This document shows positions 1 to 60,118 of a DNA stretch of 60,118 nucleotides, piece after piece. Under the pieces are notes generated by a model, which saw nothing but the letters and a program-made list of their open reading frames with translations, was not told the origin of the DNA and made no database searches. Both the position numbers and the translations under genes were made by a program. Position 1 is the first letter of the stretch. Every line of letters starts with the position of its first letter. Source of the DNA: an uncultured Pelagibacteraceae bacterium (GTDB taxonomy: Bacteria > Pseudomonadota > Alphaproteobacteria > Pelagibacterales > Pelagibacteraceae); NCBI GenBank assembly GCA_902619835.1, contig CACNFS010000007.1:1-60118 (forward strand), written 5' to 3'.

Positions 1-2
1 TA

Positions 3-770
3 AATAATAAATTAAGTTTTTTAAACCATAAAATACCAAAAAGTGCTAAAGGGACTTTCCCAATACATTATTCACAGTTCTTATTAAAATTGATTAAATT
101 TGATTTTAAAAAATTAAGACAATCAAAAATTTTAAAAAAAGTTGCGCAAGATTTAAAACTTAAAGAAATATCAGATGAAGTTCTGAATTCAGAAACCGAG
201 CTTCATATGATAGACTCATATTACAGTGAGAAGTCTAATTCGGATATAATTACATGGCATAACGATTTAGGAATTAATGAGACATCTATAGGTAATGATA
301 AACGCAGAAGGTATTTTCTCGATAAGGCCAAAGCCACATTAAAAAATGAGAAAACTTCTCAATCACCAAGAGGTTTGAAATTTTTTATTTATTTGACAGA
401 TGTTCACTCTAACAATGGAGCATTAGCAGTTATACCTTATAGCAATAATATTGTTAAAGCAGTTTGTAAATTAATTTTAGAGGAAAAAATACCAATGCTA
501 CCTTGTTGGGATCTTGAAAGTTTAAGAAGAATATTAAACGAAGATAGATTTAAAAAATTACTGCTCGAATATATTGATAGAGATAAAATTGAAATTTTTT
601 TAGAACAAAGCAAATTTATTAATGAAGAAAAAAAAGATACCAGTGAATTCGATTTAGAAATGCAAAAAGGTAGTATGGTAATTTTTGATGAATTATGTGT
701 TCATCGTGGATCAGCTCCCAAAAAAAATAGTAGGATAGTTTTAAGATACCTGTTCAGAAAAAAACTTTAA
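3..770 (+). CDS. Phytanoyl-CoA dioxygenase (PhyH)-like Fe(II)/2-oxoglutarate oxygenase, 5'-truncated by window edge
   Basis: The reading frame stays open to the left edge, so the true start lies outside; an internal TTG at 90 is not a convincing start. The protein carries the pattern of a non-haem iron oxygenase: a proximal HxD (WHNDLG), a middle strand ending in GALAVIPYSN, and a distal His followed by an Arg (VHRGSAP...RIVLRYLF). These fit the 2-His-1-carboxylate iron site and the 2-oxoglutarate-binding Arg of the PhyH family. Such enzymes are frequent in surface-polysaccharide islands, where they probably hydroxylate a sugar or acyl group; the substrate here is unknown. It lies 6 bp upstream of the FkbM methyltransferase gene and is probably co-transcribed with it. 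Confidence 0.7.
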   Translation, partial: NNKLSFLNHKIPKSAKGTFPIHYSQFLLKLIKFDFKKLRQSKILKKVAQDLKLKEISDEVLNSETELHMIDSYYSEKSNSDIITWHNDLGINETSIGNDKRRRYFLDKAKATLKNEKTSQSPRGLKFFIYLTDVHSNNGALAVIPYSNNIVKAVCKLILEEKIPMLPCWDLESLRRILNEDRFKKLLLEYIDRDKIEIFLEQSKFINEEKKDTSEFDLEMQKGSMVIFDELCVHRGSAPKKNSRIVLRYLFRKKL

Positions 771-776
771 ATTCAG

Positions 777-1664
777 TTGAACTTATTTAAAAAAATAATA
801 TACAGACTAATTTTTGTAATCAGAAAAATAGTTGCTCTACCTTTATATTTAGTAATTAACCTAGGGACAGTTTATGCTAAATTAATAAAAAGTATAGACA
901 GAAGAAATTACAATGCGGATTGGCAAGAGTTATTAAATGAACATCTAGATAAGTTCGTCAGTCAAAAAATAACAGTTTCAGAATCACCACACAAAGAAAT
1001 ATATTTTTTTACTCCCTCTAAGATAGCAAGTTATAGAGCTAGAACTTTTTTTTCAAAGGAACCTGAAACTATTAAATGGCTAAATAAAAACGGGTCTAAA
1101 GATAAATTATTTTTTGATATTGGTGCGAATATGGGTATTTACAGTATATATTTTGCTAAAATGTTTGATACAAAAGTTTTTGCCTTTGAACCATCATTCA
1201 AAAATTTAGAACTTCTAACAAAGAATATTAAAATTAATTCTCTTGAGCAAAAAATAACATTAATTTCAAACCCTTTGACAAATTTTTCAAAAGTTTCAAA
1301 TTTTTATCAAAATAATTTTATAGCCGGCCAAGCAAATGCAACTTTCTTAGAAAATGATGATATTAAAACTCCTTCAAATTTTATAAGTAATTCCAAGGAA
1401 ATAATTTTTAAAACTTTAGGCTTTTCTTTAGATACTTTTCTAAATTTAAAAATTATAAAGAGGCCTCAATTGATAAAGATAGATGTAGATGGAAATGAAG
1501 TTGAAATTATCAAAGGAGCTAAAAATACTTTAAGTACAAAAGAGAAAATTCACATTCTTATTGAAACAAGACCTGAAACTGAAAAAGAGGTAGAGAATGA
1601 ATTATCTAATTTAAATTTTAAAAAAGTAGCAAAGTTTAAAGATAATGAAGAATGGGAAAACTAG
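777..1664 (+). CDS. FkbM family SAM-dependent methyltransferase
   Basis: A 295-residue protein with a hydrophobic N-terminus (about residues 8-36) that may act as a membrane anchor. The SAM-binding Rossmann motif LFFDIGANMGIYS lies at about 111-123, followed by an acidic loop (AFEPS, about 137). The FkbM-typical segment LIKIDVDGNEVEIIKGA lies near residue 235. FkbM proteins O-methylate sugars or polyketides, and in polysaccharide islands usually a glycan hydroxyl. The start is TTG, 6 bp after the upstream stop; no better start with an SD is visible. It converges with the minus-strand aminotransferase gene, 17 bp away. Substrate is not deducible. Confidence 0.8.
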   Translation: MNLFKKIIYRLIFVIRKIVALPLYLVINLGTVYAKLIKSIDRRNYNADWQELLNEHLDKFVSQKITVSESPHKEIYFFTPSKIASYRARTFFSKEPETIKWLNKNGSKDKLFFDIGANMGIYSIYFAKMFDTKVFAFEPSFKNLELLTKNIKINSLEQKITLISNPLTNFSKVSNFYQNNFIAGQANATFLENDDIKTPSNFISNSKEIIFKTLGFSLDTFLNLKIIKRPQLIKIDVDGNEVEIIKGAKNTLSTKEKIHILIETRPETEKEVENELSNLNFKKVAKFKDNEEWEN

Positions 1665-1681
1665 AAAATTAAAAGCATCGT

Positions 1682-2803
1682 TTATTTAAAAAAATTACGA
1701 ATATTTTTAAAAAAATAATTAATTTGGTCATTTGTCATTTCAGAGTGAATAGGAAGAGCTACAATTTTATTTTTAATTTTTTCTGTAAATGGGATCCTTT
1801 TTAAATCTTGAGCTTCAATTTTTTGTTTGTAATAGGTAGTAGTGTGTACACTTGTATAATACCTTCTGCAATAAATTCTTTTTGATGCCATATATTTTAA
1901 AAATTTAGCAACTGAATCACTCTTTAAAATTATTGGGAAAAAAAAATAGCTGCAAAAAACATTTTTATTTACTTTCATACAAGAAATTTTACTTTCGTTC
2001 TCTAATTCTTTAAAAAATTTTAAATATTTTGAAATTACTTTTTTCCTATTTGAAACTAAGTTTTTGATTCCTTTGAGATTCTGTATTCCTACAATTGCAG
2101 ATAATTCATTCATTTTTGAATTAAGACCAGGTATTAATACATCGTTCGCACCCTTTTTTAATTGCCCAAAATTTCTTGCAGCTACAAGTAATTTTCTTAT
2201 ATTATTGTTTGTAGTTATTGCACAGCCACCTTCAATTGAATTAAAAATTTTGGTTGCATGAAAACTATAAATTTCATCTACTCCAAAATTTATCGGAAAT
2301 TTATTATTTATTTTTGAACAAAAACCTGGAGCATTATCTAAAATAAATATTAATCTGTTTTTTTTGGCAAATTTTTTAATTTTATTTATTTCAGGTATGT
2401 TTCCATAAACTGAAGCTCCAATAATAAATTTTACATCTTTTGTAATTTTAATTTTTTTTAAATCTAAAGTAAGTGAATTATTAATATCACAAAAAATAGG
2501 CTCTATATCATTTTGTACAAGAGCGTTTACTGTTCCAGAAAAAGTGAAAGACGGAACTATAGCTTTACAATTCTTAATATTAGAATTGAACTTCCAGGCT
2601 TGAATTAAAGAGTATAAAGATAGTTCACCGTTACAAAAAACTACAGGTTTTAATTTTGAATTAAAATATTTTTGCAACATTCTCTCAAATTTCAGTAAAT
2701 TTTGTCCATCATTAGTAAGATATTGCCTATCAAAACAATCTTTCATCTTTTGTGAAACGTATTTAAATTTTGGTATTTGTGGGACTATTGTTTTAATGAT
2801 CAT
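1682..2803 (-). CDS. DegT/DnrJ/EryC1/StrS family PLP-dependent sugar aminotransferase
   Basis: A 373-residue fold-type-I aminotransferase. The PLP lysine is visible as K185 (SFHATKIFNSIEGG) and the pyridine-binding Asp as D156 (FILDNAP). The N-terminal substrate region reads PSFTFSGTVNAL. The family transfers an amino group from glutamate to a nucleotide-linked or free keto-sugar. It is the last gene of a five-gene minus-strand run (7375 to 1682), 5 bp behind the NeuB-like gene. That context suggests it makes an amino sugar used for, or derived from, the acidic ketosugar of this cluster. The usual 'EDAAQA' motif is altered to LDNAPG, so it belongs to a divergent branch. The exact substrate is unknown. 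Confidence 0.85.
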   Translation of the reverse strand: MIIKTIVPQIPKFKYVSQKMKDCFDRQYLTNDGQNLLKFERMLQKYFNSKLKPVVFCNGELSLYSLIQAWKFNSNIKNCKAIVPSFTFSGTVNALVQNDIEPIFCDINNSLTLDLKKIKITKDVKFIIGASVYGNIPEINKIKKFAKKNRLIFILDNAPGFCSKINNKFPINFGVDEIYSFHATKIFNSIEGGCAITTNNNIRKLLVAARNFGQLKKGANDVLIPGLNSKMNELSAIVGIQNLKGIKNLVSNRKKVISKYLKFFKELENESKISCMKVNKNVFCSYFFFPIILKSDSVAKFLKYMASKRIYCRRYYTSVHTTTYYKQKIEAQDLKRIPFTEKIKNKIVALPIHSEMTNDQINYFFKNIRNFFK

Positions 2804-2808
2804 TAGAA

Positions 2809-3858
2809 CTACTTAAAATATTTTTTTTTTATAAGTTTATCCGCTTTTATATTAACTTTTGCCGTTCTTCCAATAATTGTATCAATTTTTAATGGATTTA
2901 TTCCAGTCCCTGGTTTTTTCATTTCCAACATATTTTTAGTGATTTTTGATCCTTTTTTTATGTTAATCCTAGAAATAAGACTTGGTCTATGGACTTTAAA
3001 AACCTCTTTTTCAACATTAGTAATTATTTTTTTTGAAGATCCTAATGCTGACTCCACCTCTCTAATACTTTTTACAAGATTTTTTAAATCGTTAGGTGAT
3101 GCGGATGCATCGTGATCAGCGCCAAAATCGTTTTGTTCAAGCGTAAAATGCTTTTCAATTATCTTTGCTCCTAAAGCTACTGCCGCCACTGGCACGGTTA
3201 TTCCCATCGAGTGATCTGAATAACCAACAATGCAGTCAAAGACTTTTTCAAAAGTTTTCATTACTCTCAAATTTGCATCCTTAGGTTTTATTGGGTAGTG
3301 AGAAACACATTGAAGTATAGCAACAGGTTTTCCAGATTTTTTTAAAATGTTATAAGCATTTTCAATCTCAGCTATTGTATGGAGTCCTGTGGACATGATT
3401 ACTGGTTTTTTGTGTCTTGCTATACTTTCCAACAAAAAAGTATTTGTTAAGCTAAAAGAGGCAATTTTAAATAAAGGCACGCCTATTTTATCTAAAAAAT
3501 TTCCATTTTTTACATCAAAGGGAGTACAAAGAAACATTATACCTTTTTTTTTACAATAATTTTTTATTTGAATAAGCTCCCATTGTGTAACCTCTAATCT
3601 TTTGAAAAATTCATTTATTTTCTCACTTTTACTTAAAAGACCTTTTTTCATGTAAGACGCATAAAACGAGTCTTTGGAGATATATTTTTTTGTATTAAAC
3701 ATTTGAAATTTGACAGCATCAACTCCTGCATCAATAGCAACATCAACTAATTCTTTTGCTTTTGATAATGATCCATCGTGATTTATACCTGCTTCACCAA
3801 TAATAAAACATCTATTTTTTTTGCTTATTGATTTGTTTTTAAGTTTTATCTTATCCAT
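2809..3858 (-). CDS. neuB: NeuB-like N-acylneuraminate / nonulosonate synthase
   Basis: A PEP-dependent condensing enzyme that joins PEP to an N-acyl hexosamine to form a nine-carbon acidic sugar (sialic, legionaminic or pseudaminic type). The barrel motifs are clear: GEAGINHDGS near the start, AVKFQMF, FLCTPFD, MSTGLHTIAEI, LQCVSHYP and VGYSDHSMGI, then EKHFTL. A C-terminal SAF (antifreeze-like) domain follows (HRPSLISRINIKKGSKIT to the end), giving the usual length of about 350. I prefer the ATG at 3858, 1 bp after the upstream stop, over the TTG at 3894, which would overlap the previous gene by 35 bp. The product cannot be assigned between sialic, legionaminic and pseudaminic acids from sequence alone. 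Confidence 0.88.
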   Translation of the reverse strand: MDKIKLKNKSISKKNRCFIIGEAGINHDGSLSKAKELVDVAIDAGVDAVKFQMFNTKKYISKDSFYASYMKKGLLSKSEKINEFFKRLEVTQWELIQIKNYCKKKGIMFLCTPFDVKNGNFLDKIGVPLFKIASFSLTNTFLLESIARHKKPVIMSTGLHTIAEIENAYNILKKSGKPVAILQCVSHYPIKPKDANLRVMKTFEKVFDCIVGYSDHSMGITVPVAAVALGAKIIEKHFTLEQNDFGADHDASASPNDLKNLVKSIREVESALGSSKKIITNVEKEVFKVHRPSLISRINIKKGSKITKNMLEMKKPGTGINPLKIDTIIGRTAKVNIKADKLIKKKYFK

Positions 3859-3859
3859 C

Positions 3860-5053
3860 CTAATAGTTTTTATTATACAATTGTGAAGAATCAAAGCGCT
3901 TAATATTTTTTTTTAACACTTTGTTAATTATGTTTTTAAATTTACGATTTCCTTTATCAAACTCCATTAATTGATAACCAAATTTTTTTCTAACTTTAGC
4001 CCATTTGCTTTTTGGAGCCTTAAGAACAAATGTAAAAATTCTTTCAAACTCTTTTTGATCATTAGCTTTACAAGTAGTCCAAAAGGGACCTTGAAGAGAA
4101 AATTTTTCAATTACACCTAACCTTGCGTTATTCCAGGCCTCATTTTTAGGTTTATTAAAAATAAAACCAACTCTTCCACCTTTTACTAATTTTTCTACAC
4201 CCAAAGTTGACCAAGTAGTAAAGCAAGTTTCGTACTTATCTAAAATTTTGTAAGAATCTGGAAAATCATTTTTGGAAATATAATTAAAATTATTACCAAT
4301 AATCTTTTCATAAAATTTTCTTTCAATCAATTCTGTTAAATTTTTATTTCTACCCAAAATATCTAATTCTAACTGATTTTTTTTTAAAAAATTATTTAAA
4401 CACTTTATTACAAACTTATCATTTTTTTGAAACTCAGAATTTTTAAATTTTTTATTAGTTTTAGGATTCATCCAGTCTTTCCCATCTTTTTTAAAAGTTG
4501 AAATCCATAAAACTTTTTTTTTTAATATTTTTTGTTTTTTTCTTTTAATATTATTCAAAAACGAACCTATAGGAATAATTTTTCCTGAAATAATTTTCTT
4601 ATACTCTTTTTTAATTATTTGATTGTGCACAAACATAAAATTTACATAATTATTTTTACTATATTCTTTTTTATGTTTGAATAGACCATCGCTTAATGTT
4701 CGTTTCCCTCTGACTACAAAAGCAGTTTTGATTTTAGTTAATCTGTGCAATTTATAAAAAAAATCAAAATGATCATAGTAAGTTAAAATAATTTTTGGTT
4801 TAACAAATTTTATATAATTAAGATAATAATCCAAACTTGAAAACTTTAAGCTAAAAAGACATTTTAGAATTACAGGTAAATTTATTTCTTCACCTCTTCT
4901 AAAAATTATTTCATAGGCCCTCTCTTTAAAAAGAAATTTGAATGGATTATTGCTTCCATCAATTATTAATATATTTTTTTTTGGTGGAAAATTCATCTTC
5001 CATCTAGAAAAAAAAATTAATTTAATTAGATTATAAAATTTCATTAATCTCAT
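3860..5053 (-). CDS. LA_1612-type putative surface carbohydrate / O-antigen biosynthesis protein
   Basis: A 397-residue soluble protein resembling the family first noted in Leptospira LPS clusters (LA_1612 type, 'surface carbohydrate biosynthesis protein'), with a presumed GT-B-like fold. Recognisable stretches are NILIIDGSNNP at the N-terminus, KPKIILTYYDH, FVVRGKRT, and the C-terminal block TTWSTLGVEKLVKGGRVGFI. The last resembles the 'STxGxE' donor-site loop of GT-B transferases. It starts 1 bp after the KdsB-like gene and ends 1 bp before the NeuB start, so it is translated in the same operon. A role in transferring the acidic sugar is plausible but inferred from position only. Confidence 0.6.
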   Translation of the reverse strand: MRLMKFYNLIKLIFFSRWKMNFPPKKNILIIDGSNNPFKFLFKERAYEIIFRRGEEINLPVILKCLFSLKFSSLDYYLNYIKFVKPKIILTYYDHFDFFYKLHRLTKIKTAFVVRGKRTLSDGLFKHKKEYSKNNYVNFMFVHNQIIKKEYKKIISGKIIPIGSFLNNIKRKKQKILKKKVLWISTFKKDGKDWMNPKTNKKFKNSEFQKNDKFVIKCLNNFLKKNQLELDILGRNKNLTELIERKFYEKIIGNNFNYISKNDFPDSYKILDKYETCFTTWSTLGVEKLVKGGRVGFIFNKPKNEAWNNARLGVIEKFSLQGPFWTTCKANDQKEFERIFTFVLKAPKSKWAKVRKKFGYQLMEFDKGNRKFKNIINKVLKKNIKRFDSSQLYNKNY

Positions 5054-5054
5054 C

Positions 5055-5792
5055 TTAGCTTTTTTTTGCTAATATTTTATTCACCTTTTTTAAATCTCTA
5101 TCTAAATCAACAGATACGGATTTATTGCTCATAGGAATCATTTTAACTTTTGTACCTAATTCCAAAAATCTTAAAATTTCGATATCTTCAATTGACTCTA
5201 AAGTTGTTTTTTTTTTCAAATTACCAAATTTAATTAATTCTTTTCTTGGGAAACTGTAAGCTAAAACTTGTCTGAAATATCTGCTACTTTTATTATTACC
5301 ATCTGATGGTATTTTGTTTCTTGAAGCGTACAATAGGTACCCTTGATTGCTTACAACAACTTTTGGAATACTTTTATTTTTTATGTCAAAATTGTTATTG
5401 ATTCTTGTAAAACCTAATAAAACTTCGTTTGCAAATTTATCTTTAGCCTTGATCAAACTAGATAAATCCTTTGGGTTAAAAATTGGTTCGTCTCCTTGAA
5501 CATTTATGTAATGAGAATAATTGGTTTTTTTTGCTATTTCATAGACTCTATCTGTTCCAGTAAGGCAATGCTTACTTGTTAGCTTTGAATTAAAACCAAA
5601 TTTATCACATTCTTTAATAATTTTTTTACTATCTGTTGCTACTAAAATTCTTTTTCGACTCACTACTTTAGAACATTGAAAACATGTTCTAATGATCATT
5701 GATATTCCTCTGATTTTTTTTAATGGTTTACCGAGCAATCTTTTTGAAGCATACCTAGCGGGTATTACTAATATAAAATTTTTCTTTTTCAC
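5055..5792 (-). CDS. KdsB-like CMP-ketodeoxy-sugar cytidylyltransferase
   Basis: A 245-residue nucleotidyltransferase of the KdsB (CMP-Kdo synthetase) family. The N-terminal CTP loop reads VIPARYASKRLLGKPL, followed by VATDSKKI and the metal/substrate segment TGTDRVYEIA...NVQGDEP. Length matches KdsB (about 245-250). A housekeeping KdsB is expected elsewhere in a Gram-negative genome. This copy sits between an aldolase fusion (4-bp ATGA overlap) and a surface carbohydrate gene, so it probably activates a cluster-specific 3-deoxy-2-ulosonic acid rather than Kdo for core lipid A. That reassignment is inference. Confidence 0.82.
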   Translation of the reverse strand: MKKKNFILVIPARYASKRLLGKPLKKIRGISMIIRTCFQCSKVVSRKRILVATDSKKIIKECDKFGFNSKLTSKHCLTGTDRVYEIAKKTNYSHYINVQGDEPIFNPKDLSSLIKAKDKFANEVLLGFTRINNNFDIKNKSIPKVVVSNQGYLLYASRNKIPSDGNNKSSRYFRQVLAYSFPRKELIKFGNLKKKTTLESIEDIEILRFLELGTKVKMIPMSNKSVSVDLDRDLKKVNKILAKKS

Positions 5793-7375
5793 AATTTAAA
5801 GTAATCTATTTTATTTCTTGTTTTAGTTAAACTTTTTATGCTTATGTTTGAATAATTTTTTCTTATTAGTTTAAGTATATTTTCAGTTTTGATGTATGCA
5901 TTATGCTCCTTGTCATAGCCATCAATTCCTGCAAGAAAAATATTTTTTGAACCTCCAATTATAGATAAAGCGATAACATAACCAAAGGATTCGTTATAAG
6001 GAAGAACAACAAATTTATTACAACATTTAAATTCATTTTTTTTAATTATAATTCCGTAGTCTAAAAAAAGGTCTTTATTTTGAATCTTTCTAAAAGATCT
6101 CAAAATATTTAAAGGTAAAATAAATTTTTTTCCTAATCTATTATAATTTTTGTGGTCTACTAAAATTCGACCATCATTACATGAAGCGTAATAGTCTATA
6201 ACGTTTTTAGGAATAAAATTATTTATATTAATGCTAATCACTATTGGTTTCTTTTTTAAAATAAATTTCTGAATTAACTTTTTTGTTATGCTTGATCTTA
6301 AAGAGTTTCCTTGGCCTAAAATAAGTATATTTCGGTTTAAACACCACCCGTTCGCACTCCATTTGCTTAATTTAATTTTTGATTTGTTTAAATCAGTCAA
6401 ATAATTTGGATCGAATTTTTTTGAGTCAATTTTTGCTAAATGTTTTATTAAAGAACTTTGTTCAGAAATTTTATATCTTTTATCTTGTAATATTAATTGT
6501 ACATATGTTGGATGAATATTATAATTTGCTGCAATTTTGTAAAACTTTGAAGGACCCCAGTTATATTGTTTTTTTAATTTTAAAAAATATTTTTCTGAAA
6601 TGTTTTTAATCTTATTTGGAAAATAATTATCTTTTTTAAAATAAGAAAGTAAATCTTCAGTTTTTGTATTACCAGCTCCCCTTCCCATTCCTTGAATAGT
6701 GCCATCAATCCAAGAAGCACCTGATTTAAATGCAGTTATAGAATTTTTTAACGCAAGTCCGCAATTATCATGAGCATGAATTCCAAATTCTTTCTTCCAA
6801 GTTTTTTTAATAATAGAGCAAATAGTTTTGATGTTTTTTGAATTTAAATTTCCGAAAGAGTCAGCAAAATAAAAGATATCAACATTTCCCCATTTATTTA
6901 AAGTTTTTAAACAATCCACAAGATCTTTTTTTTCTACTAAATTAATTTGCATTAAATTTAAACAAACATTTAATTTCTTTACTTTAAAAAAATTAAGGAA
7001 CTTTTTAATTTTTTTTAAATCTTTTAAATGAATAGCAACTCTAACAGTATCAAAAAAATTATTTTTATGATTGAATATTCTGCGCAATTTTTTGAAAACT
7101 TTTTTTTCATCTTTTAAAAAGTCTGCTCCATTGAACATCAATGCAATTTTCTTATTTTTTTTAATATTAAGTTTTTTTAGAATCTGATTATCAATGTAAG
7201 CATAATTGCCATAATCTTTTTTTTTATCAAGAAAATGAAATCCTATTTCAATAATATCTACGTTAGCTTTAGAAATATCTTTAATATATTTTTTCACATA
7301 ATTATCATTGAATTTCCAATCATTGTAATAACCCCCGTCTCTTAACGTACAGTCTAATAAAGTGAGATTGTTCAT
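5789..7375 (-). CDS. Two-domain protein: HMGL/DRE-TIM pyruvate aldolase fused to a DUF115/MptE-like domain
   Basis: 528 residues. The N-terminal domain (about 1-275) is an HMG-CoA-lyase/4-hydroxy-2-oxovalerate-aldolase type barrel: LLDCTLRDGGYYND carries the metal Asp and catalytic Arg, and HAHDNCG carries the metal-binding His pair, followed by a GMGRGAGN loop. The C-terminal part (about 345-528) begins with LILGQGNSL and contains VISININ and FLAGIDGY. It resembles the DUF115/MptE-like Rossmann domains often found with nonulosonic acid genes. It is the first gene of a five-gene operon with an ATGA overlap to the KdsB-like gene. An operator palindrome lies 12 bp before its ATG. Members of this barrel cleave or form bonds to pyruvate, so it may build or degrade the ketodeoxy acid. 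Confidence 0.7.
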   Translation of the reverse strand: MNNLTLLDCTLRDGGYYNDWKFNDNYVKKYIKDISKANVDIIEIGFHFLDKKKDYGNYAYIDNQILKKLNIKKNKKIALMFNGADFLKDEKKVFKKLRRIFNHKNNFFDTVRVAIHLKDLKKIKKFLNFFKVKKLNVCLNLMQINLVEKKDLVDCLKTLNKWGNVDIFYFADSFGNLNSKNIKTICSIIKKTWKKEFGIHAHDNCGLALKNSITAFKSGASWIDGTIQGMGRGAGNTKTEDLLSYFKKDNYFPNKIKNISEKYFLKLKKQYNWGPSKFYKIAANYNIHPTYVQLILQDKRYKISEQSSLIKHLAKIDSKKFDPNYLTDLNKSKIKLSKWSANGWCLNRNILILGQGNSLRSSITKKLIQKFILKKKPIVISININNFIPKNVIDYYASCNDGRILVDHKNYNRLGKKFILPLNILRSFRKIQNKDLFLDYGIIIKKNEFKCCNKFVVLPYNESFGYVIALSIIGGSKNIFLAGIDGYDKEHNAYIKTENILKLIRKNYSNISIKSLTKTRNKIDYFKL

Positions 7376-7387
7376 AATTTAAATCTA

Positions 7388-7402
7388 GTTCAATAATTGA
7401 AC
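7388..7402. promoter_or_regulatory. Operator palindrome A (GTTCA-N5-TGAAC)
   Basis: GTTCAATAATTGAAC is a perfect 15-bp dyad with 5-bp half-sites and a 5-bp AT spacer, ending 12 bp from the start codon of the aldolase-fusion gene at 7375. The same half-sites and spacing recur at 8992, 11360 and 14971, always just upstream of a transcription unit of the same cluster. The last copy abuts the start of a MarR-type regulator gene, which is the most likely binder. Confidence 0.8.
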
Positions 7403-7524
7403 AATGTATTATTTTTAATTTTTATTGTAAAGAAAAATGAGGAGCTAATTTTTTATAATCCTATAATAGTATTCAGAGCATCTATAATTTATAAAGAGTT
7501 AAATAGGTTAAAAAGGTGAAATAA

Positions 7525-7590
7525 ATGGGATGGTTAGGTTTTATTTTATGCAGAAAAATTTGTGCCATATTTTACTATATATGTGTTTGA
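7525..7590 (+). CDS. Possible 21-residue mini-ORF in the 7376-7574 gap (doubtful)
   Basis: An ATG at 7525 follows AGGTGA at SD-like spacing and opens 21 codons rich in aromatic and Cys residues (MGWLGFILC...), ending at TGA just inside the 3' end of the minus-strand deacetylase-like gene. AT-rich hexamers resembling -10 boxes (TATAAT) lie upstream around 7460-7475. No family is recognised. It may be a leader peptide, the remnant of a lost gene, or chance. The rest of this 200-bp gap holds only operator A. Confidence 0.15.
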   Translation: MGWLGFILCRKICAIFYYICV

Positions 7591-8900
7591 GTTAAATTCA
7601 TTTTATTATTCTTAAAATTTATTTTTACTATTGTTGTATTTCCAAATTTATCGTTAGCAGCAAACGCGAAAAAATCTAAATTTTTTAAATCAATAGAATG
7701 TCTATCAAACGTGTAAGTCCATTTTGTAAAAGGTTCTTCAATAAAAAAATTTTCATGAAAGTATTTATTAGATTTAGTTTTTAATGCTAGAAAGGGTTGA
7801 GGACCAAATATTTTATCTTTAGACTCAATAAAAATTTTTTTATTATCAAATTTTACTTTAAATTTGAGTTTTTTCTTTGTCATCTTAAATTCAGTCTGAA
7901 ATGCTTCCCTTGCATCTGAGAACCTAAATTTAATTTTATATTTGTTCGATGCCTTTTTTAGCATCTTATAAACACTCTCAAAATCCCTATCCATTGATCT
8001 AAAATCGTGGTTTGTGAAAGCTAAAATAGTTTTTTCTTTTCTTTTTTTTGCTAAAAATGCTTTATTAACTTCTTTTTGATTTAAAGTGGCAATTCTAGTT
8101 CCAACATTTAAGCATCTTGCAATCCACCTTCTGCTGTTTCCTTTTTTTTTATAGTTATCGTGTGCTGGATGGTAGGGAGTCCAATTTTTAGGTGCATTTT
8201 TCCAGTTCTCAAATCTTCCATAATTTAAATTAGTTTGATCACAAGATTGATTTGAAAAATCAAACGGGATGTATTGATTTAAAAACCAATGACTATCAGG
8301 ATTTTCTATGTGAAATCCTGCTCTAAATACGGAAGGAAACCATGTTCTATCGATAATTCTTCTTGTAAGAATTTGGAAAAGATTGTCCGAGTTAGAGAAA
8401 TAATGATTACCTGTAGTGTTAGCAACATTATTTATAGAAACTGGATGAAAGTGGAAATGTATGGTGTCTTTAATATTTTTTCTTTTAATAAATTTTGAAT
8501 AATAATCGTATATTTTATGAAAACCTAAGACTCTTTTTTGTGGATTCGATGAATAATTCACGTGATCAACACAGTTCCAATTTATTTTCCAAATATTTCC
8601 GAAACTATCTTTAAATTTTTTTCTATATTCTTTATTAAAAATTATTTCATTTTGGATATTTAACTCTCTAAGACTCTTTTTGTAATTAAGTGTGTTTTCA
8701 TTAAAAGATTTATAAAATAATTGCTTATCTTTTTTATTTAGTTTTAGGTTTATAGATCTGTTTAATATTTTATTTAGATTTCTTTTAGTTGGTTTGATTT
8801 GAATTTTAAAAATTTCCTTTATTCTTTTAAAAGTAAGCTTGTTAGACTCATACAAAGGACCCTCAGTATCAACTAAATGTACAATGTTTAAATAATTCAT
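7575..8900 (-). CDS. Polysaccharide-deacetylase-like (NodB-fold) protein, function unassigned
   Basis: A 441-residue protein from the preferred ATG at 8900, which places the conserved strand NIVHLVDTEGP at the very N-terminus. Longer TTG/ATG starts at 8969 and 8945 only add a weak hydrophobic tail. The DTEGP motif, HFHFHP near the middle and RAGFHIENPDSHWFL resemble the metal-site Asp and His motifs of NodB-type carbohydrate esterases, though the spacing is atypical. The C-terminal third looks beta-rich and may be a binding domain. It is convergent with nothing and stands alone on the minus strand. Operator B lies 92 bp upstream. N-deacetylation of a surface sugar is plausible but unproven. 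Confidence 0.5.
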   Translation of the reverse strand: MNYLNIVHLVDTEGPLYESNKLTFKRIKEIFKIQIKPTKRNLNKILNRSINLKLNKKDKQLFYKSFNENTLNYKKSLRELNIQNEIIFNKEYRKKFKDSFGNIWKINWNCVDHVNYSSNPQKRVLGFHKIYDYYSKFIKRKNIKDTIHFHFHPVSINNVANTTGNHYFSNSDNLFQILTRRIIDRTWFPSVFRAGFHIENPDSHWFLNQYIPFDFSNQSCDQTNLNYGRFENWKNAPKNWTPYHPAHDNYKKKGNSRRWIARCLNVGTRIATLNQKEVNKAFLAKKRKEKTILAFTNHDFRSMDRDFESVYKMLKKASNKYKIKFRFSDAREAFQTEFKMTKKKLKFKVKFDNKKIFIESKDKIFGPQPFLALKTKSNKYFHENFFIEEPFTKWTYTFDRHSIDLKNLDFFAFAANDKFGNTTIVKINFKNNKMNLTQTHI

Positions 8901-8991
8901 GTTAAAAAATTTGTTTATTTGTAAAGATAATATCAGAAATATCATCAAATTAAAGTAAACTGAAGACAAATAGATAAAAATATGTTTAATT

Positions 8992-9006
8992 GTTCAAATT
9001 CTGAAC
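8992..9006. promoter_or_regulatory. Operator palindrome B (GTTCA-N5-TGAAC)
   Basis: GTTCAAATTCTGAAC, flanked to give TGTTCAAATTCTGAACA at 8991-9007. It lies in the divergent gap between the deacetylase-like gene (minus) and the PseG-like gene (plus), ending 11 bp before the ATG at 9018. The half-sites are identical to the other three copies and only the spacer differs, as expected for a dimeric winged-helix binding site. Confidence 0.8.
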
Positions 9007-9017
9007 AACATTAAATT

Positions 9018-10016
9018 ATGAAAAAAATATTGTGTTATTGCGAGTCGAATAGCAGAACAGGTTTTGGGCATTACAACAGAATCAAGATATTATTAAAAAT
9101 ACTTAAAATTAAAACAGCAGAAATTTACACTGAAAATCATAAATTAGCTCAACAGTTTTTTAAAGAGCATAGGATTATTAAAGGAAAAAATATTTTAAAA
9201 TACTTAATTAACAATCACTATAGATATAAACTTTTGATTGTGGACCCTCCCTATTATCCAAATCAATTAAAACAACAAGAAATTTTTTCTAAAAAATTTA
9301 AAAAAATTTATAATATTGAAAAAAAAAATTTTAAAACAATTTGGTTAACTGATGAGGAAAAGCCTTCCCCAAAATACTGTGATTTACTGTTAAATGATTA
9401 TCCTTTAGCTGAAAAATTCAAATATTTCTATAAAAAATTTAATAAAAAAATCCAATTAGTTCTTGGAATTTATGCATTTTTATTTTCAAAAGAAGTTTTT
9501 TCAAAAAAAAAAAAAGCTAAAAAGAAACATGTTTTAATTGCATTTGGAGGAGATGATCCAAAAAATTTGATATTAAAATTTTTTGATTTTTTTAAGACAT
9601 TAGATTTTAAAAAAATATTCATAGTTAATAAAAGAACTTATAGAATTTTAAAAAAGCATGATAAAAATAAAAATTTATTTGTAATAAAAAAAAAACCAAT
9701 GAGCAAATTTTTAAATTATCTTTATGAATCAATTTTTTATATTGCAACACCTTCAAACATTATGTTTGAGGGTTGGGCTTTTGGTATTAAAGGAAATGTC
9801 ATACCTATTCAAAAAAGGCAGTTAAAAATGGGTCAAGCCTTTAAAAAGTTAAACTTAGTGAATCTTCTTCCATATTATAAATTATTGAATAAAAAAATAT
9901 TAAGAGACAAGATAAAGATCAACTCTTTTTTAAAACCAAAAATTTTTTTTAAAAAAAAATACGCTTCAATCAATCAAATCAAACTTCTAAAATTTTATAA
10001 AAAAATTAATGACTAA
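9018..10016 (+). CDS. PseG-like nucleotide-sugar hydrolase (GT-B fold)
   Basis: A 332-residue protein resembling PseG, which strips UDP from a 2,4-diacetamido-trideoxy hexose in pseudaminic acid synthesis. Evidence: the N-terminal segment SRTGFGHYNRIKILL (the G-x-GH-x-x-R motif), LLIVDPPYY, and the second-domain loop VLIAFGGDDPKNLI followed by a C-terminal acceptor loop (TPSNIMFEGWAFG). It leads a three-gene plus-strand run and overlaps the CMP-sugar synthetase by 8 bp. The usual upstream enzymes PseB, PseC and PseH are not in this window, so the substrate may differ from the pseudaminic precursor. Homology is clear but distant. Confidence 0.68.
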   Translation: MKKILCYCESNSRTGFGHYNRIKILLKILKIKTAEIYTENHKLAQQFFKEHRIIKGKNILKYLINNHYRYKLLIVDPPYYPNQLKQQEIFSKKFKKIYNIEKKNFKTIWLTDEEKPSPKYCDLLLNDYPLAEKFKYFYKKFNKKIQLVLGIYAFLFSKEVFSKKKKAKKKHVLIAFGGDDPKNLILKFFDFFKTLDFKKIFIVNKRTYRILKKHDKNKNLFVIKKKPMSKFLNYLYESIFYIATPSNIMFEGWAFGIKGNVIPIQKRQLKMGQAFKKLNLVNLLPYYKLLNKKILRDKIKINSFLKPKIFFKKKYASINQIKLLKFYKKIND

Positions 10017-10689
10017 TATTGCGATTATACCTGCTCGAAAAGGATCAAAAAGAATAAAAAATAAAAATATAGTTCTTCTAAATGGCAAGCCGATGATTTA
10101 CTGGACAATTCTTGCTGCGAGGAAGTCTAAAATATTTAAAAAAATATATGTTGATACCGATTGTAAAAAAATAAAAAAAATATCATTAAAATATGGTGCG
10201 GAGGTTCCCTTTTTAAGAAAAAAAAAATACTCTAATAACAAAGTAAATGTAAATCTTTCTACTTTGCAATTTTTATTAAATCTAAAAAAAATAAATAAAG
10301 ATAAAATAAATAATATTTTTCAACTAATGCCTAACTGCCCTTACAGAGATGCAAATGATATAAAGACTCTATACAAAGAATTCAAAAAATATAAAAGTAA
10401 ATTTCTGATAAGCCATGTTAGATTCTACTTCTCTAACCCTTGGTGGTCAGTATTAAAACAGAAAGATAAAATCACAAAGTTGTTTAAAAATAGTTATAAA
10501 AAAAGATCACAAGATTTACATGATTTATTTTGTCCATCGGGAGCTATTTGGATCGCTAAGTACGATTCTTTTCTTAAAGCAAAAACTTTTTATGGAAAAA
10601 ACTATCAACTAGGATCTTTAGAATGGAAAAAGGGTATAGATATTGATACCAAAGAAGAATTAAAAATTTGTAGAACAATAATAAAGTAG
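10009..10689 (+). CDS. CMP-N-acylneuraminate / nonulosonate cytidylyltransferase (NeuA/PseF-like)
   Basis: 226 residues, the usual length for NeuA/PseF. The CTP-binding loop is at the N-terminus (IAIIPARKGSKRIKNKNI), followed by GKPMIYWTI and YVDTDC. A C-terminal GIDIDTKEEL matches the metal-binding Asp pair of the family. It activates a nine-carbon acid as its CMP sugar. It overlaps the PseG-like gene by 8 bp and is followed 9 bp later by a NeuD-like acyltransferase. This is a second cytidylyltransferase besides the KdsB-like gene at 5055, so the cluster may activate two different ulosonic acids. Confidence 0.85.
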   Translation: MTNIAIIPARKGSKRIKNKNIVLLNGKPMIYWTILAARKSKIFKKIYVDTDCKKIKKISLKYGAEVPFLRKKKYSNNKVNVNLSTLQFLLNLKKINKDKINNIFQLMPNCPYRDANDIKTLYKEFKKYKSKFLISHVRFYFSNPWWSVLKQKDKITKLFKNSYKKRSQDLHDLFCPSGAIWIAKYDSFLKAKTFYGKNYQLGSLEWKKGIDIDTKEELKICRTIIK

Positions 10690-10698
10690 AGATTTAAA

Positions 10699-11331
10699 AT
10701 GAAAAAAAAAGGGCTTGTAATTTTTGGAAACGGTAATCATTGTAAAATAATCAAACAAGAGATACAAAAGCAAAATAATTTAAAAATATTAGCGATTTAT
10801 AATTATTATGCAGGTAAAATTTCTTTATTAAAAGAATTCAAAAATAAAGTAAATTTAAATTCTTTCTCGAAGTTTAATGCTATTACAGCCATAGGTGATA
10901 ATAAAAAAAGACAAAGCCTGGTAAAAATAGTTGAAACAAAATTTAAAAAATGTAAATGGATCACATTAATCTCTAAAGACTCTATTTTAGCTAAAAATGT
11001 AAAAGTAGGAATTGGAACAGTTATTGTTTCTGGAGCAGTTATCAACACAAATAGTTCAATTGGGGATCATTGTATAATCAATACCTCAAGCTCGATAGAT
11101 CATGACGCTAAAATTGGAAATTTTTCAACTGTTGCTCCTAAAGCAGCTTTAGCTGGAAATGTAAAAATTGGAAACAATGTTTTTATTGGTATGAACTCTT
11201 CTATAAAAGAAAAAATGAGTATAAATAACAATGTCATAGTAGGTGCAATGTCTTTTGTAAACAAGGACTGTATGAAAAATTGTACTTATTTTGGTATTCC
11301 AGCTAGAAAAATTAAAAAAAACAAATCTTAA
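10699..11331 (+). CDS. NeuD/PglD-like sugar O/N-acyltransferase (left-handed beta helix)
   Basis: A 210-residue protein. The N-terminal half is a small Rossmann-like domain (LVIFGNGNHCKII; AITAIGDNKKR). The C-terminal half (about 95-200) is a hexapeptide-repeat beta helix with IGxGTVI, IGDHCIIN, IDHDAKIGNFSTVAPKAAL and IGNNVFIG. This two-domain plan is that of NeuD (sialic acid O-acetyltransferase) and PglD. The catalytic His is probably the H in SSSIDHDAKIG. In this operon it likely acetylates the nonulosonic acid or its amino-sugar precursor. A paralogue lies at 25807. Confidence 0.85.
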   Translation: MKKKGLVIFGNGNHCKIIKQEIQKQNNLKILAIYNYYAGKISLLKEFKNKVNLNSFSKFNAITAIGDNKKRQSLVKIVETKFKKCKWITLISKDSILAKNVKVGIGTVIVSGAVINTNSSIGDHCIINTSSSIDHDAKIGNFSTVAPKAALAGNVKIGNNVFIGMNSSIKEKMSINNNVIVGAMSFVNKDCMKNCTYFGIPARKIKKNKS

Positions 11332-11359
11332 ATTTACAAATTAAATAATATTTGTTATT

Positions 11360-11374
11360 GTTCATTTTTTGAAC
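11360..11374. promoter_or_regulatory. Operator palindrome C (GTTCA-N5-TGAAC)
   Basis: GTTCATTTTTTGAAC, in the 60-bp gap between the acyltransferase and ABC transporter genes, ending 17 bp upstream of the transporter ATG at 11392. It is the third of four copies with identical half-sites and spacing. Its presence indicates that the transporter gene has its own regulated promoter rather than relying only on read-through. Confidence 0.8.
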
Positions 11375-11391
11375 GTTATACGAAACTTAAA

Positions 11392-13119
11392 ATGTCTGTA
11401 CTTTCTAAAATTTATAATCTTTTAAATAATAAAGAAAAATATACTTTTTTTTTAATTTTATTTTTAACTTTAATAAATACTTTTGTAGAAATTTTGGGCA
11501 TTACAGCTATTATTCCTTTAATTTCAATTACTTTAAAACAAGATCTAAGCTTATTTGAAAATTTTTTTTTTTATCCTTATTTATTAGATTTTTCTAAAAG
11601 TGAAAACTTTATAATTTTAAGTTTTGTTGCTGTCTTAGCAGTTTTTATATTGAAAAATATCTTTATTATTTTTTATAATTGGTTTTTTATAAAATTTTAT
11701 ACATTTGTAGGCAAAAGATTAGCAGATGAAATTTGTGATTATTATATAAATTTAGATTATTTCGATTACTTAAAACTTAAAGGTTCAAAATTTATCTATC
11801 AATGTACAGAAGCTATTGAGATGTTCAAACAGTCATTATATAATTTAATTCTATTTATTCTGGAAATTTTAGTTTTATTCAGCATCATAGCATTTCTAAT
11901 ATTTTTAAATCCAAAGATGTCTTTAACGATTATTTTATTTTTGATAATAACAAGTCTAATTGTTTTTTCCTTTTTTATAAAAAAAAATAAATTGTGGGGA
12001 AAATTAGCTAAAAAATTTTGGAATTTAAGAATTGGAATACTAAATGAAATTTTAATTTCATTTAAAGATATTAAAATTTTTAATTCAAAAAAGTTTTTTT
12101 TTAAAAAATTTCAATTTTCAAATCATAATGTAAATTTAAATCAATTTAAAAGCATGTTTTTATTAAGTGTGCCAAGGCCATTCTTAGAATTAGTAATAGT
12201 AATTTTACTTATTTCTTCACTTTATTTGTTATTAACCGTATTGAAACTACCACCAGATAAAATAATTTTACTTCTATCAATTTATGGTGTTTCTTTTTTT
12301 AGAATTTATCCCTCCATGACAAGGATTTCTCAAAGTTTACAAAAATTTAATTTTGGATCGTCAGCATTAGATGAATTAAAAGATATCTTAACACAAAAAA
12401 ATATAGTTAATAAAAAAATCAAAGTAAAAAATAAAATAGAAATAAACGAAAAAATTGAAAGTATAGAGCTCAAAGATTTAAGTTTTACTTATAAACAAAA
12501 TGATAATTACACAATTGAAAAAATTAATGTTGTTTTTCAAAAAAATATTTTTTACGGTATAGTTGGTTCCACGGGGTCTGGTAAATCAACTTTGATTGAT
12601 CTAATATCTGGACTTCTTAAACCATCGAGCGGAACATTTGAAGTTAACAAAAAAACTTATAAAGATTTAGGAAATGAATGGTTTAAAAAAATAAGTTATG
12701 TGACACAAAATGTAAGTTTAATTAATGATACTCTTGAAAAGAACATTGCTTTAGGATTAGAGGAACATGAAATAGACCAAGAAAAAATCAAAAATATAAT
12801 AGACAATACAGCATTAGCAGAGCTTGTCGATAAATTTAGAGAAAGAAAAGATCAAATAGTCGGCGAAAGAGGTATTCAAATCTCAGGAGGGGAAAAACAA
12901 AGAATTGGTATAGCTAGAGCTCTTTATTTTGACAGAGACATTTACATTTTTGATGAGGCAACTAATGCATTAGATAAAGATACTGAGAAGAAAATACTAA
13001 CAAATCTTAAGAAAATGTTAGTAGATAAAATCTTAATTTTCATAACTCACAAAGAGAGTACTATTAAATATTTTGACAAAATTTTCTCACTAAAAGCAAA
13101 GAAATTGGAACAGATTTAA
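11392..13119 (+). CDS. ABC exporter, fused permease-ATPase (MsbA/PglK-like flippase)
   Basis: 575 residues. About six transmembrane helices lie in residues 15-310, followed by an ATPase domain with Walker A GSTGSGKST (near 400), Q-loop YVTQNV, signature ISGGEKQR and Walker B IYIFDEATNALD, then a switch His (FITHKES). This half-transporter architecture acts as a homodimer and matches flippases for lipid-linked oligosaccharides or lipid A (PglK, MsbA). Sitting behind operator C and ahead of a LIC12162-type gene in a surface-sugar cluster, it probably moves a lipid-linked glycan carrying the acidic sugar to the periplasm. The cargo is inferred. Confidence 0.85.
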   Translation: MSVLSKIYNLLNNKEKYTFFLILFLTLINTFVEILGITAIIPLISITLKQDLSLFENFFFYPYLLDFSKSENFIILSFVAVLAVFILKNIFIIFYNWFFIKFYTFVGKRLADEICDYYINLDYFDYLKLKGSKFIYQCTEAIEMFKQSLYNLILFILEILVLFSIIAFLIFLNPKMSLTIILFLIITSLIVFSFFIKKNKLWGKLAKKFWNLRIGILNEILISFKDIKIFNSKKFFFKKFQFSNHNVNLNQFKSMFLLSVPRPFLELVIVILLISSLYLLLTVLKLPPDKIILLLSIYGVSFFRIYPSMTRISQSLQKFNFGSSALDELKDILTQKNIVNKKIKVKNKIEINEKIESIELKDLSFTYKQNDNYTIEKINVVFQKNIFYGIVGSTGSGKSTLIDLISGLLKPSSGTFEVNKKTYKDLGNEWFKKISYVTQNVSLINDTLEKNIALGLEEHEIDQEKIKNIIDNTALAELVDKFRERKDQIVGERGIQISGGEKQRIGIARALYFDRDIYIFDEATNALDKDTEKKILTNLKKMLVDKILIFITHKESTIKYFDKIFSLKAKKLEQI

Positions 13120-13128
13120 TCTTATAAC

Positions 13129-14901
13129 ATGAAGAGTAATATCGTTTTTTTTCCTAGATCAGATCTTAAAATAAATGAAAAAAAAGTTTTTATTGGCAAC
13201 TGGATGAAAGATTTTTTATCAAGTGAGCACCTAGCAAACTCTCATTTTATTAAAGAAACTGAAAATGACAAATTTAGTCTTCAGGAATTTAAAATAAGCG
13301 AAATAAGAAAACTTTCAGATCTTATATTAATTTCTTTATCAGAAAGATTGAATAATATTCACAATTTAAATTGGAGTATTAGATCATGGAAATATCTTAT
13401 AGGGCCTTGGTTAGAAATTTTTATATCTATAATATACGACAGATTGGAAATAGCGAGTAGAATATTAGAAGATAAAAACATTAGTGCTGATGAGTTTTGC
13501 AATAAAGGCAAAGTTATCTCCTTAATCACTTATAATTACAAAGACTTTACGTCGGTTATCTCTACCCCCAGCTGGAATGAAAAGCTTGTGTTTAGATTGA
13601 TGTACATTTTAAAAACTAAAGATTTTAATACTGAAGCAAATCTTGAAAACTTGGAAAAAAAAACTTTTACACAAGATATAAATAAATTAGATATTCTAAA
13701 ATATGAAATAAAAAATTTCTCTCTTAAAATATTAGAAAGAGTTTTTTGTATGTTTAACAATTATGTTTTTTTCATTCCAAATCTAGGTACTAAATTTAAC
13801 TTTATAAAAACGCTTTTTTTTTTAAAACAGTTTCCTTTTTTTTATTCTTTTAATTTTTTAAAAAATAAGACTGTAAAATATGGGGTAAATAAGCAGTTAA
13901 GAAAAAAATTAATTTTAAATTATGATTATAAAAATCAAAAAGAAAAAATAATTGTAAATTTGATTATAGAAAATTTACCTACAGTCTATTTAGAAGGTTT
14001 TAAAAAATTAAGAGATCTATCAAAAAATTCTTTTATGCCTAGTAAAAATAACCTTATCATTGTAAGTCAAAGTGTACTAAGGGACAATGTTTTTAAATTT
14101 TGGACTGCGGAAAAGATAAACAGTGGGGCAAAATTGGTTTTAATTCAACATGGTTCAAGTTATGGATATAAAAAATGTTGGCAAAATGAATATTATGAAG
14201 TTGATATATCTGATAAATTTTTATCTTGGGGATGGAAAAATAAAGAAAAAATTTATCCCGTCGGTAATATTGGTTTAAGTAAAAAAAAAAAATTTAAAAT
14301 AAGAAAAAATAAATCTTTATTGATTATATCAGGGCTTAATAGAATTTTAAAAATAGATAATTGCCTTTTTGATAGTGGAAATTTAAAATTTCAGAAAAAG
14401 AATATTCAATATTTTTTTGATAACTTAAACTATAACAACTTTAAGAAGATAAACATTCGTGAACATCCTCAAGGCAAAAGAAAATTTAGTGTGCCTTTTT
14501 CAAAACTTTTTAAAAATGATAACATCAAGATTGATTACGTAAACATTAATGCTAATCTTGAACAACTTATCAATAAACATTCTTTGGTAATAACAACTTA
14601 TGACTCTACAGAGTTTTACTATATGTTATCAAGGGAAAAGCCATGTTTGCAAATTTTTCAAAGAAAATACATAAAGGAAGAGTTTTTAAATTTCTTTGAT
14701 GAACTGTACGAATGTGGAATTTTACATGAAGATGCAATTTCATTGGTGAAAAAAGTAAATTTTATAGGCGGCAATCCTCACGAATGGTGGTTTTCAAATG
14801 AAATAAAAGAAAAGAGAGATTATTTTTGCAAAAAACTTATTAAAACTAAAATTAATTATAATTTATTTTACCAAGAGATGAAATCTATCAAAAATCAATA
14901 A
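13129..14901 (+). CDS. LIC12162-family putative transferase of surface carbohydrate synthesis
   Basis: 590 residues, matching the length and layout of the LIC12162 family known from Leptospira O-antigen clusters. The opening FFPRSDLKINEKKVFIGNWM and the segment SWKYLIGPWLEIFISIIYDR are characteristic. The C-terminal half contains KLVLIQHGSSYG, a 'LSWGWK' block, NIREHPQG and the donor-site-like LVITTYDSTEFYYML, which together resemble CDP-alcohol/GT-B-like transferases. It lies 9 bp after the ABC exporter and is probably in the same transcript. No experimental function is known to me for the family. Confidence 0.72.
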   Translation: MKSNIVFFPRSDLKINEKKVFIGNWMKDFLSSEHLANSHFIKETENDKFSLQEFKISEIRKLSDLILISLSERLNNIHNLNWSIRSWKYLIGPWLEIFISIIYDRLEIASRILEDKNISADEFCNKGKVISLITYNYKDFTSVISTPSWNEKLVFRLMYILKTKDFNTEANLENLEKKTFTQDINKLDILKYEIKNFSLKILERVFCMFNNYVFFIPNLGTKFNFIKTLFFLKQFPFFYSFNFLKNKTVKYGVNKQLRKKLILNYDYKNQKEKIIVNLIIENLPTVYLEGFKKLRDLSKNSFMPSKNNLIIVSQSVLRDNVFKFWTAEKINSGAKLVLIQHGSSYGYKKCWQNEYYEVDISDKFLSWGWKNKEKIYPVGNIGLSKKKKFKIRKNKSLLIISGLNRILKIDNCLFDSGNLKFQKKNIQYFFDNLNYNNFKKINIREHPQGKRKFSVPFSKLFKNDNIKIDYVNINANLEQLINKHSLVITTYDSTEFYYMLSREKPCLQIFQRKYIKEEFLNFFDELYECGILHEDAISLVKKVNFIGGNPHEWWFSNEIKEKRDYFCKKLIKTKINYNLFYQEMKSIKNQ

Positions 14902-14940
14902 AAAAATTAAGATTATATATCTTTTTTTATAAAAAAATTA

Positions 14941-14966
14941 TTGACATAAAACTTATAATATATAAT
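14941..14966 (+). promoter_or_regulatory. Candidate sigma-70 promoter of the MarR-type regulator gene
   Basis: TTGACA at 14941-14946 and TATAAT at 14961-14966 lie just before the regulator gene; another TATAAT is at 14954. The 14-bp spacing is shorter than the ideal 17, so the exact pairing is uncertain. Operator D begins 4 bp downstream of the second hexamer, where a bound repressor would block transcription initiation. That is a normal arrangement for autorepression. Confidence 0.45.
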
Positions 14967-14970
14967 GTTT

Positions 14971-14985
14971 GTTCATTAATTGAAC
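14971..14985. promoter_or_regulatory. Operator palindrome D (GTTCA-N5-TGAAC), autoregulatory site
   Basis: GTTCATTAATTGAAC is a dyad that extends to TGTTCATTAATTGAACA and stops 2 bp before the ATG of the MarR-type regulator. It lies directly downstream of a TTGACA/TATAAT promoter. Position and symmetry fit autorepression by the adjacent gene product, and the site is the reference copy for palindromes A-C. Confidence 0.85.
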
Positions 14986-14987
14986 AT

Positions 14988-15308
14988 ATGAAAAGCAATC
15001 AAGATCACTTAAACTTAATGAGGCAAATAAACAATAAGCCTGCATCCACGCAAAGAGAACTTGCAAAAAACCTTGGGTTTAGCCTTGGAAAACTTAATTA
15101 TTGTATTAAAGCTCTGAAAGAAAAAGGCATGGTCAAGATTAAAAACTTTAAAAGAAATAAAAATAAGATTGAGTATATCTATGCACTTACACCAAAGGGA
15201 ATAAGTTACAGAACAAAACTAACTATAAATTTTATGAAAAGGAAAATAGATGAATATGACCAGCTACAAAAAGAACTTAAGATCTTAAAAACGAGAAATA
15301 ACAAATAA
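14988..15308 (+). CDS. MarR-type EPS-associated winged-helix transcriptional regulator
   Basis: A 106-residue protein consisting of one winged-helix domain plus a C-terminal helix. TQRELAKNLGFSLGKLNYCIKALKEKGM (residues about 21-48) is the helix-turn-helix. The NKIEYIYALTPKGI segment is the wing, and a charged dimerisation helix follows. Size and sequence match the 'EPS-associated MarR family' regulators found inside exopolysaccharide clusters. The gene sits in the middle of the island, starts 2 bp after a perfect palindrome and is followed by four sugar-modifying genes. I infer that it binds the GTTCA-N5-TGAAC sites and controls module 1. Whether it represses or activates, and its ligand, are unknown. 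Confidence 0.85.
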   Translation: MKSNQDHLNLMRQINNKPASTQRELAKNLGFSLGKLNYCIKALKEKGMVKIKNFKRNKNKIEYIYALTPKGISYRTKLTINFMKRKIDEYDQLQKELKILKTRNNK

Positions 15309-15350
15309 AATAATAAATAATTCAAATCTATAACCTATTTTATTTTAACC

Positions 15351-15722
15351 ATGAAAAACATAAATATTGAAAGATCACTCAAAGAAATTTTACAGAACCT
15401 TTACTCAATAAAAAAAAAAGATCTTATTTTCATTAAAAAAAAAAACTCAAATTATAATTTAAATAAAAAAAAAATTATTATATTTTTAAGAAACTTGACT
15501 AGAGTCGAGGTAATAAAGTATTTTATTTTTAAAAAAAATGAAATCAGAATAGTCTATAAAAACAAAAATTCTTTATATTGTAAAAGACTTTTTCCTAATT
15601 TGAATTATCAAGTGAAACACAAAGCAGTGCTAAAAAAATACTTTGAACACTTCACATTTTTTTTAAATCCAAATTTTAAAATAATTTCTTTAATCTTTTT
15701 AAAAAAAAAAAATGGATTTTAA
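15351..15722 (+). CDS. Hypothetical Lys/Asn-rich protein, possibly the N-terminal half of the adjacent phosphotransferase
   Basis: A 123-residue basic protein, not recognised. It begins 42 bp after the regulator gene and ends 11 bp inside the next gene. The overlap contains a run of 12 A residues (15701-15712), so a single-base slip would join the two frames into one protein of about 350 residues, a common length for sugar or choline-type kinases. It could therefore be an independent small protein, the amino-terminal lobe of a split kinase, or an artefact of a homopolymer length error. There are no signal peptide, membrane helices or cysteine motifs. Confidence 0.5.
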   Translation: MKNINIERSLKEILQNLYSIKKKDLIFIKKKNSNYNLNKKKIIIFLRNLTRVEVIKYFIFKKNEIRIVYKNKNSLYCKRLFPNLNYQVKHKAVLKKYFEHFTFFLNPNFKIISLIFLKKKNGF

Positions 15723-16410
15723 TTTCAATTTAGAAAAATCTACTGGAATTTCTTTTAGCCAGGGAAAAGGATATATAGAAAAATTTTATTTTTTATCTAA
15801 CAAAAGAAATATAATATTTTTAAAAAACGAATTTGAGGGTTATAAATGGTATTTAAAAGCAGTTGACTTAAAAGCTTACAAAAAATTGAAAAAAATTCAA
15901 AAAAATAATAAAATTATTTTATTAAGAACTCCAGTTTTTTCTGGACGTATTTTTAAATTTTGGAATAGAAATCTAAAAAAAAAATTTTTAATAGAAAAGG
16001 TATTAAATCACTACAAAGAGGTATGGAAAGTTGAAAATAAGCTTGTTCCATATCATGGTGATTTGACACTCTCTAATATAATTTTTTCACAAAAAAAAGA
16101 AATAAGAATCATTGATTGGGAATTTTTTGAGAAAAAACAACCCTGGGGCTTGGATATTTGTAATTTTCTAATCTCACTTATTGCGTTGCCGGCATTAGCT
16201 GAAAAAAAAGATAACTTTAAAAAAGATGAAGCTCTAACTTTTCAACTATATTGGAAATCTTTTTTTTATAATGACAGTTTTGAATATCTTGAAAATCCAA
16301 TTCTTTTTTTAAAAAAAAAAACGAGGTTATTTGAAAAAAATTATTTAACTAAATTAAGTCAAAAATTAGAAAAAAATATAACATATTTAATTAAAGATGC
16401 TCAAAAATAG
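15712..16410 (+). CDS. APH/LicA-type sugar or choline phosphotransferase (kinase fold)
   Basis: 232 residues with a protein-kinase-like catalytic lobe. The catalytic loop HGDLTLSNI has H115, D117 and N122. The metal-binding Asp is D135 in IIDWEFF, and PWGLDICNFL follows as in aminoglycoside/choline kinases. The N-terminal lobe (about 110 residues) is short and lacks an obvious nucleotide lysine, which may lie in the upstream frame across the A12 run. It overlaps the next gene by 14 bp. In a surface-glycan operon it likely phosphorylates a sugar or an amino alcohol used to decorate the glycan. Confidence 0.68.
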   Translation: MDFNFNLEKSTGISFSQGKGYIEKFYFLSNKRNIIFLKNEFEGYKWYLKAVDLKAYKKLKKIQKNNKIILLRTPVFSGRIFKFWNRNLKKKFLIEKVLNHYKEVWKVENKLVPYHGDLTLSNIIFSQKKEIRIIDWEFFEKKQPWGLDICNFLISLIALPALAEKKDNFKKDEALTFQLYWKSFFYNDSFEYLENPILFLKKKTRLFEKNYLTKLSQKLEKNITYLIKDAQK

Positions 16411-17605
16411 AATTGGACTACTTATTTCGTGGCCTCGAGAAATTGATATCTTTTCAAAATTTTTTGAAGCTAAATCTCAAAAAATTGATTTTATTGTTAA
16501 TGATAATTTTTCCTTTGAAAAAGGAAGAAATTTTTCGAATAAAAAAATAGTTGAAATATTAAAAGAGAAAAAGATTATATTTAGGTATTTTTCTGAAATT
16601 TATAAAAAGGAAAAATATAAAGTAATTATTAGTACTGGCGAGTTCTCTGGTTATCATATTAGTGTTTATTCTCTATTTAGATTTATATATGGAAGAACAA
16701 TTGGGTCTATCATAGAGTATTTTGGACTATCATTATATTTTTTTAAAAAATTTGGTAGAAGCTTTACAGCTGATGGTAATAATAGCAAGATTGGAATTAG
16801 TTCATTTCCAGAAAAAAAAATAGGTAAAATTGTCGTAAAATTCCCTGATGGTATAGATATTAAAAAAAAAAATTATCCTTATGATTTTTACAAAAATATT
16901 TTTGATATTTTTTTTTCATACTGTGATTTTGAAATAGATTTAATTCGGAAAAAATTTAACAATAAAATACTAAAAAAAATTGATTATTTTAGGTACGATT
17001 ATGTTCAACATTATAAAGGAAATTTTAACAAGTTAGACCATAAAATTGATAAAGCAAAAAAAACAATCTATTGGCTGCCAACTCATATTGACAACGGTAA
17101 AGACGAGGATAAAAATTTATCGAATTGGATTTATAAACTTAATTTTCTTAATAAACATTTTAATATAATTCTTAGACCACACCCAAAAACTATATCTAGA
17201 AATAAAGATTTGATACATGAAATTTCAAAGTTAGATTATATTTTGGATACAGATTTTGATAAAAAAATAGGAGAGGCAATAATCAATTCAGATTTAATAT
17301 TTGCTGATTACGGGGGTATAGTTTTTGATACTCTTTATTTAGAAAAAAAAATTATATTATTAGACTTAGACTCAAAAACAAACTTTGTAAAAACTCTTAA
17401 AGATATAGAGTCTGTTGATATAGACATTAGAAATCATCTAAAAAGTTTAAAAGATGAAGACACAGAAAAAAATATAATGAGCAAACTAAGAATTGTTATT
17501 GATGAAAATTTAGAAAGAGTAAAAACACTTAAAAATCATTATTTTGGTAAAAAAAATTACTTAAATTTTGAACAAACCCTAGGATACTTACAGGATTTAT
17601 TATGA
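16397..17605 (+). CDS. CDP-glycerol glycerophosphotransferase-like protein (TagB/TagF fold)
   Basis: 402 residues. The C-terminal half has the signature of the Glyphos_transf family: ILRPHPKT at about 275, then SDLIFADYGGIVFDTLYLEKKIILLD, which aligns with the 'SDVLITDYSS...D' nucleotide-binding loop of TagF-like polymerases. The N-terminal half is divergent. These enzymes transfer a polyol-phosphate or similar group from a CDP carrier to a glycan. With a kinase immediately upstream (14-bp overlap) and a sulfotransferase downstream (4-bp overlap), the operon looks like a set of phosphate and sulfate decorations. The polyol is unknown. Confidence 0.65.
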   Translation: MLKNRIGLLISWPREIDIFSKFFEAKSQKIDFIVNDNFSFEKGRNFSNKKIVEILKEKKIIFRYFSEIYKKEKYKVIISTGEFSGYHISVYSLFRFIYGRTIGSIIEYFGLSLYFFKKFGRSFTADGNNSKIGISSFPEKKIGKIVVKFPDGIDIKKKNYPYDFYKNIFDIFFSYCDFEIDLIRKKFNNKILKKIDYFRYDYVQHYKGNFNKLDHKIDKAKKTIYWLPTHIDNGKDEDKNLSNWIYKLNFLNKHFNIILRPHPKTISRNKDLIHEISKLDYILDTDFDKKIGEAIINSDLIFADYGGIVFDTLYLEKKIILLDLDSKTNFVKTLKDIESVDIDIRNHLKSLKDEDTEKNIMSKLRIVIDENLERVKTLKNHYFGKKNYLNFEQTLGYLQDLL

Positions 17606-18489
17606 TTCTTTTAATACATATTTACAGATGTTTAAAAAGATTTTTAAAATTTCCTATTCAATTTTCCAAAAATTTTTTTAGTGATTTTAAAAAAGATTAT
17701 TTTTCTAATAATGCCCAATCACAAATAGTGTTAATCTTAGGTTTGCCTAAATCTGGTACCACTATGATAGAGTGGATTCTCGATGAAATAGGGTACGTTA
17801 ATCAAACTGTGTCGTCTTTAAGACTGTTTGATGTAAGAAATTTAAAACACCATCATGATCTCTCATCTCAAATGTTGAATTTAATACCCAAAAATAAAAA
17901 CACTTTTTTAAAAAGACATACCGAAGCATCAAAAAGAAATTTAGATTTAATTAGTAACGGTAATTTTAAAGTAATTGTAAGTATAAGAAATTTATTAGAC
18001 GTAATGATAAGCAGATATCTTCATATGATTTCTGATAAGAGTTTACCACAATATAATTTATATAAAGGTTTAAACTATATTGATGGTTTTAAAAAATCCT
18101 TAATTATTAATCATCGTCAAAATGAAATCCCGATTAATGTTTTTGAAAACTGGATTGAAAATTGGTTGAGAGAAATTAATCATAATAAACAAAAATATTG
18201 CCTTTTAAATTATGATGATTATAAGAAAGATAAATTACAATATTACAAAAAAATTTTTCATTTTCTAGGTTTAGACTCTCATAAAGCCGTAGTTCTTCTA
18301 AAGAAAAATTTAAGTCATGAAAACGAACTTAAAACTCAAAGTTTAGAAAAAAATTTAAAAAAGAATTTAAATGCTCAAACATTTAACAAAAATTCATCTA
18401 AGGTACGAGATATAATAAAAGCAAATAATGATGCTATAACATTTTTTAATAGTAAGGTAAAAAATGAAAAAAATAAATTTAAATTATAG
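17602..18489 (+). CDS. PAPS-dependent sulfotransferase family protein
   Basis: 295 residues. The 5'-phosphosulfate-binding loop is LILGLPKSGTTMIEWIL near residues 50-66. The 3'-phosphate motif is IRNLLDVMISRYLHM, with the Arg and Ser of the family pattern. A downstream CLLNYDDYKKD...FLGL also fits the family. It would move sulfate from PAPS to a carbohydrate hydroxyl. It is the last gene of the regulator-led operon (ATGA overlap upstream) and is followed by a 78-bp gap. SAR11 bacteria are known for lacking assimilatory sulfate reduction, so the PAPS source is an open question. The N-terminal 25 residues are hydrophobic/basic. Confidence 0.8.
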   Translation: MILLIHIYRCLKRFLKFPIQFSKNFFSDFKKDYFSNNAQSQIVLILGLPKSGTTMIEWILDEIGYVNQTVSSLRLFDVRNLKHHHDLSSQMLNLIPKNKNTFLKRHTEASKRNLDLISNGNFKVIVSIRNLLDVMISRYLHMISDKSLPQYNLYKGLNYIDGFKKSLIINHRQNEIPINVFENWIENWLREINHNKQKYCLLNYDDYKKDKLQYYKKIFHFLGLDSHKAVVLLKKNLSHENELKTQSLEKNLKKNLNAQTFNKNSSKVRDIIKANNDAITFFNSKVKNEKNKFKL

Positions 18490-18570
18490 ATTTTAAGATG
18501 AAAAAGAAAGTGGAGAAATTATAAAAAAAATACTCGAATTAAAAAAAAATAATTTGTTTATTTAAAATTG

Positions 18571-19485
18571 ATGAATAAAAAAAAAATAATAGTGATTGGC
18601 GGCACTGGATTTTTGGGATTTCATTTTTCTAAACTTTGTTTAAAGAAAAAGATGACAGTAATTAGTGTTTCAAGGAAAAAACCACCTAAAAAAAGATATT
18701 TAGAAAAAGTAAAATATTTACTCAGCGATATTTCAATTAAATCTCAAATTACAAAAAATCTTAAACACCATTTGAATGCAGATTTTATTGTTAATTTTGG
18801 TGGAGAGGTGGATCATAAAAAAGCAAAAAAAGTTCTGAGAAGTCATTACTTCGGAGTAAAAAATATTTCAGAAATTTTTTTAGACCAAAATTTAAAAAAA
18901 TTTATACAAATTGGAACAAGTTTAGAATATGGTAAATCAAAATCTCCACATAATGAGTTAATAAGACCCAAACCCATTTCAAATTACGGCAAAGCAAAAT
19001 TAATTGCTACATCATTTTTAATAAACTTATATAAAAAAAAAAATTTTCCAGTATCAATTGTCAGACCATATCAAATATATGGTCCCTATCAGGATAAGAA
19101 TAGATTAATACCAATAGTAATCAAAAGCTCGTTAAAAAATATTAAGTTTCCATGCTCTGACGGTAATCAATTTAGAGATTTTTTATATGTAGATGATTTT
19201 GTAAGATTTGTTTTCCAAGTTATGATAAAAAAAAAAGAAAGTGATGGAGAAATATTTAATATTGGATTTGGGAAAACAATTAAGGTAAAAAAAGTAATTC
19301 AATTAATTAATTCTTTAATTAAAAAAGGAAGACCAATCTTTGGACAAATTAAACTTAGAAAAGAAGAAAATTTAATTACTTATCCCAACATAAAAAAGGC
19401 TAAAATTTTATTAAAATGGAAACCAAAAATTAGTTTTAAAAAAGGAATAATAAAAACAATTAATTATTATAAGAAAGAAAGATGA
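18571..19485 (+). CDS. NAD(P)-dependent epimerase/dehydratase/reductase (extended SDR), probably on a CDP-6-deoxy-4-keto sugar
   Basis: A 304-residue extended SDR with the dinucleotide motif VIGGTGFLGFHFSK at the N-terminus, TSLEYG before the catalytic YGKAK, and VRPYQIYGPYQ plus FRDFLYVDDFV typical of nucleotide-sugar SDRs. I use the ATG at 18571 instead of the TTG one codon earlier. Its stop overlaps the start of the rfbF-like gene (ATGA), and rfbG follows. The most natural substrate is therefore the CDP-4-keto-6-deoxyglucose made by those two enzymes, as for RfbJ-type reductases. It opens module 2, where no regulator palindrome is seen. Stereochemistry is not predictable. Confidence 0.78.
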   Translation: MNKKKIIVIGGTGFLGFHFSKLCLKKKMTVISVSRKKPPKKRYLEKVKYLLSDISIKSQITKNLKHHLNADFIVNFGGEVDHKKAKKVLRSHYFGVKNISEIFLDQNLKKFIQIGTSLEYGKSKSPHNELIRPKPISNYGKAKLIATSFLINLYKKKNFPVSIVRPYQIYGPYQDKNRLIPIVIKSSLKNIKFPCSDGNQFRDFLYVDDFVRFVFQVMIKKKESDGEIFNIGFGKTIKVKKVIQLINSLIKKGRPIFGQIKLRKEENLITYPNIKKAKILLKWKPKISFKKGIIKTINYYKKER

Positions 19486-20213
19486 AAGTAGTAATATTAG
19501 CAGGTGGGTTAGGAACTCGATTAGGGGAATATACACATTCTATTCCAAAACCTATGGTAAAAATTGGGAAATTTCCAATTATAGTTCATATAATGGGACA
19601 TTATCTAAAATATGGTTTTAATGATTTTATCCTAGCGACTGGATATAAAAATTTTATCTTCAAAAAATATTTTACAAATTTTAAAAAGTTTGGAAAACCA
19701 TTCAAGACGAAAATTTTTAAAAAGAAGTGTTTTATTACAATCGCAAATACAGGGTTAAAAACTTTTACAGGCGGAAGGCTAAAAAGAGTTAAGAATTTAA
19801 TAACTGATAATAATTTTATGTTTACTTATGGGGATGGAGTTTCTGATGTAAATTTAAAAAAGTTATTAACATTCCATGAAAAAAATAAAAAATTAATAAC
19901 TATAACCGCAGTACGCCCACCAGCTAGATTTGGAGAAATAATAATTAAAAAGGAAAAAGTAAAATCTTTTATAGAAAAACCACAAGTTACAAATGGTTGG
20001 ATAAATGGAGGTTTTTTTGTGGCAAATAAAAATTTTTTTAAAATGATAAGAAATGATGCAGAAATATTAGAGAAAAGGCCGCTCGAGTTAGCATGTAAAA
20101 AAAAAGAATTAGTCGCATTTAGACATAACGGTTTTTGGAAATGTATGGATGTAAAAAGAGATAGAGATGAATTAGAGAAAATTCTAAAAAAAAGCAAATG
20201 GCAAACGTTTTAA
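19482..20213 (+). CDS. rfbF: Glucose-1-phosphate cytidylyltransferase
   Basis: 243 residues with the classic sugar-nucleotidyltransferase opening VVILAGGLGTRLGEYTHSIPKPMVKIG, then HIMGHYLKYGFNDFILATGYK and FTYGDGVSDVN (metal Asp), and WINGGFFV before the C-terminus. The sequence follows RfbF rather than RmlA, and the gene order with rfbG directly downstream (16-bp overlap) supports CDP-glucose as product. It is the first committed step to CDP-3,6-dideoxy or 6-deoxy hexoses of O-antigens. The protein is slightly shorter than the roughly 257 residues of enterobacterial RfbF. Confidence 0.9.
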   Translation: MKVVILAGGLGTRLGEYTHSIPKPMVKIGKFPIIVHIMGHYLKYGFNDFILATGYKNFIFKKYFTNFKKFGKPFKTKIFKKKCFITIANTGLKTFTGGRLKRVKNLITDNNFMFTYGDGVSDVNLKKLLTFHEKNKKLITITAVRPPARFGEIIIKKEKVKSFIEKPQVTNGWINGGFFVANKNFFKMIRNDAEILEKRPLELACKKKELVAFRHNGFWKCMDVKRDRDELEKILKKSKWQTF

Positions 20214-21283
20214 AAAAACACTTTAAAAATAAAAAGGTTTTAATTACTGGCAACACTGGTTTTAAAGGTTCCTGGCTATCATTCTGGTTACAAAGAAGTG
20301 GAGCTGAAGTGATGGGAATATCTTTAAATGAAATTTCTCAGCCCTCATTTTTTAAGGCTTTGAACTTAAAAAAAAGAATAAAATACAAACAAATTGATAT
20401 AAGAAATCTCAAGTTGATACGAAGCACGATGCAAAAATTTCAACCTGATTATATTTTTCATCTTGCCGCTGATGCGATAGTTAAAAATGCTTACAAAAAT
20501 CCAAAAAAAGCTTGGGAAACAAATACTTTAGGGACTATTAATATCCTAGAGTCCTTAAAAAAATTTAAAAAAAATGTCGTGGCAGTATTAATCACGAGCG
20601 ATAAAGTCTACAAAAATCTTGAAATAAATAGGGGGTACTCTGAAAATGATATTCTTGGAGGATACGATCCTTATAGCGCTTCTAAAGCATCAGCAGATTT
20701 GGCTATACAATCTTATTTTCACTCTTATTTGAAAAAGAAAAAAAATTTAAAAATTTGTATTGCTAGAGCAGGAAATGTAATAGGAGGTGGAGATTGGGCA
20801 GAGGGAAGAATTATACCAGACTGTGTTAAAAAATGGTCTAAGTTTAGATCAGTTAAAATTAGGAACCCAATTTCAACAAGGCCTTGGCAACATGTTCTCG
20901 ACGTTTTGTATGGATACATAATTTTAGGAATTAAAATGAAAAAAAATACTTCACTTAATGGCGAGGCATTTAATTTTGGACCAAAAAGACAAAATAAAAA
21001 AACTGTAATTGAAGTTGTAAAAGAAATGCAAAAAAATTGGAAAAAGTCTAAATGGAAAATAACCAAAAATAAAAAATTTAATGAGTCAAATTTGCTTCAA
21101 TTAAATTCCTTTAAAGCAAAGAGCAAGTTGAAATGGCATTGTAATCTGAGTTTTGAAAAAGCAATTAGTTTTACAGTTGAATGGTATAAAACTTTCTATT
21201 TTAATCGAAAGAATATTTTAGCTCTTACTTCAAACCAAATCCAAAGCTATGAAAAACTCACTTTGAAAAAATTTAAACTTTGA
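20198..21283 (+). CDS. rfbG: CDP-glucose 4,6-dehydratase
   Basis: 361 residues, the standard RfbG length. NAD-binding VLITGNTGFKGSWLSFWLQ, then FHLAADAIV, TSDKVYKN, the catalytic YDPYSASKASADL (Tyr and Lys), IARAGNVIGGGDWAEGRIIPD and RPWQHVLDVLYGY, all as in RfbG. It converts CDP-glucose to CDP-4-keto-6-deoxyglucose. The usual next enzyme for dideoxy sugars, the iron-sulfur dehydrase RfbH, is not in the window. The pathway here therefore probably stops at a 6-deoxyhexose or is completed by the flanking SDR, aminotransferase or C-methyltransferase. Confidence 0.92.
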   Translation: MANVLKKHFKNKKVLITGNTGFKGSWLSFWLQRSGAEVMGISLNEISQPSFFKALNLKKRIKYKQIDIRNLKLIRSTMQKFQPDYIFHLAADAIVKNAYKNPKKAWETNTLGTINILESLKKFKKNVVAVLITSDKVYKNLEINRGYSENDILGGYDPYSASKASADLAIQSYFHSYLKKKKNLKICIARAGNVIGGGDWAEGRIIPDCVKKWSKFRSVKIRNPISTRPWQHVLDVLYGYIILGIKMKKNTSLNGEAFNFGPKRQNKKTVIEVVKEMQKNWKKSKWKITKNKKFNESNLLQLNSFKAKSKLKWHCNLSFEKAISFTVEWYKTFYFNRKNILALTSNQIQSYEKLTLKKFKL

Positions 21284-21284
21284 A

Positions 21285-22067
21285 ATGACAACGCCACCTT
21301 TAGTAAGCATTATAATGAACTGTTATAACGGTGAAAAATATTTACAAGAAAGTTTACAAAGTATCTTTACACAAACTTATGAAAACTGGGAGCTTATATT
21401 TTGGGACAACTTATCTTCTGATAGTAGTAAGGAAATTTTAGAGAAACATCAAGACAGAAGAATTAAGTATTTTTGCTCTAAACGTTTTTTAAATTTATAC
21501 GAGGCCAGAAATCATGCACTAAAAGAAGCATCAGGAAAATATGTGTGTTTTTTGGATGTAGATGATTTATACGAAAAAGAAAAAATTGACCTTCAGGTTA
21601 AATTTTTAGAGGAAAATGAGGAATTTAAGATGGTTTATTCAAATTACTTTACACTTGATGAACAAATAAAAAAGAAATTTGTTAAATTAAAATTCAATTT
21701 GCCAACAGGAAAAATTACAAGAAAAATATTAAGACACTATACTGTTGGTATAATAAACACTTTATTGAAAAGAGAAATATTTGAAAAAGATAAATTTATG
21801 AATAAGTATAACATAATTGGTGATTTCGATTTTTTTGTAAGAATAAGTAGAAATATTAAAATCGGTTGTATTCAAAAACCTTTGGCGACTTATAGGCTAC
21901 ATGCAAAAAATTACTCAAAATTAAAAGTTAAGGTTTTTCATGATGAGTTAAAATCATGGATAAAAGAAAACGAAGAAGATTTTAATAATGCAGGATATAC
22001 CTTTTTTTATCAAAAAATATACCTTTTTAAGCTAAAGGTAAAAATACTTTGCGAAAATTTTTTTTAA
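21285..22067 (+). CDS. Family 2 glycosyltransferase
   Basis: 260 residues with the GT-A opening VSIIMNCYNGEKYLQESLQSIFTQTYENWELIFWDN and the nucleotide-binding DVDDLYE (DxD). NYFTLDEQ and IIGDFDFFVRISR follow, with the 'GDxDFFxR' acceptor-site pattern and LATYRLH near the C-terminus. It starts 1 bp after rfbG and so likely transfers the sugar made by the rfb genes. It has no transmembrane segments, so it acts on the cytoplasmic face on an undecaprenyl-linked acceptor. Confidence 0.85.
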   Translation: MTTPPLVSIIMNCYNGEKYLQESLQSIFTQTYENWELIFWDNLSSDSSKEILEKHQDRRIKYFCSKRFLNLYEARNHALKEASGKYVCFLDVDDLYEKEKIDLQVKFLEENEEFKMVYSNYFTLDEQIKKKFVKLKFNLPTGKITRKILRHYTVGIINTLLKREIFEKDKFMNKYNIIGDFDFFVRISRNIKIGCIQKPLATYRLHAKNYSKLKVKVFHDELKSWIKENEEDFNNAGYTFFYQKIYLFKLKVKILCENFF

Positions 22068-22076
22068 AGAATTAAT

Positions 22077-23354
22077 ATGCGTGAAAAAGACTTAAATATT
22101 CTCAAATACTCTTATCTAATTTTAATTTTAAGTTTTTATTTTTTTGGTTTTTTTCAAAGAGAGAATATTGCTGGAGGTGCTGAACAAGATTTTTTGAAAT
22201 TTACCTGGCCAGTTATTAATTCTTTTAAGGAAAACTTTTTTTATACTCTTGAAAATTACGGTTCCTTTGGCGAAGGTAGCTTTCCTTTATTTCATATTTT
22301 AAACGCATATTTAAACCCATTCACTTTTAATGAAATTTACTTTCAAGGATCAATCACACTGATATCCTTATTAAATATTGTTTTTTTTGCAAAAATAATT
22401 AAAAAAAGATTAAGGATATCTCAAATAGACTCAATTATTTTTTCAAGCGTTCTATTATTTTTACCTTTTTTTAGGTCATCAGCTTATTGGGGTATAACTG
22501 AAAATTTAGGATGGTTATTTTTAATCCTATCTATAAATTTCTACCTAGATTATGAAAGTAAAGACTCAAAAAAAAGAACTTTATTCCACATATTCTTAAT
22601 ATGCCTTTTTTCTAGTTTAGCTTTATATACAAGACCATATTTGGTTTTTTTTCCGATTTTTATTATGTTGACCTTTCTTTTTAAAAGAGATTATTTTTTT
22701 ATATTACGCGCTGGTTTATTTTATTTTTTATTTTCATTACCTGTTTTTTATTTGCTATATTTATGGGGTGGAATTTTTTATGAGTTAGGATCAAATAATA
22801 CTAGTTTGGTCGCTGATTACCATAATCCAAAATTTATTTTAAAAAATTTGGTTATCTTTTCATCGATATTATTATTTTATTTAACGCCTTTCAAATTATC
22901 AGAGTGGATAAAAAGTTCTCCTAGTGTTGATACTAAACAATTATTAATTTTTATAATAATTTTTGGTTTTTTAATACTATTAAACTATTATCATATATTT
23001 GATTATTTGGAGTCCACAACTCTTGGTGGAGGAGTAATTTTAAAGATTAATCAAATATTTTTTGATAACTTTATTTTATTTCTATTTATTTCCACAATAG
23101 GATTTCTTCTAATTTATGACTATTTTTTTATATCTAAAAAGAATTTTATACTATTAATTTCTTTAATAATTTTTTGTTTCCCAAAGCATATATTTCAAGA
23201 ATATTACGAGCCCTTGGTAATAATAATAGCTTTAACCTTAATTGATTTAGATAAAATAAAATTTCAAACTTTAAAAGAAAATAGAACTTTATTATTATTT
23301 ATCATTTATTTCTTTTCTTACTATTGTGGAAGTTTTTTATATAGAAGTTTTTGA
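22077..23354 (+). CDS. Multi-spanning membrane protein, GT-C-like glycosyltransferase candidate
   Basis: 425 residues with about ten predicted hydrophobic helices spread over the whole length. The first periplasmic loop (GGAEQDFLKFTWPVINSF) carries acidic residues, a placement typical of GT-C transferases. No strong signature beyond topology. It follows the GT2 gene by 9 bp and converges with the methyltransferase gene 5 bp away. It could add a residue from an undecaprenyl-phosphate sugar on the periplasmic side. A polymerase role cannot be excluded. Confidence 0.55.
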   Translation: MREKDLNILKYSYLILILSFYFFGFFQRENIAGGAEQDFLKFTWPVINSFKENFFYTLENYGSFGEGSFPLFHILNAYLNPFTFNEIYFQGSITLISLLNIVFFAKIIKKRLRISQIDSIIFSSVLLFLPFFRSSAYWGITENLGWLFLILSINFYLDYESKDSKKRTLFHIFLICLFSSLALYTRPYLVFFPIFIMLTFLFKRDYFFILRAGLFYFLFSLPVFYLLYLWGGIFYELGSNNTSLVADYHNPKFILKNLVIFSSILLFYLTPFKLSEWIKSSPSVDTKQLLIFIIIFGFLILLNYYHIFDYLESTTLGGGVILKINQIFFDNFILFLFISTIGFLLIYDYFFISKKNFILLISLIIFCFPKHIFQEYYEPLVIIIALTLIDLDKIKFQTLKENRTLLLFIIYFFSYYCGSFLYRSF

Positions 23355-23359
23355 AACTT

Positions 23360-24595
23360 TTATCTCAATATATATGGTTTGGGCAGAGGTATAATAAACT
23401 TTCCTTTAAATCCTTTATTTTTAAAATTTTTTATTAGACTTTTGGAAATATGCCATGAAAGTAATAACAAATAATCTGGCTTTTCTTTTTTAAAAATATT
23501 CTCTTCTACGATTGGAATATTTGTTCCGGGCATATATTTTCCTATTTTGTATGAACCTTTTATTTCTAAAATATATTTTATAATATCTTCGTTTAAACCG
23601 ACATAATTTACTAAAGTTGCAGCTCTTGATGGAGCGCCTACGCCAAAAATTTTCTTATTTTTAGATTTAAGGTTTTTAAGTAAAGAATATAAATTTATTT
23701 TAGACAACACCACTTTTTTCTTAAATTCATTGAATGATTTATGATTAAGAAATTTTTTTTCGTACTTAAGAATATTATTAACTGATGAATGCTTTTTTTG
23801 TTTTTTATTATTTGTGACATATACTCTAATAGATCCGCCGTGAGTAGGAATTTTTTTTACGTAAAAAATTTTTAAATTAAATTTACTAAAAAGATAATTT
23901 AGGCTTGATAAAGAGTAATATCTCATATGCTCATGGTAAATAGTGTCATATTGGACTGTTTTCAATAATGAAACTAAATAATGAGACTCAGTTATAAATA
24001 CTCCATCTTTATCTAAAATTTTTTTAATATTTTTAATAACTTGTTCAACATCATCAATATGTGCAAAAACATTTGTTGCAGTTATAAGTTTTGCCTTACC
24101 AAATTTTTTTAAAATGTATGAGGTAGCTGAATTATCAAAGTATCTTATAAGAGTTTTTATACCTTTCTTAATTGCCAATTTCCCTATTAATTCAGGAGTA
24201 ACTCCTAACACTTTATGATTTTTCTTAAAATTTCCAAGCAGATTTCCATCGTTTGAGCCAATATCAATAACTAGATCTTTTTTTTTTAAACTTAATATTT
24301 TCTTAGTTTCAAGGTACAGATCCTTAAAGTTCTCTCTAAGAATTTTCGTCGTACTACTTGTGTATGGATATTCTTTGGGAAATATTATTTCCTTATTTAC
24401 AATAGTCCCTAATTGTACTAGCTTAGAACTTCTTGAATACATCAATTCAGTTGGAAAAAATGTTTCCTCTTTTTTACTTGAATTAATATTGATATAATTA
24501 TTTACTGGAGGCAAATAACCTAAAGACAAAATTTGTTCTAAATCTTTTTTTTTAGAAATTTGACATCTATCAATTGTCTTTGATTTACTATTCAT
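23360..24595 (-). CDS. TylCIII/NovU-type sugar C-methyltransferase with degraded zinc site
   Basis: A 411-residue three-domain protein. The N-terminal putative zinc-binding domain ends near residue 85 (ILSLGYLPPVNNYI...SSTTKILRENF). The SAM domain has VIDIGSNDGNLLGNF. It continues into YHEHMRYYSL with the catalytic-type Tyr-His pair. The C-terminal domain contains FGVGAPSRAATLVNY. This plan is that of C-methyltransferases acting on nucleotide-bound keto sugars. The normal four Zn-binding cysteines are mostly missing: CQIS replaces C-x-x-C and MYSRSSKLVQL replaces C-x-x-C-x-LVQL. The enzyme therefore probably folds without Zn. It is divergent from the sugar dehydrogenase gene. Confidence 0.8.
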   Translation of the reverse strand: MNSKSKTIDRCQISKKKDLEQILSLGYLPPVNNYININSSKKEETFFPTELMYSRSSKLVQLGTIVNKEIIFPKEYPYTSSTTKILRENFKDLYLETKKILSLKKKDLVIDIGSNDGNLLGNFKKNHKVLGVTPELIGKLAIKKGIKTLIRYFDNSATSYILKKFGKAKLITATNVFAHIDDVEQVIKNIKKILDKDGVFITESHYLVSLLKTVQYDTIYHEHMRYYSLSSLNYLFSKFNLKIFYVKKIPTHGGSIRVYVTNNKKQKKHSSVNNILKYEKKFLNHKSFNEFKKKVVLSKINLYSLLKNLKSKNKKIFGVGAPSRAATLVNYVGLNEDIIKYILEIKGSYKIGKYMPGTNIPIVEENIFKKEKPDYLLLLSWHISKSLIKNFKNKGFKGKFIIPLPKPYILR

Positions 24596-24638
24596 ATAAG
24601 TTTTTTTAAAAAAGACTAATTATGTTTAAAACATTTTT

Positions 24639-25814
24639 ATGATAAACAAAAGAAAAATTTCTATTATTGGAGGAGCTGGCCACGTGGGCTATCCATTAGG
24701 ACTTATTTTTAGTTCAAAAGGGTTTGAGGTAAACTTAATTGATAAAAATCTTAAAAATTCAAATAAAATTAATTTAGGCAAAAGTCCTTTTTTAGAAGAG
24801 GGGAGCGAAGCATTATTAAAGAAAATGCTAAAAAAAAAAAGAATTAAAGCCTCACAGGAATTGAAAAGTGTTTTAGAGAGCAAGTATATAATTATTTGTA
24901 TAGGCACACCTATTGATAATAATCTTAGTCCTGAAATAAAGAGATTTTTGAATTTTTTTAAAGAATTGAGGAAATATTTAAAAAAAAATCATCATATAAT
25001 AATCAGAAGCTCTGTTTATCCTGGAATATGTGAAAAAGTTTATAATATTATTAAAGATAAAAATAAAAATTTAAGTTATTGTCCAGAGCGTATTGTTCAA
25101 GGAAAATCAATTAAAGAACTTCCAAATATTTCACAACTTGTTTCGGGAAAAAATATTACAAGCATAAGAGAGTCCGCTAATTTATTTAAAAAAATTTGTA
25201 AAAAGATTATTACTGTAGAAATTATAGAAGCTGAGCTAATTAAACTTTTTTCAAATGCATATAGATATGTTCATTTTGCAATATCTAATCAATTCTATAT
25301 GATTTGTAGAGATCAAGGTTTAAATTTCTTTAAAATAAGAGAAATTATGAAAGATGGGTATAAAAGAAATGCACATATCCCAATGTCTGGTTTCACAGCA
25401 GGTCCATGTCTTCTTAAAGACACGATGCAATTATCCTCTTTTTATAACAAGAAATTCTCATTAGGTCATGCTGCAATGAATGTAAATGAGGATATGCCTA
25501 AATTTATTTATAATGATTTGAAAAAGAATATTGATTTAAAGCATAAAACTATCGGACTTTTAGGTCTTACTTTTAAAGCTGATTGTGATGATATAAGAGA
25601 CTCATTAGCAATTAAGTTATTAAAATTTTTAAAAAATAAAAAAATAAAAATATTATATTCCGATGAATATTATTTTATGAAAGGCTCTATTACAAAAAAA
25701 AAACTTATCGAAAAATCTGATATTATTATAATTTCTACACCGCATTCTTCGTATAAAAAAATAAAAATTCCAAAAAAGAAATTATTGATTGATATCTGGG
25801 GACATATTAATTAG
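24639..25814 (+). CDS. UDP-glucose/GDP-mannose dehydrogenase family nucleotide-sugar dehydrogenase
   Basis: A 391-residue NAD-dependent four-electron dehydrogenase that oxidises a nucleotide sugar C6 alcohol to a uronic acid. The N-terminal NAD fold has IIGGAGHVGYPLGLIF. The middle shows IRSSVYPG and YCPERIVQGKSIKELPNISQLVSG. The hinge reads EAELIKLFSNAYRYVHFAISN, and the catalytic Cys is in AGPCLLKDTMQL. The C-terminal domain begins LGLTFKADCDDIRDSLA. The PERIVQGK pattern is closer to the WecC (UDP-ManNAc dehydrogenase) branch than to Ugd. The 3' end overlaps the convergent acyltransferase gene by 8 bp. Confidence 0.85.
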   Translation: MINKRKISIIGGAGHVGYPLGLIFSSKGFEVNLIDKNLKNSNKINLGKSPFLEEGSEALLKKMLKKKRIKASQELKSVLESKYIIICIGTPIDNNLSPEIKRFLNFFKELRKYLKKNHHIIIRSSVYPGICEKVYNIIKDKNKNLSYCPERIVQGKSIKELPNISQLVSGKNITSIRESANLFKKICKKIITVEIIEAELIKLFSNAYRYVHFAISNQFYMICRDQGLNFFKIREIMKDGYKRNAHIPMSGFTAGPCLLKDTMQLSSFYNKKFSLGHAAMNVNEDMPKFIYNDLKKNIDLKHKTIGLLGLTFKADCDDIRDSLAIKLLKFLKNKKIKILYSDEYYFMKGSITKKKLIEKSDIIIISTPHSSYKKIKIPKKKLLIDIWGHIN

Positions 25815-26445
25815 TTTTAATAGATTTTGCTGGTATACCAGCTACCATATCGAAGTCTTTTACATCCCTTATAACGACTGAACCGGCACCTATAATAGCA
25901 CCTTTACCAATTTTAACTTTTTGCTTAATTGTTGAATTAGCTCCAATATAAACATTCTTTCCTACCTCTACGTTTCCAAGCAATAAAGCTTTCGGAGCTA
26001 TTGTTGAAAATTCACCTATTATGCAGTCGTGATGAATTTGAGCTCCTATATGAATTTTGACACCATTATTAATTTCTACGTTCGGCATTATTTTTGAATA
26101 ATTTTGAATTATTATGCAGTTTTTTTTTGATAATTTTAGTTTGGATGATTTTGCAAGATAAGATTTTTTAAAAATAAAATTTTTACAATTTTTTTTATAG
26201 ATTGTTTTATATAGCTCTTCCCTTTTAGTATTATCGTCAACAGCTATTAGAACATTTGGGTTATATTTCTTTTTGATTATATTCCAATTTTCTAATGTAT
26301 GATCTCCAAGCCATTTTTTTTTATTTATAGATTTATAAAATCTTTTATTTTCAGAGAAATAGCCAATGAAGGATCTTCTATTTTCTTGGATCAAATCAAT
26401 AAAATCATTATCTACTCCAACTAAACAAAATTTTTTACCAGGCAT
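25807..26445 (-). CDS. NeuD/PglD-like sugar acyltransferase (second copy)
   Basis: 212 residues with the same plan as the gene at 10699: an N-terminal Rossmann-like domain (FCLVGVDNDFIDLI, ...VLIAVDDNTKRE) and a C-terminal hexapeptide helix (NVEINNGVKIHIGAQIHHDCIIGEFSTIAPKALLLGNVEVG, IGKGAIIGAGSVV). The likely catalytic His is in IHHDCIIG. The substrate sugar is unknown. It is convergent with the dehydrogenase (8-bp overlap) and divergent from the DegT aminotransferase gene at 26527. Aminotransferase-acyltransferase pairs of this kind (as PglE/PglD) make N-acylated amino sugars, which I consider the likely role. Confidence 0.82.
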   Translation of the reverse strand: MPGKKFCLVGVDNDFIDLIQENRRSFIGYFSENKRFYKSINKKKWLGDHTLENWNIIKKKYNPNVLIAVDDNTKREELYKTIYKKNCKNFIFKKSYLAKSSKLKLSKKNCIIIQNYSKIMPNVEINNGVKIHIGAQIHHDCIIGEFSTIAPKALLLGNVEVGKNVYIGANSTIKQKVKIGKGAIIGAGSVVIRDVKDFDMVAGIPAKSIKTN

Positions 26446-26481
26446 ATTTAAACTATAATCTAATGCTTTGTACTTTCAAGA

Positions 26482-26513
26482 AGAGTTAAATTTATATATA
26501 CAGTATTTACTCT
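26482..26513. repeat. Imperfect inverted repeat in the divergent promoter region
   Basis: AGAGTTAAAT at 26482-26491 and ATTTACTCT at 26505-26513 form an imperfect dyad (one extra T in the left arm) around an AT-rich TATATATACAGT centre, 13 bp upstream of the aminotransferase start. It may be an operator or the promoter core for the divergent acyltransferase and aminotransferase genes. It does not match the GTTCA-N5-TGAAC motif of module 1. Confidence 0.25.
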
Positions 26514-26526
26514 AATTTAATAATTT

Positions 26527-27645
26527 ATGCTCGAAAAAAAGAAAAAAAAAATCAACTTTTGGGAACCTATAATTGGAACTCAAGAAATAAAAAATATAAA
26601 AAAAGTTTTAAACATGAACTGGCCTAATGAAGGTCTTTTTACGAAATTACTTGAGGAAAAAATAAAGAAAATTTTAGGAGTAAAGTATGCAGTTTGCACT
26701 ACAAGCGGGACAGCAAGCATTTTTTTATCTTTAAAAGCTGTCGGAGTGAGCAGAAAACACGAAGTTATTATTCCAGATATTACTTTTGGCGCAACAGCAA
26801 TGGCAGCTTCCTTAACAGGTGCAAAAATTGTTTTAGTAGATGTAAATAAAGAAAACCTTAGCTTTAACTTAAAAGAGTTAAAAAAAAAAATTAACAATAA
26901 AACAAAAGCGATATTACCTGTCCACATCTCTGGAAGAGGAGCAAATCTCAAAGATATAAAAAAAATAATTAACAGAAAAAAAATTTTTATAATTGAAGAT
27001 GCTGCTGAAGCACTATATTCAAAAAGCAATAATCAATTTCTAGGAACAATTGGAGACCTTGGATGTTTCTCATTAACAGCTAGCAAGACTATTACCACTG
27101 GTCAAGGCGGGGTAATAGTGACTAACAATAATAATTTTTTTAAAAAAGTTAAACTTTTAAAAAATCAGGGTATAGTTGGAAAGTCAGATGGAGGGAATGT
27201 AAAACATACAATAATTGGATATAACTTTAAATTTACAAATTTACAGGCAGCTATGGGTTTAGCTCAAATCACAAGTTTAAAAAAACGGGCAGCTAAATTA
27301 ATTAAAAACAATAAAATGTATAGAGATAAGTTAAAATCAGTAAGTGAAATTAAAGTTTTGAATTTTAACTTTTCAAAAGGTGAAGTTCCACTTTGGACTG
27401 ACGTGATTGCTTACAAAAAAAGAGATAAGTTAATTGATTATTTAAGATTAAATAACGTAGAGTGTAGAAAGTTTTGGTTTCCCCTTCATCTCCAAAAGCC
27501 ATTTAAACAATCAAGTAAAAAGTTTAAGGTCTCGTCTTTAATTTATAAAAAATTATTTTGGCTTCCATCGTCATTGAATCTTAATGAAAAAAAAATATCA
27601 TTCATCTGTAATTTAATAAAGAAGTTTTATAAAAAAAATAAATGA
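26527..27645 (+). CDS. DegT/DnrJ/EryC1/StrS family PLP-dependent sugar aminotransferase (second copy)
   Basis: 372 residues. K187 in SLTASKTITTGQGGVIVTN is the PLP lysine and D158 in IIEDAAEAL the pyridine-ring Asp; TTSGTASIFLSLKA binds the phosphate. All canonical motifs are intact, unlike the divergent copy at 1682. It aminates a nucleotide-linked keto-sugar, and with the divergent NeuD-like acyltransferase would give an N-acyl amino sugar. It begins a plus-strand run of five genes linked by 4-8 bp overlaps or 2-bp gaps up to 31502. The keto substrate could come from rfbG or from an SDR of this run. Confidence 0.88.
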   Translation: MLEKKKKKINFWEPIIGTQEIKNIKKVLNMNWPNEGLFTKLLEEKIKKILGVKYAVCTTSGTASIFLSLKAVGVSRKHEVIIPDITFGATAMAASLTGAKIVLVDVNKENLSFNLKELKKKINNKTKAILPVHISGRGANLKDIKKIINRKKIFIIEDAAEALYSKSNNQFLGTIGDLGCFSLTASKTITTGQGGVIVTNNNNFFKKVKLLKNQGIVGKSDGGNVKHTIIGYNFKFTNLQAAMGLAQITSLKKRAAKLIKNNKMYRDKLKSVSEIKVLNFNFSKGEVPLWTDVIAYKKRDKLIDYLRLNNVECRKFWFPLHLQKPFKQSSKKFKVSSLIYKKLFWLPSSLNLNEKKISFICNLIKKFYKKNK

Positions 27646-28361
27646 ATAAAAAACTTTCCATTGTAATTCCAGTTTTTAACGAGAAAGATAGTCTTTCTTT
27701 AATGATAAAAATTTTAAACTCTACGTTAGAATTTGAAAATGAAATAATTATTGTTTATGACGATGAAAATGACAACTCAATTACAATAGCAAAAAAGCTA
27801 CAAGAGGATTTTAAAAATATTATTTTAGTACACAATAAACTTGGAAAAGGAGTAAAATATGCACTCAAGGCAGGCGTGATCAAGTCAAAATATGATATAA
27901 TTCTTATCACAGCGGTTGACGAAATATTTCCCATATTATCAATTGAAAAAATGATAAAAATGATAGTAGACGAAAATTATGATTTCGTAAGTGGAACAAG
28001 ATATAAGAATGGCGGCAAAAGATTAGGAGGTTCTTTAATTGGTCATTTGTTATCTTTTATAGCAAACAAATCTTTTAGTTTTATTACTAAATTTCCATTA
28101 TCTGATTTAACCACAGGTATAAAAATGTTTAAGAAAAACTTTTACGATAAAATTGAAATTTCCTCGAACCCAGTCGGATGGGTATTTGCATTTGAAATGT
28201 CAATAAAAGCTTATACCATGAATTTAAAAATAGGTGAGGTCCCATTAATATCTGTTGATAGACTTTTTGGGGGCACCTCTACCTTCAAGTTAGGCGCATG
28301 GATAAAGGAGTATCTAAAATGCTATTTTTGGGGAATAAAAACTATTTTAAAAAATAAATGA
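27642..28361 (+). CDS. GT2 glycosyltransferase, DPM1-like polyprenyl-phosphate sugar transferase
   Basis: 239 residues with LSIVIPVFNEKDSLSLMI, IIIVYDDENDNS, GKGVKYALKAGV and GTRYKNGGKRLGGSLI, then DLTTGIKMFKK. This follows the dolichol-phosphate mannose synthase pattern rather than that of a processive or O-antigen GT2. Such enzymes load a sugar on undecaprenyl phosphate for use by periplasmic GT-C transferases. There is no clear C-terminal membrane anchor. It overlaps the aminotransferase and the RmlD-like gene by 4 bp each. Confidence 0.8.
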   Translation: MNKKLSIVIPVFNEKDSLSLMIKILNSTLEFENEIIIVYDDENDNSITIAKKLQEDFKNIILVHNKLGKGVKYALKAGVIKSKYDIILITAVDEIFPILSIEKMIKMIVDENYDFVSGTRYKNGGKRLGGSLIGHLLSFIANKSFSFITKFPLSDLTTGIKMFKKNFYDKIEISSNPVGWVFAFEMSIKAYTMNLKIGEVPLISVDRLFGGTSTFKLGAWIKEYLKCYFWGIKTILKNK

Positions 28362-29113
28362 TAAAAGGTAATATTTTATTGATCGGCGGATCTGGGAATC
28401 TTGGTCAGAAAATAATAAATTCCAAATTATTTAATAAAATCTTTCATCCAAAAAAAAAATCTTTAGATTTACTTAAATCACATCAAATTTATAAATTTAT
28501 AAAACAAAAAAAAATTGATATAATCATTAATTGTGCATCAATCGCTCGAATGAAAGAGTGCGAAAAGAATAAAAGTAAAGCAATAAATAATAATATTTTA
28601 GGAACTTTCAATCTAGTAAATTCAATCTTAAAATATAAAAGAAATAAAAGAAAAAATGTATTATTAATTCATATTTCTACAGATGCTGTTTATCCCTCAA
28701 TTAAAGGAAATTATTCAGAGGATTCTGGTTTAGGACCTTATAACGTTTATGGTTGGACAAAACTTTCAGCGGAATACCTAGTTAAAATTTTAAAAGACCA
28801 CATAATAATAAGAACAAGATTTTACGATAAAAAAAAAATCAAATATAAGTTTTCTGCTTCGGATATTTTTACTTCCCAGGTCGATATAGGTCTCATCCCT
28901 AAATATATCAAATATCTAATTTTAGAGAAATATAGGGGGGTAATAAATGTTGGGGGAAAAAGAATTTCAGATTATAATTTATATAAAAAAGAAAATAAAA
29001 AACTTAAGCCTTTTAAAAGAAAAAATTTAATTAAAAAACTTAATTTTATTATTGCCAAAGACTCGTCACTTATTATCAAAAAATTTCAAAAGATAAAAAG
29101 CAAATATGAATAA
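28358..29113 (+). CDS. RmlD-like sugar-nucleotide reductase (SDR)
   Basis: 251 residues. NILLIGGSGNLGQKI, INCASIARMKECEKNKSKAINNN, LIHISTDAVYPSIKG and the catalytic YNVYGWTKLSAEYL are the ordered motifs of dTDP-4-dehydrorhamnose reductase. It reduces a 4-keto-6-deoxy nucleotide sugar. It is shorter than RmlD (about 290) and no rmlABC is in the window, so the substrate may be another keto sugar. It overlaps its neighbours by 4 and 8 bp inside a run with three GT2 genes. Confidence 0.75.
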   Translation: MIKGNILLIGGSGNLGQKIINSKLFNKIFHPKKKSLDLLKSHQIYKFIKQKKIDIIINCASIARMKECEKNKSKAINNNILGTFNLVNSILKYKRNKRKNVLLIHISTDAVYPSIKGNYSEDSGLGPYNVYGWTKLSAEYLVKILKDHIIIRTRFYDKKKIKYKFSASDIFTSQVDIGLIPKYIKYLILEKYRGVINVGGKRISDYNLYKKENKKLKPFKRKNLIKKLNFIIAKDSSLIIKKFQKIKSKYE

Positions 29114-29834
29114 TTTTCCTTTAGATATAGTCATACCTATATACAATGAGGGTGAAAAAATAATTAAATTAATAAACTTGATCGAAAAAAACGTAAGAAC
29201 CAATCACAGAATTCTCCTATGTTACGATAATAAAACAGACGATATTTTTAAATTTGAGAGTAAACTATCTAAATTTGACTCAGAAATTAAATTGGTTCAA
29301 AATCCAGAACAAGGTCCCTGCTCGGCGATAAAAGCTGGTTTAAATTACGGTGAGTCCGAGTCAGTAATAGTTTATCCTGCTGATGATTTTATAAATTTTA
29401 ATATTATCGATAAAATGTATGAAGCCTTTAAATCAGGAAATGATGTAGTTGTTGCGAGCAGATTTATGAAAGGAGGATCAATGGTTGGTTGTCCGGTTGT
29501 AAAATCAATTTTAGTAAGATTTGCATCAACTACTTTATATTTTTTTTCAAGTATTCCAGTTAAAGACGCGAGCAATGGATTTAGATTATTTTCTAGAAAA
29601 TTAATAAATACTGTCGAAATTGAGTCTAGATTAGGTTTTGCATACTCATTAGAACTTTTAGCTAAGTGTAATAGGCTGCGTTTCGGAATTAAAGAAATCC
29701 CAGCTCAATGGGAAGAAAGAAGTGAAGGATCTAGTAGATTTAAAATATTGAAATGGTTGCCGGACTATTTAAGGTGGTATTTTTACGGACTCGAAACAAC
29801 CTGGTTTAGAAAAAAATATGTTAGAAAGAAGTAA
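29106..29834 (+). CDS. GT2 glycosyltransferase, DPM1-like
   Basis: 242 residues: LDIVIPIYNEGEKIIKLI, LCYDNKTDD, VYPADDFINFN, ASRFMKGGSMVG and DASNGFRLFSRKL. It is about the same size and layout as the gene at 27642 and most likely a paralogue. It has the polyprenol-phosphate transferase pattern with an ADDF in place of the usual DADL. The pair flanks an SDR, suggesting that each loads a different sugar variant. It lies 2 bp from the epimerase gene that follows. Confidence 0.8.
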   Translation: MNNFPLDIVIPIYNEGEKIIKLINLIEKNVRTNHRILLCYDNKTDDIFKFESKLSKFDSEIKLVQNPEQGPCSAIKAGLNYGESESVIVYPADDFINFNIIDKMYEAFKSGNDVVVASRFMKGGSMVGCPVVKSILVRFASTTLYFFSSIPVKDASNGFRLFSRKLINTVEIESRLGFAYSLELLAKCNRLRFGIKEIPAQWEERSEGSSRFKILKWLPDYLRWYFYGLETTWFRKKYVRKK

Positions 29835-29836
29835 TT

Positions 29837-30787
29837 ATGAAAAAATATAATAAAAGTTTTCTAGTCACAGGTGGCACTGGATTTATTGGGGCCGGTATCA
29901 CAAAACTATTAATAAAAAAAAATTTTAAAGTTAAGATATTCGATAATAATTCAAGAGGGCATTTAAATAAATTCAAACTTGAGAGAAAAAGATTTAAATT
30001 TATAAAAGGAGATATTAGAAACAGAAAACAAGTTTTAAGAGCATGTAAAAATGTAGATGCAGTAGTTCATTTAGCATATGTGAATGGCACAAAATATTTT
30101 TATAAGGAGCCAGTAAAAATTCTTGAAATAGCTGTAAAAGGTATTTTGAATGTTATCGAAAGTTGTATCGAAAATAATATTAAGGAACTTTATCTAGCAT
30201 CAAGTTCTGAGGTCTATCAGACACCTGATAAAATTCCAACTGATGAATATGAGATGCTCAAAATTCCAGATATCCACAATCCAAGATATTCGTACGGAGG
30301 TGGAAAAATTTTAACTGAACTAATGGGTATTAATTATGGAAAAAAATATTTCAAAAAACTTATTATTTTCAGACCACACAATGTTTATGGTTCTGACATG
30401 GGTAATGAGCACGTAATACCTGAGTTTATTAATCGTTTTAGAAATCTTAAAGGAAAAAAATTTAAGATACAAGGAAATGGTGATGAAACAAGGTCATTTA
30501 TTTTCATTGATGATTTTGTAAAAGGATTTGAGTGTATATTAAAAAAAGGAAAACACTTAGAAATTTATAATATCGGCACTGATGAGTTAGTCTCGATCAA
30601 GCAATTAGCTTTTAAATTGGCAAAAATTTTTAAAAAAAAAATAGTATTAAAAAAAACAAAATTAGCAAGAGGCGGAACTAAAAAAAGATTACCTAGTATT
30701 AGAAAAATCAAAAAAATTGGATTTAAACAAAATGTTAAGCTTGAGGAAGGATTAAAATCTTTAGTTCAACAGAAACTTTATGATTAA
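29837..30787 (+). CDS. NAD-dependent nucleotide-sugar epimerase/dehydratase (extended SDR)
   Basis: 316 residues with FLVTGGTGFIGAGITKLLIKK, a VVHLAYVNG strand, LASSSEVYQTP, a catalytic YSYGGGKIL (Tyr/Lys with an unusual GGGK), IFRPHNVYGSDMG and RSFIFIDDFV. This is the UDP-glucose 4-epimerase-like group. It overlaps the next GT2 gene by 8 bp. The sugar is not identifiable from sequence. Confidence 0.82.
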   Translation: MKKYNKSFLVTGGTGFIGAGITKLLIKKNFKVKIFDNNSRGHLNKFKLERKRFKFIKGDIRNRKQVLRACKNVDAVVHLAYVNGTKYFYKEPVKILEIAVKGILNVIESCIENNIKELYLASSSEVYQTPDKIPTDEYEMLKIPDIHNPRYSYGGGKILTELMGINYGKKYFKKLIIFRPHNVYGSDMGNEHVIPEFINRFRNLKGKKFKIQGNGDETRSFIFIDDFVKGFECILKKGKHLEIYNIGTDELVSIKQLAFKLAKIFKKKIVLKKTKLARGGTKKRLPSIRKIKKIGFKQNVKLEEGLKSLVQQKLYD

Positions 30788-31502
30788 AGATTTAAGTATT
30801 ATTTTTCCAAGCTATAATGAGGAAAAAAGACTAAAAAATACTTTTAAACAAATTTTAAAGTTTAAGAAAAAGCTGAAGAAAAGACGGTTAGAGGTCATTT
30901 TTGTTGATGATGGAAGCTGCGATAATTCTCAAAATTTGATTAATAACTTTAGAGAAAATCAAAAAAAAAAAGGATTGAAGGTACAAAGTATTTTATTTGA
31001 AAAAAATATAGGCAAAGGCTTTGCTTTAAAAAAAGGTATTCAGAAATGCACTATGAAATGGGTACTAACATCAGACGTTGATTTATCAGTGCCCTTAGAT
31101 CAAGTTCTTAAATGGGAAGATTCAATGTTAATTAAAAAAAACAAAATATATTTTGGTTCTAGAAACCTGAGCGACTCAAAAGTTATCAAGAAAAAATATC
31201 GTTATGTTTTAGGAGCAATTTTAAATTTTCTAACAAAAAAAATTCTAAATACAAATATCAAAGATACTCAGTGTGGATTTAAATTATATGAAAAATCAAA
31301 AGCAAAAAAGCTTTTTTCAAATATGATGGTAAAAGGTTTTGCACATGACTTAGAATTAGTTTTGATTGCAAGAAAATTGAGATTTTCAATTAAAGAGCTT
31401 CCCATTAAATGGACTCATAAAGATGGCAGCAAGGTAAATATTTTCTTTGAACCTATAAAAATGTTTTTAATTCTCCTGTTTCTGAAAGTTAAATATTTTT
31501 AA
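30780..31502 (+). CDS. GT2 glycosyltransferase, dolichyl-phosphate-glucose-synthase-like
   Basis: 240 residues: LSIIFPSYNEEKRLKNTFKQIL, VIFVDDGSCDNSQ, GKGFALKKGIQKC, SDVDLSVPL (DxD), FGSRNLSDSK and DTQCGFKLYEK. The motif set is that of the DPG synthase group, another undecaprenyl-phosphate sugar loader. It is the last gene of the run starting at 26527 and ends in a 4-bp overlap with the convergent large membrane protein, a likely periplasmic partner. Confidence 0.82.
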   Translation: MIKDLSIIFPSYNEEKRLKNTFKQILKFKKKLKKRRLEVIFVDDGSCDNSQNLINNFRENQKKKGLKVQSILFEKNIGKGFALKKGIQKCTMKWVLTSDVDLSVPLDQVLKWEDSMLIKKNKIYFGSRNLSDSKVIKKKYRYVLGAILNFLTKKILNTNIKDTQCGFKLYEKSKAKKLFSNMMVKGFAHDLELVLIARKLRFSIKELPIKWTHKDGSKVNIFFEPIKMFLILLFLKVKYF

Positions 31503-33649
31503 TTCGAAAGTCTAATTTTTTTAATATTAAAACCTAGTTTTCTAGAATCAGGGTTAATCAAAAGATCTAGTGGTGAAATTGGGTTATTATTTTGAAATCT
31601 AAGTTCAATATTTTTAGTATTTAATTTTTCTTTACTTATTTTAATCTTAATAATTCTATTTTTATTAGTTAAATCACTATCATAATCAAATTTAATTTTG
31701 TTATTGAATTTATTGTTCACGAAAATACCTAAATTTAAATTTTTAAGCTTTTCATTTATGAATGGAGCACACTCAATTTCTAAAACTAAATCTTTTGAAA
31801 TATCCTCAATTGTAAACAATAAATTTGAAAATTTTCCTTCACTCCATGCTCCATTTTTATCAAAATTGTGAGTCCAACCAAAACCTAAAATACCAAAATT
31901 ATCTCTTATTCCTATTTCATAATCTCGATTAAATTTTATTTTTTTAGGCTCAATCTTTTTTAGATTCATTTTATCAGAATTTGACATTACATTTCTGTGT
32001 TTGGCTATCATTACCCAAACTTTATCTCTATAAAAAAAGCCTACGTTTTCATTTTTAAATATTTCTTTTAAAGTAAGTAAATGTCCAATATTATCTATGA
32101 CATAAATTGTATCTTCTTTAATCTTCTTATTTCTTAAATCGTCGTATAAATTATATCTATTCTCCGCAATTTTTTTTCTGTCAATTCTTGCCGACTTAAT
32201 TAGATTAGTTTTTATTATCTTATTTTCCTCTAAAAAAGGAGCGAACGTATCAAAATATTTATTATAATTTGATGCGTGTGTAGTAAAAACTTTTTTTATT
32301 TCTTTATTTTCATTCCAAAATTTATCTTTTAAAAAGTTTTCAGACGTTATAATTTTATTAAGACCAATATAATCTTTTAAACCATTTAAAGTATCAAAAA
32401 GTTGGATAAAAAGCATTAAAGATAAAATCGCAATAGATTTTTGTTTGTCGAAGCATTTGAATATAATTATAATTGATATTAAGATTATTAAATAATTTAC
32501 AAACCAAAACAACCTACCAGACGATCTTATAATACTAAAAAATCCATAAAGTAATTTATTAAATGGAATTTGAATAATATCGTAGGAACCAAAAGAAATA
32601 TTATTTGAAAGAGAAAGAGCCGTAATTAGAGTCATTATTAAAATTATTTTTAAATCAAAATTATTTTTTAAAAATATTCTTGCTTTATTATTTACAAAAA
32701 ATAAAAATGATGATAAAAAAATTAATAATAAACCTCCAAAACCTAAATAATTAAATCCTTCAAGTTCCTCACCTTTAGCTAATTTTATATCTGGCATAAA
32801 CCACGACCAAGAGATTTCTCTTATATTGTTTGTAGAGTCTAAAATGCTAAGTAGGTTTAATTTATAAACACCAAATCCTAGAGCAATTGTATCATAAATT
32901 CTTACCTCGAAATAACCAACAATTAACATTAAAGCTAGCAATAATGAGTGTAATAAAACAAAATCTACAAAATATTTTTTTAAACTTATTTGCTTTTTTA
33001 TAAAGGAGTAGAACTTAAAAAAATTATAAATAATTAAATTTATAAATGTAAAATAAAAATGAATTAAAGATGTTAATAATATTAAAAAAACCCAAAATTT
33101 TTCAGTTTTTCTTTGATCTTTTTCTAATACTAAGAAAGCGCTGAGTAATAAAGTCCACTGTCCGAATAAAGCAGGATGCCATCCAAACCTATAAATTAAA
33201 ATAGGATAAAAAATAAAGAAAATTGAACCAATAATTGAATATGATTTATTGCTAGTATACTTAAATATTAATAAAAAACTTAAAAAACCTTGCAAAAAGA
33301 AACATACCATGAACCATAAACTAAAATATTGAAATTTTTCTGGCAGAATAAAATTAATTAGCTTAAACATTAAAGCGAATAGAGGGATAGAGTCAGAATA
33401 TACTATTGAATTTCCTATACCATCGCCATAGTTTGGGTTGCTTCCTAGAGGGAATCTCCAAATATCATCTTTAAAAAAATACCATCCTATATGATGACCT
33501 GACATATCATTTTTGGAAAACAGCCATTTTGTGTTTTCAAAACTAATATTTTCAAAACCATTGAATAAAATTGTTAAATTAATTCCAATTAAGATATAAA
33601 AAAATATAATATAAAGATTATTTTTTTGAATATTGAATATCATTTTCAT
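31499..33649 (-). CDS. Large DUF6311-like membrane protein, GT-C-type transferase candidate
   Basis: 716 residues. The N-terminal 400 or so are a many-helix membrane domain, starting with a first periplasmic loop that includes DDIWRFPLGSNPNYGDGIGN and YSDSIPLFALMFK, a pattern I associate with DUF6311 proteins. The C-terminal 250 residues are a soluble, probably periplasmic domain with beta character. Such proteins are thought to be GT-C transferases of surface glycans. Three GT2 genes next door would supply lipid-linked donors. It overlaps the O-antigen ligase-like gene by 32 bp, so the two are translationally coupled. Confidence 0.65.
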   Translation of the reverse strand: MKMIFNIQKNNLYIIFFYILIGINLTILFNGFENISFENTKWLFSKNDMSGHHIGWYFFKDDIWRFPLGSNPNYGDGIGNSIVYSDSIPLFALMFKLINFILPEKFQYFSLWFMVCFFLQGFLSFLLIFKYTSNKSYSIIGSIFFIFYPILIYRFGWHPALFGQWTLLLSAFLVLEKDQRKTEKFWVFLILLTSLIHFYFTFINLIIYNFFKFYSFIKKQISLKKYFVDFVLLHSLLLALMLIVGYFEVRIYDTIALGFGVYKLNLLSILDSTNNIREISWSWFMPDIKLAKGEELEGFNYLGFGGLLLIFLSSFLFFVNNKARIFLKNNFDLKIILIMTLITALSLSNNISFGSYDIIQIPFNKLLYGFFSIIRSSGRLFWFVNYLIILISIIIIFKCFDKQKSIAILSLMLFIQLFDTLNGLKDYIGLNKIITSENFLKDKFWNENKEIKKVFTTHASNYNKYFDTFAPFLEENKIIKTNLIKSARIDRKKIAENRYNLYDDLRNKKIKEDTIYVIDNIGHLLTLKEIFKNENVGFFYRDKVWVMIAKHRNVMSNSDKMNLKKIEPKKIKFNRDYEIGIRDNFGILGFGWTHNFDKNGAWSEGKFSNLLFTIEDISKDLVLEIECAPFINEKLKNLNLGIFVNNKFNNKIKFDYDSDLTNKNRIIKIKISKEKLNTKNIELRFQNNNPISPLDLLINPDSRKLGFNIKKIRLSN

Positions 33650-34913
33650 TTTTATAATTTACAAAAGCAATCGAAGCCCACAAAAGTGTACCATTCCAAG
33701 TTGTGAAAAGACTTCCTGTAGACTTTAAAGGAAATAATTCGATCAGAAAATTTAATAGTATTAAAGATAAAATTATTTTTTCTAAGCTAGTTAAATTTTT
33801 TGATTTAATTCTTAAAAAGGTTTTCCCAACTAGCGAAAAAGCAAATATAGAGATAAAAATAAATCCAATTATTCCTGTATCATGAAGAACTTCCAAATGG
33901 TAATTATGCGGATGCGTTGAACACAAGGTGTTCTGTTCTTTTAAATAAGAATTACAATTATATCTAAAAGACTTTAAGCCGAGTCCTAATAGAATGTTAT
34001 CTTTGAAAGATTTATAGGTGGTTAAATAAATTTTGGCATGGTTATTCAAAATCTTTTTTTTAGAGCTATTTTCTGTTATAGATTGTTTTTCATTTAAGGT
34101 CGACTTATCAAAATTAGAAAATTGAACGATTTTGTTTACAAAGCCTTTGTACTTAATATTTGTTTGGATATCATTTTGGTAGTAGTAAAAAAAAACTGGT
34201 ATGGCTATAATTATTGAAAGAATTAAGTTCTTTCTAAACATTTTATAGAAAATTGCTAAAAAGATCACTAAACAAAATAAAATTAAAAATGAAATTCTAT
34301 TACTCGCTACAAATGAACCAAAAATTACTAAAATAAAGATTAATGTAAAAAACCAAAATTTTTTCCCTTTATTTGGGAAAAAAATTAAAAGTGCTCCTGA
34401 TAAAGAAAAAATAAATATTTTTTGGAGGTAGGCGCCTGCAATTGCTTCATGTTCAAAAATTCCTGTTATTCTACCTTCCCATGGCTCATATCCCAAAATA
34501 TTTTTTCCAAATAAAAACTGTACTATCAAGTCTATTGCTAAAAAAGTTATTACAAAAAGACATACCTTAAAGAAAAAATTAAGATTAATTTTTTTGTTAT
34601 AAATTAAAGTTTCAATAAAAATATATAATATAAAAAACTTGAGCAAAAATATTGATTTTATGAAATTATAAATACCAATTTGATCTTTATTGAGAAAAGA
34701 GGATGCAATTAAAACAAAAAAAAATAAAAATAACGAGATATTTGAAAAATTTATATGAACTTTAATTCTATTTATAATAAAATATGTTAATCCTAGTAAT
34801 AAAAATATTATGATATTTAAATTTACAACTAGGCTTCCTGCTATTAATGAAATGGGAAAGAAATATATTGAAATTTCAATAATTGATAAAAGAAAATTTT
34901 TTTTTAATAGCAT
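33618..34913 (-). CDS. O-antigen ligase / Wzy-type polymerase family membrane protein
   Basis: 431 residues from the ATG at 34913; the alternative TTG at 34934 would overlap the divergent gene. About 11-12 hydrophobic helices flank a large periplasmic loop. The diagnostic stretch THPHNYHLEVLHDTGIIGFIF, with its catalytic-type His, is found in WaaL and Wzy_C proteins. It either joins the finished glycan to lipid A-core or polymerises repeats. Only one such gene is visible in the window, so it may serve both modules. Confidence 0.82.
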   Translation of the reverse strand: MLLKKNFLLSIIEISIYFFPISLIAGSLVVNLNIIIFLLLGLTYFIINRIKVHINFSNISLFLFFFVLIASSFLNKDQIGIYNFIKSIFLLKFFILYIFIETLIYNKKINLNFFFKVCLFVITFLAIDLIVQFLFGKNILGYEPWEGRITGIFEHEAIAGAYLQKIFIFSLSGALLIFFPNKGKKFWFFTLIFILVIFGSFVASNRISFLILFCLVIFLAIFYKMFRKNLILSIIIAIPVFFYYYQNDIQTNIKYKGFVNKIVQFSNFDKSTLNEKQSITENSSKKKILNNHAKIYLTTYKSFKDNILLGLGLKSFRYNCNSYLKEQNTLCSTHPHNYHLEVLHDTGIIGFIFISIFAFSLVGKTFLRIKSKNLTSLEKIILSLILLNFLIELFPLKSTGSLFTTWNGTLLWASIAFVNYKNENDIQYSKK

Positions 34914-34924
34914 TTTAATTTCAA

Positions 34925-36154
34925 ATGAAAACAATTAATAAATATCTTTATAATATATTTACAGCGATTTCTATTTCAATAATTTTAAGGATAGCTTTAA
35001 TAAATACATATGGGGATACTCTTTTAGAAAATGAGTGGGGAAATTTATTTTATAATTTGAAAAATAATGGTGTTCTTGCATATAGAGAATTTGAAGGGAG
35101 GTTAATTCCCTCTGTTTACATGCCTCCGTTATATGTATATTTTATTTATTTAATTGATTTTTTTCTCCCAAGTGAAAGCTATCTAGTTAAAACAATTCTC
35201 ATAATACAGATAATAATTACTTCTCTTTCAATTTTAATTTTTTATAAAATTAATTTATTATTTTTTTCAAAAAAAATAAGTTTTTTTTCATCGTACTTAT
35301 TCATTTTTTTTCCACTACATGTATATTCAAGCTTACAAGTCTCTTCAATTACACTGCAAATTTTCTTAAATTTAATTTTTCTCTATTTAATTTTGAAAAT
35401 TTTAAATCAAAATAAAAAACCGATAATTTTTTTAATTTTAGGTTTTATTTCTGGTTTGACCATTCTTTTAAGAGGAGAATTTATTTTAATTTTATTTCTT
35501 ACGATAATATTTTTAATAATTAAAAATAAAATTAATTTTAAAAATTTAATACTTACAATGTTAATGACTATTTTGATTAGCTCACCATATTTAATAAGAA
35601 ACTATATAATTTTTGAAAAAATCACAATTACAAAATCTTTTGGCTACAACTTATGGAAGGGTAATAATATAGACTCAACAGTTGAAGGATCAGAATCTGC
35701 TAATGCTTTCGAGACTGGATCAATTAAAACTAAAATCAATAATTTATCTAAAGATGATCTATATGATTTTAATTATGATAAAATATTTTTAGAGCAATCA
35801 AAGAAATTTATCTACGATGATCCAATATTATTTTTTACAAGATATATAAAAAAATTTCTTTCCTTTACTTTTTTTAATCTGAGTTCAAATTACAAAGATT
35901 ATTATCATCCGCTAAATATCTACCCTCTTTTATTTTTGAGTATATTATTTCCATTGGGTATTGTTTTTTCTCATTCAAAAAAATCATTAGGACACAATTA
36001 TCTAATTTTAAATCTGTTTTTTACGATTGCTGTTTTTTCATTTTTTTTTATACTACCGAGGTATAAGTTGATAATTTTGCCTATACAGTTAATCATCGTT
36101 AATATTTTTGTAGAAAAATGTATTAGTTATTATTTTAAAAAAAAGGGCGTGTAG
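34925..36154 (+). CDS. GT39/ArnT-like membrane glycosyltransferase whose 3' end runs into tRNA-Val
   Basis: 409 residues, about ten helices. LENEWGNLFYNLKNNG in the first loop carries the acidic pair and VYMPPLYVYFIYLID follows, as in PMT_2/ArnT-type GT-C enzymes that use polyprenyl-phosphate sugars. The C-terminus reads KKKGV and the stop codon TAG (36152-36154) is part of the D-arm region of tRNA-Val, a 10-bp overlap with the tRNA gene. The last two codons and stop are thus supplied by the tRNA, which suggests that the island gene was joined to the core at the tRNA boundary. Confidence 0.75.
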   Translation: MKTINKYLYNIFTAISISIILRIALINTYGDTLLENEWGNLFYNLKNNGVLAYREFEGRLIPSVYMPPLYVYFIYLIDFFLPSESYLVKTILIIQIIITSLSILIFYKINLLFFSKKISFFSSYLFIFFPLHVYSSLQVSSITLQIFLNLIFLYLILKILNQNKKPIIFLILGFISGLTILLRGEFILILFLTIIFLIIKNKINFKNLILTMLMTILISSPYLIRNYIIFEKITITKSFGYNLWKGNNIDSTVEGSESANAFETGSIKTKINNLSKDDLYDFNYDKIFLEQSKKFIYDDPILFFTRYIKKFLSFTFFNLSSNYKDYYHPLNIYPLLFLSILFPLGIVFSHSKKSLGHNYLILNLFFTIAVFSFFFILPRYKLIILPIQLIIVNIFVEKCISYYFKKKGV

Positions 36155-36219
36155 TTCAGTGGTAGAACGCTTCGTTGACATCGAAGAGGTCATAAGTTCA
36201 ATTCTTATCACGCCCACCA
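36145..36219 (+). tRNA. tRNA-Val (anticodon GAC)
   Basis: A full cloverleaf: acceptor GGGCGTG paired with CACGCCC, D-arm with GTTCAGTGGTAGAAC, anticodon stem CTTCG/CGAAG enclosing TTGACAT (anticodon GAC) and T-arm AAGTTCAATTCTT. The CCA is encoded. It is the first core gene after the polysaccharide island and overlaps the last island CDS by 10 bp. The 5S rRNA follows 63 bp later. Confidence 0.95.
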
Positions 36220-36282
36220 AATCCCCTTTTTACAGCTATGATTTAAACTATTTACTTATTATTACAAAAATACTATAAAACC

Positions 36283-36402
36283 GTGCCTGGTAATTATTGC
36301 GAAGGGGCTACACCCGATCCCATTCCGAACTCGGAAGTTAAGTCCTTCAGCGCCGATGGTACTTTGTCTTAAGGCATGGAAGAGTAGGACGTTGCCAGGC
36401 TT
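36283..36402 (+). rRNA. rrf: 5S ribosomal RNA, separated from 16S-23S
   Basis: About 120 nt bounded by helix I strands GCCTGG (36285) and CCAGGC (36395). The conserved loop B/C block CACCCGATCCCATTCCGAACTC and GCGCCGATGG are recognisable. No 23S rRNA lies immediately upstream; the polysaccharide island is there instead. Exact ends are uncertain by a few bases. Confidence 0.95.
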
Positions 36403-36411
36403 TTAAAAATT

Positions 36412-36537
36412 ATGAAAATTGCTAGCTCATTAAAATCATTGAAAAAAAGAGACCTAAATTCAAAATTAGTAAAACGTAGAGGAAAACTTTACGTTATTAA
36501 TAAAAAAAATCCAAAATTTAAAGCTCGACAAGGTTAG
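36412..36537 (+). CDS. rpmJ: 50S ribosomal protein L36 (bL36)
   Basis: 41 residues: [14 protein letters not shown]...[21 protein letters not shown]. This is the bL36 pattern of the longer form lacking zinc cysteines, common in alphaproteobacteria. It begins about 10 bp after the 5S gene and is followed 3 bp later by a small membrane peptide gene. It is easily missed because of its size. Confidence 0.93.
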
Positions 36538-36540
36538 TGT

Positions 36541-36651
36541 ATGAGCCAAAATGACTTCAAAAAAACATACAGTGGTTTTACCAAATTTGTATTATGGGGA
36601 ACTATTGCTGTAATTGCGATATTGTTATTATTAGCAATTACTTTACTTTAA
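36541..36651 (+). CDS. 36-residue aa3-type cytochrome c oxidase subunit IV-like membrane peptide
   Basis: MSQNDFKKTYSGFTKFVLWG followed by one hydrophobic helix (TIAVIAILLLLAITLL). The 'YxGFxKxxxWGT' junction before a single helix is the pattern of the bacterial COX subunit IV family (COX4_pro_2), found upstream of pnt genes in alphaproteobacteria. It is likely an inner-membrane peptide. It begins 3 bp after rpmJ and 19 bp before pntAA. The link to cytochrome oxidase is by family resemblance only. Confidence 0.75.
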   Translation: MSQNDFKKTYSGFTKFVLWGTIAVIAILLLLAITLL

Positions 36652-36670
36652 AATCAAAGAGAAAAAATAA

Positions 36671-37765
36671 ATGATAGTTGGTTCAATTAAAGAAGATTTA
36701 GCATTAGAAAAAAGGGTTTCAATTACTCCTGAAACAGCAAAAAATATTTTGGGTTTGGGAATAAAAGTATGCATTGAAAAAAACTATGCAAGTCATTTAG
36801 GTATCGAGGACAATGAATATAAACAAACTGGAGTAGAAATTAGAGATACACCCAGCGAAGTTTTAAAATCGAGTAATTTAATAATTAAAGTAAATTGTCC
36901 CACTGATGATGAAATAAGTATATTTAAAGAGAACACTATTTTAGTTGGTATGCTTAATCCATCAAACAACAAAAATCAAATAGACAAAATTATAAAAAAA
37001 AAAATTAAAATTTTCTCACTTGAATTATTACCCCGTATTACAAGAGCTCAATCGATGGACGTATTATCCTCTCAATCAAATTTAGCTGGATACAGGGCAG
37101 TAGTAGATTGTGTTGCTGAATTTGAAAAAGCGGTACCGATGATGATGACAGCTGCTGGAACAGTGCCAGCCGCTAAAGTCTTAGTTATTGGAGCAGGTGT
37201 GGCAGGCTTACAAGCAATCGCTACTGCAAAAAGATTAGGCGCAATAGTATCAGCAACTGACGTGAGAGCAGCATCAAAAGAGCAAGTAGAAAGCCTTGGT
37301 GGAAAATTTTTAACTGTTGAGCAGGCAGAAGATATGGAAACTGCAGGTGGATATGCAAAAGAGGCTACAGATGAATATAAAAAAAAACAAGCAGAAATGA
37401 TGAAAGAAGCGCTTAAAAAAAATGATATAGTTATTTGCACAGCACTTATACCTGGTAAACCAGCGCCAAGAATTCTGACCGAGGATTTAGTAAAATTGAT
37501 GAAACCTGGTTCTATAGTTTATGATTTGGCTGCAGAACAAGGGGGTAATTCTGCATACTCAGAGGCAGGAAAAATAAATACAGTTCAAGGAATAAAGGTT
37601 ATAGGCGTGAAAAGCTTAATGAATAGTTTACCCCTAACTGCTTCAAGTTTATATGCTAAAAACTTGTTTAGCTTCATAAGAAATTTATATAGTAGAGAAA
37701 AAAAAGATTTTAACATTAATTTAGAGGATGAGATAATTGTCAAATCATTAATAGAGAAAGTTTAA
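36671..37765 (+). CDS. pntAA: NAD(P) transhydrogenase subunit alpha, part 1 (NAD domain)
   Basis: 364 residues forming the soluble NAD(H)-binding domain I. MIVGSIKEDLALEKRVSITPET is the family opening; VLVIGAGVAGLQAIATAKRLGAIVSATDVR is the dinucleotide fold; YDLAAEQGGN is also conserved. The alpha subunit is split into two genes, as in Rhodospirillum and other alphaproteobacteria. The enzyme uses proton motive force to make NADPH from NADH. pntAB follows 2 bp later. Confidence 0.95.
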   Translation: MIVGSIKEDLALEKRVSITPETAKNILGLGIKVCIEKNYASHLGIEDNEYKQTGVEIRDTPSEVLKSSNLIIKVNCPTDDEISIFKENTILVGMLNPSNNKNQIDKIIKKKIKIFSLELLPRITRAQSMDVLSSQSNLAGYRAVVDCVAEFEKAVPMMMTAAGTVPAAKVLVIGAGVAGLQAIATAKRLGAIVSATDVRAASKEQVESLGGKFLTVEQAEDMETAGGYAKEATDEYKKKQAEMMKEALKKNDIVICTALIPGKPAPRILTEDLVKLMKPGSIVYDLAAEQGGNSAYSEAGKINTVQGIKVIGVKSLMNSLPLTASSLYAKNLFSFIRNLYSREKKDFNINLEDEIIVKSLIEKV

Positions 37766-37767
37766 TT

Positions 37768-38079
37768 ATGGAAATAGATCCGTTTATATTTAGATTTAGT
37801 ATTTTTATTTTATCAATTTTTATTGGTTATTACGTCGTTTGGAGTGTAACACCATCTCTACATACACCTTTAATGTCTGTAACGAATGCAATTTCATCAG
37901 TTATTATCGTGGGAGCAATAATTGCAGCTTTAGCAGGATCATCAGAAAGTGTTTTCAATATATCAAGTATTTTTGGATTTTTAGCTATTGTTTTAGCCGC
38001 AATAAATATTTTTGGTGGATTTTTAGTAACTCAAAGAATGCTTCAAATGTACAAAAAAAAGAAAGATAAAAAGAAATGA
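37768..38079 (+). CDS. pntAB: NAD(P) transhydrogenase subunit alpha, part 2 (membrane segment)
   Basis: 103 residues with three hydrophobic helices, including YYVVWSVTPSLHTPLMSVTNAISSVI, the conserved proton-channel segment of the alpha membrane part. The C-terminus is a Lys-rich tail. The stop overlaps the pntB start by 4 bp, ensuring balanced synthesis of the complex. Confidence 0.94.
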   Translation: MEIDPFIFRFSIFILSIFIGYYVVWSVTPSLHTPLMSVTNAISSVIIVGAIIAALAGSSESVFNISSIFGFLAIVLAAINIFGGFLVTQRMLQMYKKKKDKKK

Positions 38080-39479
38080 TATCTGCAAATTTATCAGCAG
38101 TTTTTTATTTAATCTCAGGAATACTATTCATTCTTGCTTTAAGGGGATTGTCCTCTCCGGATACATCCAGACAGGGGAATTATTTCGGTATTGCAGGTAT
38201 GATAATTGCAATCGTCGTAACGTTTTTATCTATTGGAAATTTTTCCACTTCATTAGTTTACGTAATAATTTTTCTATTAATTGGTGGGATTATTGGAGCT
38301 TTTATAGCCTTTAAAATCCCAATGACTGCAATGCCAGAATTAGTCGCAGGTTTTCATAGTTTAGTTGGTTTAGCTGCCGTTTTTGTTGCCATAGCAGCTT
38401 TCTTAAATCCTGAAGCTTTTAATTTAGGAGTTGTTGGAGGAATTAAACTAGCAAGTTTAATAGAAATGTCTATTGGTGCTGCAGTAGGAGCAATAACTTT
38501 TTCTGGATCTATAATAGCTTTTCTTAAATTAAGAGGGATAATGTCTGGCTCACCAATAACTTTTAGCGGTCAACATCTTTTAAATTTAATATTAGGTATA
38601 GGAATTTTTGTCTTAATTTTTTATTTATGCAAAACTCAGTCAGCAAATGTTTTTTGGACAGTAATAATGATTTCTTTTCTTGTCGGCGTTTTATTAATAA
38701 TACCTATAGGCGGCGCCGATATGCCTGTAGTAATTTCAATGCTAAACTCTTATTCAGGTTGGGCTGCAGCTGGCATAGGTTTTACTTTAGAAAATACAGC
38801 CTTAATTATTACTGGTGCACTTGTAGGCTCTTCAGGAGCAATATTATCTTATATAATGTGCAAAGCTATGAATAGATCCTTTGTAAGTGTGATACTTGGT
38901 GGTTTTGGAGCAGACAGTTCTGCAGACGATAAAAAGGAAAAGAAAGATCAAAAACCTGTTAAAAGTGGTAATGCTGAAGATGCAGCCTTTTTAATGAAAA
39001 ATGCTTCTTCAGTAATTATAGTTCCGGGTTATGGAATGGCAGTGGCACAAGCCCAACATGCTCTAAGAGAGATGGTAGATAAATTAAAAAAAAATGATAT
39101 TAAAGTTACATATGCCATACATCCTGTCGCTGGCAGAATGCCTGGACACATGAACGTTCTTTTAGCTGAGGCAAATGTTCCATATGATGAAGTTTTTGAG
39201 TTAGAAGATATTAATAATGATTTCGCCAATTCTGATGTAGCATTTGTAATTGGAGCAAATGACGTAACTAATCCTGTAGCTAAAACAGATCCTAAGAGCC
39301 CAATATTTGGTATGCCGGTGCTTGATGTTGAAAAGTGTAAATCTGTTTTATTTGTTAAGAGAAGTTTATCTCCAGGATACGCTGGAATAGATAACGAACT
39401 ATTTTACAAGGATAATACCTTAATGTTGTTTGCTGATGCAAAAAAAATGACTGAAGATATTGTTAAAAATTTGGATTAA
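38076..39479 (+). CDS. pntB: NAD(P) transhydrogenase subunit beta
   Basis: 467 residues: about nine transmembrane helices in the first 270 residues, a charged linker (KKEKKDQKP), and the NADP(H)-binding domain III with IIVPGYGMAVAQAQHAL, HPVAGRMPGHMNVLLAEANV, IGANDVTNP and LSPGYAGIDN. It completes the pnt operon. The stop codon overlaps the transaldolase start as TAATG. Confidence 0.95.
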   Translation: MISANLSAVFYLISGILFILALRGLSSPDTSRQGNYFGIAGMIIAIVVTFLSIGNFSTSLVYVIIFLLIGGIIGAFIAFKIPMTAMPELVAGFHSLVGLAAVFVAIAAFLNPEAFNLGVVGGIKLASLIEMSIGAAVGAITFSGSIIAFLKLRGIMSGSPITFSGQHLLNLILGIGIFVLIFYLCKTQSANVFWTVIMISFLVGVLLIIPIGGADMPVVISMLNSYSGWAAAGIGFTLENTALIITGALVGSSGAILSYIMCKAMNRSFVSVILGGFGADSSADDKKEKKDQKPVKSGNAEDAAFLMKNASSVIIVPGYGMAVAQAQHALREMVDKLKKNDIKVTYAIHPVAGRMPGHMNVLLAEANVPYDEVFELEDINNDFANSDVAFVIGANDVTNPVAKTDPKSPIFGMPVLDVEKCKSVLFVKRSLSPGYAGIDNELFYKDNTLMLFADAKKMTEDIVKNLD

Positions 39480-40177
39480 TGAGAACTAAGATATTCTGCG
39501 ATATAGCTGATTACAAGACAATTAAAATTTTCAATAAAAAAGTTTCAGTTGATGGTTTCACAACCAATCCAAGTTTGATGAGGTTAGCCGGTGCCAAAAA
39601 TTACAAACAATATTCTTTAAAAATTTTAAAGGTTTGTAAAAAAAAACCAATTTCTTTCGAAGTATTCGAAGATAGTCCGAAAGCTATGCTTAAACAAGCT
39701 TATGAAATAAATTCCTGGGGTAAAAATGTTTATGTTAAAATTCCAGTCGTTAATTCAAAAGGAAAGTTTACTGGATCAGTGATTAAGGAGTTAAGTGATA
39801 AGGGGATTAAACTAAATATCACAGCAGTTTACACATTCGAACAAACTCAAATGATTTATAAAAAATTAAACAAAAAAACTAGATCTATAATTTCTATATT
39901 TGCCGGCAGAATGGCTGACAAAGGCAAAGATCCACTTCCAATTTTTAAAAAAAGTATCTCTTTGACTAAAAAAAATAAAAATATTGAAATTCTTTGGGCT
40001 AGCACAAGGGAGGCTTACAATTATACTCAAGCAAAACAGATCAATTGTAATATAATTACTATGCCTCCTAAATTAATCAATCAAATTAATGGATTTGGAA
40101 AAAGTTTTAAGTCTTTGACACTTGATACAGTAAAAAGTTTCTTAAATGATAGTAAAAAATCAAAATTTAGTCTTTAA
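39479..40177 (+). CDS. Transaldolase-family (FSA/TalC-like) aldolase
   Basis: 232 residues. CDIADYKTIKIF and GFTTNPSLM are the opening motifs, VYVKIPV holds the Schiff-base Lys, and SIFAGRMADKG and WASTREA are conserved in the small transaldolase/fructose-6-phosphate aldolase group. It probably serves the non-oxidative pentose phosphate pathway together with tkt at 47594. It is translationally coupled to pntB (TAATG) and its 3' end overlaps convergent typA by 4 bp. Confidence 0.88.
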   Translation: MRTKIFCDIADYKTIKIFNKKVSVDGFTTNPSLMRLAGAKNYKQYSLKILKVCKKKPISFEVFEDSPKAMLKQAYEINSWGKNVYVKIPVVNSKGKFTGSVIKELSDKGIKLNITAVYTFEQTQMIYKKLNKKTRSIISIFAGRMADKGKDPLPIFKKSISLTKKNKNIEILWASTREAYNYTQAKQINCNIITMPPKLINQINGFGKSFKSLTLDTVKSFLNDSKKSKFSL

Positions 40178-42000
40178 GAAGCCCTAGCTTTTGCTCTTGA
40201 GAGCCTCTTTCTCTCGTGTGGATCTAAAATTAATTTTCTAAGCCTACAAGATTTTGGTGTAATTTCTAAAGCTTCATCTGTATTTAATAAACTTAGTTGC
40301 TCAGCAATGGCCATTTTTCTAACTGGAGTTAAAACTACATTTTCGTCTGTATTTTGTGTTCTCATATTTGTTAATTTTTTACCTTTCATAACATTAATTT
40401 CAAGATCGCCAGCTTTAGATGAGATACCTACAATCATACCTTCGTATACTGGGTCATTGTGAGTTACAAGCATCTCACCTCTAGCTTGTAAATTAAAAAT
40501 CGCAAATGCTACTGCTTTACCAGTTTCCATAGATATAAGAGCACCATTTCTTCTACCCTCCATATCACCAGTGTAATCTCCATAGGAATTAAAGATTCTA
40601 TTTATTACCCCAGTACCTTTAGTTAAAGTTAAAAATCTACTGGTATAACCCATTAGACCTCTTGTTGGGGCATGAAAAATTAATCTTTTCTTATTCTTTC
40701 CGGTATCTTTTAACTCAATTAATTTACCTTTTCTTCTATTCATCGAGTCAATAATTCTTGAAGAGTATTCTTCATCTAGGTCCATTGTGATTTCTTCTAT
40801 AGGTTCCTGTTTTTTTCCATTATTCTCCTTAATTAAAACTTTTGGAGGACTTACAGTCATTTCAAAACCTTCACGCCTCATTTGAGTTAAAAGAATTTCT
40901 AACATCAACTCACCACGTCCGCTAATTGTAAAAGAATCCCTATTTTCATTTTCTGCAAAAGAGATACCAACGTTATTTTCGGCCTCTAATATTAATCGCT
41001 CACGTATTTGTGTACTTGTTAGCTTGTTTCCTTCAGTACCTGCTAATGGAGAACTATTAACCGTAATATTAATTGACATAGTTGGAGGATCGATAGGAGT
41101 CGCGCTTATTGGTTCATTCAACTCTAAATCGCAAATTGTATCAGCAACGTTAGCTTTTTCTAGTCCAGCTATGATGACAATATCTCCTGCTTCTCCTTCT
41201 TCAATCGGAACTTTCTTTGTTCCTTCATATCTAAAAATTTTAGTCAATCTTCCTTCATCTATTTTTTTACCCTCTAAATTTATTGCCTTAATTTGTTGAT
41301 TGGCTCTTGCTGTTCCTTGAGTAATTCTACCTACTAAACTTCTTCCTAAAAAACTATCTGCATATAATAAAGTTGACAACATCGCGAAAGGTTTTGTTTT
41401 ATCTGCTACAGTTGGTTTTACGTGACTTAAAATTTGATCTAAAAGAGGCTGCAAATTTTCTCTCGGTCCATTTATCTCTTTTGTAGCCCATCCAGATCTA
41501 CCGCTTGCGTACAATACAGGAAAATCTAGCTGTTCTTCATTTGCATCTAAATTTACAAAAAGGTCAAATGTTTCATTTAGAACTTCATTGGCTCTTTGAT
41601 CGGCTTTATCTAATTTATTTATTACTACAATCGGTTTTAACCCTTGTTTGAGAGCTTTAGAAAGAACAAATTTTGTTTGAGGCATTACTCCTTCTGCCGA
41701 GTCAATCAGAAGTAAAGCGCCGTCAGCCATATGTAAGACCCTTTCGACTTCAGCAGCAAAATCTCTGTGTCCTGGAGTATCAATTATATTTATTCTTGAT
41801 TTTTTCCAATTTATTGACGTAGGTTTAGCTAAAATTGTAATACCTCTTTCCTTCTCCAACTCACCAGAGTCCAGTATTCGTTCTTCTATATCTTCATTTT
41901 CTCTAAAAGAACCACTTTGTTTCATTAAACTATCAATTAAAGTTGTTTTACCGTGATCAACGTGTGCTATGATTGTAATGTTTCTAATTGAATTTGTCAT
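40174..42000 (-). CDS. typA: Ribosome-associated translational GTPase TypA/BipA
   Basis: 608 residues, the expected length. G1 AHVDHGKTTLIDSLM, effector region RGITILAKPT, G3 DTPGHRDF, G4 NKLD and the C-terminal TypA-specific domain (RGLMGYTSRFLTLTKGTG, GDYTGDMEGRRNGALIS) are all present. It acts on the ribosome under stress and in cold-dependent assembly of the 50S subunit. It is preceded on the same strand by the initiator tRNA 2 bp upstream, so the two are probably co-transcribed. Confidence 0.96.
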   Translation of the reverse strand: MTNSIRNITIIAHVDHGKTTLIDSLMKQSGSFRENEDIEERILDSGELEKERGITILAKPTSINWKKSRINIIDTPGHRDFAAEVERVLHMADGALLLIDSAEGVMPQTKFVLSKALKQGLKPIVVINKLDKADQRANEVLNETFDLFVNLDANEEQLDFPVLYASGRSGWATKEINGPRENLQPLLDQILSHVKPTVADKTKPFAMLSTLLYADSFLGRSLVGRITQGTARANQQIKAINLEGKKIDEGRLTKIFRYEGTKKVPIEEGEAGDIVIIAGLEKANVADTICDLELNEPISATPIDPPTMSINITVNSSPLAGTEGNKLTSTQIRERLILEAENNVGISFAENENRDSFTISGRGELMLEILLTQMRREGFEMTVSPPKVLIKENNGKKQEPIEEITMDLDEEYSSRIIDSMNRRKGKLIELKDTGKNKKRLIFHAPTRGLMGYTSRFLTLTKGTGVINRIFNSYGDYTGDMEGRRNGALISMETGKAVAFAIFNLQARGEMLVTHNDPVYEGMIVGISSKAGDLEINVMKGKKLTNMRTQNTDENVVLTPVRKMAIAEQLSLLNTDEALEITPKSCRLRKLILDPHERKRLSRAKARAS

Positions 42001-42002
42001 TT

Positions 42003-42079
<77 letters not shown>

Positions 42080-42084
42080 TTAAG

Positions 42085-42288
42085 TTATTTTTTTTTTATA
42101 TTTATGGCCTGAAGTTTATCTTTTTCTTCTTTAATGTCGTAAACTATCGTTTGCTCTTCTTTTAAAACTCGTAATTTTGAATTTTCGAGTGCTGAAACAT
42201 GTAGAAAAATATCTTTCTTTGTCTCATCGTCTGTTATAAATCCGTAACCTTTTTTGGCATTAAACCACTTTATTTTACCAGATGGCAT
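42085..42288 (-). CDS. Cold-shock-domain protein (CspA family)
   Basis: 67 residues beginning MPSGKIKWFNAKKGYGFI, with RNP1-like KGYGFI and RNP2-like DIFLHVSAL. It is a single OB-fold RNA/ssDNA-binding chaperone. I choose the ATG at 42288, which has AGAGG about 8 bp upstream, instead of the ATG at 42303 that sits before this SD. It lies 21 bp downstream of rpsU on the same strand. Confidence 0.9.
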   Translation of the reverse strand: MPSGKIKWFNAKKGYGFITDDETKKDIFLHVSALENSKLRVLKEEQTIVYDIKEEKDKLQAINIKKK

Positions 42289-42309
42289 TTTTAATCCTCT
42301 CATTTACAA

Positions 42310-42504
42310 TTAATATCTATTTTTAAGTTTTTGAAGTTTTTTTATTCTTTTAATGTTTTCTGTTTGAACTCTCTTCTTTTTTTCAGACGGTTTTTCATAA
42401 GTACTCTTCATTTTCATTACTTTAAAAAAACCTTCTTTTTGAAGTTTTCTTTTTAGAACCCTGATTGCTTGTTCAACGTTGTTATCTTTTACGTCTATTT
42501 TAAT
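42310..42504 (-). CDS. rpsU: 30S ribosomal protein S21 (bS21), apparently starting at AUU
   Basis: 64 residues: (M)KIDVKDNNVEQAIRVLKRKL, then GFFKVMKMKSTYEKPSEKKKR and a basic C-terminal tail. This aligns along its whole length with bS21 (usual start MKV-x-VRDNNV). No ATG, GTG or TTG lies in frame near the start. The codon aligned with Met1 is ATT at 42504-42502, placed 5 nt after a perfect GGAGG. Initiation at AUU, as known for E. coli infC, explains why simple gene callers would miss it. Confidence 0.85.
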   Translation of the reverse strand: MKIDVKDNNVEQAIRVLKRKLQKEGFFKVMKMKSTYEKPSEKKKRVQTENIKRIKKLQKLKNRY

Positions 42505-42509
42505 AAAAA

Positions 42510-42514
42510 CCTCC
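42510..42514 (-). promoter_or_regulatory. Shine-Dalgarno GGAGG that decides the rpsU start
   Basis: GGAGG reads on the minus strand 5 nt before the ATT aligned with Met1 of S21. It is the strongest SD in this stretch, where most SAR11-type genes have weak ones. It directs initiation to a codon that is otherwise poor. Confidence 0.7.
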
Positions 42515-42555
42515 AGTTAATTTTCATGGTTGTTATCATTTGCTTTTGATTTTGT

Positions 42556-43140
42556 CTATACTGAAGCTGTTTGAGCCTTTTTTTCCTCTCTTAGTTTAGC
42601 TTTTTTCTCTCTTACAACTCGTCTTTTCGCTTTTTCAAGACTTTTTTGAAAAGATTCTTGACTACATAAAGCTAAAATTACTGGGTCTCTTGGCTTCAAA
42701 TTTGAAAAGTTCCAATAACTTCTTTTCCTAATTAAAGAGACTGTTCCTTTAGTGCTACCGACTAATTTTGAAATTTGTCCATCTGTTAACTCAGGTGCGT
42801 TTTTGCACAACCATAATATAGCGTCAGGCCTATCTTGCCTTTTTGATAATGGAGTATATTTTGGTTTCTTTCTCTCTTTTAGCTCTACTTCCTCAATCTT
42901 TTTTAATAGACTTAATTTCTTTGTTGGATCATTAGAACAAGACTCAATTTCTTCTCTAGAAAGTTGGCCCGCAAGTATAGGATTATAAGCTTTTATACCT
43001 TTAGCGACGTCTCCATCCGCGATACCTTTAACTTCAAGCTCATGTAAATTGCAAAATTCAGCTATTTGTTTAAAAGTTAGCGTGGTATTTTCAACTAACC
43101 AAACAGCAGTTGCTTTTGGCATAAAGGGTGTTTCTGTCAT
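42556..43140 (-). CDS. trcR: DUF1013 cell-cycle regulator TrcR
   Basis: 194 residues, alphaproteobacteria-specific. Two HTH-like repeats are visible: AVWLVENTTLTFKQIAEFC...GIADGD at residues 12-45 and LWLCKNAPELTDGQISKLVGSTKGTVSLIRKRSYW at about 108-142. The C-terminal tail is basic and alanine-rich. TrcR is described as an RNA-polymerase-associated cell-cycle transcription regulator in Brucella and Caulobacter. It lies 3 bp downstream of rpmE. Confidence 0.85.
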   Translation of the reverse strand: MTETPFMPKATAVWLVENTTLTFKQIAEFCNLHELEVKGIADGDVAKGIKAYNPILAGQLSREEIESCSNDPTKKLSLLKKIEEVELKERKKPKYTPLSKRQDRPDAILWLCKNAPELTDGQISKLVGSTKGTVSLIRKRSYWNFSNLKPRDPVILALCSQESFQKSLEKAKRRVVREKKAKLREEKKAQTASV

Positions 43141-43143
43141 AAT

Positions 43144-43368
43144 TTATTTTTTTGATCTGAGGTTGCTAAACTTTTTGTTATACTTGCTAACTCTACCTTT
43201 ATCTAAAACTTTCTGAGCTCCTCCAGTCCAAGCAAAATGCGATTTTGGATCGATATCTAGTTTTAAAACATCGTTTTCTTTACCCCAAGTTGATCTTGTT
43301 TCAAATTCTGATCCGTCAGTCATCACGACTTTAATTTTGTGATAATTTGGATGTATCTTTTTTTTCAT
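43144..43368 (-). CDS. rpmE: 50S ribosomal protein L31 (bL31)
   Basis: 74 residues, [22 protein letters not shown] followed by [14 protein letters not shown] and a KYNKKFSNL tail. It has no cysteines, so it is the zinc-independent type. It shares its strand and spacing with trcR downstream, an arrangement typical of alphaproteobacteria. Confidence 0.93.
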
Positions 43369-43405
43369 AAGCGTTTTTTTATATTATTAAAAGTTTTTAC
43401 TCAAT

Positions 43406-44200
43406 CTATTTTTTCTTAATTACCTCTTTAAATTCTTCAAATATATTTGAATTTGATGCTAAAATATTCTTTTTTAGAGGAAAATTTTTATCTTCATCAA
43501 AAAAATCGATAAAACCTCCAGCTTCTTTTACAATTACAATTCCAGCCGCAACATCCCAGTAGTTTAATTCTCTTTGCCAATAGCCATCAAATCTTCCACT
43601 TGCAACGTATGCCATATCTAAAGCTGCACTTCCATATTTTCGAATAGGTGAAAAGATAATCTTTGATATATTTATAAATTCAGAAAAAATTTCCTCTTTA
43701 TTTTGACTAGTATGCTTTGGACCTCCTGTTGCTAGCAGCGCATTTTTAAATCTTTTTTTGTTAGAAACTCTTAGTCTTTTATTATTCATATAAGCTCCAT
43801 TTCCCTTTTCGGCACAAAACATTTCATTTTTTATTGGATCAAATATAACACCACATTTAATTTCTTTATTTTCTTCGTAAGCAACCGAAATTGCAAATTG
43901 TGGGACACCGTTTAAAAAATTCAATGTACCGTCTATGGGATCAATAATCCATCTGTTATTAACATTTGATTTATTTATGAACCCTGTTTCTTCAGTTATG
44001 ATTCCGTAATCAGGGTGTGCTTTTTGTAATTCTTCTATTAGAATTTTTTCAGTTCTTTTATCTGCAGAAGAAACAAAATCTCCTGGCGCTTTAGTTGAAA
44101 CTTGTAAATTTTCAATTTCACCAAAGTCTCTAATTAAAGACTTAGATGCTTTTAAACATGCTTTTGTAATAATATTAATTTGAGGAGAGTTCAGCTTCAT
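43406..44200 (-). CDS. suhB: Inositol monophosphatase family protein (SuhB-like)
   Basis: 264 residues. IITEETGF and WIIDPIDGTLNFLNGVPQFAISVAY are the metal-binding motifs. GSAALDMAYVASGRFDGYW and YWDVAAGIVIVKEAGG (distal Asp) complete the signature. It hydrolyses inositol-1-phosphate or similar sugar phosphates and may have the RNA-related SuhB role. The start codon overlaps the efp stop (TAATG). Confidence 0.93.
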   Translation of the reverse strand: MKLNSPQINIITKACLKASKSLIRDFGEIENLQVSTKAPGDFVSSADKRTEKILIEELQKAHPDYGIITEETGFINKSNVNNRWIIDPIDGTLNFLNGVPQFAISVAYEENKEIKCGVIFDPIKNEMFCAEKGNGAYMNNKRLRVSNKKRFKNALLATGGPKHTSQNKEEIFSEFINISKIIFSPIRKYGSAALDMAYVASGRFDGYWQRELNYWDVAAGIVIVKEAGGFIDFFDEDKNFPLKKNILASNSNIFEEFKEVIKKK

Positions 44201-44763
44201 TAGCTTACTCTTTTTACGTATTCCAAAGTTCTTGTATCTATTAAAATTTTTTCTCCACTTTCTATAAAAGGAGGGACATTAATTTTTAAACCACAATCAA
44301 GCATCGCAGGCTTATAAGATGAAGAAGCAGTCTGATTTTTTATAGCAGCATCTGTTGCTTCAATTTTTACTTCAATATTATTTGGAAGTTCAATAGAAAT
44401 AGGTTTTTCGTCCATAAACAATATTATGACCTCTAAATTTTCTTTCAGTAACTTGTACTTTTCCTCAGTTAATGATTTAGATATTTCTACTTGCTCGAAA
44501 GTTTTTTTATCCATGAAATGACAATTATCACCATCTATATATAAAAAATTAAATTTTTTTTCATCTACCTCAGCTTTTTCAACTGTTTCACTCGATCTAA
44601 ATCTCTCATTGAGTTTTGTTCCTTTAAGCACACTTTTTAATTCTACTTGATTAAAAGCCCCTCCTTTTCCTGGCTTAACATGTTGTATCTTTAATACATT
44701 CCAATAGTCATTTTTATGCTCGATGATCATTCCTGGTTTTATCTCGTTGGCTGTAATTTTCAT
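44200..44763 (-). CDS. efp: Translation elongation factor P
   Basis: 187 residues, three beta-barrel domains. The tip loop that inserts into the P site is HVKPGKGGAFNQVELKS, with K33 as the candidate modified lysine; the C-terminal barrel includes PPFIESGEKILIDTRT. It relieves ribosome stalling at polyproline. It has an ATGA overlap with thiE upstream and overlaps suhB downstream. Confidence 0.96.
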   Translation of the reverse strand: MKITANEIKPGMIIEHKNDYWNVLKIQHVKPGKGGAFNQVELKSVLKGTKLNERFRSSETVEKAEVDEKKFNFLYIDGDNCHFMDKKTFEQVEISKSLTEEKYKLLKENLEVIILFMDEKPISIELPNNIEVKIEATDAAIKNQTASSSYKPAMLDCGLKINVPPFIESGEKILIDTRTLEYVKRVS

Positions 44764-45404
44764 TTAAAATTTCTTATCGCTATTTCGGGTTTTAAAATTG
44801 GGTTATCCCAGATATAACTTGATATTGCAATATATTTTGCCCCAGAGTTTAATAGTATTTTATAATTTGAATTATCAATTCCTCCTATCGCGACAATAGG
44901 CTTTTTAATTTCTATTTTAGCCCATCGAAGTATCTCAAGATTAGCTTTTTTAGCACCAGGTTTTAATTTAGATTTAAAAAAAGATCCAAATGCAAGATAA
45001 TCTGAGTTTATTTTTACAGCTCTTTTTGCTAAAGTTTTTGAGCAATGACATGTAATTCCTAATATTTTATTTTTTAATTTTTTTCTTGCATCAGATATGG
45101 ACCCGTCTAGTTGACCCATATGGCAGCCATCTGCCTTAATTTTTGATGCCAAAAGATAATCATCGTTAACAATGAATTTTACTTTATGTTTAGAAGTAAT
45201 CTTTTGCAATTTAGTTGCAATTTTTATGAGTGAGTCTTTTTTGTGATGTTTTAAACGTAATTGAAAAAATTTTACATTTTTATAGGCTAAAACTTTATCT
45301 AAAATTGAATAAAAGTTATTATTTATTCTGTTTGGTGAAATTAAATATACTAATCTGCTCAATTTATTTATGCTGCTGACTCTTTTTCTAATTCTTCGGA
45401 CCAC
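44760..45404 (-). CDS. thiE: Thiamine-phosphate synthase-like protein (ThiE/TenI fold)
   Basis: Up to 214 residues. LVYLISPNRI, FFQLRLKHHK, IVNDDYLLA, GCHMGQLDG, GITCHC, YLAFGSFFKSK and VAIGGIDN appear in ThiE order. The GTG start at 45404 overlaps fba by 37 bp; a TTG at 45365, 2 bp after the fba stop, would place the first beta strand at the N-terminus and is equally possible. ThiE couples HMP-PP to thiazole phosphate. SAR11 is an HMP auxotroph that keeps this last step. It might instead be TenI-like. Confidence 0.8.
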   Translation of the reverse strand: MVRRIRKRVSSINKLSRLVYLISPNRINNNFYSILDKVLAYKNVKFFQLRLKHHKKDSLIKIATKLQKITSKHKVKFIVNDDYLLASKIKADGCHMGQLDGSISDARKKLKNKILGITCHCSKTLAKRAVKINSDYLAFGSFFKSKLKPGAKKANLEILRWAKIEIKKPIVAIGGIDNSNYKILLNSGAKYIAISSYIWDNPILKPEIAIRNFK

Positions 45405-46384
45405 TCCCCTTTAGATGAAAGACCATTCATTTTAGCTCTATGATTAAAAGCTTTTTGGATATTTTCTAAATTCTCTTGATTTTTTCCAAACTCTTTTAAC
45501 GCGGTTGCTTGCAATCCTCTTCCAAAAGAGAAAGTGATTAAAAAATTACTATCATTTATTTTGTTTATTTCATTTAAGTTTTTACTAGACTCAATTTCCG
45601 ACTGTCCACCTGACAAAAAAGCTATACCAGGTACTTCGGTTGGTACATTTTTTTTCAAACAATCTAAAGTTTTTTTAGCGATTTCTTCAGCGTTAGATTT
45701 ATCTTTGCATTCTGAGCCAGGTATTACCATATTAGGTTTAAGAACAGTGCCCTTTAAATTAACTTTATGTAATTCAAGTTCGTTATAACACTCATTAAGC
45801 ACATCTGTCGTAACTTGATAGCATTTATCAATATTGTGAGAACCATCCATTAAGACTTCTGGTTCAACTATTGGTACCATTTTAGCTTCTTGCACTAAAG
45901 CAGCGTATCTTGCTAATGCGTGGGCATTAGACTTTATAGATTGTGCAGATGGAAATGTATCTGAAATTTTATAAACAGCTCTCCATTTTGTAAATCTCGC
46001 ACCTAAATCATAATACTCTTTTAATCTTTCGCGTAAACCATCTAAACCCTCTGTAATAGTTTCATCGCTAGATCCAGCAAGAGGTTTAGCACCTTTATCA
46101 ACTTTTATTCCTGGTATAGCTCCATGTTTAGAAATTAATTCTGGAATTGTTGGACCCAAGGTAGTTTTTTGTCTTATTGTTTCATCAAATAAAATTACTC
46201 CTCCAATATAATCTTTCATTGCACTTGAATTAAAAAGAGTTTGTCTAAAGTTCAGTCTATTTATTTCGATATTTTCTACATTTATACTTTTAAATCTCTT
46301 AGCTATTGTTCCAGTACTTTCATCTGCAGCAAGAATACCTTTGCCTTTAGCGCACATTTTTTTAGCAATTTCATTTAATGTCAT
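45368..46384 (-). CDS. fba: Class I fructose-bisphosphate aldolase
   Basis: 338 residues. GKGILAADESTGTIAKRF, GVILFDETIRQ, FTKWRAVY, IVEPEVLMDG, GTVLKPNMV (Schiff-base Lys) and FLSGGQSE are the class I signatures, close to eukaryotic-type enzymes. It cleaves FBP in glycolysis or, as expected for SAR11, works in gluconeogenesis. It lies 9 bp downstream of pgk, in the tkt-pgk-fba order. Confidence 0.95.
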   Translation of the reverse strand: MTLNEIAKKMCAKGKGILAADESTGTIAKRFKSINVENIEINRLNFRQTLFNSSAMKDYIGGVILFDETIRQKTTLGPTIPELISKHGAIPGIKVDKGAKPLAGSSDETITEGLDGLRERLKEYYDLGARFTKWRAVYKISDTFPSAQSIKSNAHALARYAALVQEAKMVPIVEPEVLMDGSHNIDKCYQVTTDVLNECYNELELHKVNLKGTVLKPNMVIPGSECKDKSNAEEIAKKTLDCLKKNVPTEVPGIAFLSGGQSEIESSKNLNEINKINDSNFLITFSFGRGLQATALKEFGKNQENLENIQKAFNHRAKMNGLSSKGEWSEELEKESAA

Positions 46385-46393
46385 AGCGATTAT

Positions 46394-47584
46394 TTATTTT
46401 AAAACACTTATACCAGGCAAGTCTTTTCCTTCTAGGTACTCTAAAAATGCTCCTCCTGCTGTTGATAAGTGAGAGAAAGTAAGTTTGTCATTACTTTTAT
46501 TTATTGCTGCGAGAGTGTCTCCACCTCCAAGCACAGATATTAAAGATTTTTCTAAAGTATTCTTTGAGATTTTTTCAGCAATCGATAAAGTTCCTGTTGA
46601 AAAATTCTTATTTTCAAAATACCCGGCTGGTCCATTCCACAGAACAGTATTTGACTCGTTAATCTTTTTTTGAATTTTTTTAATTGTATTGGGGCCTATA
46701 TCTAAAATTATTTCATTTTCTTTAATTTCATCAAGATTTTTATTTTTACCAGTTCCCTCAAAGTCTGTTCCTACCATGCAATCTTCAGGTATTAATATTT
46801 TACAATTATGCTCCTCTACTTTTTTATAAATATTTTCTATTATCTCTCTTGTATTTTTTTCAATTAAAGATTTACCTACTTTAAAATTTTTATGAACAAA
46901 GAAATTATTAGCCATTGCCCCAACAATTACTATATTGTCTACTTTTTTTAAAAGATTAGTAATAACATTAATCTTTGTAGAAATTTTTGATCCACCGATA
47001 ATGCAAGTAACTGGTTTTTTTTTATTTTTTATAATAAGATTTATTGCAGTTATTTCCTTTTTTAATAATGGACCAGCATAACTTTTTTTAACAAATTTTG
47101 TAATACTATGCACAGAAGCTTGTTTTCTGTGAGAGCATGAAAATGCATCATTAATATAAATGTCTCCAAGTTCACCTAACTTTTTTGAAAAATCTTGGCC
47201 ATCTTCGGTTTCTTCTTTAAAAAATCTTATATTCTCTATTAATACTACCTCACCCCCTTTTAGGTTAGAAAATTTTTCTTTAGTTTCACTATCAAAAGTT
47301 CCTCTAAAAAAATAAACATTAGTTTTAAGCGCATCTTTGAGATATTTGTAAATAGGTATTAAAGACAGGTCAGGAACATTAACTCCTTTCGGTCGACCTA
47401 AATGACTAATAATTATAATTTTTGCTTTTTTTTCAATTAGTCTATTTATAAAAGGTAAACATAAAGTTATTCTTGTATCATCTTTTATAACTTTATCTTC
47501 AATTGGAACATTTAAATCCAATCTGAGAATTATTTTTTGATCTTTGATTTCTAAATCGTCAGGAAAGAAATTTATTTCACCCAT
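46394..47584 (-). CDS. pgk: Phosphoglycerate kinase
   Basis: 396 residues with LRLDLNVPIEDKVI, ISHLGRPKG, INDAFSCSHRKQAS, GPLLKKEI, GGSKISTK, WNGPAGYFE and GGGDTLAAI, then STAGGAFLEYLEG. The length and all substrate and nucleotide motifs are canonical. It interconverts 1,3-bisphosphoglycerate and 3-phosphoglycerate with ATP. It starts 10 bp after tkt. Confidence 0.96.
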   Translation of the reverse strand: MGEINFFPDDLEIKDQKIILRLDLNVPIEDKVIKDDTRITLCLPFINRLIEKKAKIIIISHLGRPKGVNVPDLSLIPIYKYLKDALKTNVYFFRGTFDSETKEKFSNLKGGEVVLIENIRFFKEETEDGQDFSKKLGELGDIYINDAFSCSHRKQASVHSITKFVKKSYAGPLLKKEITAINLIIKNKKKPVTCIIGGSKISTKINVITNLLKKVDNIVIVGAMANNFFVHKNFKVGKSLIEKNTREIIENIYKKVEEHNCKILIPEDCMVGTDFEGTGKNKNLDEIKENEIILDIGPNTIKKIQKKINESNTVLWNGPAGYFENKNFSTGTLSIAEKISKNTLEKSLISVLGGGDTLAAINKSNDKLTFSHLSTAGGAFLEYLEGKDLPGISVLK

Positions 47585-47593
47585 CGATTTCTA

Positions 47594-49576
47594 TTACTCT
47601 CTCAATTTTTTTTGAATGAAATTTGTTATATCTTCTTCTGATAATTTTAAATGTTTGTAAACTTCTTTATAAGGAGCACTTTCACCAAATTTATCTATAC
47701 CTAAATTGGCACCTTTATTTTTGATATATTTTTGCCAAGACATTACACTTCCAGCTTCTAGTGTAATGATCAATGAGTTTTCTTCTAAAATGTCTTTGCG
47801 GTAATCTTCAGGTTGTTTATCAAAAAGCTCCATACATGGCATTGAAACTACTTTTGAGTGGATATTGTTTTCTTTAAGTTTATTTTGAACTTTTAAGGCA
47901 AGCTCTACCTCCGTACCTGAAGCAACTAATGTTACATTGCTCTCATGTGAAGTTAAATTAACTACATATGCTCCTTTTTCACATTTGTTTTCTTTTAAGT
48001 TTTTTGGGTTTATGTAAGGAACTTTTTGTCTAGATAATGCAATTGCACTTGGCGTGTTTTTGCTTTTTAAAGCAATTTCCCAACATTCGAATGTTTCACT
48101 TATATCAGCAGGTCTAAAAACATTTAGATTTGGAATTGCTCTTAAGCCAGCTAATTGCTCAACAGGCTGATGAGTGGGGCCATCCTCTCCAAGTCCAATG
48201 GAATCGTGCGAAAAAATATAAATTAATTTTAAGCCCATTAAAGCAGATAATCTTATTGAAGGCTTACAATAATCTGAAAAAATTAAAAAAGTTCCCCCAT
48301 AGGGAATTAGCCCTCCATAAAGAGCCAAACCGTTCATTACCGAAGCCATACCATGTTCTCTAACTCCATAGTGAATATAATTACCATTAAAATTTTTTGA
48401 ATTAATTACTTTTGAGTTTTTGGTCTTAGTATTGTTAGATCCACTTAAATCTGCAGAGCCTCCGATTAATTGAGGTAGTAAATTTGAAATACTCTCAATT
48501 ACCGCCATCGAACATTGGCGAGTTGCTAAACTAGGCTTGGTTTCAAAATATTTTGATTTTTCTTTTTCTACTAAACTCTCTAAATCTTTAAGATCTGAGT
48601 CGATATATGTGTTTTTAAATTCCTCAATGATTTTAGAATTTTTACTATCAATAGTATTTCTCCATTTTTTTTCCAGCAATTCTCCTTTATCACCCATTTT
48701 TCTCCACTCATTAAGAATATCTTGCGGTATTTCAAAAGGTTTGTATTTCCATTTAAGTTTTTTTCTAACTAGATTTATTTCATCCTCTCCTAAGGGAGAA
48801 CCATGAGAAGAAGATTTACCAGATTTATTAGGCGAGCCAAATCCTATAATAGTTTTACATGAAATTAACGTGGGTTTTTTAGATTTTGAAGCTTTAGAAA
48901 TTGCATTAGATATTTTTTTCTCATCATGACCATTAATATCCAAAAAATTCCAACCGTATGCCTCAAACCTTTTCTTATAGTTGTCTGAAACACTAAGAGA
49001 GGTAGATCCGTCAATTGAAATTTTGTTATTATCAAAAAAAACAACCAAATTTTTTAATTTTAAATGCCCCGCTAAACTCATCACTTCATGACTAATACCT
49101 TCCATTAAGTCGCCATCACTAGCGAAGACATAAGTTTTGTTATTTATTATGCTATTTCCAAATTTTTTTCTTAATATTTCTTCTGCAATAGCCATTCCAA
49201 CAGCATTACCTAAACCTTGCCCTAATGGTCCAGTAGTAGTTTCGATTCCGCTCCCTTTTTTATACTCAGGGTGTCCAGCGCAAATAGAATTTAGTTGTCT
49301 AAAATTTTTTATGTCATCAATAGAAATGGATTTGTACCCAGTTAAGTAAAGCAATGAGTAAAGAAGCATTGATCCATGACCAGCTGATAAAACAAATCTA
49401 TCTCTATTGATCCATTCAGGGTTTTTAGGATTAAACCTGAGGTGGTATTTAAATAAGACTGTTGCAACATCTGCCATGCCCATCGGCATTCCGGGGTGGC
49501 CAGAGTTGGCTTTTTGCACAGCATCGATCGACAAGAATCTTACTGCATTGGTTAAATGATTTAATTTTACGCTCAC
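47594..49576 (-). CDS. tkt: Transketolase
   Basis: 660 residues. [66 protein letters not shown] (TPP/Mg motif) and [20 protein letters not shown] are the domain motifs. It starts with GTG. It serves the non-oxidative pentose phosphate pathway with the transaldolase at 39479. It is divergent from the DUF4164-like gene, 57 bp away; that gap presumably carries both promoters. Confidence 0.96.
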
Positions 49577-49633
49577 TTTTAATAACCTATATAGACTTAA
49601 ACTAAGTATATCAATAATATGATATAATATTTT

Positions 49634-49957
49634 ATGAGTATAATTGAGAAGAAAGAAAAAAAATTAAATCAGTTGATAAACAAACTTAATTCTTTGTCTT
49701 TAACTTATTCACAACCAACCTATGAAATAGAAAAAATCAAGACTGAAAAAAATGAAATTTTAAGACAAAAAATTGAAATTGAAAATAAAAATAAAGAGCT
49801 TTTAAGGGAACATAAGTATTTGAAAGATAAAATTAATGAATTACAAATTGCAGTAAAAAAAAAATCAGAGCTTGAGGATAATTTTAATCAAGAAATAGAA
49901 GAATTAAGTCAAGAAACAAAAGATCTTGTATCAGAAATTGAAAAATGGCAAATGTAA
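49634..49957 (+). CDS. DUF4164-like coiled-coil protein
   Basis: 107 residues, almost entirely a heptad-like coiled coil rich in Glu, Lys, Ile and Leu. It has no signal peptide. A small coiled-coil gene (DUF4164 type) lies at this place, between divergent tkt and zapA, in many alphaproteobacteria, and it may take part in cell division. It overlaps zapA by 13 bp, so it is translationally coupled to it. Confidence 0.65.
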
Positions 49958-50391
49958 ATATCAAATTTAATAATAAAGACTATCTACTTTCCTGTGACGA
50001 CGGACAAGAAGAGTCATTAAAAAAACTGACGAAATTTTTAGATAAAAAATACAATGAATTAAAAGAAAAACTAGGCAATATTGGAGAAAATAAACTTTTA
50101 TTGATAACAACCATCCAGCTGATTGATGAATACTTTGATTTAAAAGCCAAAGTCTCTGATCAAAAAAAAAAATTAGATGAAATTTCAAGTAAATTTAAGG
50201 AGATTAGAGCCCTGGCAATTGAATATAAAAAAGATAAAGACTCAGAGATAAAAAAACTTAATGAAGAACTAGAACAATTTAAAATAACCATTGAGAAAAA
50301 TAATAATCTTTATGAGTCAATGATAGATAAAACTGCTGAATCACTAGAGAAGATTATATCTAATACAGAGTCTTTATCCAAAATACAGTAA
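49945..50391 (+). CDS. zapA: Cell division protein ZapA
   Basis: 148 residues. [40 protein letters not shown] is the ZapA head domain. A long coiled coil follows (LKAKVSDQKKKLDEISSKF to the end), longer than in E. coli (109 residues). It stabilises FtsZ filaments. Its stop overlaps the 5-FCL start as TAATG, leaving no room for a 6S RNA here. Confidence 0.85.
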   Translation: MANVNIKFNNKDYLLSCDDGQEESLKKLTKFLDKKYNELKEKLGNIGENKLLLITTIQLIDEYFDLKAKVSDQKKKLDEISSKFKEIRALAIEYKKDKDSEIKKLNEELEQFKITIEKNNNLYESMIDKTAESLEKIISNTESLSKIQ

Positions 50392-50942
50392 TGGATAAAA
50401 AAGATGCAATAAGAAAAAAATATTTTCTAAAGAGGAAGAAAAAGTACTTCAAGGTCGACAGTAAATTTTTTACACCCCTAATTAAATTGTTAAAAAAAAA
50501 ATTTAGAAATCAACATTTAAATATTTCCATCTATTATCCTAATAATTATGAGGTTGATATTTTGGAAATTTTCAAGATTGAATATTTTTCAAATTCAAAA
50601 TTTCTACTTCCTATTATTGAAAATAACAATTCAATGAATTTCTATATATGGAAAAAAAACGATATTTTGTTAGTAAATAAATATGGAATTCTTGAGCCAG
50701 ATAAGACCAAAATAGTTAATCCAAATGTTATATTAGTTCCAGTTTTAGCTTTTGATAAAAATAAAAATAGACTTGGATATGGTAAAGGTTTTTATGATAA
50801 GTATCTTAATAAATACTTTAAAAAAAATAAAAAAAAATTAGCGGTCGGTGTTGCATTTTCTTTTCAAAAATATAATAACCTGCCAGCAAATAATGAGGAC
50901 TTTAAATTACATCATATAATCACAGACAAAGGAATAATATAA
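50391..50942 (+). CDS. 5-formyltetrahydrofolate cyclo-ligase
   Basis: 183 residues. The N-terminal basic block (KDAIRKKYFLKRKKKYF), VNPNVILVPVLAFDKNKNRLGYGKGFYDKYL (ATP/folate-binding GxGxGFYDK) and a short C-terminus match YgfA/MTHFS. It returns 5-formyl-THF to the active folate pool. The next gene starts at its stop codon (TAATG). Confidence 0.9.
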   Translation: MDKKDAIRKKYFLKRKKKYFKVDSKFFTPLIKLLKKKFRNQHLNISIYYPNNYEVDILEIFKIEYFSNSKFLLPIIENNNSMNFYIWKKNDILLVNKYGILEPDKTKIVNPNVILVPVLAFDKNKNRLGYGKGFYDKYLNKYFKKNKKKLAVGVAFSFQKYNNLPANNEDFKLHHIITDKGII

Positions 50943-51748
50943 TGAAAATTTTAATTCTTGGTGATGTGATGGGTTCATCCGGAAGAAAAGCTTTAAAAAA
51001 AAACCTATCAAATATTATTTTAAAAAATAAAATTGAGTTTTCAGTTATAAATGGTGAAAATGCTGCAGATGATGGAAAAGGGATAACAAAAGATATTGCA
51101 GAAGAATTTTTCTCAGAGGGCATAGATGTAATCACTTCAGGCAATCATATTTGGGACAAAGATGAGACAACTAAATACATTGAAATAGAGAGAAGGCTAT
51201 TAAGACCAGCAAATTATGCAGAAGGCACTCCTGGTAAAGGTTATGGAATATTTTTAACAAAAGATAAGAAATATAAAATTGGTGTAACAAATTTAATGGG
51301 CAATGTTTTTATGAGGAAAACTGATGACGTATTTAAAATAGCCAAAGATATTTTTAATAATATGAAATTAAGAAAAGATGTTGACTTTTCTATTGTAGAT
51401 TTTCATGGAGAAATCACCAGTGAAAAAATGGCTATTGGCCATTTTCTTGATGGTTACACAACATGTGTTGTAGGAACTCATACCCATGTTCCAACTGCAG
51501 ACACAAGAGTTTTAGTTAAAGGAACAGCTTATCAAACTGATATAGGGATGTGCGGAGATTATAACTCTGTAATTGGAATGAATAAAGAAAATTCAATTAA
51601 AAGATTTTTCAAAGAGAAAGATGCTGTCAATCATTTTCCCGCTGATGGGGAAGCCACTCTTTCTGGCGTAATAGTAGATGCAGATAATGACACTGGCTTA
51701 GCAAAAAAAATTAATAGAATTTTAATAGGCGGTTCTTTAAATAATTAG
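50942..51748 (+). CDS. ymdB: YmdB-family metallophosphoesterase
   Basis: 268 residues with ILGDVMGSSGRKAL, NGENAADDGKGI, TSGNHIWDKDE, DFHGEITSEKMA, VGTHTHVPTADTRVL and TDIGMCGDYNSVIGM: the dinuclear-metal Asp/His/Asn set of the TIGR00282 family (2',3'-cyclic nucleotide phosphodiesterase). Its role in this organism is not known. yebC follows 2 bp later. Confidence 0.92.
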   Translation: MKILILGDVMGSSGRKALKKNLSNIILKNKIEFSVINGENAADDGKGITKDIAEEFFSEGIDVITSGNHIWDKDETTKYIEIERRLLRPANYAEGTPGKGYGIFLTKDKKYKIGVTNLMGNVFMRKTDDVFKIAKDIFNNMKLRKDVDFSIVDFHGEITSEKMAIGHFLDGYTTCVVGTHTHVPTADTRVLVKGTAYQTDIGMCGDYNSVIGMNKENSIKRFFKEKDAVNHFPADGEATLSGVIVDADNDTGLAKKINRILIGGSLNN

Positions 51749-51750
51749 CT

Positions 51751-52473
51751 ATGGCAGGACATTCTCACTGGGCTGGCATTAAGCACAAAAAAGGTAGAGC
51801 AGATAAAGAAAGATCAAAAATTTTTTCTAAAATTTCAAGAGAAATAACTGTTGCCGCAAAGCTTGGAGATAAAAATCCAGAAATGAATCCTAGATTGAGA
51901 ACTGCTATTCAGGCTGCAAAACAGGCAAATATGCCTAAAGACAATATCATTAGAGCAATCAATAAATCTGAAATAAGCAACGATAAGAACTATGATAATC
52001 TAAGATATGAAGGATTTGGACCGTTTAATACTGCTTTAATAATTGAAACTTTAACTAATAATAAAAATAGAGCAGCATCTAGTATTAGAACAGTGTTACA
52101 AAAAAATGGAGGACGGCTCGGTGAAACCGGATCAACCACCCATATGTTTAATAATTATGGCATAATACAAATAGAAAAAAATAAAATAAGTGATGAATTG
52201 ATCTTCGAAATAGCTATAAATTGTGGAGCAAAGGATTGTTTAAAAACTGAAGAATTTCACGAGATCATTACCGAAAAAGAGGATTTTTATAAAATTAAAA
52301 CTGAATTAGAAAAAAAAATAGATAATTTTGCTTATTCAGCTATAGAGTGGAGAGCTATAAATTTTTTGAAATTGGATAAAAATCAAAGTGAGAAAATGAT
52401 AGAAGTTTTAACCAACCTTGAAGACCTTGATGATGTGCAAAATGTTTATACTAACGCTAATTTAAACAACTAA
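51751..52473 (+). CDS. yebC: YebC/PmpR family protein
   Basis: 240 residues, MAGHSHWAGIKHKKGRADKERSKIFSKISREI with NPRLRTAIQAAKQANMPKDNIIRAI. It is a canonical YebC, associated with relief of ribosome stalling and with transcription regulation. In many proteobacteria it heads the yebC-ruvCAB cluster. Here it is followed after 4 bp by a phage-type RuvC, then directly by tolQ. Confidence 0.95.
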   Translation: MAGHSHWAGIKHKKGRADKERSKIFSKISREITVAAKLGDKNPEMNPRLRTAIQAAKQANMPKDNIIRAINKSEISNDKNYDNLRYEGFGPFNTALIIETLTNNKNRAASSIRTVLQKNGGRLGETGSTTHMFNNYGIIQIEKNKISDELIFEIAINCGAKDCLKTEEFHEIITEKEDFYKIKTELEKKIDNFAYSAIEWRAINFLKLDKNQSEKMIEVLTNLEDLDDVQNVYTNANLNN

Positions 52474-52477
52474 AAAT

Positions 52478-52963
52478 ATGAAAATAATAGGCATAGACCC
52501 AGGTTTAAGTGGAGCAATAGCAATTCTAAAAGAGAGAAAAGTTTTAGCTATATTTGATATGCCTGTAATGTCTGAGGGAAAGAAAAATAAAAGACAACTT
52601 AATAGCGCCCAATTAGTGAATATTATTAAAGAGAGTGCAGCAAATGATGAAGATATATCAGTTGTAGTTGAACAAGTTAATGCTATGCCAGGTCAAGGAG
52701 TTACGAGCATGTTTAATTTTGGTCAAACTTTTGGGGCAATTAAAGGAGTTTGTGCAGCACTAGATTTGCCTATTTTTTTCGTCCGGCCTTCAAAATGGAA
52801 AAAGCATTTTGAATTGATTAATTCTTCTAAAGATGCAAGCAGAACAAAGGTTATTGAAATGTATCCATCTTTGGCTAATCAACTAACAAAAAAGAAAGAT
52901 GTAAATAAGTCGGATGCAATATTGATAGCAAGATTTCATTTTGAGACAAAAATAAACGATTAA
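52478..52963 (+). CDS. RuvC-like Holliday junction resolvase of the phage/alphaproteobacterial type
   Basis: 161 residues, RNase-H-like fold. MKIIGIDPGLSGAIAIL holds the first catalytic Asp (D7), ISVVVEQVNAMPGQGVTSMFNFGQTFG the second acid (Glu), and KKDVNKSDAILIARF a C-terminal Asp. The block AMPGQGVTSMFNFG is unlike E. coli RuvC and matches the phage-related resolvase subgroup. It resolves four-way junctions in recombination. The slot where ruvA and ruvB normally follow contains only a 62-bp gap before tolQ. Confidence 0.75.
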   Translation: MKIIGIDPGLSGAIAILKERKVLAIFDMPVMSEGKKNKRQLNSAQLVNIIKESAANDEDISVVVEQVNAMPGQGVTSMFNFGQTFGAIKGVCAALDLPIFFVRPSKWKKHFELINSSKDASRTKVIEMYPSLANQLTKKKDVNKSDAILIARFHFETKIND

Positions 52964-53025
52964 AATTATTATTATTTAGATAAAAACGCCAAATTCATGA
53001 CACAATCTAAAAGTAATCAAACTTT

Positions 53026-53706
53026 ATGGAACAAGATATTGCAGCACAAGTAGTAGGCCTAGGTGGAGCTTCTGACTTCTCTTTGTGGAGTCTATTCATG
53101 CGTGCTGATTTTGTTGTAAAATTTGTTATTATTTTATTAATAGCAAGCTCAATATTCTCATGGGCATTAATTTTTGATAAATTAAAACTTTTTAAAGCAA
53201 TTAATAAATCTACTGAAGATTTTGAAAAAAAATTTTGGAAAGCAAAGTCAGCTGAAAGTTTTAATAATAATCTTCCTGTCAACTCAAGTGATCCTGCTAC
53301 ATTAATTTTTAAAGCCGCCATGAGCGAGCTTATTAAAACAAAAAGACAGTCCACCGCTATTCAAACTGCTAGAGTTGAGAGAATTTTAGAAATAGCTACT
53401 GATACTGAGCTAAAAAAAGTTGAAAAAAACTTTACTTTTTTAGCCACAATAGGATCAACAGCTCCTTTTATCGGTTTATTTGGAACAGTTTGGGGAATTA
53501 TGAATTCATTTCAATCTATTGCAATTTCTAGAAATACAAGTCTTGCAATAGTTGCTCCCGGAATAGCAGAAGCACTTTTTGCAACTGCATTAGGTTTGCT
53601 TGCAGCGATACCCGCGGTTGTTGCGTATAACAAATTTAATAGTGATTCTAGAAGATATTTTTCTAAAATAGATAATTTCTCAAAAAGATTTTTATCAATC
53701 ATATAA
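53026..53706 (+). CDS. tolQ: Tol-Pal system proton channel subunit TolQ
   Basis: 226 residues with three transmembrane helices: at about residues 25-50, then a pair around 135-190. ATIGSTAPFIGLFGTVWGIMNSFQ and GIAEALFATALGLLAAIPAVVAYN are the ExbB/TolQ signatures. With TolR it uses the proton gradient to drive envelope constriction. It is the first gene of the tolQRAB-pal-cpoB run. Confidence 0.96.
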   Translation: MEQDIAAQVVGLGGASDFSLWSLFMRADFVVKFVIILLIASSIFSWALIFDKLKLFKAINKSTEDFEKKFWKAKSAESFNNNLPVNSSDPATLIFKAAMSELIKTKRQSTAIQTARVERILEIATDTELKKVEKNFTFLATIGSTAPFIGLFGTVWGIMNSFQSIAISRNTSLAIVAPGIAEALFATALGLLAAIPAVVAYNKFNSDSRRYFSKIDNFSKRFLSII

Positions 53707-53708
53707 TA

Positions 53709-54122
53709 ATGGCATTTAAATTTAATCGCTCAAAAAATGAACCAATGAGCGAAATTAACGTAACTCCATTTGTTGATGTTATGCTTGTATTGTTAATCAT
53801 TTTTATGGTTACGGCACCATTATTGACTGTCGGTGTACAGGTAGATTTACCAGAGTCTGCCGCAGACTCTCTTCCAGATGATCAAGAGCCTTTGACTATT
53901 AGTATTAATTCAAAAGGTGAAATTTATATACAAGAGCACCAAGTTACTTATCAAAAAATGATTCCAAAATTGTTAGCAATAGCAAAAAATCGAACAGATA
54001 CTAGAATTTATGTAAGAGGAGATAAGAACATTAATTATGGTAGAGTTTTAGAGGTGATGGGAACCCTGTCTGGTGCTGGTTTTTCAAAAGTGGCTCTAAT
54101 TTCTGAGCCTTACAAAAATTAG
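53709..54122 (+). CDS. tolR: Tol-Pal system protein TolR
   Basis: 137 residues. MSEINVTPFVDVMLVLLIIFMVTAPLL is the single helix with the proton-carrying Asp (FVDVML). The periplasmic part contains YVRGDKNINYGRVLEVM. It starts 2 bp after tolQ and ends 8 bp before tolA. Confidence 0.96.
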   Translation: MAFKFNRSKNEPMSEINVTPFVDVMLVLLIIFMVTAPLLTVGVQVDLPESAADSLPDDQEPLTISINSKGEIYIQEHQVTYQKMIPKLLAIAKNRTDTRIYVRGDKNINYGRVLEVMGTLSGAGFSKVALISEPYKN

Positions 54123-54130
54123 GATGGTAT

Positions 54131-54940
54131 ATGATACGAAGTTTAATTTATTCAGTAACATTTCATTCAATTATGATTTTATTAACTATTTTAAGCCTTC
54201 CTTTTATGCTTAGAGAGCCGATAGATTTGCCACCAATTGTTTCAGTAGAATTAATTCAAATTTCAGATAAAACAAATATTCCTTACGCTCCAAAAGCTAG
54301 AAAAATAATAAAGGAGACAAAAAAAAAGGAAGAGGAGAGAATTGTTTCAGAACAAGCTCCACCAGCTGCCAAAGCCAAAGAGAAACCTGATAGAATTCCT
54401 TTACCTAATGACAAAAAAGAGGAAAAAAAATTAGTTAAAAAAAAGCAAAATCCTGAGGAGATTAAACCGCAAATTAGACAATCTTCAGAATTTGAAAAAA
54501 AAGAAATAATTGATACCAACCAAATAGCAGCTCTAATTGATAAAGCTAAAGAAGTTGAAGCTATCGCGCAAGAAAAAACTAACAAAATTACACAAAGTAA
54601 TAAAAAAAATTCATTTGCTACCGGTCTTACTTTGTCCGAAGAAGATGCTTTAAGAGCTCAAATATTTGGATGTTGGAGCGTACCTTTAGGATTACCTTAT
54701 GATGAAAATTTACTTGTAAGAATTAAATTAAAACTTAAAAAAGATGGTACAATAATGAATTCAGAAATACTCGATCATGAAAGAATGAATAGACCGGATC
54801 AGAAATTTTATAAAATTCTTGCGGAAAGTGCCTTAAGAGCTGTTCGATTATGCCAGCCTTTAAAGGTTCCACCAACTGGGTATGATAATTGGAAAGATTT
54901 GCAATTAAATTTTAACCCTACGGAGATGTTGAAAGGATAA
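54131..54940 (+). CDS. tolA: TolA-like protein, short form
   Basis: 269 residues. An N-terminal membrane anchor (LIYSVTFHSIMILLTILSL), a Lys/Glu/Pro-rich linker (about 60-160) and a C-terminal TolA domain (LRAQIFGCWSVPLGLPYDENLLVRIKLKL ... AVRLCQPLKVPP). E. coli TolA is about 420 residues with a long helix; this short form suits a thin periplasm or streamlined genome. It links inner-membrane TolQR to TolB-Pal. It abuts tolB with no gap. Confidence 0.88.
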   Translation: MIRSLIYSVTFHSIMILLTILSLPFMLREPIDLPPIVSVELIQISDKTNIPYAPKARKIIKETKKKEEERIVSEQAPPAAKAKEKPDRIPLPNDKKEEKKLVKKKQNPEEIKPQIRQSSEFEKKEIIDTNQIAALIDKAKEVEAIAQEKTNKITQSNKKNSFATGLTLSEEDALRAQIFGCWSVPLGLPYDENLLVRIKLKLKKDGTIMNSEILDHERMNRPDQKFYKILAESALRAVRLCQPLKVPPTGYDNWKDLQLNFNPTEMLKG

Positions 54941-56278
54941 ATGAAAAAATTATTATTTATATTTATATTTAATTTTGTATTTTTAGGTAAAGCTTTAGCT
55001 TTAATTGAGGTAGATATCACAAGAGGTAATCTAGACCCGCTACCGATAGCAGTTTCACCTCTGCATGTTGATATTAAGTCAGAAAATTCTGCAGGTATTA
55101 AAATCAAAGAATTAGGAGATAATATCTCAGAAATAATAGAAAATAATTTTAGAAACACAGGACTTTTTAATCCTCTTAAAAAAGATGCTTTTGTTCAAAA
55201 GCCTGATATCGCACATTTAAAACCGCGATTTGAGGATTGGAGACTTATTAAAGCACAGGCTTTAGTTACTGGGAAATTATTGATTAAAGATCAAAAATTA
55301 AAAGTAGAATTTAGACTTTGGGATTTAGCAGCTGCTCAAGAAATGACAGCTTTAGCTTTCACTACTACTCCGTCTAATTGGAGAAGAGTAGCACATATAA
55401 TTTCTGATAAAATTTACGAGCGTCTAACTGGTGAAGAAGGTTATTTTGATACTAGAATCATTTATGTTGCAGAGAGCGGACCAAAGAACCTTAGAATAAA
55501 AAAATTGGCTATAATGGACCAAGATGGCTTTAATACAAAGTATCTAACATTAGGTAATGAATTAGTTTTAACTCCAAGATTTAATCCAACTAATCAAATG
55601 GTTACGTATATGTCCTATTTTAGAAATATGCCCCGAGTTTATTTGCTTGATATTGAAACAGGCACCCAAGAAGTTGTAGGAAATTTTCCAGGTATGACTT
55701 TTGCCCCAAGATTTTCACCTGATGGAAAAAAAATAATAATGAGTTTTGCAAAAGATGGTAATTCAGATATTTTTACAATGGATTTAGAGACAAGAGTTGT
55801 TGAAAGAATTACAGAACATTCCTCTATAGACACTTCACCATCATTTTCACCAGATGGAAAATATATAGCATTTAATTCAGACAGAAGTGGACTGCAACAA
55901 ATATACGTTATGCGAAGTGACGGAAGCGGAGTGAAGAGAATAACATTCGGTAAAGGAATTTATGGCACACCTGTTTGGTCCCCAAGAGGAGATTTAATTG
56001 CTTTTACAAAAATGCACAAAGGCAAATTTTATATAGGAGTGATGAGAGTTGATGGAACTGGTGAAAGACTACTCACGGAGAATTATTATCAGGAAGCCCC
56101 CTCATGGTCCCCGAATGGAAGAGTCCTAGTTTTTTACAGAGAGACAAAAGCAGGAGAAAAAGGTGAGGGATTTACTGCAAAATTATGGTCTATAGATATT
56201 ACTGGTTATAATGAGAGAAAACTTTCTACGAAAACTGACGCTTCAGACCCATCTTGGTCTTCATTATTATCTAAGTGA
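54941..56278 (+). CDS. tolB: Tol-Pal system beta-propeller protein TolB
   Basis: 445 residues with a signal peptide ([17 protein letters not shown]), an N-terminal alpha/beta domain and a six-bladed propeller with repeated FSPDGK (about 255 onward: [48 protein letters not shown]). It is a periplasmic partner of Pal and TolA. pal follows after 75 bp. Confidence 0.96.
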
Positions 56279-56353
56279 GGTTGAATTTTATGTAAAATAT
56301 ACTTGAATAACCACTAATAATTTGAAATAAAAACAGTAAACCTAGGGGAAAAA

Positions 56354-56830
56354 ATGACATTAAACACGAATTTAAAAAACATATTTTTAGTTATCTTTAC
56401 AACTTTAATTCTAAGTGCGTGTTCTACTGCTAAAAAATCTGCAGATATTGAAGGTGATGTTTATACTGGAAAAGAAACAGTAGAATATCTTGCAGCTGGA
56501 GTTCCGGACAGAGTATTTTTTGCAACGAACAAATCATCTTTAACGACCGCATCACGTGCTACTTTAAGAAAGCAAGCAACTTTTTTAAGAAAAAATAAAA
56601 ATCTTAACGTGACTATTGAAGGCCATGCTGATGAAAGAGGCACAAGAGAGTACAACTTGGCATTAGGTGAAAGAAGAGCTAACGCAGCAAAAGATTATTT
56701 AATGACTTATGGAATTTCAGGAAAAAGAATATCTGTAATTAGTTATGGAAAAGAGAAACCTGTAAATCCAAAATCATCGCCTTTAGCTTGGTCTCAAAAC
56801 AGGAGATCAGTCACAGTTAAAGTAAATTAA
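56354..56830 (+). CDS. pal: Peptidoglycan-associated lipoprotein Pal
   Basis: 158 residues. The lipobox is LILSACST, with the acylated Cys at 23. The OmpA-like domain has VFFATNKSSLTTASRATLRKQA, VTIEGHADERGTREYNLALGERRA and SYGKEKPV. It anchors the outer membrane to peptidoglycan. A clear SD (AGGGGA) precedes the ATG, and a rho-independent terminator follows the stop. Confidence 0.96.
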   Translation: MTLNTNLKNIFLVIFTTLILSACSTAKKSADIEGDVYTGKETVEYLAAGVPDRVFFATNKSSLTTASRATLRKQATFLRKNKNLNVTIEGHADERGTREYNLALGERRANAAKDYLMTYGISGKRISVISYGKEKPVNPKSSPLAWSQNRRSVTVKVN

Positions 56831-56845
56831 TCAATATCTTTTCTT

Positions 56846-56887
56846 AAAAGACCCTTTGAAAGTATTAGTCAAAGGGTCTTTTTTTTG
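56846..56887 (+). terminator. Rho-independent terminator after pal
   Basis: AAAAGACCCTTTGA (56846-56859) pairs perfectly with TCAAAGGGTCTTTT (56869-56882) around a 9-nt loop, followed by a T-tract. It ends the tolQRAB-pal transcript 16 bp after the pal stop and separates it from cpoB, which needs its own promoter. It is the only strong hairpin terminator I see in the window. Confidence 0.92.
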
Positions 56888-56913
56888 CCATTTTATGTAA
56901 ATAATAAAGAATC

Positions 56914-57876
56914 ATGTTAAAAAAAAATAGTTTGATTAAATGCGTGATCTTTACAACTATAGTTTTTTTTTCCTCAGTAAATGCAGAAGAGGAAGAAATT
57001 TATTTAAAATCAATTTCTGATCAAATACAAGTAATTACGAAAGATCTCAAAACTTTAGAAAAAGCTGTTTATCAGAAATCAGATCTTGCCTCAGCCAATG
57101 AGTTAATTAAAATTAAATCAGACGGACTAAGCGAGGATGTTTTGACAAAACATTTACTTAAATTAAATGAGATTGAAGATCAATTTAGAGAACTTACTAA
57201 TAAATTTGAGGAAGTAAGTTTTAAGCTAGACAAACTATCAACGCGTGTTACAAAAATTCAATCTGATACTCAATTGAGATTTTCAGATCTTGAAACTGGA
57301 ACTCCTATAAATTCTAATACTACTAATCAAGCAAATCTTCCAGGCACAAGTAAACCTCAAGATTTTGGAGCAAATCCTGGATACAACGTAACTAATTTGC
57401 CTAAACAACAAAGCATCAATTCCGTTGAAAGTGCCAAAACTGTTATTGCTGAAGAACCTGAAAAAAAAGAGTCTCTATTACCCAATAAACCTGCTGAGCA
57501 ACAATATGAATTTGCAGTTAGTTTTATGAAGATTGGAGATTATGAAACAGCTGAATTTGCTCTAAGAGAATTTATTGATAAAAATAAAGAACATGATTTA
57601 GCCGGTAGTGCACAATATTGGTATGGCGAAACTTTTAGAATTAGACAACTTTATTCAGACGCAGCGACTGCTTATTTAGACGGATATCAAAATTATCCCA
57701 AAAGCAAAAAAGCTCCTGATAATCTTCTAAAATTAGGCATCACAATGGTTCAGTTAGGTGAAAAAGACCAAGGATGCAAAATGATTTCAGGTTTAAAAAA
57801 AGAATACCCAAAAGCAAGCAAGTCTGTGCTACAAAAAGCTCAGTATGAGCAAAAAAAATTCAAATGCAATTCTTAA
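56914..57876 (+). CDS. cpoB: Cell division coordinator CpoB (YbgF)
   Basis: 320 residues. A signal peptide (CVIFTTIVFFSSVNA), a coiled-coil N-terminal part (QIQVITKDLKTLEKAV ... FKLDKLSTRVTKI), a Pro/Asn-rich linker, then three TPR-like repeats from about 200 (QQYEFAVSFMKIGDYETAEFALREFI, AQYWYGETFRIRQLY). It coordinates outer-membrane constriction with septal peptidoglycan synthesis. It overlaps tilS by 32 bp. Confidence 0.92.
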   Translation: MLKKNSLIKCVIFTTIVFFSSVNAEEEEIYLKSISDQIQVITKDLKTLEKAVYQKSDLASANELIKIKSDGLSEDVLTKHLLKLNEIEDQFRELTNKFEEVSFKLDKLSTRVTKIQSDTQLRFSDLETGTPINSNTTNQANLPGTSKPQDFGANPGYNVTNLPKQQSINSVESAKTVIAEEPEKKESLLPNKPAEQQYEFAVSFMKIGDYETAEFALREFIDKNKEHDLAGSAQYWYGETFRIRQLYSDAATAYLDGYQNYPKSKKAPDNLLKLGITMVQLGEKDQGCKMISGLKKEYPKASKSVLQKAQYEQKKFKCNS

Positions 57877-58864
57877 AAATAGATTTAAAGATTCAAAAGA
57901 TCTTTATCAAATTTATTTAGATTTCAAAAAAAAAATCAATAAATATAAAAGTAAGCCTTTTTTAGTTGCGGTATCAGGAGGGCCGGACAGTTTGGCATTA
58001 GTAGCTCTAACGAAAGCTTACAGTTATGAAAATAATTCAAAATTTTACTATGTTTTAATTGATCATAATATTAGAAAAAAATCAAATTACGAGGCAAAAC
58101 AAGTAAAAAACTTACTTAAAAAAAATTCTATTTATATAGATATTATCGTTAATAAAGTAAAAATTAAAAAAAACATTCAAAGTGAGGCAAGAAAAATAAG
58201 GTACAAGCTTTTAGAAAATTATTGTAAAAAAAATAAAATTAATACATTGCTCACTGCTCACAATTTAGAGGATCAAGTCGAAACTTTCTTTATTAGACTA
58301 TCAAGAGGTAGCGGGTTAACTGGGCTATCATCAATGAGTCCAGTAAATAAATTGAATAATAAAGTGGTATTACTGAGACCTCTCTTAGATGTGAAGAAAA
58401 AATTTTTAATAAAGTGCTCAAAAATTGCTTTTGGAAAATATTTTATTGATCCATCAAACAAAAATAAGAAATATTTAAGGACTAGAATCAGAAATTTACA
58501 AAAACCACTTCAAGACAGCGGTTTAAACTATGAACAAATTATAAAATCAATTAATAATTTAGCATCAAGCAAAAAAACTTTAGATAATCTCATTAAAAAA
58601 ATTTTAAAAGATTTAATTGTAAAAACAGGGAATAATATTTCAATTAATTTACAAAATTTTAATAATTTAAACGAGGAAACAAAAATCAGGGCAATCAACG
58701 AGTCTATAAGAAAACTTAAAAAAAACTATTATAATCCAAGGTCAAAAAAAGTAGTTTATTTGTTAAAGGCCATAAAAAGCAAAAAATTCATTAGTTCTAC
58801 ACTTGGAGGATGCATATTTATGAGAAAAAATGGTAAATTATGCATTAAAATTGAGAAAAATTAA
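57845..58864 (+). CDS. tilS: tRNA(Ile)-lysidine synthase TilS
   Basis: 339 residues. The PP-loop is FLVAVSGGPDSLALVAL. VLIDHNIRKKSNYEA, ARKIRYKLLENYC, LLTAHNLEDQVETFFIRLSRGSGLTGLSSM and PLLDVKKKFLI follow in TilS order. It converts the wobble C of tRNA-Ile2 to lysidine so that it reads AUA, a codon used often in such AT-rich genes. The C-terminal domains of larger TilS proteins are shortened. ftsH follows after 96 bp. Confidence 0.93.
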   Translation: MSKKNSNAILKNRFKDSKDLYQIYLDFKKKINKYKSKPFLVAVSGGPDSLALVALTKAYSYENNSKFYYVLIDHNIRKKSNYEAKQVKNLLKKNSIYIDIIVNKVKIKKNIQSEARKIRYKLLENYCKKNKINTLLTAHNLEDQVETFFIRLSRGSGLTGLSSMSPVNKLNNKVVLLRPLLDVKKKFLIKCSKIAFGKYFIDPSNKNKKYLRTRIRNLQKPLQDSGLNYEQIIKSINNLASSKKTLDNLIKKILKDLIVKTGNNISINLQNFNNLNEETKIRAINESIRKLKKNYYNPRSKKVVYLLKAIKSKKFISSTLGGCIFMRKNGKLCIKIEKN

Positions 58865-58960
58865 AATTTAGGACATTTTCGTTATAATTTGTCTTATTTA
58901 CAACCCATTTTTTTTATTAAATATACTTGTTATATTTTTAAGAATTATTATTTATTTATT

Positions 58961-60118
58961 ATGAATTTAAAAAACCTTATAATGTGGATAATCATAATCC
59001 TTCTATCCGTAGGATTATTTAACATGTTTCAAGATCCAACAAAAATTAATTCCGAGAAGAATATTCTCCCTTTCTCAAATTTTTTAAATGAAGTTGAAGC
59101 AGGAAGAGTTGTTGAGGTTCAAATACAAGGAAACAATATAAGTGGAATTTTAGCAAACGGTGAGAAATTTTCTACTTTCTCTCCTAACTACCCTGAACTG
59201 GTAGATAAATTGTCTTCTAACAATGTAAGTATAGTCGCAACTCCCCAAGAAGATAAAATGCCCTCTCTTTTAGGCATATTACTCTCATGGTTCCCAATGC
59301 TTTTATTAATTGGTGTTTGGATCTTTTTTATGCGTCAAATGCAAGGCGGCAAAGGTGGAGCAATGGGATTTGGAAGGTCAAAAGCAAAACTTTTAAACGA
59401 AGCCCAGGGAAAAGTAACTTTTAATGACGTTGCTGGTGTTGAGGAGGCTAAAGAAGAAGTAGAGGAAATAGTTGAATTCTTAAAGGATCCAAAAAAATTT
59501 AGTAGACTTGGTGGTAAAATACCAAAAGGAGCACTTCTGATAGGACCGCCTGGTACAGGAAAAACTCTTTTGGCTAAAGCTATTGCCGGTGAAGCGAATG
59601 TTCCTTTCTTTTCAATCTCGGGATCAGATTTTGTGGAAATGTTTGTTGGTGTAGGTGCTTCAAGAGTAAGAGATATGTTTGAACAAGGAAAAAAACACTC
59701 ACCATGTATTATATTTATTGATGAAATAGATGCTGTTGGTAGAAGTAGAGGTGCTGGGTTAGGCGGTGGAAATGATGAAAGAGAGCAAACTTTAAATCAG
59801 CTTCTAGTAGAAATGGACGGATTTGATACTAATGAAGGTATTATTTTAATTGCAGCAACTAACAGACCAGATGTATTAGATCCAGCATTATTAAGACCTG
59901 GAAGATTTGACAGACAGGTTGTTGTCGGTAATCCCGATATTATAGGCAGAGAAGCAATACTGAAAGTCCATGTTAAAAAAATAAATACTGGTCCAGATGT
60001 AAAATTAAGAACAATAGCTAGAGGTACACCAGGTTTCTCCGGAGCTGATCTTGCTAATCTTATAAACGAGTCAGCATTACTAGCTGCAAGGAAAAATAAA
60101 AGGGTAGTTACAATGTCA
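58961..60118 (+). CDS. ftsH: ATP-dependent zinc metalloprotease FtsH, 3'-truncated by window edge
   Basis: The first 386 codons, open to the window end. Two N-terminal membrane helices ([13 protein letters not shown] and [21 protein letters not shown]) flank a periplasmic domain. The AAA+ domain has [21 protein letters not shown] (Walker A), [18 protein letters not shown] (Walker B) and [19 protein letters not shown] (SRH with Arg fingers), and continues into the lid. The protease HExxH lies beyond the edge. It degrades membrane and short-lived cytoplasmic proteins. The tilS-ftsH order is typical of alphaproteobacteria. Confidence 0.97.

Follow-up and report, generated by a model that had tools for sequence, protein, structure and literature searches.

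A pyruvate-aldolase-type fusion gene paired with a KdsB-like gene: candidate core of a CMP-ulosonic acid cassette in a Pelagibacteraceae bacterium, with relatives in other bacteria and phages

The window, a 60,118-nucleotide stretch from an uncultured Pelagibacteraceae bacterium (contig CACNFS010000007.1), carries a run of five adjoining genes on the minus strand (positions 7375-1682). This run had been described in the original prediction, and the contiguity of the genes and their profile matches confirm it. The first gene (5789-7375; PF00682) encodes a fusion of an HMGL-like barrel with approximately 190 C-terminal residues. The barrel (residues 1-297; 6485-7375) is a DRE-TIM aldolase of the DmpG-like, metal-dependent pyruvate aldolase type, and the C-terminal domain (residues 338-528; 5789-6364) is PF01973-like with a predicted Maf/CstII/MptE/SteA fold. 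The second gene (5055-5792) encodes a cassette-type KdsB, a putative CMP-ulosonate synthetase. The stop and start codons of these two genes overlap in the sequence GTGA, not ATGA as originally read. The remaining three genes encode an LA_1612-family putative O-antigen protein (3860-5053; TIGR04441, 235 bits against a cut-off of 150), a NeuB-type PEP-dependent synthase (2809-3894; PF03102, E-value: 2e-85) and a generic DegT/DnrJ sugar aminotransferase (1682-2803; PF01041, E-value: 2e-59). On the plus strand lie genes for a PseG-like protein (9018-10016; TIGR03590, 40 bits, below the cut-off), a PseF-like CMP-synthetase (10009-10689; TIGR03584, 151.8 bits against 205.7) and a NeuD-family sugar acetyltransferase (10699-11331; TIGR03570, 171.6 bits, passing the cut-off of 160.8). 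The PseF-like gene is the second CMP-synthetase that had been placed at position 10009. The fusion-KdsB cassette is present in the window in a single copy.

The assignment of the barrel to the DRE-TIM aldolases, first made from its motifs, is borne out by its match to the HMGL-like superfamily (PF00682; E-value: 4e-25, 89 bits, cut-off 29) and by its predicted fold. Its closest solved relatives by sequence are 3dxi (E-value: 7e-42) and DmpG (1nvm; E-value: 2e-14). The barrel model (pLDDT 91) has 3dxi as its top Foldseek match (3e-21), followed by HOA-type aldolases (2.5e-18 to 1.6e-15). By profile, sequence and modelled fold, the barrel is closest, after 3dxi, to metal-dependent pyruvate aldolases such as DmpG. 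Residues R12, D13, H200, H202 and N204 are invariant in all 55 aligned sequences. We take R12/D13 and the HxH motif (H200, H202) to be metal-site residues, and their retention answers the original question of whether the barrel keeps its metal/pyruvate residues. Tyr16, which is also invariant in all 55 sequences, aligns with DmpG position 21, presumably a catalytic His. The shared superfamily and lower-scoring matches to the synthases of homocitrate and isopropylmalate would fit a Claisen-type acyl-CoA synthase of these kinds, or another metal lyase, with a non-sugar acid that is CMP-activated by chance. This is highly unlikely, as 4-hydroxy-2-oxovalerate aldolase profiles score the barrel highest (115 bits, against 62 bits for the best homocitrate synthase model), these aldolases fill fold ranks 2-12, and KdsB and PseF enzymes act on 2-keto sugar acids.

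The modelled C-terminal domain (pLDDT 94.8) is most similar to Maf (5mu5; VIA Z: 14.5), followed by CstII (1ro8; 11.9), MptE (8sd5; 11.8) and SteA (9hmz; 11.7). The domain of the window protein itself reaches no Pfam cut-off and is unmatched by PF01973 (MptE/DUF115), a profile that matches 23 of the 54 aligned members at E-values up to 0.1. The MptE/DUF115-like domain originally proposed is therefore supported by the predicted fold and by these members, but not by a profile match of the window protein. Because MptE and SteA match as well as CstII, the fold is no proof of CMP-sugar binding. CstII and other GT42 sialyltransferases presumably share a conserved catalytic His; the sequence alignment of the C-terminal domain has no invariant His column, and the commonest His (44 of 54 members) is Asn in the window protein. 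One report names CMP-Neu5Ac and CMP-Kdo as the donors for two Maf enzymes (PMC11339370). The domain may bind a CMP-sugar and act as a transferase, a docking site or a feedback site. Its resemblance to transferases among other proteins, together with the Tyr in place of the presumed catalytic His of the barrel, could also indicate a catalytically dead barrel in a protein whose main role is that of a Maf/CstII-like transferase or CMP-sugar binder; we consider this extremely improbable, given that all 55 aligned sequences share an unchanged metal set and active-site loop and that viruses keep a barrel-KdsB unit with no C-terminal domain in the same ORF.

The KdsB-like protein of the window scores above the cut-off of NF003952 (214.6 bits against 193). 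It falls below the KdsB equivalog cut-offs (TIGR00466, 129.9 against 155.2; NF003948, 135 against 281) and those of two other KdsB subfamilies (NF009905, 245.1 against 255; NF003950, 166.8 against 234). Three aligned solved KdsBs (1gq9, 2y6p and 1vh3) have a His and a Gln in common, which we take to be Kdo contacts. The window protein has Q for this His and I for this Gln, and the same replacements are found in 44 of 49 (His to Gln) and 41 of 49 (Gln to Ile) cassette KdsBs. Because both residues are mostly replaced, the cassette acid is probably, to judge from these alignments, one other than Kdo. Residues of such kinds appear among the binding-site residues in a docking study (PMC12058783).

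A reading in which the cassette makes ordinary Kdo, with the aldolase as an alternative Kdo-8-phosphate or Kdo synthase that supplies an extra CMP-Kdo pool for capsule, would suit the fact that, among characterised families, KdsB is nearest to the partner gene and that Gram-negative hosts make Kdo. It is nevertheless unlikely in view of these replacements, of the KdsA already present in seven of the ten cassette hosts examined and of the PseF-like synthetase that takes the place of KdsB in some cassettes. The original prediction had also raised the case in which the KdsB-like gene is the only CMP-Kdo synthetase of its genome. This case was rejected, as the genome encodes a separate KdsA and a separate KdsB, both over their cut-offs, on other contigs. 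The cassette of Rossellomorea aquimaris occurs in a genome where the KdsA and NeuB models match only one shared ORF (127.5 bits for KdsA, cut-off 314; 32.1 bits for NeuB) and where the cassette KdsB is the sole substantial PF02348 match. When one cassette KdsB was compared with plasmids, three matches had 59.9-62.9% identity and the next 39.7%; the three come from the three Leisingera plasmids, which are matched by the fusion as well.

The pairing of fusion and CMP-synthetase was surveyed in 80 bacterial loci with related fusions, in which a synthetase was counted at 150 bits or more, on the same strand and at most 5 kb downstream. Such a gene is found in 68 loci (53 KdsB and 15 PseF-like), and the downstream synthetase starts within 200 bp in 55 of the 80. 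It is present in some member of 18 of 20 clusters (50% identity). The aldolase-KdsB pair for which a neighbourhood survey had been proposed thus recurs at fixed positions in most loci; adjacency was judged against the remaining gene families of these loci. A full-length fusion was found in six of 60 genomes of SAR11 relatives, each time with a CMP-synthetase as the next gene. When 299 genomes of the phylum were sampled, the fusion reached an E-value of 1e-60 in that of the window alone, and it is therefore accessory and rare. An occurrence of the fusion without sugar genes, which the original prediction would count against itself, is approached in two of the 80 loci. In these similar SAR11 loci (L083 and L095) it lies amid housekeeping genes, and the stretch seen contains no strong CMP-synthetase. 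Exceptions to the pairing are therefore real, though few. A variant with a second aldolase, presumably HpcH/HpaI-like to judge from its sequence, occurs in five loci. The idea that all barrel relatives are sugar enzymes was rejected, since non-fused relatives occur in unrelated contexts (L037-L039); those on plasmids adjoin ATP-grasp-like, SDR, HAD-IA or catabolic genes.

A HAD phosphatase-like gene (at least 100 bits) is present in 59 of the 80 bacterial loci, and in 53 it accompanies a CMP-synthetase. Three HAD motif patterns are conserved, each with 60 of 61 sequences showing it. The gene is found in only 8 of the 20 clusters at 50% identity, and hence the phosphatase is not universal. The window cassette has no HAD gene; in its genome (80% complete), the one HAD relative found scores 26 bits, and KdsC is without a match. 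Aldolase distances correlate with those of the HAD (Mantel r = 0.87) and KdsB (0.63), while the value for the PseF-like synthetases (0.65) is barely above shuffles (maximum 0.62); host relatedness is uncontrolled in all three.

The cassette is also found in phages. In 40 of 64 viral loci, the barrel and KdsB form a single ORF that has no C-terminal domain. Four viral loci carry genes of the GT29 sialyltransferase type close to the aldolase. For several viral barrels that are not fused, the stretch seen contains no CMP-synthetase match. Annotated phage records gave three matches to the window fusion and nine to the aldolase-KdsB single-ORF protein of locus L133, none of which spans 80% of the query; the viral barrel-KdsB fusions are therefore known here from IMG/VR contigs only.

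The NeuB-type protein of the window falls short of the TIGR03569 equivalog cut-off (377.9 bits against 399.65) and exceeds that of PF03102 (286.7 against 22.1). Its place in one gene run with LA_1612 and DegT, and the NeuB homologues in 13 of 88 surveyed loci (a total in which three contigs are counted twice), would be expected if the five genes formed one pathway in which NeuB performs the PEP condensation and the barrel, for example, makes or recycles the aldehyde precursor. There is little probability in this arrangement, as 75 of the 88 loci have no NeuB homologue in the stretch seen, six of ten cassette genomes examined have no NeuB match at all, and the viral single-ORF fusions couple the barrel straight to KdsB. 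The Marinobacter and P. flexibilis cassettes encode a PseF-like synthetase, yet those genomes have no NeuB match. NeuB was accordingly rejected as a standard partner, and LA_1612 is present in just three of the 88 loci. The ketodeoxy-acid pathway originally proposed is thus retained in part: its aldolase-KdsB core is strongly supported by the cassette, the viral fusions and Rossellomorea, whereas NeuB, DegT and LA_1612 are outside the conserved core. These three more probably serve a second nonulosonate pathway of the conventional kind, to which the genes at 9018-11331 would also belong.

It is fairly probable that the fusion and the KdsB-like enzyme are the core of a CMP-ulosonic acid cassette that operates without a PEP synthase, by the following mechanism. 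The barrel would bind a divalent metal and pyruvate enolate and add the enolate to an aldehyde, for which a short aldose phosphate is the probable candidate, to give a 4-hydroxy-2-keto-3-deoxy acid. The HAD enzyme, where present, would strip the phosphate, and the KdsB-like enzyme (PseF-like in other cassettes) would join the acid to CMP. A glycosyltransferase would then place the acid on a surface glycan, and the fused Maf/CstII-like domain may be that transferase. We infer that pyruvate is the donor, which aldehyde and product are involved, how the steps follow one another and what the C-terminal domain does, and likewise a phosphatase step in the host of the window, in whose incomplete genome no close HAD copy turned up. 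Tyr16 at the position of the DmpG His and NeuB within the gene run count against this reading, which is probably right in outline.

To our knowledge, the synthases that build activated ulosonic acids are PEP-dependent and belong to the KdsA/NeuB kind. We lean slightly towards a broader view, in which a PEP-independent pyruvate-aldolase route leads to CMP-ulosonic acids beyond Kdo and sialic acids in several bacterial phyla, one Gram-positive bacterium included, and is condensed into one enzyme in phages, sometimes with GT29-type sialyltransferase genes nearby. If this is true, the barrel would be a third kind of ulosonic acid synthase beside KdsA and NeuB and would supply a new surface or viral sugar. 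It would also account for the KdsB genes that such clusters contain under the annotation of CMP-Kdo synthetase and assign a role to the aldolase family of the solved barrel 3dxi. A further prediction would be that acidic sugars have gone undetected in SAR11, Prochlorococcus, marine Gammaproteobacteria and phages. The viral fusions would be ready-made one-protein biocatalysts. The open-access literature matches listed include no functional description of the cassette and no paper on the function of BVU_2661 (3dxi); subscription papers were mostly outside the search.

BVU_2661, a putative aldolase of Bacteroides vulgatus, is the closest solved barrel (32% identity), and its structure as solved is of the N-terminal domain only. 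The 4-hydroxy-2-oxovalerate aldolases DmpG and BphI (TIGR03217) share the barrel fold and the conserved R/D/HxH set and are the nearest profile; the cassette barrel differs in falling below the TIGR03217 equivalog cut-off (99 bits against 286), in its fused Maf-like domain and in its Tyr. Maf flagellin glycosyltransferases and CstI/CstII (GT42) resemble the C-terminal domain in fold, but the cassette domain has only about 190 residues, is fused to an aldolase and lacks an invariant His. The NeuB/PseI nonulosonate synthases likewise make acids for CMP-synthetases of the PseF/NeuA type, though they are PEP-dependent, unlike the proposed cassette, and sparsely represented beside it. In the CMP-Kdo pathway (KdsA, KdsC and KdsB), an aldose phosphate receives a three-carbon donor, the product is dephosphorylated by a HAD-type enzyme, and KdsB activates the acid with CMP. 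The cassette appears to follow the same logic of donor addition, HAD-type phosphatase and KdsB-family activation, but its carbon-carbon step would be carried out by a DmpG-like barrel of the pyruvate aldolase type where the Kdo pathway has the PEP-dependent KdsA. The cassette also differs in its HADs, of which the two examined are HAD_2/beta-phosphoglucomutase-like, and in the altered substrate-site residues of its KdsB.

The minus strand of the window carries a run of five contiguous genes (7375-1682). The first (5789-7375, -) encodes a 528-aa fusion protein whose HMGL-like aldolase barrel is followed by some 190 residues, and the second (5055-5792, -) encodes a cytidylyltransferase of the KdsB (CMP-Kdo synthetase) family. 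The predicted coupling of these two genes by a stop/start overlap holds, although the overlap of the fusion stop with the GTG start of the KdsB-like gene reads GTGA and not ATGA. On the same strand, 3' of the KdsB-like gene, profile matches identify LA_1612-family, NeuB and DegT genes, which the original prediction placed in one pathway with the aldolase. PseG-like, PseF-like and NeuD-like genes, also profile matches, at 9018-11331 (+) point to a second nonulosonate pathway, of the conventional kind, that probably includes NeuB (2809-3894). NeuB, DegT and LA_1612 probably serve this other acid. The gene next upstream of the fusion gene (7575-8969, -) encodes a 464-aa protein for which neither Pfam nor NCBIfam gave a match at E-values up to 0.1; a homologue is present in the related locus L091.

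The pairing of fusion and CMP-synthetase recurs in related genomes. Besides the window's own genome, 60 related ones were searched; six of these encode a full-length fusion (E-value: 5e-86 or better), and in all six the gene directly downstream is a CMP-synthetase (four KdsB-like, two of the PseF-like type). A scan of genome contigs with nine aligned fusions gave at least 574 encoding stretches, of which the best 80 loci were kept; these are best matches and not a random sample. Their hosts include Pelagibacteraceae, other Alpha- and Gammaproteobacteria, Prochlorococcus, Rossellomorea, Spirochaetes, Omnitrophota, Fibrimonadaceae and Candidatus Microthrix. When neighbours up to six genes away were clustered (77 of the 80 loci plus the window, n=78; L057, L060 and L064 were dropped by the ORF filter), a HAD hydrolase family (56 loci, 36 at +2) and the KdsB family (49 loci, 36 at +1) ranked first after the aldolase. 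The PseF-like family occurs in 21 loci (14 at +1) and epimerases occur in 24 at scattered positions. Six-frame profile searches recovered the aldolase in 80/80 loci and, at thresholds of 150 bits (synthetase) and 100 bits (HAD), a CMP-synthetase on the same strand within 5 kb downstream in 68 (53 KdsB, 15 PseF-like), starting within 200 bp of the aldolase stop in 55. HAD was found in 59 loci, both partners in 53, and both starting within 1.2 kb in 49. Among 20 clusters at 50% identity, some member has a synthetase in 18 and HAD in eight. On two Leisingera plasmids the triad is annotated as aldolase, 3-deoxy-manno-octulosonate cytidylyltransferase and HAD hydrolase. With kinship of the hosts ignored, aldolase distances correlate with those of HAD (r 0.87, shuffle maximum 0.34; 58 loci) and KdsB (r 0.63, shuffle maximum 0.25; 55 loci), and marginally with those of the PseF-like family (r 0.65 vs. 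0.62; 21 loci). Of the HAD motif patterns, I, III and IV each occur in 60 of 61 sequences.

Two of the 12 loci without a downstream synthetase by these thresholds stop at a contig edge (L098, L119). The synthetase lies immediately upstream of the aldolase in L068, L080 and L096, and on the opposite strand in L112 (adjoining KdsB) and L107 (PseF-like); L057, L075 and L111 have weaker matches. Occurrence of the fusion without sugar genes would have counted against the original prediction; L083 and L095, with no strong CMP-synthetase in the stretch examined, are exceptions of this kind among the 80, against 68 with a downstream synthetase. In these SAR11 relatives (L083:7992-11282, L095:7992-11280) the fusion is surrounded by housekeeping genes, purine genes among them, and lies next to a 529-aa protein that looks like a B12/radical-SAM enzyme. 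Five cassettes carry a second aldolase, which we take to be HpcH/HpaI-like (L111:9618-10367, L067:9642-10379, L054:11418-12203, L071:11951-13027 and L115:11449-12234).

A scan of viral contigs with the query A2 returned 64 loci. Forty of these (L131-L149, L151-L155, L157-L170, L190 and L191; e.g. L133:3897-5579) encode the barrel followed by KdsB in a single ORF of 480-598 aa (L144 is cut at the stretch end), several sharing coordinates and scores and thus not representing 40 independent events. In the remaining loci, aldolase and KdsB are adjacent in some and the barrel lacks such a partner in others. Neighbouring ORFs on the five contigs tested (L132, L146, L157, L167 and L171) match phage exonuclease, clamp loader, DNA polymerase or single-strand-binding families. 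Four loci have GT29 sialyltransferase genes near the aldolase (PF00777, over cut-off; L131, L141, L167 and L171), and three have nearby MptE-like genes that score just or well below the PF01973 cut-off (L131, L154 and L157). Profiles built from these genes matched 12/64 (GT29-like) and 26/64 (MptE-like) loci, seeds included. The viral contigs possibly encode a phage pathway for a CMP-sugar acid.

The acid activated by the cassette KdsB is probably not Kdo, judging from its residues. The three solved KdsBs in the alignment share the motif K/R-H-V/I-G-I-Y and, further on, L-E-Q-L-R. Among 49 cassette KdsBs (the cluster from the neighbour survey, window included), 44 carry Gln, four Ala and one His at the His position, and at the Gln position 41 carry Ile and eight some other residue; Gln also stands at the His position in all 39 viral fusions whose motif could be read. 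A docking study names a His, a Glu and a Gln among the KdsB binding-site residues (PMC12058783), and we read this His and Gln as the altered positions. In L054, L066, L071 and L115 the KdsBs form a subgroup whose diagnostic residue is Ala, and the genes are arranged differently. The genome in which the window is contig C7 (925 kb, 30 contigs, 80% complete) encodes a housekeeping KdsB on contig C1 (TIGR00466, 161.7 bits vs. cut-off 155.2), in which the His is kept, and KdsA on contig C6 (TIGR01362, 417.9 bits vs. cut-off 314). Because of these separate enzymes, the KdsB-like gene of the window, whose product scores below both KdsB equivalog cut-offs tested, is extra, and the possibility that it is the genome's sole CMP-Kdo synthetase, which would have counted against the prediction, is rejected.

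The closest solved structure to the barrel is 3dxi, a putative aldolase (BVU_2661; E-value: 7e-42), followed by 4-hydroxy-2-oxovalerate aldolases including DmpG (2e-14 to 3e-11), with isopropylmalate and homocitrate synthases behind these. Foldseek of an AlphaFold model built on an alignment of 55 fusions (mean pLDDT 91.2, pTM 0.75) likewise placed 3dxi top and DmpG-type aldolases next. The metal-site residues whose loss had been considered (Arg12, Asp13, His200, His202) are retained in 55/55 fusions, as is Asn204. Tyr16 is invariant where the catalytic His of DmpG aligns. BphI, the DmpG orthologue, is described in a review as a class II pyruvate aldolase accepting aldehydes of several lengths (PMC3962088).

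PEP-dependent synthases were sought in ten cassette genomes picked from the 80 loci. KdsA is over cut-off in seven and was not found over cut-off in Rossellomorea, Candidatus Microthrix and Prochlorococcus; for NeuB, six genomes gave no match and four, Rossellomorea among them, gave one over cut-off. The Rossellomorea NeuB match (32 bits) is the same ORF as its KdsA match (127.5 bits), probably a DAHP synthase, a name we infer. The sole substantial PF02348 match there is the cassette KdsB, and no plausible synthase other than the aldolase was found. In Marinobacter and P. flexibilis the aldolase is paired with a PseF-like synthetase, and NeuB has no match in either genome.

The proposed model, one scheme that would accommodate these genetic and structural facts, is as follows. 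The barrel would join pyruvate to an aldehyde, probably phosphorylated, to form a 3-deoxy-2-ketoacid; for the acceptor, our guess is a short aldehyde that does not cyclise, such as glyceraldehyde-3-P or erythrose-4-P. HAD would dephosphorylate the acid, KdsB or the PseF-like enzyme would attach CMP, and a CMP-ulosonate transferase would consume the product. The window cassette has no HAD gene, and in the 80% complete host genome the best HAD relative scores 26 bits and KdsC has no match; therefore, either the step falls to another phosphatase or the aldehyde carries no phosphate. No functional description of the cassette was found among the papers listed by the open-access searches.

No His is invariant in the C-terminal domain of the aligned fusions, so this domain may transfer, bind or dock; modelled alone, it has a mean pLDDT of 94.8. 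PF01973 matched 23 of 54 fusion members at E-values up to 0.1. Foldseek ranked MptE-type pyrophosphokinase and SteA first, then a Pasteurella sialyltransferase (E-value: 0.0013). With VIA-align, the best match is a Maf glycosyltransferase (Z 14.5, 178 residues, 3.0 A), followed by CstII (11.9), MptE (11.8), SteA (11.7) and a mammalian sialyltransferase (8.5). A paper on Maf describes its central PF01973 domain as structurally similar to CstII and gives CMP-Neu5Ac and CMP-Kdo as the donors of two Mafs (PMC11339370). The modelled fold is thus that of Maf and CstII, but MptE and SteA, neither of them a sugar transferase, match the domain as well as CstII does.
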